Shown one piece after another: positions 1 through 53,964 of a DNA stretch of 53,964 nucleotides; the first letter of the stretch is position 1, and each line of letters opens with the position of its first letter. A program made the translations under genes and the position numbers. The notes under the pieces are model-generated. The model was not told the DNA's origin. It saw only the letters and a list, made by a program, of their open reading frames with translations, and did not search any database. Origin of the DNA: Candidatus Saccharimonadia bacterium (lineage in GTDB: Bacteria; Patescibacteriota; Saccharimonadia; Saccharimonadales; Saccharimonadaceae); assembly GCA_023257815.1 (NCBI GenBank), contig JALRBJ010000003.1, positions 1 to 53,964 of the forward strand, in the 5' to 3' direction.

Positions 1-2
1 TC

Positions 3-947
3 TTTGGTGCTGATGGTGTGATGGCTGATGTCGAGATCATTACTTTAGGTTTTGAGATGATGAAAGCGTTCGGTGCGACGAGCGACATGTACGAAATTAA
101 GATTAATAGCCGAGTTGTAATCGATGCAATGATGCACGACTATTTAGGGCTTGATCCGATCCAAGCACCACTAATGGTAAAGTTATTCGATCGCAAGAAT
201 AAGATTACTGGCGAAGAATTTAGAGATCAGGCGATTGGTATCTTTGGTCAAGAGAAGGCTAAGGATGGTCTTTCGAAGATTGCTAAACTATTGCTTGCTA
301 AAGAGATTGAAAATTTGCCACATGAAATAGCAAGTAATCCTGCGGTTGAAGAGTTGCACAAGCTATTTAACGAACTTAAATCACATGGTGTTACTAATGC
401 AGTGTTTGATATTACGCTTATGCGTGGCTTCGATTATTATACAGGAACGGTTTTCGAATTCTTTGATAAGCACCCAGACAACAATCGAGCGATGTTTGGC
501 GGCGGGCGTTACGATGGACTTGTTGGGTTGTTTGGAGCGGAACCATTGTCTGCTGTGGGTATGGCACCTGGTTTGTCTATGACTGAGCTATTCCTCGAAA
601 GCCATGGGCTACTACCTAAATTTACATCTACAACCGAGGTGTATGTTGCAGTTCTTGGTGAGGATAGCTTACAGGGTGCTAGTAGCCTTGCGTCGAACCT
701 TAGGAATGAAGGCGTCAATATTGAGTTGGACTTCACTGGCCGTAAACTTGATCGTCAAATTAAAACTGCAGTTAAGAAGCAGGTTCCCTATATCCTATTT
801 GTTGGCCAGAACGAGCTGAAGAAGGAACGCTACAATCTAAAAGATACACAATCTGGCGAAGAAGAAGCGCTGAGTTTTGAGAGAATTGTTACTCGAGTTA
901 AGGACGCTAGGCGTAAGTACTCAGCCGATGATGAGTTGTTTAGCTAG
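3..947 (+). CDS. hisS: Histidyl-tRNA synthetase, 3' part (5' end outside window)
   Basis: Charges tRNA-His with histidine in the cytoplasm. The reading frame is open from the window edge, so the N-terminal part is missing. Visible class II HisRS signatures are INSR near the start, RGFDYYTGTVFEFF (the histidine-specific loop) and GGGRYDGLVG, followed by an anticodon-binding domain that ends near the stop at 947. The motif 3 region reads AVGMAPGLSMTELFLE; where E. coli-type enzymes have GLERL, the usual motif 3 arginine is not seen. Some divergent HisRS also lack it, so this is not taken as inactivation. The next gene has its own promoter. Confidence 0.93.
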   Translation, partial: FGADGVMADVEIITLGFEMMKAFGATSDMYEIKINSRVVIDAMMHDYLGLDPIQAPLMVKLFDRKNKITGEEFRDQAIGIFGQEKAKDGLSKIAKLLLAKEIENLPHEIASNPAVEELHKLFNELKSHGVTNAVFDITLMRGFDYYTGTVFEFFDKHPDNNRAMFGGGRYDGLVGLFGAEPLSAVGMAPGLSMTELFLESHGLLPKFTSTTEVYVAVLGEDSLQGASSLASNLRNEGVNIELDFTGRKLDRQIKTAVKKQVPYILFVGQNELKKERYNLKDTQSGEEEALSFERIVTRVKDARRKYSADDELFS

Positions 948-972
948 ACGTAGGCCTGCTTGGGGTAAGAAC

Positions 973-1001
973 TTGCTGACTCCCTGATTATTAAGTATAA
1001 T
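973..1001 (+). promoter_or_regulatory. Promoter of pilin-like gene; predicts a leaderless mRNA
   Basis: TTGCTG (973-978) and TATAAT (996-1001) are separated by 17 bp. The ATG follows the -10 box by only 8 nt, so transcription should start at or next to the start codon. No Shine-Dalgarno sequence is possible in that space. Confidence 0.75.
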
Positions 1002-1009
1002 TTTGCTTA

Positions 1010-1564
1010 ATGAAGAGTAGGTGGGCTGCAAAACAATCAAAACCAGGGTTTACAATCGTCGAACTATTAATAGTTGTAGTGGTTATCGGCATACTTGCTG
1101 CAATTGTAGTAGTTGCGTACACTACGCTTCAAAATCGTGCTCGTACTTCTCAGACGCTCACCTCGGCAGCAAGCTATGCTAAATCGATACAATCGTTCTA
1201 TGCCACAAATCAGCGCTTCCCGGGCTCATATCTAGGTATTGCATGCCTTGGAAAGCCAGGTACGCTGTGCGGCAATGTAACTGACACCTCAACTACTTGT
1301 GGATTTACGCAGGCTACTTACCTTTCATCGTTTGGTGATGACATCGCTACGATCACACGCTCGCTACCCGAACCAAGTGACCAGACTTTGACGTGTGGCG
1401 GTAAGCAATTTGGCGGCGGCATATATGTTAATTATGGAACTTTTGTGTTGATATATCTGTTTCTGAGTAATGTTACTAGCTGCCCAACAGTGAGCGGTAC
1501 CAACTTATCTGGCGGTACCGCTATGACAGGTGGATATGTTTGTACGCTAACAATCTCGGGTTAG
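1010..1564 (+). CDS. Type IV pilin-like (pseudopilin) protein
   Basis: 184 residues. A short basic leader ends in G, followed by FTIVELLIVVVVIGILAAIV: the prepilin peptidase site, with Glu at +5, and the hydrophobic N-terminal helix of type IV pilins (residues about 14-36). The rest is a Ser/Thr/Gly-rich globular domain with six cysteines, probably disulfide-bonded outside the cell. It is monocistronic with its own promoter. It resembles the pilin at 34806-35405, which shares the leader, the helix and the LQNRA segment after it. No pilus assembly genes are in the window, so they must lie elsewhere. Minor pilin versus major pilin cannot be decided. Confidence 0.85.
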   Translation: MKSRWAAKQSKPGFTIVELLIVVVVIGILAAIVVVAYTTLQNRARTSQTLTSAASYAKSIQSFYATNQRFPGSYLGIACLGKPGTLCGNVTDTSTTCGFTQATYLSSFGDDIATITRSLPEPSDQTLTCGGKQFGGGIYVNYGTFVLIYLFLSNVTSCPTVSGTNLSGGTAMTGGYVCTLTISG

Positions 1565-1600
1565 GATACTTCGTATACAGACGCCACGACTGCAATCTGT

Positions 1601-1606
1601 TATAAT
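1601..1606 (+). promoter_or_regulatory. -10 box of tig; predicts a leaderless mRNA
   Basis: TATAAT ends 10 nt before the tig ATG at 1617. No convincing -35 hexamer and no Shine-Dalgarno are seen. Confidence 0.6.
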
Positions 1607-1616
1607 CAGTTTTTGT

Positions 1617-2909
1617 ATGAAGACCCAGGTAACCCACGAATCCCCAACCAGAGTAAAGCTAACGATTATTTTAACTAAAACAGAGCTTGAGGCGGCAGAG
1701 CAAGTTGCGCTTACTAAGCTTGCCAATACAGTCAAGGTACCCGGCTTCAGAAAAGGTAAAGTCCCAGCCAGCGTTGCTGCGAAACACGTTGACGCTAATC
1801 TATTAGCACAACAAACAGCTGATGACGCGCTTAGTAAAGCAGTTGCTGAGGCATTTTTAGCGGAAGAGATTCAGGCGCTTGATAGACCCGAGGTTGAGTT
1901 AAAGAAGTTCATTCCAGGTCAGGAGATGGAATTCACGGCAGAGGTAGAGATTTTGCCTAAAATTAAACTTGGTGCCTACAAAAAGCTTGGTGTTAAGCCA
2001 ACTGAAGGTAGGGTTACTGAAAAAGACGTTACCGAAGTACTGGAGCGTATGCGTGACGGTATGAGCGAAAAGCAAGAGGTAGAAAGAGCTGCAAAGAATG
2101 GTGACGAGGTTACAATCGACTTTGTAGGTAAGAAGGACGATGTAGCATTTGATGGTGGGACCGCAACTGACTATGATTTGAAACTTGGCTCAAACTCATT
2201 TATTCCTGGGTTTGAAGAAGGAATTGTTGGCAAGAAAATCGGTGAAACCTTTGATCTTACACTTAAATTTCCCGCCACCTATCATGTGGCAGAATTGGCA
2301 GATTCTGAGGTTGTGTTCACAACTACTCTTAAAAAGGTTAAGGAATTAAAAAAGCCAGCTCTTAATGATGAATTCGCCAAAAAAGCTGACAGTCGTGTTA
2401 AGACACTAAAGCAACTCAAGGACGATATTAAAGCCGAAATCGGTAAGCAAAAAGAACGTGAAGCAGCTGATAAGTTGAAGGATGATCTTGTCGGCAAACT
2501 TATCGAAATTTCAGACATTCCTGTACCACAAGTGCTACTTGATGATCAGATCCGTAGTATTGAGCAAGATATGACTCAAAATCTGATGTATCAAGGTGTT
2601 ACGCTTGAGCAATACCTTGCTACGAGTAAGTATAAAGACCGCGACGAATGGCACAAGAAAGAGGTTACTCCGGCGGCCGAGAAGCGTGTAAAGGCGGGCC
2701 TAGTACTATCAGAGTTATCTAAAGTAGAAAAGATTGAAGCTACTGCAGATGAGCTGGCTGAGCACATCAACCTATATAAGCAGCAATATGCTAATAACCC
2801 TGAAATGGTTAAGCAATTTGATAGTCCAGAGGCTCAACGTGACATTGCTAACCGACTACTTACCGAAAAGACAGTCGATCGTTTAGTGGAATTAAACGCG
2901 AATAGTTAA
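1617..2909 (+). CDS. tig: Trigger factor, ribosome-associated chaperone and peptidyl-prolyl isomerase
   Basis: 430 residues, the usual length. It binds L23 at the ribosome exit tunnel and shields nascent chains. The N-terminal ribosome-binding domain holds the signature VPGFRKGKVP (about residues 41-50; family consensus GFRxGKxP). The central FKBP-type isomerase domain begins near GDEVTIDFVGKKD and includes LGSNSFIPGFEEGIVG. A long helical C-terminal arm follows. The start at 1617 is supported by the -10 box just upstream. It is followed by clpP, a common tig-clp association, although here a small membrane gene and a regulatory region separate them. Confidence 0.97.
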   Translation: MKTQVTHESPTRVKLTIILTKTELEAAEQVALTKLANTVKVPGFRKGKVPASVAAKHVDANLLAQQTADDALSKAVAEAFLAEEIQALDRPEVELKKFIPGQEMEFTAEVEILPKIKLGAYKKLGVKPTEGRVTEKDVTEVLERMRDGMSEKQEVERAAKNGDEVTIDFVGKKDDVAFDGGTATDYDLKLGSNSFIPGFEEGIVGKKIGETFDLTLKFPATYHVAELADSEVVFTTTLKKVKELKKPALNDEFAKKADSRVKTLKQLKDDIKAEIGKQKEREAADKLKDDLVGKLIEISDIPVPQVLLDDQIRSIEQDMTQNLMYQGVTLEQYLATSKYKDRDEWHKKEVTPAAEKRVKAGLVLSELSKVEKIEATADELAEHINLYKQQYANNPEMVKQFDSPEAQRDIANRLLTEKTVDRLVELNANS

Positions 2910-2921
2910 ACTCTGCTAAAA

Positions 2922-2955
2922 TTGCCATAAAAGTATTCCAATGTTATAGTATACT
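2922..2955 (+). promoter_or_regulatory. Promoter of 37-residue membrane miniprotein gene
   Basis: TTGCCA (2922-2927), 17 bp, then TATAGT (2945-2950), which overlaps a second possible -10 TATACT (2950-2955). The following gene has a leader of about 40 nt with an AGGAGG Shine-Dalgarno. Confidence 0.65.
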
Positions 2956-2999
2956 TACTCCCGGCTAGGAGACGATTGTATCTAAAGAGGAGGCATGCC

Positions 3000-3113
3000 A
3001 TGCAACGAAGTGTTGAACGTATGTTCTTGATTGGGATAGCAGCGGTATTAGCGCATTTTGTCTTAGATAGGTATCTCAAGGCATTGGGCTTGATCGGTGA
3101 GAGTGAGGGGTAG
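3000..3113 (+). CDS. 37-residue single-helix membrane miniprotein, unknown function
   Basis: A short ORF with an excellent AGGAGG Shine-Dalgarno (2987-2992) and its own promoter. The product begins MQRSVERMFLIG and has one hydrophobic segment (about residues 8-25, FLIGIAAVLAHFVL), a short basic/aromatic stretch (DRYLKALG) and an acidic tail ending GESEG. A hairpin overlaps the stop codon. No family is recognised. The arrangement of promoter, strong ribosome site and clean stop argues that it is translated. It sits between tig and the CIRCE-controlled clpP, so a membrane stress role is conceivable but unproven. Confidence 0.6.
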   Translation: MQRSVERMFLIGIAAVLAHFVLDRYLKALGLIGESEG

Positions 3114-3161
3114 CGACCCCGTAGTAGGTAGAAGATTTTCATGAGCTCAAGCCGGGAGCTC
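3107..3161 (+). other. Two hairpins after the miniprotein gene
   Basis: GGGGT-AGCG-ACCCC (3107-3120) overlaps the stop codon. GAGCTC (3143-3148) can pair with the identical palindrome at 3156-3161 across a 7-nt loop. Neither is followed by a T run, so they are more likely 3' stabilisers or a weak terminator than a classical intrinsic terminator. Confidence 0.45.
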
Positions 3162-3177
3162 TACCTTGTAAGTAAAA

Positions 3178-3204
3178 TTAGCACTCGCTTTACACGAGTG
3201 CTAA
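3178..3204 (+). promoter_or_regulatory. CIRCE element (HrcA operator) upstream of clpP
   Basis: TTAGCACTC-N9-GAGTGCTAA, an exact match to the CIRCE consensus with the standard 9-nt spacer (GCTTTACAC). It overlaps the -35 hexamer of the clpP promoter, where bound HrcA would block RNA polymerase. HrcA itself is not in the window. The inverted repeat plus TTTTTG could be misread as a terminator. Confidence 0.93.
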
Positions 3205-3218
3205 TTTTTGTGTATACT
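3189..3218 (+). promoter_or_regulatory. clpP promoter, embedded in CIRCE; predicts a leaderless mRNA
   Basis: TTTACA (3189-3194), 18 bp, TATACT (3213-3218). The clpP ATG at 3226 is 7 nt after the -10 box, leaving no room for a Shine-Dalgarno. Confidence 0.75.
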
Positions 3219-3225
3219 TATACGT

Positions 3226-3822
3226 ATGAACAAGCCAACTAACTACTTAGTGCCAACGGTAATTGAAAGTTCATCACAGGGTGAACGAGCGTTTGATATC
3301 TATTCTCGCCTACTTAAGGAGCGAATCATCTTTTTAGGCGAAGATGTAAATGAACACACAGCAAACTTGGTGGTGGCTCAGCTGCTTCATCTGGCATATG
3401 AAGATCCAACCAAAGATATATCACTATACATCAATAGCCCTGGTGGCAATGTGTATGATGGGTTGGCAATCTACGACACAATGCAATTTATTAAACCCGA
3501 TGTAGCTACGTATGGCATTGGCTTGCAGGCAAGTATGGGCGCATTCCTGCTTTCTAGCGGTGCAAAAGGTAAGCGATTCGTATTGCCGAACTCACGAATT
3601 ATGATCCACCAGCCATCAAGTGGCACTCAAGGTAAGATTACCGACCAAGAGATCACATTACGTGAGGGTATTTACCTTAAGAAACGCCTGAATGAAATCT
3701 TGGCAAAGAATACGGGTCAAAAATTAGCTAAGATTGAAAAAGATGTTGATCGCGACTTCTGGATGAGTGCAGAAGAAGCAGTCAAGTACGGACTTACTGA
3801 TAAGGTTGTTAAGTCGGTCTAG
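3226..3822 (+). CDS. clpP: ATP-dependent Clp protease proteolytic subunit
   Basis: 198 residues from the ATG at 3226 ([14 protein letters not shown]). The frame is open further upstream, but the family N-terminus, LVPxVIE, and the promoter fix this start. ClpP forms the tetradecameric serine protease chamber fed by ClpX or ClpC. The catalytic triad is visible: Ser in [11 protein letters not shown], His in MIHQPSSG and Asp in [13 protein letters not shown]. All conserved ClpP blocks are present, including YINSPGG. The perfect CIRCE at the promoter implies heat-shock control by HrcA, as distinct from the CtsR control common in Firmicutes. Confidence 0.98.
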
Positions 3823-3829
3823 CAGAATT

Positions 3830-3894
3830 GAAAATAGCCTCTCGAAAAAGCTCAGCCTGAAAATACACATAAGCACTTTCGACAAGCTATTTTC
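3830..3894. terminator. Inverted repeat between convergent genes, possible bidirectional terminator
   Basis: GAAAATAGC (3830-3838) is complementary to GCTATTTTC (3886-3894), between the stops of clpP and the minus-strand membrane gene. The 47-nt loop is long for an intrinsic terminator, so the role is tentative. Confidence 0.35.
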
Positions 3895-3902
3895 AAGAGG
3901 CA

Positions 3903-4280
3903 TTATGCCCCAAGTTCTACGTTTCTGGATGGATACTTTTTAATCATCGCAACAGTACTTAGCCAACATACGCGTAGGTAGAAATAAAGCGCCATTAGAT
4001 CACTAATGACGAATATAGCGCCCCACGAACTATGGTCGTGTTTTGCCAAATGCCAAACTTGCCAGGCATTTATGTGAACCCCAAGCCAAGTAGCGAGCAT
4101 CGAAATAGCAAAAATAATACTGAGATAGAACGAGACGATCGTGGCTGTAGGTGCGAAGCCCGATACCTTCTGTTTTTCTTCTGTACAGCCTTTATCCCAG
4201 AGTTCGAACAGCATGGATGTGCTGACCAAACAGATAAAAGGGATAAAGATAGTAAGCGGAATCAAGATGTAATTGGGCAT
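3903..4280 (-). CDS. Small integral membrane protein, unknown function
   Basis: 125 residues with about three hydrophobic segments (residues about 4-25, 46-68 and 87-110) and a short polar tail, KKYPSRNVELGA. The ATG is preceded on the minus strand by GGAGAGG, a good Shine-Dalgarno. It is transcribed towards clpP and divergently from the phosphatase gene. The segment WHLAKHDHSS between helices is His-rich. No family is recognised. Confidence 0.65.
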   Translation of the reverse strand: MPNYILIPLTIFIPFICLVSTSMLFELWDKGCTEEKQKVSGFAPTATIVSFYLSIIFAISMLATWLGVHINAWQVWHLAKHDHSSWGAIFVISDLMALYFYLRVCWLSTVAMIKKYPSRNVELGA

Positions 4281-4312
4281 GCTCTGATCCTCTCCAAAGT
4301 GCGTACTGCGCC

Positions 4313-4342
4313 TTGACAGTTAACTCACGGGCAGAATATAAC
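4313..4342 (+). promoter_or_regulatory. Promoter of the histidine phosphatase gene
   Basis: TTGACA (4313-4318), 18 bp, TATAAC (4337-4342). The same TTGACA-18-TATAAC pair occurs at 18695-18724. A second possible -10, TATACT (4349-4354), lies just downstream. Confidence 0.7.
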
Positions 4343-4399
4343 GCATAATATACTAATCTGGCAACATTGTCGATAGTATCGGCGAATAAAAGGGTAATA

Positions 4400-4981
4400 A
4401 TGGCGCGATTGTCTATGTTGCCTGTCTGTGATATAAATCATTACCATATGACTGCTCCTGAATCTGCAATACTTATGCGTCATGGTAACTATGATCGCCG
4501 AGCCCCAAATCCAGATAAGCCACTAGACAATGTTGGTATACTGCAGTCAGAGAAGGCAGGCATGGAGCTCGCAAGAACAGGCGAACGCTATAAGGTTATT
4601 AGTAGTAACTTGGCGAGGGCGGTGCAGACCGCTGAGATAATTGCATCCATGCTTGGTAATCAAACAACGGTTGGGTCAAGTAGGGTTATAAACGAGGCTG
4701 GCAACGATTTTCGTATAGTGAATGATCTACGGCGAGTAGTAGAGGCTGCGATGACAGAAACTGGCACAGAGGTTGCTGATGATGAGAACTTGTTGATAGT
4801 CACCCATCAGCCACTCGTTACTGCTGCAAAGGAAATACAGCTTCCAGGTCAGTTCGTAGAACCTGCTGCTTATGTTGAGACCGCGACGATCAGGCTTGAT
4901 TCCTGGCGCAACGCCAGTTTTTATCACGATGATGCCTTTGAGCAGCTACTGGCTTCAATTGAAGCCACACGGCCAGTGTAA
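4400..4981 (+). CDS. Histidine phosphatase superfamily protein (phosphoglycerate mutase/SixA-like)
   Basis: About 193 residues from the ATG at 4400; an in-frame TTG at 4367 is an alternative start. The catalytic motif is LMRHGNYDRR (RHG), followed by SSNLARAVQTAEI, the family motif containing the second phosphate-binding arginine. The second histidine is in LLIVTHQP. These enzymes transfer or remove phosphoryl groups through a phosphohistidine. The substrate cannot be read from sequence: the short length and SixA-like spacing favour a phosphatase over glycolytic mutase. It is monocistronic behind a strong promoter. Confidence 0.8.
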   Translation: MARLSMLPVCDINHYHMTAPESAILMRHGNYDRRAPNPDKPLDNVGILQSEKAGMELARTGERYKVISSNLARAVQTAEIIASMLGNQTTVGSSRVINEAGNDFRIVNDLRRVVEAAMTETGTEVADDENLLIVTHQPLVTAAKEIQLPGQFVEPAAYVETATIRLDSWRNASFYHDDAFEQLLASIEATRPV

Positions 4982-4999
4982 AGCGTCGTACATTACTTG

Positions 5000-5028
5000 T
5001 TGACATTTGGTTGCAATGAGCGCATACT
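5000..5028 (+). promoter_or_regulatory. Probable rpoBC promoter
   Basis: TTGACA (5000-5005), 17 bp, CATACT (5023-5028). It gives rpoB an untranslated leader of about 250 nt, long for this compact genome, containing the two hairpins listed next. Confidence 0.65.
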
Positions 5029-5064
5029 GAAATTAATGAAGGTTGCATAAACTGCTTTTTCTTG

Positions 5065-5096
5065 TACGCACGCCTGGGCGGGGCGTTTTTTGCGTA
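5065..5096 (+). terminator. Terminator-like hairpin in the rpoB leader (attenuator or upstream terminator)
   Basis: ACGCC (5070-5074) pairs with GGCGT (5082-5086), followed at once by TTTTTT (5086-5091). An alternative outer stem pairs TACGCA (5065-5070) with TGCGTA (5091-5096). It lies downstream of the best promoter, so it may attenuate rpoBC, or simply end transcription from the phosphatase gene if rpoB has another promoter. Confidence 0.5.
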
Positions 5097-5238
5097 TGTA
5101 AGCAGATTAGAAACTCAGGACCCACCCAATATATTAATAATCAATCCGTTTAATCCCTAGGCAAATGTGTACAACGCGAAGCGTAAGCTAAGCTTTAGGG
5201 AGAGGAGCTGCGATTTTGAATTCATTTCAAAGCGTGGC

Positions 5239-5256
5239 GGAGGGGCAAGCCCCTCC
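5239..5256 (+). promoter_or_regulatory. Perfect hairpin just before the rpoB ribosome site
   Basis: GGAGGGGC-AA-GCCCCTCC, an 8-bp self-complementary stem ending 28 nt before the rpoB GTG. The true Shine-Dalgarno (GAGGAGAG, 5268-5275) follows it. The GGAGG and CCTCC arms could swap partners with the Shine-Dalgarno, so a translational control role is possible. Confidence 0.5.
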
Positions 5257-5283
5257 TAGATAACTGCGAGGAGAGTACTAATC

Positions 5284-8200
5284 GTGGCAACCAAGCCTGC
5301 TACCAACCAACGAGTCTTCTTTACAAAAGACGACACAGCACTCCCGCTTCCAAATCTAATGGCTCACCAGAAAGATTCTTGGCGTGAATTCGTCGAGACT
5401 GGCTTGAGCGAGATTTTTGCGGAGCTTAACCCAATCGAAGATTACACTGGCCAAAAGCTAGAACTACGCTTCGGTAAATATGCATTTCATGAGCCTAAAG
5501 TCTCTGAAAGCTTTGCCAAAGAAAATAATGTCACCTTTGACGCACCGCTTCATGCTGTGGTTGAACTTACCAACAAGGTAACTGGTGAAGTTAAGGAACA
5601 AGAGATCTACCTGGGTGACTACCCTTGGATGACTGACCGTGGAACATTTGTGATTAACGGTACCGAGCGTGTTGTCGTTAGTCAGCTAATCCGTTCAGCG
5701 GGTGTGTTCTTTACTGCTGAGGGTGCTACCGGACGTAACTTCTACGGTGCCAAGCTTATTCCAGGCCGTGGTGCATGGCTTGAGTTCGAAACTGCGACTA
5801 ACGGTGTGATTTACGTCAAGATCGACCGCCGCCGTAAGCTGCCAGTCACTACGTTGCTCCGTGCGCTTGGGCACTCTAAAACATCTGAGATTAAGTCTTT
5901 GTTTGAAAAAGTTGATACTGGCGACGTTAAATTCATCGATGCCACACTGGAAAAAGATGCATCGCGTGGCTCAAACGAAGCTCTAATTGAAGTATACCGC
6001 CGCCTTCGCCCAGGCGACCTTGCAACCGTAGATAACGCTCGCCAGATGATTGAACGCATGTTCTTTGACTTTAAGCGCTTTGATTATTCGCGTGTTGGTC
6101 GCTACAAATTGAACCAACGACTTGGCCTAAAGGTAGCGAATACAACTGAAAATCGCGTATTTCAGATGAACGACTTGGTTGCGATTGTGAGCGAGATTAT
6201 TCGCCTTAACAATAGCCAAGAGCTTCCTGACGATATTGATGCACTTTCAAACCGTCGCGTTAAATTGGTTGGCGAACTTGTTGCCCGTCAATTCCGTGTT
6301 GGTATGTTGCGTATGCAACGAAACGCCATGGATCGCATGAGCATGAGCGACCTTGAAACCGTAACTCCAAGCCAACTAATCAACGCTCGTCCGGTTGTTG
6401 CCGCTGTACGTGAATTCTTTGCCTCTAGCCAGCTAAGCCAGCTAATGGATGAAGTAAATCCACTATCAGAACTAAGCCATAAGCGACGCTTGAGCTCAAT
6501 GGGGCCTGGTGGTTTGAGCCGTGAACGTGCCGGTTTTGACGTGCGTGACGCTCACCCAACTCACTATGGCCGACTATGTAGCGTGGAAACACCTGAAGGT
6601 GCCAACATTGGACTGGTACTTAACTTAGCTGCTTACGCACGAGTCAATGAATATGGGTTCATCGAAACCCCTTACCTAAAGGTAAAGAATGGTAAAGTCA
6701 CCGACGAAGTTGTCTATCTCGACGCTTCCCAAGAAGTAACCGAAGTGATCGCAGATGCCGGCGCTGAACTTGATAAGACCGGTAAATTTGTGGCAGAGCG
6801 TGTAAGCGCTCGTAACGGACTGCTGCCTGAGCAGGTTGACGCCAGTGAAGTAACCTACATGGACGCTGCCAACAAGCAGATTCTTGGTTCTACTGCCTCA
6901 CTTGTGCCATTTATTGAGAAGAACCGTATCGACCGAAGCTTGACTGGCTCAAACATGCAGAAGCAAGCTGTGCCTCTGCTTACCCCACAAGCTCCTGTGG
7001 TTGGTACTGGTATCGAGGCTGAAATCGCTAAGAACACCAGCCAACTTATAGTAGCCGAAGCTGCCGGTGAAGTTGTTAAGGCTGATGCTGATGAAATTCA
7101 GGTAAAGTACAAGAGTGGCGTGAAAAGTTACCAGCCAATCCACTTTGCAAAGTCGAACGACGATCGTTCAATCAACCAAAAAGTTCGTGTAACTCGTGGC
7201 CAAAAGGTAGTTGAAGGCGATACCCTTATTGAAGGCGCCTCAATCGCTGATGGTGAATTATCGCTTGGCCGTGACTTAACTGTAGCCTTCATGCCATGGG
7301 GTGGCTACAACATGGACGATGCTATCGTTCTTTCAAGCAAGCTCGTTCAAGACGATAGCCTAACCAGTATCAACATCAAAGATTACAATGTAGAAGTTCG
7401 TGAAACCAAGCTTGGTCCAGAAATTGTTACTCGCGATATTCCAAACGTATCTGAAGAGTCACTTCGTCACCTTGATGAAAATGGTATCGTGCAAGTTGGT
7501 TCTGAAGTCCGAGCTGGTGATGTGCTGGTCGGTAAAATTACTCCTAAGGGTGAACAAGAACTTTCAAGTGAAGAGCGCCTACTGCGTGCTATCTTTGGTG
7601 AAAAAGCCAAAGACGTACGTGATACATCACAGCGCATGAATAATGCTGGTGGTGGTAAAGTTGTTGGTGTTAAGATCTTCAGCCGTGAAAACGGCCATGA
7701 GCTTAAAGCTGGTGTGCTAATGCAGATCCAGATCTTTGTAGCACAACTACGCAAGATTAGCGTTGGTGACAAACTAGCTGGTCGTCACGGTAACAAGGGT
7801 GTTGTAGCTCGAATCTTGCCGGTTGAAGATATGCCATTCCTTGAAGATGGTACGCCTGTTGATGTGGTCTTGAACCCACTTGGTGTGCCAAGCCGTATGA
7901 ATATTGGTCAATTGTTTGAAACTCACCTTGGCATGGCTGCTCGCGCACTTGGTTACAAGGTAGCAACCCCACCATTTAACGGTGTACCAAACGAAGTAAT
8001 CTCTGCGGAACTTGAAAAAGCCGGTTTTGCCGCAGATGGTAAGAGCCAGCTATACGATGGTCGTACCGGTGAAGCGTTTGAAGAACGTACTACTGTTGGT
8101 GTGATGCATATCATTAAGCTGCACCACATGGTGTCCGACAAGATCCATGCACGTTCAATTGGGCCGTACACTATGGTGACTCAACAGCCGCTTGGTGGTA

Positions 8201-8640
8201 AGGCGCAAAACGGTGGTCAGCGATTTGGTGAGATGGAGGTGTGGGCACTTGAAGCGTATGGTGCCGCTACAACCTTGCAAGAAATGCTTACCATTAAGTC
8301 TGACGATGTATACGGACGTGCCAAAGCGTACGAAGCAATCATCAAGGATGAACAAATCGTTGGTCCGAAACTACCGGAAAGCTTTAACGTGCTTGTGAAG
8401 GAACTTCAGGGTCTTGGTCTTCGCGTTGATCTATTAGATGAAAGTGAAGCTGTTGATGCTGAAGAAGTGATTGCCGAAGCCGGCCCAGACGATAAGACTG
8501 TTCCAGCCGATCCAGTATTGCCATCAACTGATGATGATATGGTATTTGACGAGGCTGATGAGATCGACTTTGAAGAAGATGGTCTCAATATTGAAACAGC
8601 CGATGAATTTAAAGATGAAGATGAAAAGGAGGTAGCGTAA
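5284..8640 (+). CDS. rpoB: DNA-directed RNA polymerase subunit beta
   Basis: 1118 residues, GTG start after GAGGAGAG. Forms the active site with beta'. The rifampicin-pocket segment reads SQLSQLMDEVNPLSELSHKRR, keeping the main drug-contact residues (Q513, D516, H526, R529, S531 in E. coli numbering), with F514L, Q517E, N518V and L533M differences. The catalytic-site block GDKLAGRHGNKGVV lies near residue 828. The last about 65 residues are a very acidic tail (many D/E) beyond the conserved core. The stop overlaps the rpoC start by one base (TAATG), implying coupled translation. Confidence 0.99.
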   Translation: MATKPATNQRVFFTKDDTALPLPNLMAHQKDSWREFVETGLSEIFAELNPIEDYTGQKLELRFGKYAFHEPKVSESFAKENNVTFDAPLHAVVELTNKVTGEVKEQEIYLGDYPWMTDRGTFVINGTERVVVSQLIRSAGVFFTAEGATGRNFYGAKLIPGRGAWLEFETATNGVIYVKIDRRRKLPVTTLLRALGHSKTSEIKSLFEKVDTGDVKFIDATLEKDASRGSNEALIEVYRRLRPGDLATVDNARQMIERMFFDFKRFDYSRVGRYKLNQRLGLKVANTTENRVFQMNDLVAIVSEIIRLNNSQELPDDIDALSNRRVKLVGELVARQFRVGMLRMQRNAMDRMSMSDLETVTPSQLINARPVVAAVREFFASSQLSQLMDEVNPLSELSHKRRLSSMGPGGLSRERAGFDVRDAHPTHYGRLCSVETPEGANIGLVLNLAAYARVNEYGFIETPYLKVKNGKVTDEVVYLDASQEVTEVIADAGAELDKTGKFVAERVSARNGLLPEQVDASEVTYMDAANKQILGSTASLVPFIEKNRIDRSLTGSNMQKQAVPLLTPQAPVVGTGIEAEIAKNTSQLIVAEAAGEVVKADADEIQVKYKSGVKSYQPIHFAKSNDDRSINQKVRVTRGQKVVEGDTLIEGASIADGELSLGRDLTVAFMPWGGYNMDDAIVLSSKLVQDDSLTSINIKDYNVEVRETKLGPEIVTRDIPNVSEESLRHLDENGIVQVGSEVRAGDVLVGKITPKGEQELSSEERLLRAIFGEKAKDVRDTSQRMNNAGGGKVVGVKIFSRENGHELKAGVLMQIQIFVAQLRKISVGDKLAGRHGNKGVVARILPVEDMPFLEDGTPVDVVLNPLGVPSRMNIGQLFETHLGMAARALGYKVATPPFNGVPNEVISAELEKAGFAADGKSQLYDGRTGEAFEERTTVGVMHIIKLHHMVSDKIHARSIGPYTMVTQQPLGGKAQNGGQRFGEMEVWALEAYGAATTLQEMLTIKSDDVYGRAKAYEAIIKDEQIVGPKLPESFNVLVKELQGLGLRVDLLDESEAVDAEEVIAEAGPDDKTVPADPVLPSTDDDMVFDEADEIDFEEDGLNIETADEFKDEDEKEVA

Positions 8641-11600
8641 TGTCACGTGTTGTTGCTACTACCGGAATCGCAGATTTTGACGCCGTTCGATTAGCGGTGG
8701 CAAGCCCTGAAGATATCCTAAAGTGGAGTCATGGTGAGGTTACTAAACCTGAAACCATTAACTATCGTACGCAAAAACCAGAGCGTGATGGTCTATTCTG
8801 TGAACGAATTTTCGGTCCAGTCAAAGACATCAATCCGCACGATAGCAAGTTAAAAGGCGTGCGTTCACGCGAAGCTGCTATTGATAAGAACGGGGAACTT
8901 GTTACAAAAGCAATTGTTCGTCGTGAACGAATGGGTCACATTAGTCTTGCAGCTCCGGTTGCACACATCTGGTTTATGCGTGGCACACCAAGCGCAATGA
9001 GCTTGCTACTTGGTCTAACAGTTCGCAACCTTGAACGTATTGCATACTTTGCAACCTACGTTATCCTGAAAGCAGATATCGAGAAGCGTGATCAAATCCT
9101 GAGCGATCTCGAAGCTGAAACCGAAGCTGGTCGCATGGCTATTAAAATGCGTTATGAGAAAGAGGCTGAAGCCGAAGGTGTTGATGTGAAGGCTCTAGCC
9201 GAAGCACAAACTCGCGAACAAGAAGAACTTGAAGAGCGTTACACGGTTAAAAAGACACAGCTCGAAAGTCTTGTAAAAGGCGCTTTGATCTCCGAAACAG
9301 ATTACCGTAATCTCCCAGAAGAATATGAGGAATTGGTTGAGGTTGGTATGGGTGGTACGGCTCTTAAGGCAATGCTTGATGAGATTGACCTGCCTACACT
9401 GATTGCCGAATTATCTAGTGAAGTAGAAACAGCTAAGGGTCAGCGCGAAAAGAAACTACTCAAGCGTCTGAAGGTGCTTGAAGGCATGCAAGCGGCTGGT
9501 ATTAGGCCAAGTAGCCTTTGCTTGACCGTTCTGCCAGTAATTCCACCGGATCTACGTCCAATGGTACAGCTTACGGGTGGTCGTTTTGCGACATCAGATC
9601 TTAACGATCTTTACCGACGTGTAATTAACCGTAATAATCGTCTTAAGAAACTTGTTGATCTTAACGCTCCAGAGGTAATCCGTCGTAACGAAATGCGTAT
9701 GCTGCAAGAAGCAGTTGACGCACTTGTCGATAACTCTGCTGCTCGCGGTGGCCGTGCTGTTAACGCGACTGGTGGTCGTCGTCGACTGAAGTCAATCAGC
9801 GATATGCTAAAGGGTAAGCAGGGTCGATTCCGTCAGAACCTACTAGGTAAGCGTGTAGACTACTCTGGTCGTTCAGTGATCGTGGTAGGTCCAAAGCTCA
9901 AGATTAACCAATGTGGTTTGCCTAAGCAGATGGCACTAGAACTCTTTAAGCCATTCGTCATTAGTTGGTTAATTCGGGGTGAGCACGCTCACAATATCCG
10001 TTCAGCCACTCGCTTGATCGAGGCTGGTGATGCACTTGTATGGGATGCGCTTGATGCAGTGATTGAAGGTAAGTACGTACTACTTAACCGTGCACCTTCG
10101 CTTCACCGTTTATCAATTCAGGCCTTCCAGCCAAAATTGGTTGAAGGTAAGGCTATTCAGTTGCACCCACTTGTAGCTAACGGATTTAACGCTGACTACG
10201 ATGGTGACCAAATGGCTGTTCACCTGCCACTGAGCGACGAAGCTCAGCGTGAAGCTCGTGAGCTTATGAGTGCAACCAACAACTTGCTCAAACCAGCTGA
10301 TGGTGCGCCTGTGCTAAATATTGGACAGGACGTGGTGCTAGGTAACTACTACCTTACGTATGAAAAGCCGAGTGCTCAGACTAAAGAGGTGAAGGCCTAT
10401 AGCTCTGTTTACGAGGCTGAGATGGCGTACGATGATGGCAAATTGCAGCTGCAGAGTCCAATCCGTATTTTTGCTAAGGGTGAAATTCGTGAAACAACAC
10501 TAGGACGGGTATTCTTTAACGAGATTCTGCCTGCAGACTATCCATACGACAATAGCGTACAAAGCAAGAAGCAACTTAAAAAAGTACTTGCGAAGATCTT
10601 CGACAAGTACGATGCTGAAGAGACTGCTAAGACCGCCGACCGTATGAAAGGCCTTGCCTTCCGATTCGCAACAGTCGCTGCCGTTTCTACTGGTAAAGAC
10701 GACTATATTCACTTTGAAGAGATCTCAGAGTTTGTAGCTGAGGGTGATGCTAAGACCACGCTAATCTCTGAACAGTATGACCAAGGTTTGATTACCGACG
10801 ACGAGCGTTACAACTTAACGGTTGGTGCGTGGCGATCGGTTGACAACCAGGTTACCGACTTCCTAAAGAGTAAGCTGGCCGGTATGGATACGAGTATTTC
10901 TGTCATGGTTAACTCAGGTGCTCGTGGTGACATTAGTAACGTTAAGCTTGCAAGTGCCATGATTGGTATTCAGGTTGATGCAACTAACCGCGAAATTGAG
11001 CTCCCAATTCGAAGCTCGTTCCGTAAGGGTCTTTCAAGCCTTGAGGCATTCGTAGCAACACGTGGTGCTCGTAAGGGTCTGATTGACACGGCGCTTAAGA
11101 CAGCCGACTCAGGTTACTTGACTCGTCGTCTGGTTGATGTGTCGCAAGACGTATTTACCGTTGAAGATACGATGGGTGATGATGACGGATTTGCAATTTA
11201 CCGTTCAGAGTCTGAACTTACTATGATCGACTTTGGTAATCGACTGTTTGGTCGCTATACGGCCGAAGAAATTCCAGGGCACATTGCCAAGGATGAGTTG
11301 ATCACCCGCGAGATCGCTAATGCAATCGAAGCCGACGCTGAAGTAACAGAGGTTAAGATTCAAAGTGTTCTTTCAACCAAGAACCTTCGGGGAATCCCAC
11401 AAAAGAGCTACGGAATCGACATGGCTACTAACAAGCTTGTTGATAAGGCACAGCCTGTTGGTGTTATCGCTGCTCAGTCAGTGGGTGAACCTGGTACACA
11501 GCTAACACTTCGTACCTTCCACGCATCTGGTGTGGCTGGTGGTGACATCACCCAAGGTCTTCCACGTGTTGAAGAGTTGTTTGAAGCACGAAGCCCTAAG

Positions 11601-12473
11601 GGTCAAGCCTACATTAGCGAAGTAACCGGTCTTGTAGATGTATGGGAAGATGGCAGCAAATATGTGGTGCAAGTAACACCAGAGGCTGGTCATGTTGAGC
11701 GCTTGGCGCTTGAAGGACGTACGGTAAATATAAAGGCTGGATCAAATGTTAAGGCTGGTGATGTGCTAGCAACTACTGAAGGTGAAGCCAAGCCATTGGT
11801 TGCACCATTTGACGGTGTTGTAGAGATTGCTGAAGACACTATAGTGATTGCGGCTAATGCATCTGCACCTGTACGCTACGAAATCCCAGGCACTACTCAG
11901 ATTGTTGTTAAGGCTAACGACACAATTGAAGCCGGTGATCGTCTAACGATTGGTTCGCTGAACTTACACGACCTGATGCGTCTAAAGGGTGTTGAAGCAA
12001 CTCAGCGCTACATCATCAACGAAGTACTGCGTATCTATGCTGCACAAGGTCAGGATGTGGCTGACAAGCACCTAGAGATCATCGTTCGCCAGATGTTTAG
12101 TCGTGTACAAGTTGAGGATCCGGGTGACTCAAGCTTCGTTACCGGAGATATCGTATCGAAGGCCGCAGTTGTTGATGCTAATGCTGGTCTTGCTCAGGAA
12201 GGTAAGAGCCTTGTTCAATACACTCAGCTCTTACTCGGTATAACCAAGGTAAGCATCTGGAGTGATAGCTGGCTATCAGCTGCATCATTCCAAGATACTA
12301 CGCGAGTGCTTATCAATGCTGCGACAAGTGGACGAGCTGATCAACTTAACGGTCTTAAAGAGAACGTTATTATCGGTCGGAAGATTCCAGTTGGTACTGG
12401 TGTAAGCGAGTATAGTGAAAGTGATGAGGAGATTGAGGCTGAGATCTCTGAAGATCTTGAACTAGCGGCTTAA
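8640..12473 (+). CDS. rpoC: DNA-directed RNA polymerase subunit beta', lacking both usual zinc sites
   Basis: 1277 residues. The catalytic Mg-binding loop [12 protein letters not shown] is intact (about residue 517), as are the bridge/trigger regions, including [20 protein letters not shown]. The N-terminal zinc finger is not recognisable: after [10 protein letters not shown], where E. coli has ECLCGKYKR and CEKCGVE, this protein has [10 protein letters not shown] and IDKNGELVT. The second zinc site is lost too: [10 protein letters not shown] replaces the E. coli EDDCG (residue about 842), and [14 protein letters not shown] replaces CxxxxGVCxxCYG (about 911-924). The reading frame is clean, so this is real divergence rather than sequence error. 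A terminator follows. Confidence 0.99.
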
Positions 12474-12493
12474 TCAAGCACTCTTATCTCTAG

Positions 12494-12525
12494 AAAACGA
12501 CCGCATAGCCTAGCGGTCGTTTTTC
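12494..12525 (+). terminator. Intrinsic terminator of rpoBC
   Basis: AAAACGACCGC pairs with GCGGTCGTTTT across an 8-nt loop (ATAGCCTA), followed by T residues. Confidence 0.9.
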
Positions 12526-12552
12526 TATTTAGTTAAGTAACTACAAAAGTGC

Positions 12553-12582
12553 TTGTGTTAACTAATGTGCTTGTGGTAAAAT
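12553..12582 (+). promoter_or_regulatory. Promoter of the WxL-like surface cluster
   Basis: TTGTGT (12553-12558), 18 bp, TAAAAT (12577-12582). A leader of about 30 nt with GGTAGGAG Shine-Dalgarno follows. Confidence 0.55.
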
Positions 12583-12618
12583 GGCCTCATATCTTAAGTA
12601 GGTAGGAGAAAAACGAAC

Positions 12619-13251
12619 ATGCGTATAGCAAGAGTAGCGGGGTCTGCATTGTTGACTTTAGTTGCAGCAGTAGTGGTAGTAGGGGCGGCTCACGCTTCGC
12701 CACAAGGACAGCTGACACAATCGGTCACGCCAGGCACATTAACCACAGACATTCGAGATGGTTCTTATACAACGGTTGCATCACCAACGTTTGGTATGAG
12801 TACTTTGAATATCAGTAACGACTGTCAAACATCAACTGGTACATACGGAAGTGCTTCCCAGCGCATTTATGTAGACAACCCAGGAGGTGCCAATAACGGT
12901 TGGACATTAAGTATAGCTGCTACCGCAGGCGCATCGGCTAAATGGGTAAGTGGCGGTAATGACTATGACTTTGATGATCCCGCTGGCTCTGGCTGTACTA
13001 ATGGTCAATTAACACTTGATCCAAGTGTTGGAACGGTAACGGCTGATGCAGGTACGACCACTGCTATCACTAAAGGCTCATCAAGTGCCTTTAATAGTAA
13101 TAGCTCAACTACACTGTTAACTGCAGCTGCTGGTTCAGATGATATTTTTCGTGGTTACCTAACAGGTGTGGGTGTTTCTCAAAAAGTTCCTGCAAGCAAG
13201 CCTGCTGGTAGCTACGCTATCTCACTAACTCAGACTATCCTAGCTAACTAA
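12619..13251 (+). CDS. Secreted WxL-like domain protein 1
   Basis: 210 residues. An N-terminal signal peptide (about residues 1-27, ending AAHAS) is followed by a single all-beta domain. It carries GWTLSIAA, matching the first WxL motif of Firmicutes WxL domains, and ends with KPAGSYAISLTQTILAN, the position of the second motif (normally WTL), where the Trp is replaced. Two cysteines (NDCQTS and GSGCTNGQ) could form a disulfide. WxL domains bind peptidoglycan non-covalently. The next gene is a clear paralog and the fourth gene has the same domain at its C-terminus. The family assignment rests on motifs only; no search was run. Confidence 0.75.
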   Translation: MRIARVAGSALLTLVAAVVVVGAAHASPQGQLTQSVTPGTLTTDIRDGSYTTVASPTFGMSTLNISNDCQTSTGTYGSASQRIYVDNPGGANNGWTLSIAATAGASAKWVSGGNDYDFDDPAGSGCTNGQLTLDPSVGTVTADAGTTTAITKGSSSAFNSNSSTTLLTAAAGSDDIFRGYLTGVGVSQKVPASKPAGSYAISLTQTILAN

Positions 13252-13262
13252 CAGGTGACTAG

Positions 13263-13925
13263 ATGACACTTGTTAGTCACGGCACTGCTGCAAAACTGCG
13301 ACTACTTGGTCTTGGTATCGTAATATCACTCGTATCAGTGCTAGTGACTGGCAATTATACTGTGAACGCAGTTCCTGCTGGTACACTAAACCAGACGATA
13401 AACAGTAGTATTCTCTCGACCGATATCAAAGATGCCTTAAGCGTGAGCGTTCCGTCTCCTTCATTTACGCTCGGAGCCACGACGATTACAACCTACTGTC
13501 AAACAACAGACGGTATATACGGTAGCAACGCAGAGCGTATATACGTAGATAATCCTGGTATGGCAAATGATGGCTGGTCGCTAACAGTCGCCGCAACAGG
13601 CGGATCTGGAGCTAAGTGGACTGCTGGTGCACATAACTATGACTACGACGATCCAAGTGGAAGCGGTTGTACAAATGGACAGCTGAGTCTTGATCCCAGC
13701 GCTGCGACACTTACACTTGAAACGGGCGCGGCTACGGGTATTACACTTGGATCGGCAGACTCTTTCGTGAACGGCTCGTCGATTACCTTGCTTAACGGCG
13801 ATGCATCATCTGATAACTTCTGGAGAGGTTACTTGACAGGAATCGAATTATCACAGAAAATACCAGCAAGTACACCTGCTGGATCATACGTTCTTGATCT
13901 TACGCAGACCATTACAAACTTATAA
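13263..13925 (+). CDS. Secreted WxL-like domain protein 2
   Basis: 220 residues, paralogous to the preceding gene along its length: signal peptide or anchor (about residues 12-36), then the matching blocks YCQTTDGIYGSNAERIYVDN, DGWSLTVAATGGSG, GSGCTNGQLSLDPS and a C-terminal PAGSYVLDLTQTITNL. The WxL motif is WSL. It starts 11 bp after the previous stop, so the two are co-transcribed tandem duplicates. It probably sits on the cell wall together with the membrane protein encoded next. Confidence 0.75.
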   Translation: MTLVSHGTAAKLRLLGLGIVISLVSVLVTGNYTVNAVPAGTLNQTINSSILSTDIKDALSVSVPSPSFTLGATTITTYCQTTDGIYGSNAERIYVDNPGMANDGWSLTVAATGGSGAKWTAGAHNYDYDDPSGSGCTNGQLSLDPSAATLTLETGAATGITLGSADSFVNGSSITLLNGDASSDNFWRGYLTGIELSQKIPASTPAGSYVLDLTQTITNL

Positions 13926-13943
13926 CGCGGGGTTGCAACATCA

Positions 13944-15155
13944 GTGATACAACAACATAATCACAGCATTCAACGAAAGCCAAGCTTACTGGCTGCTGTA
14001 CTGGCAACTATGGCAGCTCTTTCACTCTCGCTCATTGCTACTTCTAGCAGCTTTGCACTCTCTGGCTCGATTGGAGGTAGGCCGGCCAATCCAGACGATA
14101 CAAATCAACGTACTCGCTCAATATTTGTTCATACGCTAAATCTGGGACAGTCTGTTGACGAAGGTGTGCGTATTATTAACAGTAGTAACACGACGCAATC
14201 AGCTAATGTGTACGCTGTTGATGCAACTGTCACGTCAACGGGATCATTAACGTGTAAGCAGCAAGTTGAAGGCAAGAAGGACGTCGGCTCGTGGGTTAAG
14301 CTAAATCAAGAGTCGATCACGCTTACTCCTGGTACTGATCAGATTATTCCGTTTACAATTACAGCTCCTTCAAAGGCTGATGTAGGTGAGCATAATGGAT
14401 GTATTGTCATTGAACCTGTGTCTGCTGACGTTGCGGCCGGTGAGGGCGGCGGTATTAGGATTAGAACCAGATCGGCGATTCGTGTTGCCGTAACAATACC
14501 TGGAGATCTAAAGAAAGAATTAACATTTGCAAAATTTAACGTTCACCCAGATAAAGGAAACTACTTCTACGATGTGGGTCTAAAAAACACAGGCAATGTA
14601 TCGATTGACGCGGATATCAGGGTTAAAATGACCTCTTTTGATGGGAAAGTTGTCTTTAATAACGGCGGCCAATATCCAGTTGTTTCAGAAACACAGCTTG
14701 ATCTAAGCTTTGTCGATGAACATCCACCACTTTTTGGTGGACTTTACTGGGTAGAGGCAACCGCAACATATGATGGCTCTACAAAAAATCAGATTGGTGT
14801 TCAGGCTAACACTCAACAAATCAAGAAAGAATGGGGTAGGCAGCTTGTGCTGATTGCTCCAACTATAAACGGAATGGCTATAATAGTGGGTATTCTTGGC
14901 CTACTTATCGGTGTACCATACTACTTTATTCGTCGCATCAAGCAGCGTAATCGAATGCTCCAGCGGGGAAGAGAGCACGTGGTCAATCCGGGTGAAACAC
15001 TTAAATCAATCGCAGAACATTACGAGGTTACATGGAAGACCTTAGCAACCTTGAATAAACTCAAAGCTCCGTATGAAGTTAGATTAGGCTCATCACTGGT
15101 TATTCCTGAGAAGCAAGCTAAAAAGGGAAAACCTAAATCACCTAAGAAGGGGTAA
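13944..15155 (+). CDS. DUF916/DUF3324-like (WxL-interacting protein-like) membrane protein with C-terminal LysM domain
   Basis: 403 residues, GTG start. Signal peptide about residues 15-40; then a beta domain with the DUF916-like pattern of sequestered-cysteine, PGT- and N-rich strands (about 45-170), a second beta domain with DVGLKNTGNVSIDADIRV (about 170-290), a transmembrane helix (about 304-327), a basic stretch RRIKQRNRMLQRGRE and a LysM domain (HVVNPGETLKSIAEHYEV to GSSLVIP, about 347-390). The two beta domains plus helix match the architecture of Firmicutes WxL-interacting proteins, which partner WxL proteins encoded beside them, as here. Odd: by the positive-inside rule the LysM domain lies in the cytoplasm. 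Confidence 0.72.
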   Translation: MIQQHNHSIQRKPSLLAAVLATMAALSLSLIATSSSFALSGSIGGRPANPDDTNQRTRSIFVHTLNLGQSVDEGVRIINSSNTTQSANVYAVDATVTSTGSLTCKQQVEGKKDVGSWVKLNQESITLTPGTDQIIPFTITAPSKADVGEHNGCIVIEPVSADVAAGEGGGIRIRTRSAIRVAVTIPGDLKKELTFAKFNVHPDKGNYFYDVGLKNTGNVSIDADIRVKMTSFDGKVVFNNGGQYPVVSETQLDLSFVDEHPPLFGGLYWVEATATYDGSTKNQIGVQANTQQIKKEWGRQLVLIAPTINGMAIIVGILGLLIGVPYYFIRRIKQRNRMLQRGREHVVNPGETLKSIAEHYEVTWKTLATLNKLKAPYEVRLGSSLVIPEKQAKKGKPKSPKKG

Positions 15156-15160
15156 TACTC

Positions 15161-16867
15161 ATGCGGCGTCCTATCGGTGTCGTAGGTATGGTACTGCTAC
15201 TTGCCGCGGTGATTTCACTGTCCCTGAAGCCAGGTGATTCATCGGCCTCTACATCTACGATTGCTATAAAGCCAAACGGTACCGTAACTGGTGGATGGAC
15301 TGTTAACGGTACAGCGGACAACACCTGTACGGGTCATTGCATGTATGTCGATGAAGTGACCACGGGTAACGGTGACGGGAATACATCGTACTTATCGGCA
15401 ACCAGTGATACTGCAGCCGAAGAGTTTAACATGGGCGATATATCACAGGGGCAGACAATAACGAGTTTTAAGGTCTATATGTATGCTGAATGTGTGGCAG
15501 TAGCTTTTTTGGGTACTGGAGGATACATAGATATTGTTCCAAAGGTTCAGGGCGCGACGCTCGCGACATCAACGGCTACCATAGGTGGCTGCGGGGCTAG
15601 CACATGGGCATTGTCTAGCTACACCTACAATGGCACCTGGACACAGGCTGATATTAATAGCTTGACTTTGAATTTTAAGAAACGTACTAACGGTGGGATT
15701 GGTAACGCTAATATGGCAATATCGGCCGTTTATGTAGAGGTAACGGCGCGCGAACCTGATATTACCCAATCAACTGCAAGGGTATATAACAACGCAAACA
15801 CACTCGCTCCTGGTACTCCTTTAGCGGCGGCCAATGCCCAAGCTGATGTTCAGCGTGACGCAGCATTTCGCATAAGAACTGGTCTTGCGGTCAGTGACTT
15901 TAACTGGACAACAGGATCATGGGGAACGAGCACTCCTAATACGTATAAGCTACAATATGCTGCACGCTCTGCAGCGAGCTGTAGCGCTCAATCGTCCGGC
16001 TGGTCTGACGTGCAAGTGGCTTCTGGAAACATACGCTGGAATGACAATGCCGGTGTGTCTGATGGGGCAACCATCAGTTCAAATGCCAACGATCCTCCGG
16101 TAACAGGAACGGCGGTGTATGAAACGTATACAGATACTGCGTCAGCGTTCACAAACCCCACACAGGTTACAACAAGTAATACGGGTGTTTGGGATTTTTC
16201 ACTCAAGGATGTTTCATCGACATATGGCACGGTGTACTGTTTTCGAATTGTGAAGTCTGATGGCTCACTACTCGCGGGCTATACTAATTTCCCGTCTATA
16301 GTGGTAGTTGGAAGCTTAGATATAGATATAGTTAATTCAGGGGGAGCGACCGTAGCATCACCAAATATGCCCTTTAGCTCAGTCATTGTACAGCCTGATT
16401 GTCAGAATTCAACTGCAACACTTGGACTAGCATCACAGCTTATTAGAGTAACCAATAATATAGCAACCGCAGGGTGGACAGTGTCGATGGCGGCAGCTGA
16501 CGGGCCAACCGCCTATTGGACGAATGGCTCGAACGGTCAATATGATTATAATGACATTTCTGGTAGTCCAAGCGGGTGTACAGATGGTGGTGATGCTGAT
16601 CCTTATGCGGGCAAGCTAACGGTTAATCCTGCCACGGCAACTCTTACGCCACAGTCTGGGTGTAGCTCAACTGGAACATCACTAGGCTCATCATCCAGTT
16701 TTTCAGAGGGATCAGTTAATGCTATAACATTGTTTATGGCGTCGTCTGCTACGCCGCGTTTTTGCTATTTTTCAGTTACAGGCATAGGTTTAACTCAGCA
16801 AATTCCAACCTACAGGCCTGTTGGGAGTTATAATCTAAACTTTGCATTGACGGTACTTGCAACATGA
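15161..16867 (+). CDS. Large secreted protein with C-terminal WxL-like domain
   Basis: 568 residues after an AAGAAGGGG Shine-Dalgarno. Signal peptide about 1-30. The N-terminal part (about 35-195) is a Cys-containing beta-sandwich (GGWTVNGTADN, CTGHCMYVDE, IDIVPKVQG); the middle (about 200-385) looks like one or two beta domains; the C-terminal 180 residues repeat the WxL-like domain of the two small neighbours (TAGWTVSMAAADG, DYNDISGSPSGC, YRPVGSYNLNFALTVLAT). Probably the long surface component of the complex, with the N-terminal part exposed for binding. The binding target cannot be inferred. Overlaps the next gene by four bases. Confidence 0.68.
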   Translation: MRRPIGVVGMVLLLAAVISLSLKPGDSSASTSTIAIKPNGTVTGGWTVNGTADNTCTGHCMYVDEVTTGNGDGNTSYLSATSDTAAEEFNMGDISQGQTITSFKVYMYAECVAVAFLGTGGYIDIVPKVQGATLATSTATIGGCGASTWALSSYTYNGTWTQADINSLTLNFKKRTNGGIGNANMAISAVYVEVTAREPDITQSTARVYNNANTLAPGTPLAAANAQADVQRDAAFRIRTGLAVSDFNWTTGSWGTSTPNTYKLQYAARSAASCSAQSSGWSDVQVASGNIRWNDNAGVSDGATISSNANDPPVTGTAVYETYTDTASAFTNPTQVTTSNTGVWDFSLKDVSSTYGTVYCFRIVKSDGSLLAGYTNFPSIVVVGSLDIDIVNSGGATVASPNMPFSSVIVQPDCQNSTATLGLASQLIRVTNNIATAGWTVSMAAADGPTAYWTNGSNGQYDYNDISGSPSGCTDGGDADPYAGKLTVNPATATLTPQSGCSSTGTSLGSSSSFSEGSVNAITLFMASSATPRFCYFSVTGIGLTQQIPTYRPVGSYNLNFALTVLAT

Positions 16868-17334
16868 TGGCAAAAGTAGGAGTACTATTGGCATTTGCTA
16901 TGACAACACTGTGGGTACCCGTGGCTTCTGCTGAGCCAGTACACCAATGGATTGCGCCAGCTGAATGTGTTATTGATGCAGGCCTTGTAACTCAGTATAT
17001 CCTGACCGAACAGCAGTGTAATGCACTGCTTTACCCTCATTTGCCTGATCTTTCAGATTCAGGTGGCTCAAGTGGAGCAACCGCTTCTCAGATAAGATCA
17101 GGTGGTAGTTCTGGGAATGCGGTGCCGGTTGTTTTTTTGCCAGTTACTGCTACGCTGCCCAAGACTCAAATGAGCGCACTAGACATCCAGAGCCATACCA
17201 TAATCATTGATCATGCAAAGAAGCCACGCGACGGGATGCGAGCAATTCGATTGCTTTTGATTATTTACGGAATATTGTTCATATTGCTGATTGCACGGCG
17301 TGTACAACGATATCTTAAGGTGAATAAGACATAA
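16864..17334 (+). CDS. Small secreted, C-terminally anchored protein of the surface cluster
   Basis: 156 residues. Signal peptide about 1-24 (ending VASAEP), a Gly/Ser-rich spacer, and a C-terminal hydrophobic helix (about 129-146) followed by a basic tail RRVQRYLKVNKT. An LPKTQ sequence occurs 30-odd residues before the helix; it resembles a sortase motif, but the distance from the helix is not canonical, so the helix is more likely a simple membrane anchor. In Firmicutes Csc clusters a small LPXTG protein holds the equivalent place. Overlaps the upstream stop by four bases (ATGA), so translation is coupled. Confidence 0.65.
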   Translation: MMAKVGVLLAFAMTTLWVPVASAEPVHQWIAPAECVIDAGLVTQYILTEQQCNALLYPHLPDLSDSGGSSGATASQIRSGGSSGNAVPVVFLPVTATLPKTQMSALDIQSHTIIIDHAKKPRDGMRAIRLLLIIYGILFILLIARRVQRYLKVNKT

Positions 17335-17335
17335 C

Positions 17336-17364
17336 TAGACAATTATACTCAAAAATGCTACAAT
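17336..17364 (+). promoter_or_regulatory. Promoter of rpsL-rpsG
   Basis: TAGACA (17336-17341), 17 bp, TACAAT (17359-17364). It produces a leader of about 105 nt that ends in a good AAGGAG Shine-Dalgarno. Confidence 0.6.
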
Positions 17365-17478
17365 GGTACTTAAGAGTTTCATCTTTCCTTTAGCAAGAAA
17401 GACAGATTTCTAATCAGCGAGCTGAAGTTGATCAAGGAATAACTACATAATTAGTTAATTAAGGAGTTTGCATTTTTT

Positions 17479-17892
17479 ATGCCAACGATTAATCAGTTGG
17501 TGCGTAAACCACGTAGGACTGCCACGAAGAAGTCAAAAAGTCCTGCGCTTGGAACTATCCATAACGCACTAAAAACAAGATATTACCAGCAAAATGCTCC
17601 ACTTATGCGTGGCGTATGTATCAAGGTAACTACTAAAACCCCTAAAAAGCCTAACTCGGCACTTCGTAAAGTTGCTCGTGTTCGTTTGACTAATAAACAA
17701 GAAGTCTGGGCGTACATTGGTGGTGAAGGTCATAACCTACAAGAACACGCCGTTGTACTTGTGCGCGGTGGTCGTGTGCCAGATCTTCCAGGTGTGCGCT
17801 ATCATATTGTTCGTGGTGCACTTGACCTCCAGGGTGTTGCTAAGCGCCAGCAGGGTCGTTCTAAGTATGGTAGCAAGAAGGAGACTAAGTAA
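17479..17892 (+). CDS. rpsL: 30S ribosomal protein S12
   Basis: 137 residues. Decoding-centre protein. [12 protein letters not shown], containing the lysine of the main streptomycin site (E. coli K42), is intact. The second site reads [13 protein letters not shown]: a proline replaces the nearly universal lysine (E. coli K87). The aspartate next to it, which is methylthiolated in E. coli, is kept. First gene of the str operon; its stop overlaps the rpsG start (TAATG). Confidence 0.99.
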
Positions 17893-18371
17893 TGCCTCGT
17901 AAAGTTACCAAGAAACTACAGCGTGAATTAAAGCCTGATCGTAAATATCAGAGCGTAATGGTACAGCGCCTTATCAACAAGAGTATGCTTGATGGCAAGA
18001 AGCTCGTTGCTGAACGTGCAGTGTACCATGCACTAGAACGAGCTGCTAAAAAGCTTGATAGTGAAGATCCGCTTGAAGTATTTGAAAAGGCACTAAAAAA
18101 CGTTAGCCCTAACTTCGAAGTTAAGAGCCGTCGTGTCGGCGGTGCAAATTACCAGATTCCATTCCCAGTTCAGGGACATCGACAACTACACTACGCGTTT
18201 AGCTGGCTTGTACAGTCAGCTCGTGCACGTTCAGGTATGCCATATGAACAGCGTCTTGCCGCTGAAATCGTGGATGCTTACAACGAAGCTGGTGCTGCCT
18301 TCAAGAAGAAGGAAGACACCCACAAGATGGCCGAGGCTAACCGCGCCTTTGCTCACTTCGCCAGGGGCTAA
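17892..18371 (+). CDS. rpsG: 30S ribosomal protein S7
   Basis: 159 residues, full length. Assembly-initiating protein of the 30S head. Typical segments SRRVGGANYQIPFPV and MAEANRAFAHFA are present. Translationally coupled to rpsL. Unlike the classical str operon it is not followed by fusA; about 4.4 kb of unknown genes intervene. Confidence 0.99.
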   Translation: MPRKVTKKLQRELKPDRKYQSVMVQRLINKSMLDGKKLVAERAVYHALERAAKKLDSEDPLEVFEKALKNVSPNFEVKSRRVGGANYQIPFPVQGHRQLHYAFSWLVQSARARSGMPYEQRLAAEIVDAYNEAGAAFKKKEDTHKMAEANRAFAHFARG

Positions 18372-18378
18372 AACCGCT

Positions 18379-18654
18379 ATGGCTATTGATGGTGACTTTC
18401 AGCCAAAGTGTTTGCGAGCCTGTGAATTCCCAGAAGGTGTTGTACCATACTACAACTGCCCGGGTCCCCAGGCTCGCATTATCGATGCAACTGATGTCAT
18501 GGGTGTCGCTGAATGGGCGTCACCCGAGGAGATTGAACGAATCGACAGACCGGTTGAGGTACGCATGGCTTGTGGAAATGCCGCAATGCGCGGACTAGAT
18601 CCGTATACAGCAAAAGCTGTTGATTCGGTTGAAGACGGGCTCAAGAAGCTATAG
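18379..18654 (+). CDS. Small cytosolic protein of unknown function downstream of rpsG
   Basis: 91 residues, starting at the ATG 7 bp after the rpsG stop and ending just before a terminator, so it is the last gene of the rpsL transcript. The frame is open further upstream inside rpsG, but MAIDGDFQPKC is the only start compatible with rpsG. Four cysteines occur (KCLRACEF, YNCPGP, MACGNAA) with a middle acidic/amphipathic part (ASPEEIERIDRPVEV). There is no signal peptide or membrane segment. Not recognised. Co-transcription with S12 and S7 suggests a housekeeping role. Confidence 0.65.
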   Translation: MAIDGDFQPKCLRACEFPEGVVPYYNCPGPQARIIDATDVMGVAEWASPEEIERIDRPVEVRMACGNAAMRGLDPYTAKAVDSVEDGLKKL

Positions 18655-18662
18655 TAAGATAG

Positions 18663-18691
18663 AAATCCGCCTACTTGTTAGGTGGATTTTT
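18663..18691 (+). terminator. Intrinsic terminator of the rpsL transcript
   Basis: AAATCCGCCTA (18663-18673) pairs with TAGGTGGATTT (18679-18689, one G-U pair) across a CTTGT loop, ending in TTTTT. Confidence 0.9.
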
Positions 18692-18694
18692 CTG

Positions 18695-18724
18695 TTGACA
18701 ATGTAAAATTGCTCATGATATAAC
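18695..18724 (+). promoter_or_regulatory. Promoter of the 18775 gene
   Basis: TTGACA (18695-18700), 18 bp, TATAAC (18719-18724), the same hexamer pair as at 4313-4342. Confidence 0.7.
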
Positions 18725-18774
18725 TGGGGCAAATGGGAGCAATACAAACATATAATAGGTGGCAACGCTAGGAT

Positions 18775-19536
18775 ATGGCGCACACGGGGAGGTTACGTTA
18801 TGACGCCCCTCCTCATTTGCCGCCTATTGGTGCTGCTCCAATCCTTGAGTACTATGAGCTAGAACGTAAACGAGTTGATGCGGAGCATCAACTAAAAGCA
18901 CCAACAGATAACCGTGGTGTGGTTGATATCTTTAAGACTGTTAGGCTTGCGCTTAGTCTTGTTGATGAAGAGTATGTATGGCCACGCGATCAGGCCGAAC
19001 CTGACGTGCATCATTTTGTATGGGAACGCGACTGGTATCATCCTCGCCATTTTAATGGCAGTCAGATTCCCAGAGATTATCGCGACAAAATATCTTTTCA
19101 CAAGGGGTATTTACCTCGGCAGCTTCATGATTTTATTCATGCCGTTATTGCACCGCCACCGGTGCCAGATTTTTCAGTCATGGAAGCCAGACTGCGTGAT
19201 TACGAAATTGTAAAAGCACTGTTTGAATCAGCAAGAGGTGCGGTTACGGCAGTAAGACGACCAGGTAAAATATCCGGAGTACCCGTGTCACTCGAAACTG
19301 GCGAGGTATTACTAGACGATGAAATATTGATGCAGATAATGCAAAACTTTAATAGGTACTTTGAGAATACAAAAAGTGGTTTTGAACCGGGCAATGATTT
19401 TGTTATTGACCCAGCCATTATTGAGAAATCACCTGAAATAGTTGCAACAGAACTGGGCAAGATTGCAGCAAGTAATTCTGTAAACTTGATGCCGCTTATC
19501 TACGGTAAACGTAGACGCTTTAAAACGGCAGCTTAA
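18775..19536 (+). CDS. Conserved-looking cytosolic protein of unknown function
   Basis: 253 residues, no signal peptide or membrane segment. Rich in Pro, His, Arg and aromatic residues in the first half (PPHLPPIGAAPILEYYELE, HHFVWERDWYHPRHFNG) and helical in the second half. It ends in a basic KRRRFKTAA. No domain is recognised. It is monocistronic behind a strong promoter; its last 17 bp overlap the 3' end of the convergent membrane gene on the other strand. Confidence 0.7.
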   Translation: MAHTGRLRYDAPPHLPPIGAAPILEYYELERKRVDAEHQLKAPTDNRGVVDIFKTVRLALSLVDEEYVWPRDQAEPDVHHFVWERDWYHPRHFNGSQIPRDYRDKISFHKGYLPRQLHDFIHAVIAPPPVPDFSVMEARLRDYEIVKALFESARGAVTAVRRPGKISGVPVSLETGEVLLDDEILMQIMQNFNRYFENTKSGFEPGNDFVIDPAIIEKSPEIVATELGKIAASNSVNLMPLIYGKRRRFKTAA

Positions 19537-20248
19537 GTCTAAGTGGCTTTGTATTCTTTTTTAAAGCAATACTTTCGGGTGCGACTTTTAGTGTAAGTAA
19601 ACCAGCTAGTATAATCGCAAATCCGCACATAATACTTGGTATTCCAGCTAACGTTTCATTCCATAGGATAGTTATAGTAGTAGTTGGAATTAGTAAAGCA
19701 AGATAGCCGACCATGAGTGAGTACAAGGCGGCCTTGCGATCTTTATCGAGTAACGGCGCCCACTTAAAGGTTAAGAACGTACCAACGAACAGCCACCCAT
19801 AATAATAAAGTGTATAAGGTATAGTAGAGCCGTCTGCGGTATTAAAGGTTACATAATTCGCATAGCAGGTATGACCCGATATAGCCTGAGTTGCGAAAGC
19901 AAAATAGCCTAAAAATGCAGCGGCTGTTATGTATCCAGCTGCAACAACAACTCCTGGTTTCTTGTTTGCCAAAAGATACGCCAAGTGAATACCAAGTGGA
20001 GGCAGAAGCGTAATTGCACCGTAACCTATTCGTGACCAAGTACCACCTTCTAGGGCTAATCCACCGCAAAGCATGAACTCCGTACCCTGAAACATAGCCA
20101 GCAGGGCTAAGAGCGATACAATAAGCCGCGTAATCGGTGTGAACTTATATCGCCACAATACGTAACCAGCAAAAATAATCTCAATTGCAAACGTTGCAAG
20201 CATTACCGGTGGCGAAAAGCAGTACAACCGAGTTGATTTACTATTCAT
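19520..20248 (-). CDS. Polytopic membrane protein, unknown function
   Basis: 242 residues with about seven hydrophobic helices (for example about 15-32, 40-55, 75-93, 98-115, 147-160, 175-190 and 205-220). The C-terminal tail is basic (KKNTKPLRLKLPF). An exposed loop holds TQAISGHTCYANYVTFNT. The seven-helix pattern may fit sensor or YhhN-like families, but no diagnostic motif is seen. The ATG follows a TATACT box by 7 nt, so the mRNA is probably leaderless. Diverges from the 20318 gene. Confidence 0.65.
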   Translation of the reverse strand: MNSKSTRLYCFSPPVMLATFAIEIIFAGYVLWRYKFTPITRLIVSLLALLAMFQGTEFMLCGGLALEGGTWSRIGYGAITLLPPLGIHLAYLLANKKPGVVVAAGYITAAAFLGYFAFATQAISGHTCYANYVTFNTADGSTIPYTLYYYGWLFVGTFLTFKWAPLLDKDRKAALYSLMVGYLALLIPTTTITILWNETLAGIPSIMCGFAIILAGLLTLKVAPESIALKKNTKPLRLKLPF

Positions 20249-20255
20249 GTACGAG

Positions 20256-20308
20256 AGTATATCACAATTACCACTTATGCTTGTAAGGATTGCTTAGTTG
20301 CGTATAGT
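20256..20308. promoter_or_regulatory. Divergent leaderless promoter region
   Basis: On the minus strand TATACT (20261 to 20256) ends 7 nt before the ATG of the membrane gene. On the plus strand TTGTAA (20281-20286), 16 bp, TATAGT (20303-20308) ends 9 nt before the ATG at 20318. Both genes therefore lack room for a Shine-Dalgarno. Confidence 0.6.
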
Positions 20309-20317
20309 ATGTGATTT

Positions 20318-21631
20318 ATGACAATGCATGACCCTATTCCGGGCAACGGTGAAAAACATAGCCCAAAGATTGATGCAGATCATGATGCGGTAGTTGGAGA
20401 GCTTCTTCGGTTTATGTGCGATGGTAAGCTGCTGGTTGAAGAGATGGCTACTGCTCAGGACGCCGGCAGTAACGACTTACTCGATAAGTTGACACAACTT
20501 GGCTATTATTTTATTCCGATCACCGATGAAGGCGATATCGTGAACGATCTGGAACGCCATAATGTTCAGAACATTGCTACAATTTGTGCGCTTACGACGT
20601 TGGATTTACTATGCGCTCAGCTCAATATTGATAAAATGGTGCTCCGAGAAGCTTGGTTGGCAAATGGTCTTATCACCATAGTTGACGTACGTAATGAGAA
20701 GTTTTCCAATCATACTCCTAAAGAAAAGCACGAGGCAATCGCCGAGGGTATCGTTGAAGCCGGCCATCGTTTGATGGCAGAATTACCCGAAGTTTACAGC
20801 CAAGGTGTGGATATGCTCTCCGATGATTCCGTGGTGGTGAAACACCCGGGTGTGTTCAAAGGTGTGTACGGGCATGTATTCGGATCGGGGTATAAAGTAC
20901 TTTCAGTGATTAATGATTTTGTCCGGACGCAAGCAGGCCATAACACCGTGCCTATTCACGCCGAGCGTGGAGAGATGAGCGTCGCTGACATCGATCATCT
21001 CTTACTAGCCGATCAGCTTGATACGGAAATTTTCTATCCGGCTGAATCGGACGATGATGAAGTCGGCAGCAGTAGCCCTGAAGCATATATTGGTCAATTT
21101 GTTGAAAAAGTATTTGACTTTGACGATGAGGCAATCGATGCTGCAATCACATTAGCATGGTGTCTGTATTCGAATGACTCTGAGTATAGTGCACTTAACG
21201 ATGTGGCTCAGTCCTTTCTGCATGGGGCTATTCTTGGAATGAAAATATTTCAAAAATCAGCCCATGTAACAGGGGTTGAACTACCTGAATTATTGAGAAT
21301 CTGGAAGCTGCAACACACTCATTCTAGGATGCGTAAAAGCGAGTGGGCTGATGAAAACCTGCAATTATTTGCTGTTAAGCAAGTAGCTAAGCAGCTAGAC
21401 CGAGAAAACCCGATCAGCGCCTACGGTGAGTTGCTTGATAAACTATGTGACTATCAGGAATTTGACGTAGACGAGACGGCAGCGTTCAAAAACGGATTTG
21501 AATACATGCTTGCAACTGGAGCGACCGCACTTGAGCACCGTAAGAAGACAGAGCAGAATAATTTTGTAAATCAGGAAATGCAAGGTTTTGACGAGGAGCT
21601 TCGGCAATTACTTGGTGGGCAAGATTCATGA
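20318..21631 (+). CDS. Large acidic cytosolic protein of unknown function, first of a pair
   Basis: 437 residues, acidic, mostly helical, with no signal peptide or membrane helix. The C-terminal part contains SFLHGAILGM and, about 90 residues on, AFKNGFEYML. The next gene has SFLAGAVIAL and LFHAGFVHML at nearly the same spacing, which suggests a shared helical domain. No enzyme motif is visible. It overlaps the next gene by four bases (ATGA), so the products are made together and may interact. Leaderless promoter. Confidence 0.7.
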   Translation: MTMHDPIPGNGEKHSPKIDADHDAVVGELLRFMCDGKLLVEEMATAQDAGSNDLLDKLTQLGYYFIPITDEGDIVNDLERHNVQNIATICALTTLDLLCAQLNIDKMVLREAWLANGLITIVDVRNEKFSNHTPKEKHEAIAEGIVEAGHRLMAELPEVYSQGVDMLSDDSVVVKHPGVFKGVYGHVFGSGYKVLSVINDFVRTQAGHNTVPIHAERGEMSVADIDHLLLADQLDTEIFYPAESDDDEVGSSSPEAYIGQFVEKVFDFDDEAIDAAITLAWCLYSNDSEYSALNDVAQSFLHGAILGMKIFQKSAHVTGVELPELLRIWKLQHTHSRMRKSEWADENLQLFAVKQVAKQLDRENPISAYGELLDKLCDYQEFDVDETAAFKNGFEYMLATGATALEHRKKTEQNNFVNQEMQGFDEELRQLLGGQDS

Positions 21632-22734
21632 GCATCGAAAAATCCGAAATTCACGATGTATTTGCACTTACTGATCATGCAAAGGTAGTGGCAGACACTC
21701 TTGACTCAAGCTTGTTCATTGGTGATGATGAGTTGACGATTCAGGAGCTGATTGGTAAAGAGGCTCAGCGAACGTATGCCGACGAAAGCATATTAGGACG
21801 ACTCACTGTTTTACTAGGGACTGAGTCATCGATGGCTGCAGAATACTCGCATACAAACAGTTTTCTGGCAGGAGCAGTAATTGCGTTACTAGCCTCAGAT
21901 AAACTGGCAGAATTAAAACTTGGTGAATGTACGAAATATCGAGAGCTTTGGTTGTCTAAAAAATCATTGTTTTCTGTATCCTGTTCACCTGTGACTCAGG
22001 AATTTGATCTTTACGAGGCGGTTGGTGGGGTTGATGCTCACGAGGTAGAACTGGAGTATAGTGACGCTGCCCTTGAACTAGGTGGTGTACTTATGCCAGG
22101 TCATGATGAGAAAGAGTTGTTCCACGCTGGGTTTGTTCATATGCTTGTAAACGCTAAGGCCTGTATTGCTGAACTTGTAGTAGAAGCTGCAGCTGAAGCA
22201 GCAGCAGCTAGTGAATTTGATTTTGAAGCATTTTTCGAAAAGTATGATCTTACGGGGTCGCTTCAAGAGGTATACCATGCGTATCTTGACCATCTGATTA
22301 GGACTAATATTGATCCTATAACTATATCTGATGATCAGGGTCGTATAGTGATGGACCTTACACACAAGGATTATGAACGATTGGTACCAAAGATGGAAAA
22401 GGTTGAAATTAAAGGACCTTCCTTTTTTGCACTACTGCAAAACGCTCATCTCAATGACCCCGAGATCGATGTTAGTATAGGTATACTGAACGAAGATTGC
22501 CGACTCGTAGGCACCGTTGAAGCGCTTTCTCTAACGATTGCACCAACTGATAGAAGCTATATCTATAAGACTGTAGAGGAGGGGTGTGCTCTCACTCATA
22601 TGCCTGCATTTGTTCTTAGAGATGCTATGCTTACCACTGCTACTGGTGAGCAAGTGTCTATAGCCAGTGGTGAGCAGATCCTTCATGTTGGCATCGCTGT
22701 ACCGGGCAGTAAATACCGTGCAGTTGACCAGTAA
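21628..22734 (+). CDS. Cytosolic protein of unknown function, second of a pair
   Basis: 368 residues, acidic. The helical domain shared with the preceding gene spans about residues 82-175 (SFLAGAVIAL to LFHAGFVHML). An Ala/Glu-rich helix follows (VEAAAEAAAASEFDFEAFFEKY). The C-terminal about 130 residues are predicted beta/alpha, unlike the partner. Not recognised. Coupled by ATGA overlap to the upstream gene and followed by fusA after 99 bp. Confidence 0.7.
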   Translation: MSIEKSEIHDVFALTDHAKVVADTLDSSLFIGDDELTIQELIGKEAQRTYADESILGRLTVLLGTESSMAAEYSHTNSFLAGAVIALLASDKLAELKLGECTKYRELWLSKKSLFSVSCSPVTQEFDLYEAVGGVDAHEVELEYSDAALELGGVLMPGHDEKELFHAGFVHMLVNAKACIAELVVEAAAEAAAASEFDFEAFFEKYDLTGSLQEVYHAYLDHLIRTNIDPITISDDQGRIVMDLTHKDYERLVPKMEKVEIKGPSFFALLQNAHLNDPEIDVSIGILNEDCRLVGTVEALSLTIAPTDRSYIYKTVEEGCALTHMPAFVLRDAMLTTATGEQVSIASGEQILHVGIAVPGSKYRAVDQ

Positions 22735-22833
22735 ACAGTGCTAAAACTCCTTGTTTATGGTAGAATAAACACAGAGCGCTATTTTTTATGGCAAAAATTT
22801 CTAAAATAACGAGAGGAATTAAGTAAACCAACC

Positions 22834-24930
22834 ATGGCAACGCAAACCAATGTACCACTAAAAGATTACCGAAATATCGGTATTATTGCGCATATTGACG
22901 CAGGTAAGACTACTACAACTGAAGGTATTTTGTATCGAACTGGTATTAATCACAAAATTGGTGAGGTTCGTGGCGATGGTGATGGTGCAACAACCGACTG
23001 GATGGCACAAGAAAAAGAGCGCGGTATTACGATTACCTCTGCTGCTGTGACTTGTTTTTGGAAAGGCTGCAAGATCAATATTATCGACACTCCAGGTCAT
23101 ATCGACTTTACGGCTGAAGTTGAACGTTCACTTCGTGTACTTGATGGTGCTGTAGTGGTATTCGATGGCAAGATGGGTGTTGAAGCTCAGACCGAAACAG
23201 TATGGCGTCAGGCAAACAAGTACGGTGTGCCGCGTATCTGCTTCATCAACAAGATTAATCAGACTGGTGGCGATTTCTTCAAATCACTCGAAACCATTCA
23301 CAGCCGTCTTTCTAAACACGCGTTGCCCGTGCACCTACCGATTGGCTTTGAAAAAGATATCAACGGACTGGTTGATCTTGTCGAAATGAAGGCATACACC
23401 TACGGCGACTACACCGACAAGGCGCTTATTGAAGGTGAGATTCCTGCAGATATGCTTGATAAGGCTAAGAACGCTCGCAGCTTACTAGTTGAGGCAGCTG
23501 TTGAAGCCGAAGATGAGCTAATGATGAAGTTCCTTGATGAAGGTGAAGCTTCTATTTCTAAAGATGAATTGAAGTCAGCTCTACGTAAGCGTGTGCTTGC
23601 AGGTGATTTTTACCTTGTAACTGGTGGTGATGGTCGTGGTGTGATCGTAGAAAAGGTGCTTGATCTCGTAAGCGACTATCTGCCAAGCCCACTTGATATT
23701 GGTGACACTTGGGGTGTTAATCCTAAGACTGGCGACGAGATTAGCCGTAAACCAGACGCTTCTGAAGCTATGGCTGGTATCGCATTTAAGATCGCAACCG
23801 ATCCTTTTGTAGGTAAGCTGATTTTCGTTCGTGTATACTCTGGTACTTTGAAGGCTGGTAGCTATGTGTTGAACACAACTACTGGTGAAAAAGAGCGTGT
23901 TGGCCGTATTGTACGTATGCATGCTGATAAGCGTGAAGAAATCGGCGAAATCGCTGCCGGTGACATTGCTGCGGTAGTTGGCTTGAAGAGCACCTTTACC
24001 GGCCATACGCTTTGTGATGTTGCCAACCCAATTGCTCTAGAAAGCATTACGTTCCCAGAACCACCCGTTGCAATCGCTGTTGAGCCTAAGTCTAAGGCTG
24101 ACCAAGAAAAAATGGGCATCGCCTTAGGTCGTCTTGCAGAAGAAGACCCAACTTTCCGTGTTCATACCGATGAAGAAACTGGTCAAACAATTATGTCTGG
24201 AATGGGTGAGTTACACCTTGATATCTTGATTGACCGTATGAAGCGTGAATTCAACGTTGAAGCAAACATTGGCGAGCCACAAGTTGCCTTCCGTGAAACG
24301 ATTCGGGGAACTGCCGAAGTGCAAGGTAAGCATGCTAAGCAGTCTGGTGGTCGTGGCCAATATGGTGACGTATGGGTACGCTTTGAACCGAACGAGCCAG
24401 GCAAGGGCTTTGAGTTCATTGATGAAATCAAGGGTGGTGTGGTACCGCAAGAGTACCGTACGCCTGTGCAAAAGGGTATTTCTGACACACTTGATGGTGG
24501 TGTGATCGCTGGCTATCCCGTAGTTGATGTTAAGGCAACTCTGTATGATGGTAGCTACCACGACGTCGACTCATCTGAACTAGCCTTCAACCTTGCGGGT
24601 AGCCTAGCCGCTCGCGAAGGAATCAAACAAGCTAAACCAGTTCTGCTTGAGCCGGTGATGCGTGTTGAAGCGACTACTCCTGAAGAATTCATGGGTGATG
24701 TGATTGGCGACCTTAACTCTCGTCGTGGGCGTATTGAATCAATGGAAGATCTGGCTGGTGGCGCTAAGCTCATCAAGGCTATCGTGCCACTTGCTAGCAT
24801 GTTTGGCTACACGAATGACCTACGTTCAATGAGCCAGGGACGCGCGGCTTCTACTATGGAACTTGCTCAGTATGAGGAAGTACCACCTAACGTTGCTCAA
24901 GAGATCATCGAAAAGCGATCAAGCAAGTAG
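22834..24930 (+). CDS. fusA: Elongation factor G
   Basis: 698 residues, the usual length. The translocation GTPase. G1 is [14 protein letters not shown]2 [10 protein letters not shown]3 DTPGHIDF, G4 [10 protein letters not shown]. Domains II-V are complete, including [15 protein letters not shown]. The preceding gap (22735-22833) holds AGAGGAATTAAG as ribosome site and a weak -10 candidate TAGAAT at 22761. A terminator follows, so fusA is uncoupled from tuf, which lies 7 kb downstream. Confidence 0.99.
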
Positions 24931-24943
24931 ATGCTAATCTATA

Positions 24944-24980
24944 AAATTACACCTCTAACTTAGGGGTGTAATTTATTTTT
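24944..24980 (+). terminator. Intrinsic terminator of fusA
   Basis: AAATTACACCTCT pairs with AGGGGTGTAATTT, followed by ATTTTT. Confidence 0.88.
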
Positions 24981-25033
24981 GTAAGCATGAGTGCTATAAT
25001 TTTCCTATTCATAATGAAAGAAAACAATAGAAA

Positions 25034-25681
25034 ATGGTAGGCAAAGTAATACTAAGTAGTGTCATTATGGTGGCAATTCTAAGCGCACCAGCCTTTGCTC
25101 ATGACGGGCATGATCATGCGAATACAGGCGATAGGCCTACACAGTCAATAAAAGAAAATCAATCAGGTGGACGTGAGTCTGTTGTTCAATACGATGGCCA
25201 GAAGACCGAAATTGAAAATAAGCAGCGAGTTTTTAAGGAACAATCAAAGACAGATGAGCATAGAAACAAGCTAGAAGGCCGTCGACTTGCTCAGTGTCAG
25301 AATCGCCAAAACAAGATCAATTCTCTTATGAATAAAGCCTCGGGTATAGGACATGAGCGTCTTGCACGTATCCAGCAATTGGAAGAGGCCATTAAGAACT
25401 TTTACATCAAGCAGAAGCTTGCTAGCGACTCCTATGAAAGCGCTGTTGCCGCCGCCGATCAAAAAGAAGCAAGCGCTGTAGCTGCTCTCGATGAGCTTGC
25501 AAATCAGAAATTTGATTGCGCTAAGGTAGATGGCGATAATCCAGCCAAATCACTTAAGGACGCTCAGCAAGTAAAGCGACAAGCTCTCAATGAATATCGT
25601 GAAAGTGTTAAGCAACTCTTGGCGATAGTGAAGGATGCACTACGTAGCAAGAAATCGACAATGAATGGGGCGGGGCAATAG
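25034..25681 (+). CDS. Secreted coiled-coil protein with His/Asp-rich N-terminus
   Basis: 215 residues. The signal peptide ends SAPAFA, so the predicted mature protein begins HDGHDHANTGD, a likely metal-binding start. The remainder is almost entirely charged helix with two cysteines (LAQCQNRQ and KFDCAKVD) placed so that they could join two helices. Proteins of this layout occur beside pilin-like genes in CPR genomes, as here, but the function is unknown. A TATAAT box lies at 24995-25000, giving a leader of about 27 nt. It ends 2 bp before the mini-pilin gene, so the two form an operon. Confidence 0.7.
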   Translation: MVGKVILSSVIMVAILSAPAFAHDGHDHANTGDRPTQSIKENQSGGRESVVQYDGQKTEIENKQRVFKEQSKTDEHRNKLEGRRLAQCQNRQNKINSLMNKASGIGHERLARIQQLEEAIKNFYIKQKLASDSYESAVAAADQKEASAVAALDELANQKFDCAKVDGDNPAKSLKDAQQVKRQALNEYRESVKQLLAIVKDALRSKKSTMNGAGQ

Positions 25682-25683
25682 GC

Positions 25684-25950
25684 ATGGTGCGTTCAAGAGG
25701 ATTCTCACTTATTGAAGGTATTATTGTTGCAGGTGTTGTAGTGTTATTAGTCGGCGTCGGCTACATTGGACTCAAGGCATTGACTAAATCGAATCAAAAC
25801 ACCCCAGTCACTACAGGCGCAACGTCATCGTCGCAATCAGCTGAAGTTATTACGTCAAAAGCTGATCTTGAATCAGCCGAGAAAGAACTAAGTGGTTTAT
25901 CATTTGATGACGATAGTTCCACTGAAGCTGAAATTCAAGCGAATCTCTAA
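25684..25950 (+). CDS. Short pilin-like protein
   Basis: 88 residues. MVRSRG, then FSLIEGIIVAGVVVLLVGVGYIG: a prepilin peptidase-type site with Glu at +5 and a hydrophobic helix (about 7-30). The remaining 55 residues are Ser/Thr-rich and acidic, too short for a normal pilin head. It could be a minor pseudopilin or a surface anchor for the co-transcribed coiled-coil protein. Ends 45 bp before cyoA. Confidence 0.65.
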   Translation: MVRSRGFSLIEGIIVAGVVVLLVGVGYIGLKALTKSNQNTPVTTGATSSSQSAEVITSKADLESAEKELSGLSFDDDSSTEAEIQANL

Positions 25951-25957
25951 TAGCGGC

Positions 25958-25987
25958 TTGCTCCCAACCTATCATAAACGGTATGAT
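25958..25987 (+). promoter_or_regulatory. Promoter of the cyo operon; predicts a leaderless mRNA
   Basis: TTGCTC (25958-25963), 18 bp, TATGAT (25982-25987). The cyoA ATG at 25996 follows by 8 nt. Confidence 0.55.
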
Positions 25988-25995
25988 GGTTGTAT

Positions 25996-26913
25996 ATGAG
26001 ACGGGGGAGGTTTATCGGCATACTAGTGACTGTAGTCGCTGTATTTTTAGTGGTTTTGTTTGCATGGTTACTCCAGGGCAAGCAGATTGATGTGTTAAAC
26101 CCAAGTGGCGAGATAGCTAATGCGCAGCGTAGTATATTACTGTTTACGCTGTTTCTGAGTTCGCTTGTAGTTGTGCCGGTATTTACCCTATTGATTTACT
26201 TTGCTGTTCATTATCGTGCGGATAATAAGCATGCGAGATATCAGCCAGAATGGGGAGAAAATAAAGTACTTGAAGCAATGTGGTGGGGTATCCCTATAGC
26301 AATTATTAGCGTGCTTGGTGTTATAACCCTGCAATCGAGCCACAGCCTTGATCCATACAAGCAACTCTCAGGGGGTAAGCCCTTAGAGATACAGGTTGTG
26401 GCGCTGCGCTGGAAGTGGTTATTCATTTACCCTGAGCAGAAACTAGCCACCCTTAACTATATTTCTGCACCAGTTAATCAACCGATTCATTTTTCTTTGA
26501 CTGCTGATGCGCCTATGAGCGCCTTCTGGATACCAGCGCTGGGAAGTCAGATCTATGCTATGAATGGTATGGAGTCACAGCTGAACCTAAAGGCTAATGA
26601 AATTGGTAACTTTACAGGCTACACTACGAATATTAATGGTCAAGGTTACGCTAGTATGAAATTTACTGCTAAGATTACGACAAAGAAGCAATTTATAAAA
26701 TGGGTAGACGAGATGCGAATGATAAAAGCTGAAATGAATCAAGCAGAGTATAGCAAGTTGGCTATAGCAAAGAGTGAAACCAGTCAGCGAACGTATCGCC
26801 TTACTGATGCGGATTTATTTCAATCTATCATGCATCAAAACATGTCACATAGTTCATCTGATTCAGATGAACATAGCAAGATGGATCATTCTACTATGGA
26901 GATGTCTGAATGA
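25996..26913 (+). CDS. cyoA: Cytochrome bo3-type quinol oxidase subunit II
   Basis: 305 residues from the ATG at 25996. Two N-terminal membrane helices (about 8-28 and 46-68) precede a periplasm-type cupredoxin domain with RWKWLFIYPE, FWIPALGSQIYAMNGM and GQGYASMKFTA. These match the E. coli bo3 subunit. The CuA cysteines of cytochrome c oxidases are absent, which marks a quinol oxidase. Unusual: the last 25 residues form a His/Met-rich tail (HQNMSHSSS, DEHSKMDHSTMEM) that could bind copper. Four-base overlap with cyoB. Confidence 0.95.
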   Translation: MRRGRFIGILVTVVAVFLVVLFAWLLQGKQIDVLNPSGEIANAQRSILLFTLFLSSLVVVPVFTLLIYFAVHYRADNKHARYQPEWGENKVLEAMWWGIPIAIISVLGVITLQSSHSLDPYKQLSGGKPLEIQVVALRWKWLFIYPEQKLATLNYISAPVNQPIHFSLTADAPMSAFWIPALGSQIYAMNGMESQLNLKANEIGNFTGYTTNINGQGYASMKFTAKITTKKQFIKWVDEMRMIKAEMNQAEYSKLAIAKSETSQRTYRLTDADLFQSIMHQNMSHSSSDSDEHSKMDHSTMEMSE

Positions 26914-28883
26914 GTCAACTTGTAGATTTTTTCATTGGGCGATTATCGCCGGAGTATATTCCAACCGAACCTATTACACTTGCAGCGGCCATTGGCCTGC
27001 CAATTATAGCGCTCGTAGTTGTAGGCTTTATAACGTACACCAAGCGTTGGAAATGGCTGTGGCAAAACTGGCTCACCTCAGTTGATGCTAAAAAAATAGG
27101 TACTATGTACATGATAGTTGCTGTGCTAATGATGTTGCGTGGCGTTTCCGATGCGCTAATGATGCGACTGCAGACCGCAGTAGCAGTAAATGGTGCATCT
27201 GGACCGTTTACATCCGATACATTTCAGCAAGTCTTTACAGCACATGGGACAATTATGATATTTTTCGTGGCAATGGGGCTACTGTTTGGACTGGTTAACT
27301 GGATTTTACCTCTTATATTGGGGGCGCGTGATATGGCCTTTCCAGTTATGAATTCCATCAGTCTATGGCTATTCGTAGCCGGCATGATGCTTATCAATAT
27401 GTCACTCGTGTACGGAGGTTTTTCAAATGGTGGTTGGCTTGGGTATCCACCTTTGACCGAACTTGAATATAATCCTGGGCCTGGCGTTGATTATTGGATA
27501 TGGTCGTTGCAGATTGCGGGCATAGGTAGTTTGCTATCGGGTATCAACTTCTTCACAACGATTATTAAACAGCGTGCTCCAGGCATGACACTATGGAAAA
27601 TGCCTATCTTTTCGTGGAGCGTACTTGTAACTAGCGTGTTGATTATGCTGGCATTTCCTATTCTTACGGTCACATTGGCGCTGCTTGGGCTTGATCGGAC
27701 ACTTGGTATGCACTTCTTTACATCTGATACGGGAGGCAACCCAATGCTGTACATCAATCTCATATGGGCATGGGGACATCCAGAGGTGTATATATTAGTC
27801 TTACCAGCCTTTGGTGTGTTCTCTGAAGTTGTTGCTACCTACAGTAAAAAGATGTTATTTGGATATCGAACGATGGTGTGGGCATTAGTGGCCATTATGT
27901 TCTTGTCGTTTATTGTATGGCAACACCACTTCTTTACCATGGGGGCTGGTGCGAATGTGAATGCGTTCTTTGGCATAATGACGATGGTGATAGCTATTCC
28001 CACAGGAGTCAAGATATTTAATTGGTTGTTTACAATGTACCGTGGTCGTATTACATTCAGTGCTCCTATGATGTGGTTTATGGCATTTGTGGTTACATTT
28101 ACGATTGGTGGTGTGAGCGGTGTGCTTATGGCTGTACCGGCTCTTGACTTTCAGGTTCATAATAGTATGTTCCTTGTTGCGCACTTCCATAATGTGATTA
28201 TTGGCGGTGTTATATTTGGCTTTTTTGCCGGCATCACCCACTGGTTTCCTAAGATATTTGGCTATAAACTACACGATACGTTAGGCATATGGTCGGCCGT
28301 CCTGTGGCAGGTAGGCTTTATAGTAGCTTTTATACCACTCTATATTCTAGGTTTGATGGGTGCCGTCAGGCGGCTTGATAGTTACAGTGACCCAACATGG
28401 CAGCCATTATTTATAACTTCTGCCGTAGGAGTGCTCATCATTTGCACTGGTATTGCCGTGCTACTCCTGCAGCTCGGATACAGTTTCTTGAAGCGTAAAG
28501 AGCTAAAAGACACCACTGGTGATCCATGGGACGGCAGAACGCTTGAGTGGTCGGTACCATCGCCGGCACCACATTATAATTTTGCTGTAATTCCAACTGC
28601 TAATCATCGTGATGAGTGGTGGTATCGGAAACAACATAAGCTAACAAAGACTCCAAAATCTACATTCAAGGATGTCTGGTTACCACGCAGTAGTGGAACA
28701 GGGATTATTGTAGGAGTTTTGGCTGGGTTGGCCGGATTTAGTATCATCTGGCATTTGTGGTGGCTGCTTGCGATTTGTTTTATATCAGTTATTATCACCG
28801 TAATCCGTCGTACACTAAATGACGATAGTGAGTTTCAAGTTAGTGCTACCGAACTCTTTCATGAAGTAGGAAAGGGGCGATAG
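26910..28883 (+). CDS. cyoB: Cytochrome bo3-type quinol oxidase subunit I
   Basis: 657 residues. Reduces O2 to water and pumps protons. Heme and copper ligands are all present: His in FTAHGTIMIFF (about 111), WGHPEVYI with the cross-linked His-Tyr (about 289/293), WQHHFFTMG (about 338-339) and VAHFHNV (about 424/426). Proton-channel residues are kept: Asp in GARDMAFP, Glu in HPEVY and Lys in PTGVKIFNW. RGVSDALMMR keeps the R71 and D75 of the E. coli quinone site, but H98 is replaced by Thr (TFQQVFTAHG). Closely resembles proteobacterial CyoB throughout, suggesting gene transfer. Confidence 0.98.
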   Translation: MSQLVDFFIGRLSPEYIPTEPITLAAAIGLPIIALVVVGFITYTKRWKWLWQNWLTSVDAKKIGTMYMIVAVLMMLRGVSDALMMRLQTAVAVNGASGPFTSDTFQQVFTAHGTIMIFFVAMGLLFGLVNWILPLILGARDMAFPVMNSISLWLFVAGMMLINMSLVYGGFSNGGWLGYPPLTELEYNPGPGVDYWIWSLQIAGIGSLLSGINFFTTIIKQRAPGMTLWKMPIFSWSVLVTSVLIMLAFPILTVTLALLGLDRTLGMHFFTSDTGGNPMLYINLIWAWGHPEVYILVLPAFGVFSEVVATYSKKMLFGYRTMVWALVAIMFLSFIVWQHHFFTMGAGANVNAFFGIMTMVIAIPTGVKIFNWLFTMYRGRITFSAPMMWFMAFVVTFTIGGVSGVLMAVPALDFQVHNSMFLVAHFHNVIIGGVIFGFFAGITHWFPKIFGYKLHDTLGIWSAVLWQVGFIVAFIPLYILGLMGAVRRLDSYSDPTWQPLFITSAVGVLIICTGIAVLLLQLGYSFLKRKELKDTTGDPWDGRTLEWSVPSPAPHYNFAVIPTANHRDEWWYRKQHKLTKTPKSTFKDVWLPRSSGTGIIVGVLAGLAGFSIIWHLWWLLAICFISVIITVIRRTLNDDSEFQVSATELFHEVGKGR

Positions 28884-28885
28884 TC

Positions 28886-29470
28886 ATGAAGCATTCCGTC
28901 GCTCGTTCACTTGAAAAATACGACAAAGCAGAATTTGGATTTTGGCTTTATCTTCTTACTGATATCATTTTGTTTGCTAGTTTGTTCGCAACCTATATGA
29001 TTCTTCGCGGCAATACTGCTAGTGGTGAGTCGGCCGCTGCGCTTTTTGATCCAAAGTACGCGCTTCTTGAAACAGTACTACTTTTAACGAGTAGCTTTAC
29101 GTGTGGGATTGCTGGTTTAGCTTTACGGTTTAAGCATAAGCGTATGGCTCTTGGATTGTTAGTAACTACGCTGTTACTGGGACTTGCGTTCATTAGCCTT
29201 GAACTTAATGAGTTTGCGACACTTATAAACGAAGGGCAGTCATGGCGTACGAGCGCATTTTTATCTGGATTTTTTACGCTTGTAGGCACCCATGGTTTGC
29301 ATATAATCATTGGATTGATATGGGGCGCAGTGATGTTGGCGTATATTATAAAAACTGGGGTAACTAGTGATTCACTTCGTAAGTTCACTTTATTTTCACT
29401 TTTCTGGCATTTCCTTGATTTAGTCTGGATATTCATCTTTACAATCGTCTATCTGGGGGCGTCATTATGA
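28886..29470 (+). CDS. cyoC: Cytochrome bo3-type quinol oxidase subunit III
   Basis: 194 residues, five hydrophobic helices, matching the short five-helix CyoC. FGFWLYLLTDIILFASLFATY at the start and GTHGLHIIIGLIWG are family signatures. It stabilises subunit I and its proton entry. Two bp after cyoB and overlapping cyoD by four. Confidence 0.95.
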   Translation: MKHSVARSLEKYDKAEFGFWLYLLTDIILFASLFATYMILRGNTASGESAAALFDPKYALLETVLLLTSSFTCGIAGLALRFKHKRMALGLLVTTLLLGLAFISLELNEFATLINEGQSWRTSAFLSGFFTLVGTHGLHIIIGLIWGAVMLAYIIKTGVTSDSLRKFTLFSLFWHFLDLVWIFIFTIVYLGASL

Positions 29471-29835
29471 AAGAAAGTGATTTTAAGCCACTGCTTCGCA
29501 AATACCTTGCGGGGTTTATGGCAGCACTGTTGTTGAGCGTCCTTAGCTATACGTTGATATCAAGCGATATCTTGCCTCATGCAGAAGGCCTAGTGATGGC
29601 AGTTCTTTTACTGCTCGCAGTTGTTCAGTTAGTTATTCAACTTGTTTGCTTCTTGCATCTTGGTATCAAGAATCGGTCGCGCAATCGAACGCTGACTCTT
29701 GCTTTTACAATTGCGATGATGCTTGTGATTGTAATTGGATCACTGTGGATCATGAAAAATCTTGACTATAGAATGGGTATGAGCTCTGAGGCGATGAATG
29801 AATATATGATGAAGCAAAATAAAAAAGGTTTCTAG
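29467..29835 (+). CDS. cyoD: Cytochrome bo3-type quinol oxidase subunit IV
   Basis: 122 residues with three membrane helices. LVIQLVCFLHLGIKNRSRNR matches the QLxxFLHL block of CyoD. Assists CuB/heme insertion into subunit I in E. coli. The C-terminal tail is Met-rich (MGMSSEAMNEYMMK). Confidence 0.9.
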   Translation: MKESDFKPLLRKYLAGFMAALLLSVLSYTLISSDILPHAEGLVMAVLLLLAVVQLVIQLVCFLHLGIKNRSRNRTLTLAFTIAMMLVIVIGSLWIMKNLDYRMGMSSEAMNEYMMKQNKKGF

Positions 29836-29846
29836 GAGGAAATAAG

Positions 29847-30707
29847 ATGTTTGAATATGCAGCACTGTATTATCAATTGACTAAACCTGGTATCATACGC
29901 GGTAATCTTATACACGTCTTAGCCGGAGTGCTATTTGCATCATCAACAGCGATTAGTTGGCCATCTGTCCTGGGCGTTCTTGTTGGCACCTCACTTGTGA
30001 TTGCATCCGCATGCGTTTGCAATAATTACATGGATCGTTCAATGGATGCTCGGATGGCACGTACTAAAAATAGAGCCTCGGTAACTGGTAAAATCCCACT
30101 GATAAATGGCATGGTATTTGCAGTGTTACTGGCACTTGGTGGATGGTATACGCTTTATGCACTGACCAATTGGCTTGTTATGTTAATCGGTTTGGTCGCC
30201 TTTATCTTCTATGTATTTATTTACGGATGGGCGAAGCGCCGAACTGTCCATAGTACTCTCGTTGGTGCTATCCCAGGAGCACTTCCAGCTATGGCTGGAT
30301 ATGTGGCTATAAGTGGCCATCTATCGATAGGTGCATGGCTTATTTTTCTCTTGATATTTACATGGCAGATGCCTCATTTTTATGCAATTTCACTCTTTCG
30401 CCGTAAGGAGTATGCTGCTGCTGCTGTTCCAGTCCTTGGTGTTGTTAAGCCATTTCAGACTGTCAAAAACTACATGCTTCTTTACATCGTGCTTTATGTG
30501 AGTGTAATAGCTGCTATGATCGCTACCGAAACAGCACGTCCTGCCGCTGGGATGCTGCTACTCGCTGGTGCTGCTTACTGGGTGTACGTGTTCATGATGA
30601 CAAAAGGTGATCAAGATAAATGGGCGAAATCGATTTTTGGTGCATCGCTTGTACTGACACTTATTTTGCCGATTGCTGGTCTGCTTAATATGGTAATGAG
30701 TGTATAG
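29847..30707 (+). CDS. cyoE: Heme O synthase (protoheme IX farnesyltransferase)
   Basis: 286 residues, about eight or nine membrane helices. Adds a farnesyl group to protoheme to make heme O for CyoB. The prenyl diphosphate-binding motif is CNNYMDRSMDARMARTKNRA (Asp-rich, about residues 53-72), with GWAKRRTVHST in the second loop. Strong Shine-Dalgarno TAGGAGGAAA. It implies that heme is imported or made elsewhere, since no heme pathway gene is in the window. Confidence 0.95.
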   Translation: MFEYAALYYQLTKPGIIRGNLIHVLAGVLFASSTAISWPSVLGVLVGTSLVIASACVCNNYMDRSMDARMARTKNRASVTGKIPLINGMVFAVLLALGGWYTLYALTNWLVMLIGLVAFIFYVFIYGWAKRRTVHSTLVGAIPGALPAMAGYVAISGHLSIGAWLIFLLIFTWQMPHFYAISLFRRKEYAAAAVPVLGVVKPFQTVKNYMLLYIVLYVSVIAAMIATETARPAAGMLLLAGAAYWVYVFMMTKGDQDKWAKSIFGASLVLTLILPIAGLLNMVMSV

Positions 30708-30742
30708 TAAACTAGAAAGAATATAAGAAGGAATCACAAAAA

Positions 30743-31915
30743 GTGGCAAAAAGTATAAACGTAACAATTGTTGGTGGCGGATTCGGTGGGGTAAAGACAG
30801 CACTTGAGATAGCGGCTGATCGCTCCAATCAAGTAACTCTACTATCTGATAGGTCTGATTTTCAATACTATCCGGCGCTCTTCTCTACCGCGACCGGTCA
30901 TAGCTATCGTCAGTCTTGGGTGCCGCTTGCAACTATTTTTAAGGAATATCCAAACGTCACTATCATCAATGACTCTATTAGTAAGATTGATACCTCTGCC
31001 CACTTGTTAAAAGGCAAAGACTCCTACCATTATGAAACAGCTATCCTGGCGCTTGGCAGTGTAACTACCTACTTTGGTATACAGGGAATCGATACGTTTT
31101 CGTACGGCATTAAGTCGCAAGATGAGATACGAGCCTTACAAAAACACCTATGGAATGAAATGAGTGATGGGCGCGATAGCGAGAAGCATTACGTCATCAT
31201 TGGTGCCGGTCCAACCGGAGTTGAGCTTGCGGGAGCGTTGGGACAGTATATACGGCGCATGCGCAAACACTTTGGCATTACCAAAAAACGTGTAACCATC
31301 AACCTTATTGAAGCAGCTCCAAGGGTATTACCACGCTTGTCCGAAGCTTCAAGCAAGCGAGCCTTACGACGGCTTAGAAAATTGGGTGTTCATGTCGAAT
31401 TAAATAAAAAAGTTGAGCAACAGACTGCATCTGAATTGATCGTTAATGGTAAGCCACTGGCTACCCAAACGGTAGTATGGACGTCGGGAGTTGCGAATGC
31501 GCCTTTTTATAAAGATAATCCTTCGCAGTTCAGCTTCAACGAACGGGGTAAAGTAAATGTTAATGAGTATCTTCAGGCAGCGCCAAATGTATATGTGATT
31601 GGCGACAATGCTAATACCCCTTATGCCGGCCTTGCGCAAACCGCTCTACATGATGCGATTTTTGTTGCAAAACATCTTGGAGGTAGCAATGCAAAATACA
31701 AAGCCGTCCTCCCTCCGAGTGTGGTTCCAATTGGCGAACGGTGGGCGCTATTTGAATGGAGATGGCTTAAATTTGGTGGGCGCATGGGCAGTATTATGCG
31801 GTCACTAGCCGATATGGTTGGATATCACGACATACTACCAATTGGGTGGGCATTCAAGTTCTGGCGCTCACAATCAAAGCAAGAGCTTCGAATACCTGAC
31901 GTATTCGATAAATAA
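30743..31915 (+). CDS. ndh: Type II NADH:quinone oxidoreductase
   Basis: 390 residues, GTG start. Single-subunit flavoenzyme passing electrons from NADH to quinone without pumping. FAD-binding VGGGFGGVKTALEIA at the N-terminus, NADH-binding IGAGPTGVELAGALG (about 153-167) and the late FAD segment VYVIGDNANTPYAGLAQTALHD with the AQxA quinone-site pattern. An amphipathic C-terminus would dock on the membrane. Begins 35 bp after cyoE, so it probably belongs to the cyo transcript; together they make a complete NADH-to-oxygen chain. Confidence 0.92.
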   Translation: MAKSINVTIVGGGFGGVKTALEIAADRSNQVTLLSDRSDFQYYPALFSTATGHSYRQSWVPLATIFKEYPNVTIINDSISKIDTSAHLLKGKDSYHYETAILALGSVTTYFGIQGIDTFSYGIKSQDEIRALQKHLWNEMSDGRDSEKHYVIIGAGPTGVELAGALGQYIRRMRKHFGITKKRVTINLIEAAPRVLPRLSEASSKRALRRLRKLGVHVELNKKVEQQTASELIVNGKPLATQTVVWTSGVANAPFYKDNPSQFSFNERGKVNVNEYLQAAPNVYVIGDNANTPYAGLAQTALHDAIFVAKHLGGSNAKYKAVLPPSVVPIGERWALFEWRWLKFGGRMGSIMRSLADMVGYHDILPIGWAFKFWRSQSKQELRIPDVFDK

Positions 31916-31932
31916 TAGTCTCGTTATTTCAC

Positions 31933-31961
31933 TTTACTAACCTCTATTGACTATGTATAAT
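31933..31961 (+). promoter_or_regulatory. tuf promoter
   Basis: TTTACT (31933-31938), 17 bp, TATAAT (31956-31961). The leader is about 60 nt with AAAGGAG before the ATG. Confidence 0.75.
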
Positions 31962-32030
31962 GGTGCCTATACGCTGCGAGGTCTCTATTGATTGCGCGGC
32001 TAATAACTAACTAAAGGAGATATAACCCTA

Positions 32031-33215
32031 ATGGCCGATTTCGATCGAAGCAAGCCACACGTCAACGTAGGTACTATGGGTCACGTTGACCACGGTAAAA
32101 CAACTCTAACCGCTGCAATCACTCACGTGCTTGCCAAGAAGTTGCCTTCAGATACAAACAAGCCTCGTAACTACGAGGACATCGATAACGCTCCTGAAGA
32201 AAAAGCTCGTGGTATTACCATTGCTTCTTCTCACCAGGAATACGAGTCAGAAAAGCGCCACTACGCTCACGTGGACATGCCAGGACACGCTGACTATGTT
32301 AAGAACATGATCACCGGTGCTGCTCAGATTGACGGCGCTATCTTGGTGGTTGCTGCTAACGATGGTCCTTTGCCACAAACTCGTGAGCACGTTCTGCTTG
32401 CTCACCAGGTAAACGTACCTAAGATCGTTGTATTCCTAAACAAGATGGACCTTGCTGATCCTGAACTAGTTGAACTAGTTGAAATGGATGTTCGTGAGCT
32501 TCTAACTAAGAACGGTTACGACGGTGACAACGCTCCAATCATCAAGGGTTCTGCTACTAAGGCTCTTGAGGGTGATGCAGCTAGTGAAGACGCTATTATG
32601 GAACTTGTTAAGGCACTTGACGACTACGTTGAAGAACCTGTACGTGACCTCGACAAGCCATTCCTTATGCCTATCGAAGACGTATTCTCAATCAAGGGTC
32701 GTGGTACTGTTGCTACTGGTCGTATTGAACAAGGTATCATCAAGCTAAACGACGCTGTTGAAATCGTTGGTATTAAAGATACTCAAACCTCAACTGTTAC
32801 CGGTATTGAAGCCTTCAAAAAGAATCTTGACCAAGGTCAGGCTGGTGACAACGCTGGGTTGCTACTTCGTGGTATTGAACGCGAACAAATTGAACGTGGT
32901 CAGGTGATTGTTAAACCAGGTAGCTTAACTCCACACACTGAATTTGAAGCTGAAGTGTACATCCTTAAAAAAGAAGAAGGTGGTCGTCACACCCCATTTG
33001 CTAAGGGTTACAAGCCACAGTTCTACTTCCGTACAACTGACGTTACTGGTGAAGTTGAACTTCCAGCTGGTAAAGAAATGGTTATGCCAGGTGACACTAT
33101 TACTTTCAACGTGAAGCTACTTGCTCCAATCGCCATGGAACAGGGTCTAAACTTTGCTATCCGTGAAGGTGGTAAGACTGTTGGTGCCGGTGTGGTAACC
33201 AAGATTACTAAGTAG
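32031..33215 (+). CDS. tuf: Elongation factor Tu
   Basis: 394 residues. Delivers aminoacyl-tRNA to the ribosome. P-loop GHVDHGKTT, switch [13 protein letters not shown], switch [14 protein letters not shown] (Met where most bacteria have Cys), NKMD for guanine and GSATKAL. Domains II and III are complete. It has its own promoter and terminator and is separated from fusA by the respiratory cluster, against the usual fusA-tuf adjacency. Confidence 0.99.
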
Positions 33216-33238
33216 TTCGATTAAAGAGAACTAGCCGT

Positions 33239-33270
33239 AATACTCCGCCTTTCCCAGGCGGAGTATTATT
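33239..33270 (+). terminator. Intrinsic terminator of tuf
   Basis: AATACTCCGCCT (33239-33250) pairs perfectly with AGGCGGAGTATT (33256-33267) across TTCCC. The T run is short. Confidence 0.85.
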
Positions 33271-33290
33271 TGGATGAAAATTTTTAGATA

Positions 33291-33319
33291 TTGACAAATA
33301 TAATCTAAAGTGCTATAAA
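33291..33319 (+). promoter_or_regulatory. Promoter of the 33330 gene; short or absent leader
   Basis: TTGACA (33291-33296), 17 bp, TATAAA (33314-33319). The ATG at 33330 follows by 10 nt. Confidence 0.75.
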
Positions 33320-33329
33320 TAAGATACAT

Positions 33330-33602
33330 ATGAGTAAACACAGAGCTGAAGGGCTTTCGGGATTTAGTAATGATCCTGACGCATTAACGGATGAGTATAA
33401 GCGTGTAGCTGATGGCCGCGCTCTGGGTACATTACCTGAAATGTCGTGGAGTCAAATGGGAGCCAGGGGAGCACTTGGCATTGCCGGCACTGCACTTTTA
33501 GTGATGTGTCTCAACGTATTGAGTCAAAGTGCAGACGCACAAGAAGAGCCTATCCTACCGCATTCGACTTCTGATACCCAACCAGTTCTTCATGACCGTT
33601 GA
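33330..33602 (+). CDS. Small single-helix membrane protein, unknown function
   Basis: 90 residues. A polar, charged N-terminal half (about 1-45) is followed by one hydrophobic helix (about 46-66, GALGIAGTALLVMCLNVL) and a short acidic tail. There is no signal peptidase-type leader, so it is probably a single-pass protein with the N-terminus inside. Not recognised. Its stop codon overlaps the -35 box of the rpsJ promoter. Confidence 0.6.
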   Translation: MSKHRAEGLSGFSNDPDALTDEYKRVADGRALGTLPEMSWSQMGARGALGIAGTALLVMCLNVLSQSADAQEEPILPHSTSDTQPVLHDR

Positions 33603-33628
33603 CACCGGCCCACTTAAGTTGATATAGT
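33599..33628 (+). promoter_or_regulatory. rpsJ promoter
   Basis: TTGACA (33599-33604), 18 bp, TATAGT (33623-33628). The -35 box includes the TGA stop of the upstream gene. Confidence 0.7.
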
Positions 33629-33646
33629 ACGTAACGTATTATTATC

Positions 33647-33702
33647 GTGTCGAGAACTCGGCCAGACTGAACAAAGCAGATTCGAGCCTGAGGTTACGAC
33701 AC
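33647..33702 (+). promoter_or_regulatory. Structured leader before rpsJ, candidate autoregulatory RNA
   Basis: GTGTCG (33647-33652) pairs with CGACAC (33697-33702). Inside, AACTCGG (33655-33661) can pair with bulges to CCTGAGGTT (33687-33695). The structure lies between the promoter and the TAAGGAG Shine-Dalgarno of S10, where ribosomal protein leaders usually act. Confidence 0.45.
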
Positions 33703-33727
33703 ACAAAGTCCATAAGGAGTATTAATT

Positions 33728-34045
33728 ATGGTAAAAGAAGAAGGGCTGCGAATTCGCATTCGCCTAAAGGCATACGACCACAAAGTAATCGACCAATCAG
33801 CTAAACAGATCATCGATACGGCTGTCCGTACCGGTGCTAGTATTGCTGGCCCTGTACCCCTACCTACTCGTAAGAGTACGTTCACAGTTATTAAGAGCCC
33901 TCACGTTTATAAGACTGGTGGTGAGAGCTTTGAAATGCGTGTACACAAGCGTTTGATTGATATCACTAACGCTACTCCTAAAACGATTGATAGTCTGCAA
34001 AACCTAAGCTTACCAGCTGGTGTTGATGCAGAAATTCGCATGTAG
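33728..34045 (+). CDS. rpsJ: 30S ribosomal protein S10
   Basis: 105 residues. Head protein of the 30S subunit, also the NusE antitermination factor. [19 protein letters not shown] and [20 protein letters not shown] are typical. Normally followed directly by rplC; here 1.5 kb with three other genes intervene and rplC has a separate promoter. Confidence 0.99.
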
Positions 34046-34068
34046 ATTTGAGATACTCGCTGCAAATA

Positions 34069-34092
34069 AGAAGCTTCCGAATGGAAGCTTCT
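34069..34092. terminator. Hairpin between rpsJ and a convergent gene
   Basis: AGAAGCTTCC (34069-34078) and GGAAGCTTCT (34083-34092) around a GAAT tetraloop. The T-rich tract after it is weak; it probably terminates rpsJ. Confidence 0.6.
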
Positions 34093-34129
34093 ATCGTTTA
34101 TAAACTGATGCGTAGTCAAACTATCGGGG

Positions 34130-34414
34130 CTAATTTGTTCCCTGCATTGATGCATCAATTTCATCGTAGATTGATTGTACGTCTGCTTGTAATTTCATAA
34201 TCCAAACAGCAAACAACACCACCACAGCACCAAGTACAAGCCAATATACTGTTTGGCGTGTGACGCGGAACGTCATAAACGATTGATCCTCGGCTCGCAA
34301 ACCTACGTAAGAACTTGTGTTATTAGAGGCAGAAGCCTTCTTAGTCTTAACCACCTTAGCGGTTGATTTTTTCTTGATTGGAGCTTTTTTGCTCACAGTT
34401 TTTTTAGTAGCCAT
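34130..34414 (-). CDS. Small membrane protein with Lys-rich N-terminus
   Basis: 94 residues from the ATG at 34414; an upstream in-frame GTG at 34429 is rejected because it overlaps the -10 box. The N-terminal 40 residues are Lys/Ala/Ser-rich and histone-tail-like (KKAPIKKKSTAKVVKTKKA). One membrane helix (about 66-84, VYWLVLGAVVVLFAVWIM) and a short acidic helix follow. The basic tail inside the cell could contact nucleic acid or the ribosome. SecE was considered, but its conserved helix pattern is absent. The TATACT box ends 6 nt before the ATG (leaderless). Confidence 0.62.
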   Translation of the reverse strand: MATKKTVSKKAPIKKKSTAKVVKTKKASASNNTSSYVGLRAEDQSFMTFRVTRQTVYWLVLGAVVVLFAVWIMKLQADVQSIYDEIDASMQGTN

Positions 34415-34420
34415 AATTAC

Positions 34421-34453
34421 AGTATACACGCTTGTGCTTAAAACAAGTATAAA
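34421..34453. promoter_or_regulatory. Compact divergent promoter
   Basis: Minus strand TATACT (34426 to 34421) serves the 34130-34414 gene; plus strand TATAAA (34448-34453) lies 5 nt before the ATG at 34459. Both genes share a 44-bp gap and both would be leaderless. Confidence 0.5.
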
Positions 34454-34458
34454 TTACA

Positions 34459-34785
34459 ATGAAAGATAATATGCCAACAAAACCAACAAAAAAAACAGTA
34501 AAACAAGGCAGCTCTAAGAAATTGCATGAGCGAGTATTTGAAAGTGATGGTATTTACTTTTTGAAGCTCGTTCTAGTGTTCTTGCTTGGTACATTTTGGA
34601 TAAAATTTAACGAACCATTTTCGATAGGAATATTTCAATTCACGGCTATTCCGGTTGGGGTGTTTATCGGATTTCTGCTTGTTAGAGCATTTGAAAAGCA
34701 TCAAGCTGACCGCAAGATATGGTACGCGTTACTAGTGGTGATAGGAGTTATAAGCAACTTTCAGGCAGCGGGGATAGTAATTTAG
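34459..34785 (+). CDS. Small membrane protein, unknown function
   Basis: 108 residues. Basic N-terminus (KPTKKTVKQGSSKK), then three hydrophobic segments (about 33-48, 55-76 and 87-105). An in-frame ATG at 34471 is an alternative start. Not recognised. Divergent from the Lys-rich membrane protein; both have basic cytoplasmic N-termini. Confidence 0.6.
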   Translation: MKDNMPTKPTKKTVKQGSSKKLHERVFESDGIYFLKLVLVFLLGTFWIKFNEPFSIGIFQFTAIPVGVFIGFLLVRAFEKHQADRKIWYALLVVIGVISNFQAAGIVI

Positions 34786-34805
34786 CTACGTAGGTTTTGG
34801 GGGAT

Positions 34806-35405
34806 ATGACACAAGGTTACATCAGGCAGATTGGCAGCAGCCGCAAAAATATAACTGGCTTTACTATTGTTGAACTACTAATCGTTATTGTAGTAATAGC
34901 TATCTTGGCTGCAATAGTATTTGTTACATATATTGCTCTGCAAAACAGAGCCGAGAATGCAAATACGCTTTCGGGTGTTGAGCAATTTAGTAAAGCGGTG
35001 CAACTGTACAGAACGAATACAGGGAGTTATCCATTTATCGGCACTTATAGCAGCTTTACGTATGCGTGCGTAGCGGCTGTAGGCGACAGTTGTGGCAGGG
35101 TTGGCGGTGCGAATGATAGCTCGTGCGGAGGTATAGGCACCAGTACGGGTCAAGCTATTCTAGATACGCCTATTCGAACAGTAATTGCCCGAATGCCGAA
35201 TGTCAGTTCACAAGGCATACAATGCGAAAACAAAGTTGTAAAGGGTGCACTTTATTACATTTGGGGTGGTAGCGACCTCAACGGATATTTGTTGTATTAC
35301 CTTAAGGGTGACGTACCCTGCACAACACCAGGAGGCTCAAGTTTAGAGAGCCGGACATACTTCACGTCGGGCGCAACTCGCTGCGTAATTATATACGCGG
35401 GGTAG
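34806..35405 (+). CDS. Type IV pilin-like (pseudopilin) protein
   Basis: 199 residues from the ATG at 34806 with GGGGGA as ribosome site. Leader ending in G, then FTIVELLIVIVVIAILAAIV with Glu at +5. The head domain has at least seven cysteines and is Gly/Ser-rich. Clearly paralogous to the pilin at 1010-1564 in the leader, helix and ALQNRAENANT segment; the head domains differ. Lies between rpsJ and rplC. Confidence 0.85.
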   Translation: MTQGYIRQIGSSRKNITGFTIVELLIVIVVIAILAAIVFVTYIALQNRAENANTLSGVEQFSKAVQLYRTNTGSYPFIGTYSSFTYACVAAVGDSCGRVGGANDSSCGGIGTSTGQAILDTPIRTVIARMPNVSSQGIQCENKVVKGALYYIWGGSDLNGYLLYYLKGDVPCTTPGGSSLESRTYFTSGATRCVIIYAG

Positions 35406-35411
35406 ACCCTC

Positions 35412-35441
35412 TTGACACTAGGGGTGACTATCTGTTACAAT
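35412..35441 (+). promoter_or_regulatory. Promoter of the rplC-rplO operon
   Basis: TTGACA (35412-35417), 18 bp, TACAAT (35436-35441). It gives a leader of about 120 nt. Confidence 0.75.
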
Positions 35442-35474
35442 TAGATGGTAACTTTATTACGTAATAATAACTCG

Positions 35475-35548
35475 TTCTTGGTGAATGAGCAGGTCTACCT
35501 AGGCTAAACAACATGTTTATAGAGGTAGAAACCGCTTGCCACCAAGAA
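35475..35548 (+). promoter_or_regulatory. Structured leader before rplC, candidate ribosomal-protein autoregulatory RNA
   Basis: Two nested stems: outer TTCTTGGTG (35475-35483) with CACCAAGAA (35540-35548), 9 bp; inner TCTACCT (35494-35500) with AGGTAGA (35523-35529), 7 bp. TTTTAAG follows the outer stem and the Shine-Dalgarno (AGAAGG) comes 15 nt later. The position fits S10-operon feedback control (by L4 in E. coli), but the fold is not one recognised here. Confidence 0.6.
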
Positions 35549-35571
35549 TTTTAAGTGGGAGAAAAGAAGGC

Positions 35572-36183
35572 ATGAAAGCACTTCTCGGCACCAAGATTGG
35601 TATGACCCAGATCCTAGCGGATGATGGTACGGCTACGCCCGTTACTTTGATTCAAGCTGGTCCTGTCACCGTTACTCAGGTGAAGTCACTGGAAACAGAT
35701 GGCTACAACGCGGTACAGGTTGCATTTGGTTTGGGTAAGAACCTGAGCAAGGCCGTCGCTGGACACGTTAAGGCCAGCAAAACATCGCCGCAGTATTTGC
35801 GGGAATTCCGCGTTGAAGAGCTTGGCGACCTAACGGTCGGCAGCGTTATCGACGTAAGTGCATTTAACTTGGGTGACGTAGTCGACGCTACGGGCACAAG
35901 CAAGGGTAAGGGTTTTGCCGGTACGGTAAAGCGACACAACTTCAATACATCAAAGAGTACTCATGGTGGTAACGGTAACGTTCGTAAGCCTGGTTCAATC
36001 GGCTCGATGTATCCACAAAAAGTGTTTAAGGGTAAGCGCATGGCCGGCCGTATGGGTGGTGAGCGTGTTACCGTTAAGAACCTTGAAGTTGCTTACCTAG
36101 ATGCCGAAAATAACTTAATCGGCTTAAAGGGTGCCGTTCCTGGCCCTCGTAAGAGTCTTATCATTATTGGAGGTACTGCGTAA
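35572..36183 (+). CDS. rplC: 50S ribosomal protein L3
   Basis: 203 residues from the ATG at 35572 (MKALLGTKIGMTQ) behind AAGAAGG; the open frame extends 12 codons upstream but the family starts here. The methylation-site region HGGNGNVRKPGSIGSMYPQKVFKGKRMAGR is characteristic. First gene of a 17-gene co-transcribed run. Confidence 0.98.
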   Translation: MKALLGTKIGMTQILADDGTATPVTLIQAGPVTVTQVKSLETDGYNAVQVAFGLGKNLSKAVAGHVKASKTSPQYLREFRVEELGDLTVGSVIDVSAFNLGDVVDATGTSKGKGFAGTVKRHNFNTSKSTHGGNGNVRKPGSIGSMYPQKVFKGKRMAGRMGGERVTVKNLEVAYLDAENNLIGLKGAVPGPRKSLIIIGGTA

Positions 36184-36794
36184 TGGCTGAAACTACTCCA
36201 AAAACAGTGACTTTACCAAAGACTACATTTGCAGTTGAGGTTGAGAACCATGAGCTACTAAAACTTGCCTACGACAGCTACTTGGCAAATTCTCGCCAAG
36301 CGAGTGCTACTACCTTGAAGCGTGGCGAAGTAAGCGGTGGTGGTAAAAAACCATGGAAACAAAAAGGTACTGGACGAGCACGCTTTGGCTCAAGCCGTAA
36401 CCCAATTTGGCGTGGTGGTGGTATCGTATTTGGTCCAAGTGGAAACGAAAACTACACTAAGAAGCTTTCTACCACGAGTAAGCGTGTAGCTGTAAAACAG
36501 GCACTTAGTCTTGCAAATAAAGCAAAGAAGATTGTTGTTAAAGACGTTAAAACTACTGGTAAAACGGCAGAAATAGTTAAATTCCTGACCGATAACAAGT
36601 TTACTCGTAAAACATTAATCGTTGTTGACGAGAAGACTCCTGAGCTACTACGTGCTACTAATAACATTCAGAATGTACTCGTTGTTCGCAGCACCTACCT
36701 AAGCGTGTATCACATTTTAAATGCCGATAACATCGTACTTTCAACTAAAAGTGTTGCAACAATTGACGCATGGCTTAACGGAGGTACTAAATAA
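36183..36794 (+). CDS. rplD: 50S ribosomal protein L4
   Basis: 203 residues. TLKRGEVSGGGKKPWKQKG is the tunnel-lining loop of L4 (RxRxEVxGGGRKPWxQKGTGRAR). Starts inside the rplC stop (TAATG). L4 is the usual repressor of this operon in E. coli, which makes it the first candidate ligand for the leader before rplC. Confidence 0.98.
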   Translation: MAETTPKTVTLPKTTFAVEVENHELLKLAYDSYLANSRQASATTLKRGEVSGGGKKPWKQKGTGRARFGSSRNPIWRGGGIVFGPSGNENYTKKLSTTSKRVAVKQALSLANKAKKIVVKDVKTTGKTAEIVKFLTDNKFTRKTLIVVDEKTPELLRATNNIQNVLVVRSTYLSVYHILNADNIVLSTKSVATIDAWLNGGTK

Positions 36795-37111
36795 TGAGTA
36801 TTCTAGTAACTCCACGAGCAACCGAAAAGGCCTACGGTCTTGGTGCTCAGAACACCTACGTATTTAATGTACCGCTAACAGCCAACAAGCAGCAGATTGC
36901 TGCCGCTGTTGCTGAGCAATACGGTGTAACTGTCAAATCAGTCACTACTGCTGTGCAATCTGGTAAAGCTGTGCGCTACAGCCGTGGCAAAAACCGCTAC
37001 CCTGGCACAACAACTCGCGTAGACAGCAAGAAAGCATATGTCGTTTTGGCTGAAGGAAGCTCAATACAGATGTTTGAACAGCCAGAGCAAGCGACTAAGG
37101 AGAAGAAGTAA
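36794..37111 (+). CDS. rplW: 50S ribosomal protein L23
   Basis: 105 residues. Lies at the peptide exit tunnel and binds trigger factor. Signature TPRATEKAYGLGAQNTYVF. TAATG overlaps on both sides couple it to rplD and rplB. Confidence 0.98.
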   Translation: MSILVTPRATEKAYGLGAQNTYVFNVPLTANKQQIAAAVAEQYGVTVKSVTTAVQSGKAVRYSRGKNRYPGTTTRVDSKKAYVVLAEGSSIQMFEQPEQATKEKK

Positions 37112-37950
37112 TGGCGATTAAAGCATATAACCCAACTACTCCTGCTCGTCGAGGCATGACAAGTCAAGACCTTTCAGAGGTTACGACCCGTAAGCCGCTC
37201 AAGAGCTTAATCAAAAGTAAAAAACAGAATGCTGGTCGTAACAACAGTGGTCGAATTACCGTTCGCCACCGTGGTGGTGGTGTAAAGCGTCACTATCGTC
37301 TGCTTAACCATAGCTTGGCTGATGGGCTGAAGCTTACTGTTGAAGAAATCGAGTACGACCCGAACCGCTCAGCTCGTATCGCTCGTGTAAAAGATCAGCA
37401 CGGTCTGTATCACTACGTACTAGCCGACACAAGCATGACAAAAGGTAAGACTATCGAAAGTGGTGTAGAAGCTCCAATCGAAACATCAAACCGCATGCCT
37501 CTTTCGAAGATTCCAGTTGGTACACAGATTTACGCGATTGAAATTCACCCAGGCAAGGGTTCACAGATGGTTCGTTCGGCTGGTACAAAAGCTCAGCTAA
37601 TGGCAAAAGAGGGCGATTACGCTCAAGTTCGTTTGCCAAGTGGTGAAGTTCGCCGATTCCGTATTGAAGCTACTGCTGCAATCGGTGTCGTTGGTAACGT
37701 TCAACATCAAAACATCAAAATTGGTTCAGCTGGCCGCAAGCGTCGCAAGGGTATCCGCCCGACTGTTCGTGGTGTAGTAATGAACGCGGCAGATCACCCA
37801 CATGGTGGTGGTGACGGTGGTCGTCATGGTGCTGGTAAGGCTCCGCGTACTCCATGGGGTCAGTTGACTCTTGGTTACCGTACACGCCGACGCAAAGATA
37901 CTAATAGGTTAATCGTTCGCTCACGTCATGACGCGAAGAGAAAGAGGTAG
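37111..37950 (+). CDS. rplB: 50S ribosomal protein L2
   Basis: 279 residues. Peptidyl-transferase-proximal protein. GRITVRHRGGGVKRHYR and the C-terminal AADHPHGGGDGGRHG block, which includes the conserved histidine, are intact. Confidence 0.99.
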   Translation: MAIKAYNPTTPARRGMTSQDLSEVTTRKPLKSLIKSKKQNAGRNNSGRITVRHRGGGVKRHYRLLNHSLADGLKLTVEEIEYDPNRSARIARVKDQHGLYHYVLADTSMTKGKTIESGVEAPIETSNRMPLSKIPVGTQIYAIEIHPGKGSQMVRSAGTKAQLMAKEGDYAQVRLPSGEVRRFRIEATAAIGVVGNVQHQNIKIGSAGRKRRKGIRPTVRGVVMNAADHPHGGGDGGRHGAGKAPRTPWGQLTLGYRTRRRKDTNRLIVRSRHDAKRKR

Positions 37951-37953
37951 AAT

Positions 37954-38217
37954 ATGAGTCGTTCACTCAAAAAAGGCCCATTTGTCGACGCGAAGCTTGC
38001 CAAAAAGGTAGCGGCGCTGAGTGCAGATGATAGAGCTGTTATTAAAACTTGGGCACGCGCAAGTACTATTACTCCAGAGATGGTTGGTAAGAACTTTGCA
38101 GTCCATAACGGACGAGTACATGTACCAGTGTATGTAAGTGAAAACATGGTTGGACACAAGTTAGGCGAATTTAGCCCAACTCGTAAGTTCCGCAAGCACG
38201 GAGGGAAGCAGAAGTAA
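37954..38217 (+). CDS. rpsS: 30S ribosomal protein S19
   Basis: 87 residues. [15 protein letters not shown] and the C-terminal [16 protein letters not shown] are canonical. Binds 16S rRNA in the head together with S13. Confidence 0.99.
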
Positions 38218-38624
38218 TGGCTGATAAAACCTCCACTGTCCGCAGTTACGCTAAAGGTGTTGATATTGCACCACGCAAGGTGAGCATCGTTGCAAGTCTT
38301 GTGCGTAACCGCTCGGTTGCTGACGCGCTGGTCATTCTAGATCACGTACCACGCCGTGCTGGACTTCCAATCAAGAAGGCGATCGCCAGCGCCCAGGCAA
38401 ATGCCGTGAATAACCACGGTCTGGATGCAAAGAGCCTTCAGATTACAACGCTCAGCGTAACCGTTGGCAAGCGTATGAAGCGCTTTAAGCCGCACATGCG
38501 CGGAATGGCACTACCCTTCCAAAAGATTTCAACAAATATCTTAGTTGAAGTAACAGGCGCCGAAAAGCCAAAGAAAAAGCCGGCTACTAAGGCTGCTGCA
38601 ACGAAGAAAGAAGAGGAAGCATAA
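38217..38624 (+). CDS. rplV: 50S ribosomal protein L22
   Basis: 135 residues. The beta-hairpin that reaches the exit tunnel contains GKRMKRFKPHMRGMALPF. It has a Lys/Ala-rich tail of about 25 residues ending KKEEEA, longer than in E. coli. Confidence 0.98.
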   Translation: MADKTSTVRSYAKGVDIAPRKVSIVASLVRNRSVADALVILDHVPRRAGLPIKKAIASAQANAVNNHGLDAKSLQITTLSVTVGKRMKRFKPHMRGMALPFQKISTNILVEVTGAEKPKKKPATKAAATKKEEEA

Positions 38625-38625
38625 T

Positions 38626-39267
38626 ATGGGACAGAAAGTAAATCCAATTAGCTTCCGCCTCCAGGTTCACAAGAACTGGGACTCACGCTGGTTCGCTGGC
38701 AAGAAGGACTTCGCAACCTGGTTAGCGGAAGACATCAAGATTCGCGAACTGATCGAGAAGAAGTTCGCATCACGTCCAACTATCAATCGTATTGAAATTG
38801 AGCGTTCAGCTAACTTGATTACTATCACGATTCACACAGCCAAAGCCGGTGTTGTAATCGGTCGAGGTGGTGCTGGTGTGACTGAACTAAAAGCTAGTAT
38901 CGAAAAAGTAGCCAGCCTGCCAGTTCGAATTAACATCGAAGAAGTAAAGCGCCCAGAGCTCGCAGCTAAATTAGTTGCCGAGAACATTGCTCGTCAACTA
39001 GAACGACGTATCAATTTTCGCCGCGCAATTAAGATGTCTGCACAGAACACCATGAATGCCGGTGCTAAAGGTATCCGTATTCAAGTATCTGGCCGTCTAA
39101 ATAATGCAGAAATGGCACGTAAGGAAAAGGTATCTGAAGGATCAGTGCCGCTTCATACATTGCGCGCTGATGTTGACTTCCACACTGCTCGTGCGCAAAT
39201 GCCGAATGGTGGTGGAATCGTCGGTATTAAGGTTTGGATCAACAAGGGTGAAAGGAGTGACGTGTAA
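38626..39267 (+). CDS. rpsC: 30S ribosomal protein S3
   Basis: 213 residues. Type II KH domain with the GXXG loop in [10 protein letters not shown], and the C-terminal [17 protein letters not shown]. Part of the mRNA entry helicase. Confidence 0.99.
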
Positions 39268-39680
39268 TGTTACTTCCTAAGAAAACCAAGTACCGCAAAG
39301 TTCGCATCGGTAAGAACGATGGTAACGCCACTCGGGGTAACTACATTGCATTTGGCGACTACGCACTGCAATCTCAGAGTAACGAACGAGTGACAAGCCG
39401 CCAAATTGAGTCTGCACGTCAGGCTATGACCCGATACATCAAGCGTGGTGGTAAGATTTGGATTCGAATTTTCCCACACACCCCTGTAACTAAAAAGCCA
39501 CAGGATGTAAAGATGGGTAGCGGCAAGGGTAATCCTGAATATTTCGCTGCTAAGGTTAAAGCTGGCACGGTTATGTTCGAGATGAAAGGTGTGAGCGAAG
39601 AAGTTGCTCGTGAGGCTATGCGTCTTGCAAGCCATAAGCTACCAGTAAAGACTAAGTTCATTAAGCGGGAGGATGCATAG
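39267..39680 (+). CDS. rplP: 50S ribosomal protein L16
   Basis: 137 residues. [11 protein letters not shown] start, [18 protein letters not shown] and [20 protein letters not shown] are canonical. Binds near the A-site tRNA elbow. Confidence 0.99.
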
Positions 39681-39681
39681 T

Positions 39682-39894
39682 ATGGCTGATAAATCACCCA
39701 AAAAAGCTCCTAAAGAAGCTAAAGTAGTCGAGAAGTCACTACTGGAGCAACTAGTCGATAAGCGCGCCGACTTACTTGAGGCAAAGAAGTCTCTAGCTGC
39801 CGGTGAGCTAGTAAATCCACGAATTATCGCTAGCTACCGCAAAGACATTGCCCGCTTACTTACTAATATTAACGCTCAGAAGGAGGCAAAATAG
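39682..39894 (+). CDS. rpmC: 50S ribosomal protein L29
   Basis: 70 residues from the ATG at 39682. Two-helix hairpin; LVNPRIIASYRKDIARLLTNI matches the family. A Lys-rich N-terminal extension of about 15 residues precedes the core. Confidence 0.95.
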   Translation: MADKSPKKAPKEAKVVEKSLLEQLVDKRADLLEAKKSLAAGELVNPRIIASYRKDIARLLTNINAQKEAK

Positions 39895-39895
39895 T

Positions 39896-40180
39896 ATGGC
39901 AAAAACATTGACCGGAATTGTCACCTCTGACAAGCGTGACAAAACTATTACTGTTACAGTTACAAGTCGTGAAACTCATCCGATTTATCGTAAGCAGTAC
40001 ACAGTAAATCGTAAGTATCAGGCTCATGATCCTAAGAACGAAGCTCACATCGGCGACAAAGTTCAGATTGCTGAAATTCGTCCAGTTTCAAAGACTAAGG
40101 CTTTTCAGCTTGCAAACATTGAAGCAAGAGCGGTTGGTTCAGTTGAACTGAAACAAGACGTGACAGAGGTGGAGGCGTAA
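39896..40180 (+). CDS. rpsQ: 30S ribosomal protein S17
   Basis: 94 residues from the ATG at 39896 ([20 protein letters not shown]). Oligonucleotide-binding fold; [18 protein letters not shown] and [16 protein letters not shown] are canonical. Confidence 0.98.
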
Positions 40181-40548
40181 TGATCCAACAAGAATCTCGT
40201 CTTAAGGTAGCCGATAACTCAGGTGCTAAGGAGGTCCTTTGCATACGTGTGCTCGGTGGTACCAAGCGCCGCTACGCTCATGTTGGCGACGTGATCGTTT
40301 GTACCGTTAAGGATGCCAATCCAACGGGTAACGTTAAAAAGAAGACTGTTCAAAAAGCAGTTGTGGTTCGTACTCGCAACCAAATTAAGCGTAAAGATGG
40401 TAGCACGATCGCATTTGATGATAACGCAGTTGTTATTATCAACGACGACAAAACACCAAAGGCTACTCGTGTGTTTGGTCCGGTACCTCGTGAGCTACGT
40501 GACCTAGGTTACGCTAAGATTATCAGCCTAGCGCCGGAGGTACTCTAA
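40180..40548 (+). CDS. rplN: 50S ribosomal protein L14
   Basis: 122 residues. [19 protein letters not shown] and [14 protein letters not shown]-type C-terminus ([20 protein letters not shown]) are canonical. Confidence 0.99.
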
Positions 40549-40549
40549 T

Positions 40550-40870
40550 ATGGCACGTATTCACAAAGATGATCAAGTAAAGATTATTGCTGGTAGCAGT
40601 AAAGGTACGACAGGCAAAGTTTTGGCTGTTGATACCAAAAAAGGTACCGTATTAATCGAAGGTGTTGGTCAACGTCACCGCCACGTTAAACCAAGTCAGC
40701 TTAACCCAACTGGCGGTAAACGCGACATTCACGTAGCGATTGACATCAGTAAAGTTGCTCTTGTTGTTGATGAAAAGACAAACAAGACTTCACGCGTTGG
40801 TTTGATCAAGAATGCTGATGGTAAGAAAGTTCGCGTAGCGCGAAGTTTAAAGAATAAGGAGATTAAGTAA
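40550..40870 (+). CDS. rplX: 50S ribosomal protein L24
   Basis: 106 residues. KOW motif DQVKIIAGSSKGTTGKVLAV at the N-terminus. An assembly initiator at the tunnel exit. Coupled to rplE by TAATG. Confidence 0.98.
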   Translation: MARIHKDDQVKIIAGSSKGTTGKVLAVDTKKGTVLIEGVGQRHRHVKPSQLNPTGGKRDIHVAIDISKVALVVDEKTNKTSRVGLIKNADGKKVRVARSLKNKEIK

Positions 40871-41454
40871 TGGCAAAAGCTGCTACTGTAACCGCTCCTC
40901 GCTTGAAAGCCTTGTACAACTCTAGTATTGTCAAGGAACTGCAGGCCGAACTAAATTTGAGTAATGTACATCAGGTACCAAAGCTCGAAAAGATCGTCGT
41001 AAGCGTAGGAACCGGTAAAACCAAAGAAGATAAGCGTGTTCTTGAAACCGTTAAGAATACCCTAACAAAAGTGACCGGCCAAGCTCCAGTTGAGCGACTT
41101 GCCAAGAAGTCGATTGCAGGATTTAAGATTCGCGCCAAGATGGGCGCACCAATTGGTGTATCCGTAACACTTCGTGGCGGACGTATGTATGAATTCCTTG
41201 ATCGTTTGGTAAGTGTTAGCTTACCTCGCGTACGCGATTTCCATGGTGTTAAGGCAAAAGGTTTCGACAAAGGTGGTAACTATAATCTTGGTTTGATTGA
41301 ACAATCAATTTTCCCTGAACTCACATTTGAAGAAACACAGGTAATCCATGGCTTACAAATTACGTTCGTGATAAAGAACGAAGACAAAGCCCATAGTCGC
41401 GCGCTACTTGAAAAGTTTGGTATTCCATTTGAAAAAGCAGGAGGAAACAGGTAA
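40870..41454 (+). CDS. rplE: 50S ribosomal protein L5
   Basis: 194 residues. LEKIVVSVGTG near the start and MGAPIGVSVTLRG, SLPRVRDFHGV in the middle are canonical. Binds 5S rRNA. Its stop overlaps the start of the acidic mini-gene. Confidence 0.99.
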   Translation: MAKAATVTAPRLKALYNSSIVKELQAELNLSNVHQVPKLEKIVVSVGTGKTKEDKRVLETVKNTLTKVTGQAPVERLAKKSIAGFKIRAKMGAPIGVSVTLRGGRMYEFLDRLVSVSLPRVRDFHGVKAKGFDKGGNYNLGLIEQSIFPELTFEETQVIHGLQITFVIKNEDKAHSRALLEKFGIPFEKAGGNR

Positions 41455-41600
41455 TGGGTGAACTCTTAACAAACAGTGGCTGGACTGGCGACTGGGTACC
41501 AGAGGATGACTCAGGTTACACAGGGGAAGACTGGGCTCCAGAAACTGATGAGGGCCTTGATAAAGATCGACGCGTTGAAGACCAGGAGGACGACAGGTAA
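41454..41600 (+). CDS. 48-residue acidic protein with internal repeat, encoded between L5 and S14
   Basis: A mini-gene joined to rplE upstream and to rpsN downstream by TAATG overlaps, with an AGGAGGAAAC ribosome site ahead of it. The product has 17 Asp/Glu and only 4 Lys/Arg, the reverse of its neighbours. Residues 8-19 ([12 protein letters not shown]) and 20-32 ([13 protein letters not shown]) are an imperfect tandem repeat with conserved aromatic, TG, DW and PE positions. The tail is charged ([13 protein letters not shown]). No family is recognised. Possible roles are a chaperone for a basic ribosomal protein or an rRNA mimic; both are inference. Confidence 0.72.
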
Positions 41601-41869
41601 TGGCTAAGAAATCTATGATCGCGCGCGATGAAAAGCGTAAGAAAATGATTGCCCAGTATGCTACTAAGCGTGCTGAGCTAAAAGAGCTTGGCGACCAAGA
41701 AGGTTTGCAAAAGCTTCCAAAAAACAGTAGTCCAACACGTTGGAAGAACCGCGATATACTGAGCGGACGGCCACATGGCTATATGCGTAAGTTTGGTCTC
41801 AACCGTATTAACTTCCGCGAAAAAGCAAGTAAGGGTGAAATCCCTGGCGTAACAAAGAGCAGCTGGTAA
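41600..41869 (+). CDS. rpsN: 30S ribosomal protein S14, zinc-independent type
   Basis: 89 residues, the length of the zinc-free form. Where the zinc form has CxxCGRPHxxxRKFxLCRxC, this protein has [22 protein letters not shown], with no cysteine at all. It is nevertheless in the normal spc-operon position. Confidence 0.97.
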
Positions 41870-41888
41870 AGGAAAGGAGAATAAGAAT

Positions 41889-42290
41889 ATGAGTTTACAA
41901 TCTACAGACCCAATCGCTGATCTCCTAACTCGGATCCGCAATGCGGCAGCCGTCGGTAAAACCGAAGTTCGCGTACCTACAAGTAAATTAAAGCGTGTAG
42001 TTGCTGAGCAGCTCAAGAAGAATGGTTACCTTGCAGACGTCAAACTTGAGGATGGCAAGCCACGAGGAACTCTGGTGGTTACTATCAATGATGCTGGCAA
42101 GAACGCAACATTTACCGAACTCACTCGCATGAGCAAGCCAGGTCGACGTATGTACGTCAGTGCTACCGACATTCCACGGGTTAAAAGCGGCCGAGGTATT
42201 GTTCTGGTATCAACAAGTAAAGGTGTCATCACTGGTCAAGAGGCTGTAAAGCAGCGTCTTGGTGGTGAAGTTCTACTGAAAGTATACTAG
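41889..42290 (+). CDS. rpsH: 30S ribosomal protein S8
   Basis: 133 residues. DPIADLLTRIRNAAAVGK start and C-terminal ISTSKGV-like block (VSTSKGVITGQEA) are canonical. In E. coli S8 represses the spc operon; no such site was identified here. A good Shine-Dalgarno (AAAGGAGA) precedes it. Confidence 0.98.
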   Translation: MSLQSTDPIADLLTRIRNAAAVGKTEVRVPTSKLKRVVAEQLKKNGYLADVKLEDGKPRGTLVVTINDAGKNATFTELTRMSKPGRRMYVSATDIPRVKSGRGIVLVSTSKGVITGQEAVKQRLGGEVLLKVY

Positions 42291-42398
42291 ATGACGTTAA
42301 GTACCATTACTTGGTTTTGCATTGGCGTTGTAATAGTAATGGCCACAGTTGCAATTATTATAATGACGTCTTCGAACGATAAAGATAAGAAAGGATAA
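42291..42398 (+). CDS. 35-residue membrane miniprotein encoded between S8 and L6
   Basis: Starts at the base after the rpsH stop and ends 3 bp before the rplF ATG, filling the gap exactly. The product is one long hydrophobic helix (about residues 5-25: ITWFCIGVVIVMATVAIIIM) with a polar, basic tail SSNDKDKKG, predicted single-pass with the C-terminus inside. A TATACT sequence overlaps the rpsH end (42282-42287) and could act as an internal leaderless promoter. Not recognised. Could also be an assembly-tolerated ORF without function, but the fit between stop and start argues for translation. Confidence 0.6.
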   Translation: MTLSTITWFCIGVVIVMATVAIIIMTSSNDKDKKG

Positions 42399-42401
42399 GA
42401 G

Positions 42402-42935
42402 ATGAGTCGAATCGGAAAACTACCAATACAGATTCCATCAGGCGTGACAATCACGGTCGATTCAGATGTTATCACAGTCAAGGGCGCCAAAGGCGAACTG
42501 ATCGTGCCACATCTGAGCGACGTAACAGTTAGCGTTGATGATGGAGTTGCAACTGTCGTTCGTAAGGACGACCAAAAGATCGCAAAGAGCCAACATGGCT
42601 TACAGCGAGCACTACTTAATAACGCAGTTCAAGGAGTTACTCAAGGATTCGAAAAGAAACTTGAAGTTAATGGAGTTGGATTCCGCGTAAGTGGTGGTGG
42701 CCAGGAAATTGAAATGAGTCTTGGCTTCAGCCACACAGTTAAATACAAAGCCCAAGATGGCGTACAGTTAACTGTTAACAAAATGGAAATTACTGTAAGT
42801 GGTATTGATAAGCAAAAAGTTGGTCAGACTGCTGCTGAAATTCGCGCCCTAAAGAAACCTGAGCCATACAAAGGCAAGGGAATTAAGTATGCCGATGAAG
42901 TAATTTTGCGTAAGGCTGGAAAGGCAGGTAAGTAA
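42402..42935 (+). CDS. rplF: 50S ribosomal protein L6
   Basis: 177 residues. MSRIGKLPIQIPSGV start and PEPYKGKGIKYADEVILRKAGK end are canonical. Sits near the factor-binding site. Confidence 0.99.
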   Translation: MSRIGKLPIQIPSGVTITVDSDVITVKGAKGELIVPHLSDVTVSVDDGVATVVRKDDQKIAKSQHGLQRALLNNAVQGVTQGFEKKLEVNGVGFRVSGGGQEIEMSLGFSHTVKYKAQDGVQLTVNKMEITVSGIDKQKVGQTAAEIRALKKPEPYKGKGIKYADEVILRKAGKAGK

Positions 42936-42937
42936 TC

Positions 42938-43291
42938 ATGACTAATCTTGCAAAGAAACTACTTAACAAAAGCCTTCGTAAGGCGCGTGTACGCTCAACC
43001 GTACAGGGTACCTCAGACCGCCCTCGCCTTACGGTGACTATTTCTAACTTGCACGTAAACGCTCAAATAATTGACGATTCTAAAGGCGTGACATTGGTTG
43101 CTGCAACAACAGTTGGTAAAAAAGCTACCGGAACAATGACGGAAAAAGCAGCTGGTGTTGGCGTAGATATCGCCAAAAAAGCTGCTAAAGCAAAGATTAA
43201 AGCAGTAGTGTTCGACCGTAATGGCCGTGCCTACGCAGGACGATTAAAAGCACTGGCCGATGCGGCTCGTAAGGAAGGATTGGAATTTTAG
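42938..43291 (+). CDS. rplR: 50S ribosomal protein L18
   Basis: 117 residues. RVRSTVQGTSDRPRLTVTISN and VFDRNGRAYAGRLKALADAAR are canonical. 5S rRNA-binding protein. Confidence 0.98.
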   Translation: MTNLAKKLLNKSLRKARVRSTVQGTSDRPRLTVTISNLHVNAQIIDDSKGVTLVAATTVGKKATGTMTEKAAGVGVDIAKKAAKAKIKAVVFDRNGRAYAGRLKALADAARKEGLEF

Positions 43292-43292
43292 T

Positions 43293-43889
43293 ATGGCTGA
43301 AAGTACAGCTCAAACTACCCCACGCGCAGATGGCTCACAAGTCTCGCGACCGCGTGGTGGTCGTCGAGATGATCGACGAAACGCTCCTCGAATTGAGGAA
43401 CCGAAGCAATTTGAAGAAACTGTTATAAACATTGACCGTGTTGCACGAGTTGTAAAAGGTGGACGACGATTCCGCTTTAAGGCTTTAGTGGTTGTGGGTG
43501 ACCGCAAAACAAAGGTTGGTGTTGGTGTTGCTAAAGGTGCAGACGTTCAGGCTGCAATTGCTAAGGCCACTGATGTTGCAAAAAAGAACATGATTACTGT
43601 TCCTGTAGTGAACACCACTATTCCGCATGATGCCGAAGTTAAGCTATCTGGTGCGCGGGTTATGGTGAAGCCAGCTGCACCTGGTACGGGTATTATCGCT
43701 GGTGGTGTCGTTCGCCAGATTATCGGTGTAACGGGTATTACAAATATGCTCTCTAAGAGCTTAGGCTCCACTAACAAGGTAAACATCGCCTATGCTACGA
43801 TTGAGGCACTCCGGAGCCAAGTCCCTCGTGATCAGTGGCTTAATGCTACTAAGCCTGCTAAAAAAGCAGCTAAGAAAGAGGAGAAGTAA
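43293..43889 (+). CDS. rpsE: 30S ribosomal protein S5
   Basis: 198 residues from the ATG at 43293. A basic, disordered N-terminal extension of about 40 residues (RPRGGRRDDRRN) precedes the double-stranded RNA-binding-like fold (NIDRVARVVKGGRRFRFKAL). GTGIIAGGVVRQI is canonical. Confidence 0.98.
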   Translation: MAESTAQTTPRADGSQVSRPRGGRRDDRRNAPRIEEPKQFEETVINIDRVARVVKGGRRFRFKALVVVGDRKTKVGVGVAKGADVQAAIAKATDVAKKNMITVPVVNTTIPHDAEVKLSGARVMVKPAAPGTGIIAGGVVRQIIGVTGITNMLSKSLGSTNKVNIAYATIEALRSQVPRDQWLNATKPAKKAAKKEEK

Positions 43890-43891
43890 TT

Positions 43892-44371
43892 ATGAAATAT
43901 AATGAACTCCAAGTTTCTGCTAACAAGAATAAGAAGCGTGTTGGACGCGGTATCTCTGCCGGTCAAGGTAAGACTGCTGGTCGTGGTACTAAGGGTCAGG
44001 GTGCACGTACAGGTAAGAAGCTGGCCGCTAGTTTTCAGGGTGGTCAACGTGCATTAGTGCAAGCTATTCCAAAAAATCGTGGATTTAAGAGTCTGCGCAC
44101 ACCAGCACAAGTTGTATACATGGATCACCTAAATGCGTTCAAGGGCAAAGTTGCCGATAACTTTAGCCTGTTCGAAGCTGGTCTGATCGCTACACCATTC
44201 CACACTGTAAAAGTAATTGCTCGTGGTGAATTAACAGAAAAGGTGACGTTGAACGTTCAGGCCGCTAGCGTAAGCGTAAAGGCAGCCATTGTTAAGGCTG
44301 GCGGTACGTTCAATAAAACTGATACGCCTCTTCCAAAGAGTCAAAAAGAAGCCGAAAAGGCTGATAAGTAA
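43892..44371 (+). CDS. rplO: 50S ribosomal protein L15
   Basis: 159 residues. RVGRGISAGQGKTAGRGTKG and FQGGQRALVQAIPKNRGF are canonical. It follows rpsE by 2 bp: rpmD (uL30), which lies here in most bacteria, is absent, a known trait of CPR bacteria. Confidence 0.98.
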   Translation: MKYNELQVSANKNKKRVGRGISAGQGKTAGRGTKGQGARTGKKLAASFQGGQRALVQAIPKNRGFKSLRTPAQVVYMDHLNAFKGKVADNFSLFEAGLIATPFHTVKVIARGELTEKVTLNVQAASVSVKAAIVKAGGTFNKTDTPLPKSQKEAEKADK

Positions 44372-44472
44372 CGCTCAGGTTTGTTGCTTACCTCGTAGTA
44401 TAGCTTTTAGTATAACGGCCGGTCTTTAGTAGAAATGAATCTAAACATTCGGCTCTACTGTATCGTCAATGA

Positions 44473-44492
44473 TATACTAGTTAAAGTATACT
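44473..44492 (+). promoter_or_regulatory. Probable secY promoter with two -10 candidates
   Basis: TATACT occurs at 44473-44478 and again at 44487-44492 in the 168-bp gap before secY. No clear -35 hexamer is seen. Upstream, AGTAGA and TCTACT around 44430-44460 could form a hairpin. Confidence 0.45.
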
Positions 44493-44539
44493 ACGGTGTG
44501 ACGTAAGAAATGTTGAGAATTCAGGGGTAAAAAAATCAC

Positions 44540-45955
44540 ATGAACTGGAAAACTATTCTAAAATCATTCAAGAATAAAGACATGCGCAAGCGTATTCTAA
44601 TTGTGCTTGGACTTATTGTTGTATATCGATTACTCGCGCATATTCCTGTGCCTTTAGCAGAGCCAACTGAACTCAAGGAAGTTGTAAATAGCGTTGTTTC
44701 GGGTACTGATTTTGGTGGATTCTTGAATTTGCTCTCTGGTGGCGCCCTAGCTAGCTTTTCAATTGTACTTGTAGGTCTTAGCCCGTTCATCACAGCCAGC
44801 GTTATTACTCAGCTGCTTACAAAAGCTATTCCGAAGCTCGAAGAGCTGCATAAAGACGGTGAATCGGGACGACGTAAGATACAACAGTGGACTCGTATTA
44901 TAAGCCTGCCTCTTGCTATAGTGCAGTCTATTGCCTTTATTTATATCCTACGACAATCAGTCTTAGCGGGTAACACCTCTTCAGCATTAACAGATACCAG
45001 TTTAATAGAATGGATTGTTGCCGTGGGTGCCATGACAGCCGGCTCAATGTTATTAATGTGGCTTGGTGAAATCATGACAGAACAAGGAGTCGGCAACGGG
45101 TTAAGCCTCCTGATCTTTGCTGGTATCGTAAGTCAGCTACCTCAAACACTACAGACTATCGGCGCCTCACTATTTAATACCGCAGACGGCAAACTTGAAG
45201 TATTTAACTGGTTCACCATACCGGTTAATCCATTATCCTTCTGGGTTGTGCTCGCTATAGCACTCGCATCACTCTTAGTACTGTATCTGTTAGTCAAGAT
45301 TAATGAAGCGCAGCGCGTGGTAACCATTAACTATGCAAAACGAGTTCAGGGCAACTCAAGCTACGGTGGAGTCAAGAGCATTTTACCTATGAAGCTGATC
45401 GCTGCAGGTGTTATTCCGGTAATCTTTGCTGTAGCGTTCCTTAGCTTACCCGCATTTATAGGCCAAGTAATGAAGGCTACCGCAAACCCCACCTATATTG
45501 AAATAGGTACGAATCTTGTAACTTGGTTTCAAACGCCAAACCCTGGACAATTTACCGGCGAAACATGGCAAGCCTTCATTTACCCCGGACTCTACTTCTT
45601 GCTTGTAATTGCCTTTACGTACTTCTATACCGGAATTGTATTTAATTCAAATGAGATCGCCGAAAATCTTCAAAAACAAGGTGGGTTCATTGAAGGGGTT
45701 CGTCCAGGTGAGCAGACCGAAAAGTATCTATCACAAACCATGAATAGACTAATTCTATTCGGTTCACTCGTGCTTGGGCTTATCGCTGTATTGCCATTCG
45801 TTGCAGAATACCTATTATTCCAGCTCGCCGGTGTACAGAATAGTAACTTGGCAGTTGGCGGAACCGGTATATTGATTGTGGTATCGGTTGCACTTGAAGC
45901 GCTTCGCCAAATCAATTCACGTGCACTTATGGTTACCTACGACGACTACAAGTAG
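44540..45955 (+). CDS. secY: Protein translocase subunit SecY
   Basis: 471 residues, ten hydrophobic helices. Central channel of the Sec translocon. GGALASFSIVLVGLSPFITASVI (plug region), GVGNGLSLLIFAGI and the cytoplasmic loop KQGGFIEGVRPGEQTEKYL are canonical. It carries its own promoter and is not followed by adk and map as in many bacteria. Confidence 0.98.
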   Translation: MNWKTILKSFKNKDMRKRILIVLGLIVVYRLLAHIPVPLAEPTELKEVVNSVVSGTDFGGFLNLLSGGALASFSIVLVGLSPFITASVITQLLTKAIPKLEELHKDGESGRRKIQQWTRIISLPLAIVQSIAFIYILRQSVLAGNTSSALTDTSLIEWIVAVGAMTAGSMLLMWLGEIMTEQGVGNGLSLLIFAGIVSQLPQTLQTIGASLFNTADGKLEVFNWFTIPVNPLSFWVVLAIALASLLVLYLLVKINEAQRVVTINYAKRVQGNSSYGGVKSILPMKLIAAGVIPVIFAVAFLSLPAFIGQVMKATANPTYIEIGTNLVTWFQTPNPGQFTGETWQAFIYPGLYFLLVIAFTYFYTGIVFNSNEIAENLQKQGGFIEGVRPGEQTEKYLSQTMNRLILFGSLVLGLIAVLPFVAEYLLFQLAGVQNSNLAVGGTGILIVVSVALEALRQINSRALMVTYDDYK

Positions 45956-45967
45956 CAGGTAGAATTC

Positions 45968-45996
45968 TTGAGACAAGATTACGCATATGCTACTAT
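45968..45996 (+). promoter_or_regulatory. Sortase gene promoter
   Basis: TTGAGA (45968-45973), 17 bp, TACTAT (45991-45996). The -10 box lies inside the palindrome listed next. Confidence 0.55.
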
Positions 45997-46010
45997 GTAC
46001 TACATAGTAG
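45990..46010. promoter_or_regulatory. 21-bp palindrome over the sortase promoter, candidate operator
   Basis: CTACTATGTA-C-TACATAGTAG: 10-bp perfect arms around one base, covering the -10 box. The size and position fit a dimeric repressor site. An RNA hairpin is less likely, with a one-base centre. Confidence 0.55.
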
Positions 46011-46028
46011 GTGAGGTATAAATAAACA

Positions 46029-46712
46029 ATGTCAGGGTTATCAATTGAGCAAAGACGTAATAACCATATAATTCGTTGGGTTCTTGCTTTGCTGCTAGTT
46101 GCCATTGGCGTAGCGTATGTCTACTTTGGCTTTAGATGGTATAACACAGGTGAACTTTCGCCGCTGCCACTCCCTGTTTCGGCTGCCGATTCATCGATTG
46201 ATGAGACACCCGTCTCTGATAAGCAAATTGATGAGTATAGTGTTCCTGCGAGTCAACCAAAATACATTGAAATACCAGCCATCAATATGCCAAAAGCACG
46301 CGTTACGCGCGTCGGTGTCACTGCACGCAACATGCTTGATGTACCTAAGAATATTGACGACACTGCATGGTATACAAAAAGTGCTGTTCCTGGTGCTGGT
46401 GTTGGTGCGGTTGTTATAGACGGACACAACGGTGGAGTAACCCGTAACGGTATATTTGCCAGACTAGGCAATCTAAAGGCAGGCGATCAGATATCAATTG
46501 AGCGTGGTGATAGTAAGGTGTTTACGTACAAAGTGTATGACGTTCGCGATATGCCGCTTCAACAGGTTAATCAGACTGGTATGAAAGAGATGATGATGTC
46601 GGCAGATCCTTCAAAAGAAGGTCTTAGCTTGATTACATGTAGCGGCAAATGGATACCTAAAGAAAAAGTCTTTGATAGACGAATTTTAGTAAGAGCTACT
46701 ATTATTGACTAG
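46029..46712 (+). CDS. Sortase
   Basis: 227 residues. One N-terminal membrane helix (about 16-36) anchors an extracellular sortase domain beginning near KYIEIPAINMPKARV. The catalytic residues are visible: His in VVIDGHNGG (about 132), Cys in SLITCSGKW (about 203) and Arg in DRRILVRA (about 217). It is closest by eye to class E/F-like sortases of actinobacteria. Substrates are unknown; the LPKTQ protein at 16864-17334 is one weak candidate. The next 200 bp hold a decayed second sortase. Confidence 0.85.
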   Translation: MSGLSIEQRRNNHIIRWVLALLLVAIGVAYVYFGFRWYNTGELSPLPLPVSAADSSIDETPVSDKQIDEYSVPASQPKYIEIPAINMPKARVTRVGVTARNMLDVPKNIDDTAWYTKSAVPGAGVGAVVIDGHNGGVTRNGIFARLGNLKAGDQISIERGDSKVFTYKVYDVRDMPLQQVNQTGMKEMMMSADPSKEGLSLITCSGKWIPKEKVFDRRILVRATIID

Positions 46713-46735
46713 TCTGTGTCATAATTTGCTGTGTA

Positions 46736-46970
46736 ATGAAGGTGAACGAGCTTTCGTTACCTGATTGGCCGCGACTCGGTTGGCTGGAGATACCAGCTAT
46801 AGCTCCGTCGTTGCCGACAGACCGCGCAATCGCCCCTGTTGGGCGAGACCATAACATGTGAAGCGAGCTCAGGGAGTATTTGCCCAAAGAACCCACACTC
46901 GCATGCCTTCACTGGTCACTCCGCCGTGTAATATGCGCGGATCTTCAAAAAACTAGGGCGATGGCCCAGG
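46736..46970 (+). pseudogene. Decayed sortase remnant
   Basis: Reading from the ATG at 46736 gives GWLEIPAIAPSLP, which aligns with sortase LxIPxIGxxLP, then stops at 46859-46861. The +1 frame continues with GSICPKNPHSHAFTGHSAV, matching the region of the catalytic His, hits TAA at 46929-46931 and in the same frame resumes YARIFKKLGRW, equivalent to NGIFARLGNLK of the intact sortase upstream. One frameshift and one stop in otherwise good homology indicate a pseudogene. The catalytic Cys region is gone; a terminator follows at once. Confidence 0.68.
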
Positions 46971-46994
46971 CTAGACATGTTCTAGCCTGGGCCA
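46962..46994 (+). terminator. Strong intrinsic terminator after the sortase locus
   Basis: TGGCCCAGGCTAGA (46962-46975) pairs perfectly with TCTAGCCTGGGCCA (46981-46994), 14 bp, loop CATGT, followed by ATCCTATTTTT. Confidence 0.95.
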
Positions 46995-47115
46995 ATCCTA
47001 TTTTTAAGAATGTTAGCGCAAATATCTTGACCTTCCATGCAACTTGGGTAGAATAGTAAGTAATCTAACACATTTTCACCCGTATAAATACGCGTGAAAT
47101 ATCTTTATAAAACCC

Positions 47116-47144
47116 TTTACGCTGGTTGCAGTTTGCTGTATAAT
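47116..47144 (+). promoter_or_regulatory. Promoter of infA and the alpha-operon genes
   Basis: TTTACG (47116-47121), 17 bp, TATAAT (47139-47144). The start codon is 15 nt further, so the leader is very short. The stretch 46995-47115 holds nothing else recognised. Confidence 0.65.
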
Positions 47145-47159
47145 CCATACTTAGTATTT

Positions 47160-47405
47160 ATGGCCGGACAAAAGGAAGTAATCAAGATGCAGGGAACGGT
47201 AGTGGAGGCACTACCTAATACTCAATTCAAGGTAGAACTTGAGAATGGCCATAGTATTATCGCTCACATTAGCGGCAAGATGCGTAAGCACTATATCCGT
47301 CTAGTACCTGGCGATAAGGTAGAAGTTGAGATGACCCCTTACGATCTTACTAAGGGACGAATCAGTTTCCGCCTACGAGACGAACGACCAGCACACGCTG
47401 CGTAG
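47160..47405 (+). CDS. infA: Translation initiation factor IF-1
   Basis: 81 residues from the ATG at 47160 ([20 protein letters not shown]). The frame is open 22 codons further upstream, but that would include the promoter. [27 protein letters not shown] and [10 protein letters not shown]-type ending are canonical. Binds the 30S A site. Confidence 0.97.
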
Positions 47406-47450
47406 TTCAAAATATTAATTTTAACTTAGGAAAGGATTTTTGATAGGCTC

Positions 47451-47567
47451 ATGAAAGTTCGTGCGAGCGTTAAAAAAATCAGTCCCGATGACCAACTGGT
47501 ACGACGTAAAGGTCGTTTAAGGGTTATCAATAAGAAAAAACCTAAGAATAAGCAAAGGCAGGGTTAA
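47451..47567 (+). CDS. rpmJ: 50S ribosomal protein L36, zinc-free type
   Basis: 38 residues: [20 protein letters not shown], then a basic stretch ending in KNKQRQG. In the zinc form the four ligands are Cys, Cys, Cys and His; here the positions are Ser, Asp, Asn and Asn. Normal place between infA and rpsM. Confidence 0.95.
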
Positions 47568-47569
47568 GC

Positions 47570-47956
47570 ATGGCTCGAATCTCTGGGGTAACCATTCCCG
47601 CTGAGAAACAGGTGCATATCGCTCTTACCTATATATACGGTATAGGGTCGAAGCACTCACGAGACATCCTTGCGGCGGCAAAAGTTGAGCCGACCACTCG
47701 GGTGAAGAATCTCACCGAGGCTGAAGAACAACGCATTCGAGAAATAGTCGATAAAGACTACACCACCGAAGGCGATCTCCAACGTCTCGTAACTAACAAT
47801 ATTAAAAGACTTAAGGATGTAGGCGCCTACCGCGGTCTACGTCACAAAGCAGGGTTGCCAGTGAACGGTCAGCGTACTCGTACGAATGCACGTACTCGTA
47901 AGGGTAAGTCATCAGCAGTTGGTGGCACGCAACCTAAAGCAGCAAGCAAGACCTAG
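47570..47956 (+). CDS. rpsM: 30S ribosomal protein S13
   Basis: 128 residues. [26 protein letters not shown] and [24 protein letters not shown] are canonical. Contacts the P-site tRNA. Two bp after rpmJ. Confidence 0.99.
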
Positions 47957-47970
47957 GAAGGATTAGATAG

Positions 47971-48375
47971 ATGGCAGAAGCTACAACTCAAAAGCCAGCT
48001 AGTGCGCGCAAAAAGCAGCGCCGGTCTGTTCCAGCTGGTCAGATGCATGTTCAAGCATCATTTAATAACACAATTATTACTTTTACAGACAAAAAAGGTG
48101 CCGTTTTGTGCGCCTCAAGTGCTGGCGCCTGCGGTTTCCGAGGAAGCAAAAAGGGTACAGCATATGCATCTCAGATCGCAGCTGAAAAAGCGGCTGAAAT
48201 GGTGCAGAGTCTCCATGGCATGAAGTCAGTTGATGTGTTCATCAAAGGCGTGGGACTTGGCCGTGATGCAGCGGTACGTGCACTTGGTGGATTTGACATT
48301 CAAGTTGACAGCATTAAAGACGTAACAGGAGTACCGCATGGTGGTCCTCGTCCACGAAAGGCAAGGAGGGTCTAG
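47971..48375 (+). CDS. rpsK: 30S ribosomal protein S11
   Basis: 134 residues. ASFNNTIITFTDKKGAVL and the C-terminal TGVPHGGPRPRKARRV are canonical. Platform protein near the mRNA exit. Confidence 0.99.
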   Translation: MAEATTQKPASARKKQRRSVPAGQMHVQASFNNTIITFTDKKGAVLCASSAGACGFRGSKKGTAYASQIAAEKAAEMVQSLHGMKSVDVFIKGVGLGRDAAVRALGGFDIQVDSIKDVTGVPHGGPRPRKARRV

Positions 48376-48378
48376 TAT

Positions 48379-48996
48379 ATGGCACGTGATACTTCACCGA
48401 TCGTAAAGCAGTCTCGTCGTGAAGGCTACGCCCTTCACCCTAAGGCTCATAAGATCCTAATCAAAAAGCCAGGTATTCCTGGTCAACATTCTGGTGGTCG
48501 CCAGAGCAAGCCGAGCTTGTATCAGATTCAACTTCGTGAAAAGCAAAAAGTGCGTCGAACGTACGGTTTGCTTGAAAAGCAGTTTGCACGTCTCATGAAA
48601 GAAGCGTCGCGTCGCGAGGGCTTGAGTGGTGAAAACCTACTTCAGCTACTTGAGCTACGTCTTGATAACGTCGTGTATCGCTCTGGTCTTGCTACGAGCC
48701 GACGCGCGGCACGTCAGCTAGTTGGTCACGGTCACTTTGTACTGAATGGCCGACGCGTTGACATTCCATCAATTCGCGTAAAAGCGGGTGATGTCATTAC
48801 AGTACGCGAAAAAAGTGCCAAAAGTGGCTACTTTACGGCTATTAACGACGTGATTGCTAATTCAATCCAGGGTCCACTTAGCTGGTTAAAGTCAGACCAT
48901 AAGAAGCTCACAATTGAGATTACCGGATTGCCAAAGCGAGAAGAAGCCGAGGCTGATATTAACGAACAACTAATTGTCGAGTACTACTCGCGCTAA
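48379..48996 (+). CDS. rpsD: 30S ribosomal protein S4, zinc-free type
   Basis: 205 residues. The N-terminal region, which binds zinc through four cysteines in some bacteria, has none (QSRREGYALHPKAHKIL). The S4 RNA-binding domain follows (LELRLDNVVYRSGLATSRRAARQLVGHGH). 16S assembly initiator. Confidence 0.98.
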   Translation: MARDTSPIVKQSRREGYALHPKAHKILIKKPGIPGQHSGGRQSKPSLYQIQLREKQKVRRTYGLLEKQFARLMKEASRREGLSGENLLQLLELRLDNVVYRSGLATSRRAARQLVGHGHFVLNGRRVDIPSIRVKAGDVITVREKSAKSGYFTAINDVIANSIQGPLSWLKSDHKKLTIEITGLPKREEAEADINEQLIVEYYSR

Positions 48997-49014
48997 GGTA
49001 AGAGGAGAATTACT

Positions 49015-49938
49015 ATGTCTAAAGCTATTTCTAACCCTGCATTGGCTGGCATTGAAGAGCACTCTAACGTGAGCGCAACTTTCGATATTGAGCCCTTGCA
49101 CTCTGGATACGGCAACACCCTAGGCAACAGCCTTCGTCGTGTACTACTTTCAAGCATTCGAGGTGCAGCAATCGTTGCATTCCGCGTTGAAGGCGCAACA
49201 CATGAATTTACTACCATTCCAGGTATTAAAGAGGATGTTGTTGATATCATGCTTAACCTAAAGAACGTTAAGGTTAAGGTTCATACCGATGAGCCAGTTG
49301 AGCTACGTCTTGAAAAGAAAGGCGCTGGCCCAATCACTGCAGGTGATATTAAGTTAAGTGCCGATGTTGAAATTGCCAACCCAGAACAAGTAATCGCAAC
49401 GATTGACGACCCTAAGAAGTCACTTGTTATCGACCTTGTTGTTGAAGCTGGTCGCGGCTACCGCACTATCGAAGAGTCTTCAAGTGCTCGTGTTCACAGC
49501 GATATGATTGCTCTTGATGCTGTATTCAGCCCAGTGCTGCGCGTTCGCTACAAAGTTGACGGTACACGTGTTGGCCAAGAGACCAATCTTGATAAGCTAC
49601 GTTTAAGTATTGAAACCGACGGTACAATCAGCCCTAAGGATGCCTTCGAGGAATCTGCCGCTATCTTGGTTAACCAATACACTGCACTTGCAGGCAGCAC
49701 TAGTGTTGAAGCAGCACCGGCACTTGGTCAGTCAAGCGATGATGAGACAAGCGAGCTTAACACTCCAATCGAGGAACTGAACCTCAGCGCACGTACTGCA
49801 AACGCACTTGTAAACAACGATATCCGCACTGTCCATGATCTAGTAACCCTAAGCGAGCAAGATCTGCGCGAACTTAAGGGCTTTGGCTCAAAAGCACTTG
49901 ATGAAGTAAAAGACAAGCTTGCGGAGTTGGAGTTATAG
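49015..49938 (+). CDS. rpoA: DNA-directed RNA polymerase subunit alpha
   Basis: 307 residues. N-terminal dimerisation domain with GYGNTLGNSLRRVLLSSIRGAA; C-terminal domain with the helix-hairpin-helix motif (LSARTANALVNNDIRTVHDL, ELKGFGSKALDEVKDKL) for UP-element and activator contacts. A linker of about 25 residues joins them. Assembles beta and beta'. Confidence 0.99.
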   Translation: MSKAISNPALAGIEEHSNVSATFDIEPLHSGYGNTLGNSLRRVLLSSIRGAAIVAFRVEGATHEFTTIPGIKEDVVDIMLNLKNVKVKVHTDEPVELRLEKKGAGPITAGDIKLSADVEIANPEQVIATIDDPKKSLVIDLVVEAGRGYRTIEESSSARVHSDMIALDAVFSPVLRVRYKVDGTRVGQETNLDKLRLSIETDGTISPKDAFEESAAILVNQYTALAGSTSVEAAPALGQSSDDETSELNTPIEELNLSARTANALVNNDIRTVHDLVTLSEQDLRELKGFGSKALDEVKDKLAELEL

Positions 49939-49941
49939 TCT

Positions 49942-50328
49942 ATGCATCGACACGGATATAAAGGACGCAAGTTCGGTCGTGAACGCGATCAACGCCGCGC
50001 ACTACTTAAAGGCTTGGCGACAAACCTTGTAGAACACGGTAAGATCGAGACGACTTTGCCAAAAGCAAAAGAACTTGTACGATACATTGAAAAACTAATC
50101 ACCAAAGCAAAGCGTGGTGACCTAGCTTCACGGCGCATGGTAATCGCTGGTCTCACAACTCAATCGGCAGCATTCAAGCTGGTTGACGAAGTTGCACCAC
50201 AACTCAAGGGTCGAAATAGCGGTCACGTACGTGTTAAGCGAACTCGTATTCGCAAAGGTGATGGTGCTGAAATGGCTACTATTAGCTTCGTTGACGAGCT
50301 AAAGCCTGTTGCAAAGGAGTCTAAATAA
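49942..50328 (+). CDS. rplQ: 50S ribosomal protein L17
   Basis: 128 residues. MHRHGYKGRKFGRERDQRRALLKGLATNL is canonical. Slightly longer than E. coli core; coupled by TAATG to rplM. Confidence 0.99.
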   Translation: MHRHGYKGRKFGRERDQRRALLKGLATNLVEHGKIETTLPKAKELVRYIEKLITKAKRGDLASRRMVIAGLTTQSAAFKLVDEVAPQLKGRNSGHVRVKRTRIRKGDGAEMATISFVDELKPVAKESK

Positions 50329-50759
50329 TGAAGACTTACTCACAAAAACCTACCGAAGTTTCACGTCGTTGGATTTTAATCGACGCTAAAGATGCACCAT
50401 TAGGACGCCTTAGTACTCAGATTGCCAAGTATCTGATTGGTAAATACAAGGCTGATTACACGCCGCATATTGATGGTGGTGACTACGTTGTAGTGATTAA
50501 CGCAGCCGAAGTGCCAGTAACTGGCAATAAGGAAGAAGCGAAGATTTACTACCGTCACAGTGGCTTCCCAGGTGGTATTAAAGATGCGCAGCTAAAAGAA
50601 GTACGTGAAAAATTCCCAGAACGAATCATTGAAAACGCTGTTAAGGGTATGCTTCCTAAAAACAAGCTTGCACCTGGTCGTATGCAGCGCCTAAAAGTAT
50701 TCCCAGGTAGTGAGCACGCTCACACGGCTCAAACTCCTGAGAAGGTTGAGGTAAAGTAA
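50328..50759 (+). CDS. rplM: 50S ribosomal protein L13
   Basis: 143 residues. RRWILIDAKDAPLGRLSTQIAKYL and AVKGMLPKNKLAPGRMQRLKVF are canonical. Confidence 0.99.
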   Translation: MKTYSQKPTEVSRRWILIDAKDAPLGRLSTQIAKYLIGKYKADYTPHIDGGDYVVVINAAEVPVTGNKEEAKIYYRHSGFPGGIKDAQLKEVREKFPERIIENAVKGMLPKNKLAPGRMQRLKVFPGSEHAHTAQTPEKVEVK

Positions 50760-50760
50760 T

Positions 50761-51159
50761 ATGGCTGACACTAAATATGCCTATGGCCTTGGTCGCCGCA
50801 AAAGCGCAACTGCACGAGCACGACTTTACAAAGGTAAAGGATCTATTACCATCAATGACAAGCCTGCAAGTGAATACCTAAGCGGTAATTCTACTATGCT
50901 TGCTGAGGTTACCGATCCTCTTGCACTTGTTAACAAGCAAAAAGAGTTTGATGTGACTATTCGTGTTAGTGGTGGTGGTTTAGCTGGTCAAGTTGATGCA
51001 ATCAAGCTTGCAATCGCTAAAGCACTTACTGTCGATCATTCAGATCTGCGTACAACGCTTAAAAAAGCTGAACTCCTAAAGCGTGATCCACGAGAGAAGG
51101 AACGTAAAAAATACGGTCTTCGCTCTGCACGTAAACGCGAACAGTACTCGAAGCGTTAG
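50761..51159 (+). CDS. rpsI: 30S ribosomal protein S9
   Basis: 132 residues. YGLGRRKSATARARLYKGKG and the C-terminal RKKYGLRSARKREQYSKR, whose tail contacts P-site tRNA, are canonical. Last gene of the ribosomal cluster, followed by a terminator. Confidence 0.99.
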   Translation: MADTKYAYGLGRRKSATARARLYKGKGSITINDKPASEYLSGNSTMLAEVTDPLALVNKQKEFDVTIRVSGGGLAGQVDAIKLAIAKALTVDHSDLRTTLKKAELLKRDPREKERKKYGLRSARKREQYSKR

Positions 51160-51180
51160 TCAGTTTTTACTGCGCTATAC

Positions 51181-51217
51181 ATACACATCTCTATTTAAGA
51201 GATGTGTATTGCTTTTT
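51181..51217 (+). terminator. Intrinsic terminator of the alpha operon
   Basis: ATACACATCTCT (51181-51192) pairs perfectly with AGAGATGTGTAT (51198-51209) across ATTTA, followed by TGCTTTTT. Confidence 0.92.
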
Positions 51218-51271
51218 ATACCGATTTATGCTAAAGTATTCATAATACCTATAGTTTGAAATAATATTACT

Positions 51272-52549
51272 ATGTCTGTTTTAGCCGCCCTCGAAAAAGC
51301 CTCAATTGGAATTCAAACTAAGCCTCCTCAAAACGATGAGCCTTTTCCACACGGCTCATTCCACGAAGCAGCCGCTAGAGAGCTCTTTCACGAACCACTG
51401 GATTCAGATGACACCCTAACTGATAAATTGAAGTGCTATGGAACCCACGAACAACTTCTAGGCGCTCTCAACAAAAACGAAATTGCAATGGCAGTTATCG
51501 CAATCGATAACACCGTCTCTGGTCGCGTACCAACTGCAATTGAGGCACTGCGCGATCAAAAGTTAAGAATTATTGGAAAAGTAACTATTTCTGTTGCTCA
51601 GCACATTCTTCGCCATCCAGACACTCCTATTGATACGATCGTTCAGGTCGTATCTCAAAAGCCAGCGCTTGATCAGGCTAGTGCATGGCTTGAACTTAAC
51701 GAGATAACTCCTTTAAGCCGATCTGACACCGTAGGAAGTGCTCGCGAAGTGGCACTGAAACAAGGAGTTATTGATAATAAACCTACGGCAGCGATCGCAT
51801 CAATACTAGCAGGTAGCGCAAATGGGCTCAGTATTGGTGAACAGGTAAGTCCACGCGGTAACGCCACGACCTTCTGGCTGGTCGAAAAAACTGATCAGCC
51901 CACCGATTCTCCAGAAGTCAGCGAAGATCAACCACGACATGCAGCGCTTTATTTTGATGTCCCAAACGTACCTGGTAAACTTTTTGAGATAGTTGGCATA
52001 CTAAGTGATGCGGGATATGATTTGGTTGATATTGACTGCCACCTGAATTCGCACCGCAGCGTTCGCAGCTTTTTTACAGAGATTGATCTAGGCAACCATA
52101 CCGAAGTAGACCTAAGCAATACGCTTGCTGTTATTCCGAGTGAATTCAACGTAGATCTTCGTGGTGTATATACAGACTCCACCAAACAAGAGGTTAAGTC
52201 TGCGGCCATTAAGCATCGTGGCAAGGCAGATGTCTCAGCCGATACCTTATGGAACGGGCGACATGGACTTGAGCATGACGAGGAAGCTCCCGTACTCTAT
52301 ATTCAAGCTAAAAATCAGCCAGGATCACTTAAGGGTATGCTAGAAATTTTGAATGATTTCGGCATAAATATCGTTGACATGAGCCGCCCTTACGCACCAG
52401 AGCACGAAAATGGCCGTGGCTTCTATTTTGTGCTGCCGGTAGAAGCGAATATTATTGCCGCCCTACACCAGTTAAAGTTGGGCGGCTACGTAGCTGAAGA
52501 ATTCGTGTACCAGAGTAATGCTCTTGCAGCAAGAAATGAGAGCCAGTAA
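51272..52549 (+). CDS. pheA: Prephenate dehydratase with two ACT domains
   Basis: 425 residues. Converts prephenate to phenylpyruvate, the precursor of phenylalanine. Dehydratase domain about 20-207: FPHGSFHEAAARELF, AVIAIDNTVSG (usual form IENSxxG) and GNATTFWLVEK, where the catalytic TRF motif has become TTF. Two ACT domains follow, at about 225-295 (YFDVPNVPGKLFEIVGILSDAGYDL) and 345-415 (YIQAKNQPGSLKGMLEILNDFGINI); ACT domains usually bind phenylalanine for feedback. No chorismate mutase domain is present; that activity is on the next gene. Identification is good, activity less sure. Confidence 0.82.
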   Translation: MSVLAALEKASIGIQTKPPQNDEPFPHGSFHEAAARELFHEPLDSDDTLTDKLKCYGTHEQLLGALNKNEIAMAVIAIDNTVSGRVPTAIEALRDQKLRIIGKVTISVAQHILRHPDTPIDTIVQVVSQKPALDQASAWLELNEITPLSRSDTVGSAREVALKQGVIDNKPTAAIASILAGSANGLSIGEQVSPRGNATTFWLVEKTDQPTDSPEVSEDQPRHAALYFDVPNVPGKLFEIVGILSDAGYDLVDIDCHLNSHRSVRSFFTEIDLGNHTEVDLSNTLAVIPSEFNVDLRGVYTDSTKQEVKSAAIKHRGKADVSADTLWNGRHGLEHDEEAPVLYIQAKNQPGSLKGMLEILNDFGINIVDMSRPYAPEHENGRGFYFVLPVEANIIAALHQLKLGGYVAEEFVYQSNALAARNESQ

Positions 52550-52556
52550 AAAGGTT

Positions 52557-53606
52557 ATGGGACTAGAAAAGATATCAATCATTGGAAATGGTGATTTCGG
52601 AGCATTATTATCGCGGCTCTTGCCTGAAACTTTAGAACTTCTAATGCACGACAGCGATCAATCAAAGCCCCTCCCAGACAATGCCAAGTGGGTTGAACTT
52701 CCAGAAGCAGCTACAGCAGACATCGTCTTTATCGCCACACCATTTGAAGCCATGCCAGAGCTGTGCAAAAGGCTTGCTGCACATGTCTGTAAGGATACGA
52801 TCGTGGCAGACCTTTGTTCTGTAAAAGTAAAGCCTGCAGAGCTATTGCAACGTAACTTTTTAGGTAAAGCCAACTTTGTTTCAACTCATCCACTCTTTGG
52901 ACCAAACTCCGCACCGAATCGTGACGCCGCGCAAGGCAAGGAGCTAGTTTGGTCTGAGCTTGAAGGAGGCGGTGATACCGAGCCGCTCCGTGCGTTATTT
53001 AATGACCTTGGTCTGAGGGTTATAGAGATGAATCCTGAAGAGCACGATAAAGAGATGGCTTGGATACACGCACTAACGTTCTTTATTGGCCGTGCACTCG
53101 TAGAAATCGATATACCAGAGCTACAGCTAAGCACAGGATATTTTGAAAAACTCCTTGCCTTGCGCGATTTAGAGAAGACACAAAGTTACGACCTTTTTAC
53201 GACCGTTGAACGCCACAATCCCCAGGCAGGTGCTATTCGCCAAAATCTCATGAAAGTGTTTACCGAACTCGAATACGCAATACAACAGCCAGCCGTAACC
53301 AGCTCGATGACCGAAAGTAGCAAGACAGACAATAGTCAAGAGGTCGCGCGAATCCGATCAGAAATAGATGAAGTTGATGATGAGCTCAATCGACTACTTG
53401 CGAGGCGCTCAACGCTTGCTAAAGAAATGTTCGTAGCAAAAGGTGGCCAAAATATCTATCGACCCGAAAGAGAAGAAGCAATAATTAGACGAATCATTTC
53501 TGAACATGGAGGCGATTTTGTGCCTGATTCATTAGAACAAATCTTCCGCGCTATTATAAAAGCCAGTAGGGATCAGCAGACTAGCCTCTCACTACTACAG
53601 GGTTAG
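52557..53606 (+). CDS. tyrA: Prephenate dehydrogenase fused to a C-terminal chorismate mutase
   Basis: 349 residues from the ATG at 52557. The N-terminal NAD-binding domain has GNGDFGALLSRLLP, ADLCSVKVKP and STHPLFGPNSA, typical of TyrA, followed by the helical domain. The last 85 residues are an AroQ-type chorismate mutase (IRSEIDEVDDELNRLLARR, YRPEREEAIIRRI, IFRAIIKASRDQQ). In E. coli TyrA the mutase is N-terminal; here the order is reversed. With pheA, 7 bp upstream, it would turn chorismate into both aromatic keto acids. No shikimate genes are in the window. Confidence 0.85.
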   Translation: MGLEKISIIGNGDFGALLSRLLPETLELLMHDSDQSKPLPDNAKWVELPEAATADIVFIATPFEAMPELCKRLAAHVCKDTIVADLCSVKVKPAELLQRNFLGKANFVSTHPLFGPNSAPNRDAAQGKELVWSELEGGGDTEPLRALFNDLGLRVIEMNPEEHDKEMAWIHALTFFIGRALVEIDIPELQLSTGYFEKLLALRDLEKTQSYDLFTTVERHNPQAGAIRQNLMKVFTELEYAIQQPAVTSSMTESSKTDNSQEVARIRSEIDEVDDELNRLLARRSTLAKEMFVAKGGQNIYRPEREEAIIRRIISEHGGDFVPDSLEQIFRAIIKASRDQQTSLSLLQG

Positions 53607-53615
53607 TCGATAACA

Positions 53616-53643
53616 CAAGAGTGAACTCTTGAAGTGTTATAAT
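53616..53643 (+). promoter_or_regulatory. trpS promoter region with an inverted repeat
   Basis: TATAAT (53638-53643) ends 7 nt before the ATG at 53651, so the mRNA would be leaderless. CAAGAGT-GA-ACTCTTG (53616-53631) lies where the -35 would be and could be an operator. Confidence 0.5.
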
Positions 53644-53650
53644 GATTCCA

Positions 53651-53896
53651 ATGGCTAAACCCGTAATACTCACTGGCATTCGTGCTAATAATGATCTACA
53701 TATTGGCAATTATTTTGGAGCTATGTTGCCGATAGTTGATATGGCAAAAACACGCTCAGATGAATTTCAGATAAATCTATTCATTCCAGATCTTCATAGT
53801 TTCACAACACCGATTGATCATAGCAAACTTCAAAAGCAAATACTGCAAGCAAGCGACGAGAGAGTATATGGCAGAGCAACTCAGCGGAGAATTTGA
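53651..53896 (+). pseudogene. trpS: Truncated tryptophanyl-tRNA synthetase
   Basis: 81 codons from the ATG at 53651. The start is a normal class I TrpRS (KPVILTGIRANNDLHIGNYFGA, containing the HIGH-like HIGN, then FIPDLHSFTTPIDHSKLQKQIL). After about base 53848 similarity ends abruptly (QASDERVYGRATQRRI) and a stop follows at 53894-53896; a normal TrpRS has about 330 residues. Either a genomic rearrangement broke the gene or the last 115 bases belong to a different locus joined in assembly, which is plausible so close to the end. Confidence 0.75.
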
Positions 53897-53964
53897 TCCT
53901 AGAAGACATCAGACGCTGTTGGAGATTCTACAACGCGCAGTCGAGCTCTATGGCGATAAGCCAG
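53868..53964 (+). CDS. 5' start of an ORF running off the window
   Basis: ATG at 53868 behind GACGAGAGAG, open to the window end (32 codons, MAEQLSGEFDPRRHQTLLEI, later RAVELYGDKP). The segment AVELYGDKP resembles the N-terminus of AMP-forming acyl-CoA ligases, but 32 residues are too few to decide. It overlaps the broken end of trpS in another frame and may be the neighbour brought in by the rearrangement. Confidence 0.4.
   Translation, partial: MAEQLSGEFDPRRHQTLLEILQRAVELYGDKP

Follow-up and report, generated by a model that had tools for sequence, protein, structure and literature searches.

A probable divergent WxL/WxLIP surface-display complex encoded by an operon of Saccharibacteria and other Patescibacteria

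Background

WxL/WxLIP complexes have so far been described almost wholly from Lactobacillales and Bacillales. In the Firmicutes systems, a hairpin of the WxL-interacting protein (WxLIP) is predicted to insert into the beta-sandwich of the WxL domain and to complete it (PMC10599100), and differing folds have been reported for small and large WxL domains (PMC9772566). The membrane in which the WxLIP helix resides is a matter of dispute; Siezen 2006 placed the helix in the membrane of the producing cell (PMC1534035), whereas Hassan 2023 proposed that it enters the membrane of the host (PMC10599100). With regard to Saccharibacteria, or Patescibacteria as a whole, no description of WxL proteins was found in a literature search that left subscription journals largely outside its reach; WxL was not mentioned alongside Saccharibacteria, and alongside Patescibacteria only in one unrelated paper. 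A recurrent patescibacterial version of the complex would supply named candidate surface components in cells for which, type IV pili aside, little is known of how they attach.

Here we describe an operon found in a 53,964-nucleotide stretch of DNA (the window; contig JALRBJ010000003.1 of assembly GCA_023257815.1, Candidatus Saccharimonadia bacterium). The source genome comprises 860 kb in 36 contigs, its nearest relatives with a name are Saccharibacteria, and its owner is an ultra-small, probably episymbiotic Saccharibacterium. The operon quite probably encodes a divergent, Patescibacteria-specific WxL/WxLIP surface-display complex with its anchor in the membrane of the producing cell, which may use it to present attachment proteins at its surface.

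Operon layout and genomic setting

Five co-directional open reading frames occupy positions 12619-17334 of the plus strand, between rpoC, which ends at 12473, and rpsL, which starts at 17479. A terminator-like hairpin with a 12-pair stem and a T tail (12493-12524, plus strand) lies 3′ of rpoC and ahead of the operon; such matches occur in the region at near the number expected by chance, and this stem is the longest among them. A promoter-like site at 17336 is rpsL's own. The hairpin in the gap after rpoC and the rpsL promoter-like site together make the five genes look like a separate transcription unit. A first-pass annotation of the sequence had read the five co-oriented genes as a possible WxL/Csc-like surface complex, an account that our analysis supports in substance and extends by setting the genes, as a unit of their own, between two housekeeping genes. 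That annotation had missed both the rpoC-rpsL position and a LysM domain that follows the membrane helix of the third protein.

The first two genes encode small WxL-like proteins, P1 (12619-13251, 210 aa), which consists of a signal peptide and one beta-sandwich domain, and P2 (13263-13925, 220 aa). P3 (13944-15155, 403 aa, GTG start) is a WxLIP of the CscA type with a signal, a PGBD, a second Ig-like domain, a transmembrane (TM) helix within about residues 308-341 and a C-terminal LysM domain. The large WxL-like protein P4 (15161-16867, 568 aa) has an N-terminal part at about residues 30-380 and a C-terminal WxL-like domain at about 375-567. The last gene encodes P5 (16864-17334, 156 aa), a small secreted protein with a signal, a C-terminal TM helix and two conserved cysteines near the mature N-terminus. 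All five genes lie on the plus strand.

P4 has a whole-length relative (locus L097:10866-12575), to which its N-terminal 374 residues match at E 1.3e-84. P5 is the least conserved part of the operon. Its relatives come after the large WxL-like gene in L097, L101, L116, L140 and L141 and after P3 in L109, and its profile relatives behind the large gene are found mainly in Saccharibacteria; other lineages carry different partners in its place, including dockerin-like proteins. P5 contains no LPxTG motif, and an LPKTQ sequence was rejected as a sortase site as the hydrophobic helix does not follow it directly. Three sortase genes are present in the genome. Pfam searches of P4 and P5 found no carbohydrate-binding or hydrolase domain.

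P3 is a member of the WxLIP family

Membership of P3 in the WxLIP (CscA/DUF916) family can be stated confidently. The protein matches PF06030 (DUF916) at 30.3 bits against a Pfam cut-off of 27.3, and its LysM domain (residues 345-388) scores 40.7 bits. Pfam gave no match to DUF3324; a second beta-domain is nonetheless predicted, at about 193-304. An AlphaFold2 model from a 29-row alignment (pLDDT 89.6) opens with a signal helix, which is followed by two beta-domains, by a long helix that spans 308-341 and by a small LysM fold. Its top three fold matches in the PDB are Enterococcus faecium WxLIP structures, including 9i25_C and 9i1y (E 3e-14 to 2e-13), which represent WxLIP alone and in complex with a long WxL protein, and 9i25_C is also matched by the P3 sequence profile (E 5.5e-12). 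The layout of two beta-domains plus a helix that was first read from the letters is thereby borne out. After WxLIP, the model resembles other two-Ig-domain proteins, including the pilus chaperones CfaA, CsuC and Caf1M. A low-confidence stretch of the model at about 160-176 coincides with the site of the disordered hairpin of Firmicutes WxLIP (PMC10599100). PF06030 is common among Patescibacteria, being present in 114 of 380 genomes at E 0.001 and in 56 above the cut-off.

A divergent family of WxL-like domains

P1 and P2 are 52% identical and the C-terminus of P4 is about 40% identical to P2, so the three domains form one family rather than sharing a chance motif; the P4 domain also matches the P1-family profile. 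Database searches returned nothing for these proteins: P1, P2, P4 and P5 had no match in Pfam or NCBIfam (for P1, P2 and P4 this includes Pfam WxL, and a PF13731 scan of the whole genome was likewise empty), P1, P4 and P5 had none in PHROGs, and the P1 profile had no significant sequence match in the PDB.

The first W-x-L motif is present as WTL in P1, WSL in P2 and WTV in P4, and the second is altered to LTQTI, LTQTI and FALTV, as the first-pass annotation had noted. The same holds among 63 relatives, where the first tryptophan is kept in 60 (with L in 46 and V in 11 at the third position) and the second in none, its place being taken nearly always by L, V, I or Q. The Asp/Arg pair that precedes the first tryptophan and stabilizes WxL domains is also lost, a conserved Asn replacing D-x-R. 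The added cysteines behave as expected for a disulfide: Cys42 and Cys99 (mature numbering) are both present in 41 of the 63 relatives and both absent in the other 22, and a C69-C126 disulfide in P1 is likely.

Kinship with WxL is reached in two steps. Iterated searches connect the P1 family with PF13731-bearing proteins, and intermediate proteins match both the P1-family and the PF13731-type profiles. Compared with a Patescibacteria WxL set, the P1-family profile scores 97.7% (E 2.5e-12, 156 columns), and that set scores 98.1% (E 1.2e-13) against a Firmicutes WxL profile drawn from annotated plasmids, with the two W-x-L sites staying in register along the chain. The direct comparison of the P1 family with Firmicutes WxL was weak (9.7%, against 0.4% for an unrelated control) and was replaced by this chain, which is not circular because the middle profile was picked by its likeness to Firmicutes WxL, not to P1. 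Judged by profile comparison, P1, P2 and the C-terminal domain of P4 are probably homologous to WxL domains, yet they fail the WxL sequence definition, and we term them WxL-like. The profile searches that had been proposed as checks found DUF916 in P3 and, through the chain, a link to WxL; a direct Pfam WxL match and DUF3324 were not found.

Fold of P1 and the donor-strand interpretation

The AlphaFold2 model of P1 (family A2, 63 rows) has a pLDDT of 92.9. Its best fold matches are a self-complemented FimA (probability 1.00, E 9.6e-3), Csu pili and archaeal cannulae; the E-values are modest and the TM-scores only about 0.5. The solved WxL chain 9i25_A lies outside the 50 best matches of P1, and folds of small and large WxL domains are reported to differ (PMC9772566). 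Of the structure predictions, that of P3 bears out the WxLIP fold, and that of P1 has its best matches among FimA-type pilins. A conserved strand of the form F-x-Q-x-I-N-x-G directly follows the signal peptide in 27 of 43 small proteins and in none of 28 large ones (Fisher p 9e-9, a value that is only indicative, given the kinship of the sequences and the post hoc choice of the motif).

FimA, Csu pili and archaeal cannulae polymerise through strand donation. The FimA-like fold, the likeness of P3 to chaperones and the N-terminal strand together suggest, at the level of predicted models, that strands may be donated among P3, the small WxL-like proteins and the large one. The FimA-like fold of P1 also points to a rule of assembly that could be put to the test for WxL domains at large.

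Topology of the P3 LysM domain

The charge distribution around the P3 helix is strongly biased. Summed over 50 P3 proteins, the 15 residues ahead of the helix carry a net charge of +23 and the 18 that follow it +220, and charge after the helix exceeds that before it in 25 of 28 single-TM relatives. This positive charge, together with the N-terminal signal, points to a cytoplasmic LysM domain. Three relatives of P3 read TM-LysM-TM-LytR_C. If LytR_C is on the outer side, as it is in LytR-type proteins, this order leaves LysM on the inner side. The LysM of P3 is thus predicted on the cytoplasmic side, and the membrane anchor of P3 appears to put a wall-binding domain within the cell. The closest precedent found is SpoVID, which has a cytoplasmic LysM that binds lipid II from the side of the mother cell (PMC10659427). 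The tails of Firmicutes WxLIP are likewise basic, but only 7-20 residues long. The LysM tail bears on the dispute over the WxLIP helix, and with the charge pattern it favours the producer's own membrane.

Distribution and inheritance of the cluster

When 84,980 species genomes were scanned for the P1 family, 35 loci were recovered, a lower bound, since the scan rests on one conserved peptide pattern. Apart from a few loci named only 'bacterium', all belong to Patescibacteria (Saccharibacteria, Microgenomates, Doudna-, Levy-, Kerfeld-, Falkow-, Moran-, Magasanik-, Gracili- and Parcubacteria). Co-occurrence of the genes in other genomes, which the first-pass annotation had proposed to survey, is extensive: P3 adjoins a P1-like gene in 30 of the 35 loci, 23 have both P3 and the large protein, and the genes always share one strand, usually in the order small protein, P3, large protein and small membrane-tethered protein. 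Contig ends interrupt three of the five loci without P3, and the other two are from Gracilibacteria. PF13731 matches occur in 15 of 380 Patescibacteria genomes, several of them at loci of distant P3 relatives.

Within the family of the source genome, P3 is found at E 1e-15 in only 9 of 61 genomes. This sporadic occurrence marks the cluster as accessory, and it cannot be needed for episymbiotic life in general. Its position also varies: it fills the rpoC-rpsL slot in the window and in L140, stands directly after rpoC in L147 and lies near ftsZ in L035 and L141, and in a genome of the same genus (G303) the cluster is absent and the rpoC-rpsL slot holds unrelated open reading frames instead. A single cluster position kept by descent was consequently rejected. 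In the P3 tree the saccharibacterial copies fall mostly together, with the window in a six-row clade (support 100/99), which counts against a recent transfer into Saccharibacteria and makes loss with occasional movement the better fit. An accessory cluster that is mainly inherited and frequently lost fits best. A phage origin was set aside, as viral contigs contained no relatives.

Proposed function and alternative explanations

In the reading that we favour, all five proteins would be exported and P3 would be anchored in the producer's membrane. By analogy with the Firmicutes complex, the hairpin at about 160-177 in the first domain of P3 would supply what is missing from the beta-sandwich of a WxL-like domain. 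P1 and P2 may form a wall coat or bridge P3 and P4, and the C-terminal domain of P4 would hold the N-terminal domains outward, where they would probably contact a host cell or a substrate; P5 would be an additional membrane-tethered partner. The cytoplasmic LysM could bind a lipid-linked peptidoglycan precursor, which would place or regulate the complex where the wall grows. The computed results cover the family membership of P3, the gene linkage, the domain order, the predicted folds and the topology bias; that the proteins form a complex is inferred beyond these, and a role in host-cell attachment, as had been suggested at annotation, is plausible.

It is quite improbable that P1, P2 and the C-terminus of P4 have a generic secreted Ig-like or pilin fold that became paired with WxLIP independently. 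The missing Pfam WxL match, the FimA-like best fold matches and the weak direct Firmicutes score speak for such an origin; the strong two-step chain with both W-x-L sites aligned, the intermediates that match both profiles and the shared company of WxLIP genes speak against it. Insertion of the P3 helix into the host-cell membrane, with the LysM tail reaching the host cytoplasm, follows a proposal already made for Firmicutes WxLIP (PMC10599100), and we hold it to be highly improbable here: the positive-inside charge and the signal peptide suit anchoring in the cell's own membrane, as do the three TM-LysM-TM-LytR_C relatives and the basic tails of Firmicutes WxLIP.

Two other readings are unlikely but carry more weight. 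The operon could specify an usher-less, fimbria-like assembly that works by donor-strand exchange. The small WxL-like proteins would then be pilin-like subunits, each lending its N-terminal strand to complete the one that follows; P4, with an acceptor groove only, would be a tip adhesin, and P3 a membrane-held chaperone and base. This reading refines the surface-display explanation and does not oppose it. It draws on the pilin-like matches of P1, the resemblance of P3 to pilus chaperones after WxLIP, the extra strand confined to small proteins and the strand insertion predicted for Firmicutes WxLIP (PMC10599100). Against it stand the modest P1 scores, the commonplace nature of two-Ig-domain matches, the absence of an usher (PF00577) from the genome, the presence of only two small genes per operon and the lack of any reported WxL filament in the literature found. 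Its generalization, that WxL/WxLIP systems and this patescibacterial form especially are usher-less donor-strand assemblies of single-membrane cells, with the base coupled to peptidoglycan synthesis through a cytoplasmic LysM, is unlikely too; WxLIP would be the membrane-held chaperone and base, small WxL domains would be pilin-like units that hand their N-terminal strand to a neighbour and large WxL proteins would be tip adhesins. As for what the displayed proteins bind, the complex might serve nutrient acquisition by binding a substrate or polysaccharide, as proposed for Lactobacillus Csc (PMC1534035), instead of host attachment. In Clavibacter, GH43 glycosyl hydrolases are neighbours of a DUF916 gene and of a small protein of the WxL type, and a second cluster in the source genome encodes a large protein with a Laminin_G/ConA-like domain. 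We consider this use improbable for the operon itself, which has no degradation genes and in which P4 and P5 lack carbohydrate-binding or hydrolase domains. Surface display from the cell's own membrane is the explanation that we retain.

Comparison with known systems

With chaperone-usher pili (FimA/FimH/FimC, Csu) the operon shares a FimA-like small domain, a two-Ig-domain partner and a large, tip-like protein that lacks the additional strand at the N-terminus; it differs in having no usher, in belonging to a single-membrane cell and in showing no detected sequence homology. The cscABCD cluster of Lactobacillus plantarum (Siezen 2006, PMC1534035) offers the same four-part set, with CscA corresponding to P3, CscB to P1 and P2, CscC to P4 and the fourth protein to P5. 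Provided that P1, P2 and P4 count as WxL, the five adjacent genes, in an order conserved in relatives, have a Csc-type composition. The annotated likeness to Csc clusters accordingly stands for the CscA-, CscB- and CscC-like parts and for a small anchored protein and fails for an LPxTG-bearing CscD, since P5 is tethered through a TM helix and carries conserved cysteines.

The WxL/WxLIP clusters of Enterococcus, Listeria and Lactobacillales (PMC10599100) are likewise compact and on one strand, with one WxLIP that has PF06030, a TM helix and the WxLIP fold, a small WxL protein and a large one with a C-terminal WxL domain. The patescibacterial operon departs from them in its phylum, in the LysM tail after the TM helix, in the lack of a DUF3324 match and in domains that have a cysteine pair and are without the second tryptophan and the Asp/Arg pair. 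Loci with PF13731-type WxL and WxLIP genes also occur in Patescibacteria (for example L051, L054 and L066), and no description of them was found in the literature. There, too, a WxLIP, often with a TM-LysM tail, stands beside WxL domains, and these keep the D-x-R...GW signature that the window-type domains have lost.

Other surface protein clusters and neighboring genes

The genome that carries the P1-P5 operon also encodes a second surface cluster, unlike that operon, on another contig (locus L055, G000:C36, positions 12692-17319). Within this interval lie genes for a small beta protein, a 308-aa WxLIP-like protein (matched by the A3 profile with E 4e-29), a signal/TM protein, a large protein with a Laminin_G_3 lectin domain, and a further TM-anchored protein. 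The WxLIP-like protein lacks LysM and, like many PF06030 proteins in Patescibacteria, falls within a length of 300-370 aa. Among the relatives of P3, those of clusters L115, L123, and L125 possess a second TM segment encoded 3′ of LysM, and the LytR_C domain of the L123 relative was confirmed by Pfam.

Several clusters outside Saccharibacteria carry an extra protein with a dockerin-like C-terminus (PF00404), encoded at L124:2491-3612 (21.4 bits, slightly below the cut-off) and by similar genes in L111, L112, L119, L130, and L131; these same clusters also add more signal/TM proteins.

The genome contains three sortase genes, including one in the window (46266-46700; 63 bits), and P5 nonetheless lacks an LPxTG motif. 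Two further ORFs in the window (1010-1564 and 34797-35405) resemble prepilin-like proteins encoded near the L035 cluster.

On a Clavibacter plasmid (L079:5110-6924), a DUF916 gene is adjoined by a gene for a small unannotated protein that matches the Patescibacteria WxL profile (E 5.5e-15), and GH43 genes adjoin the pair. Clavibacter belongs to the Actinomycetota, the phylum in which cultivated Saccharibacteria have their hosts.
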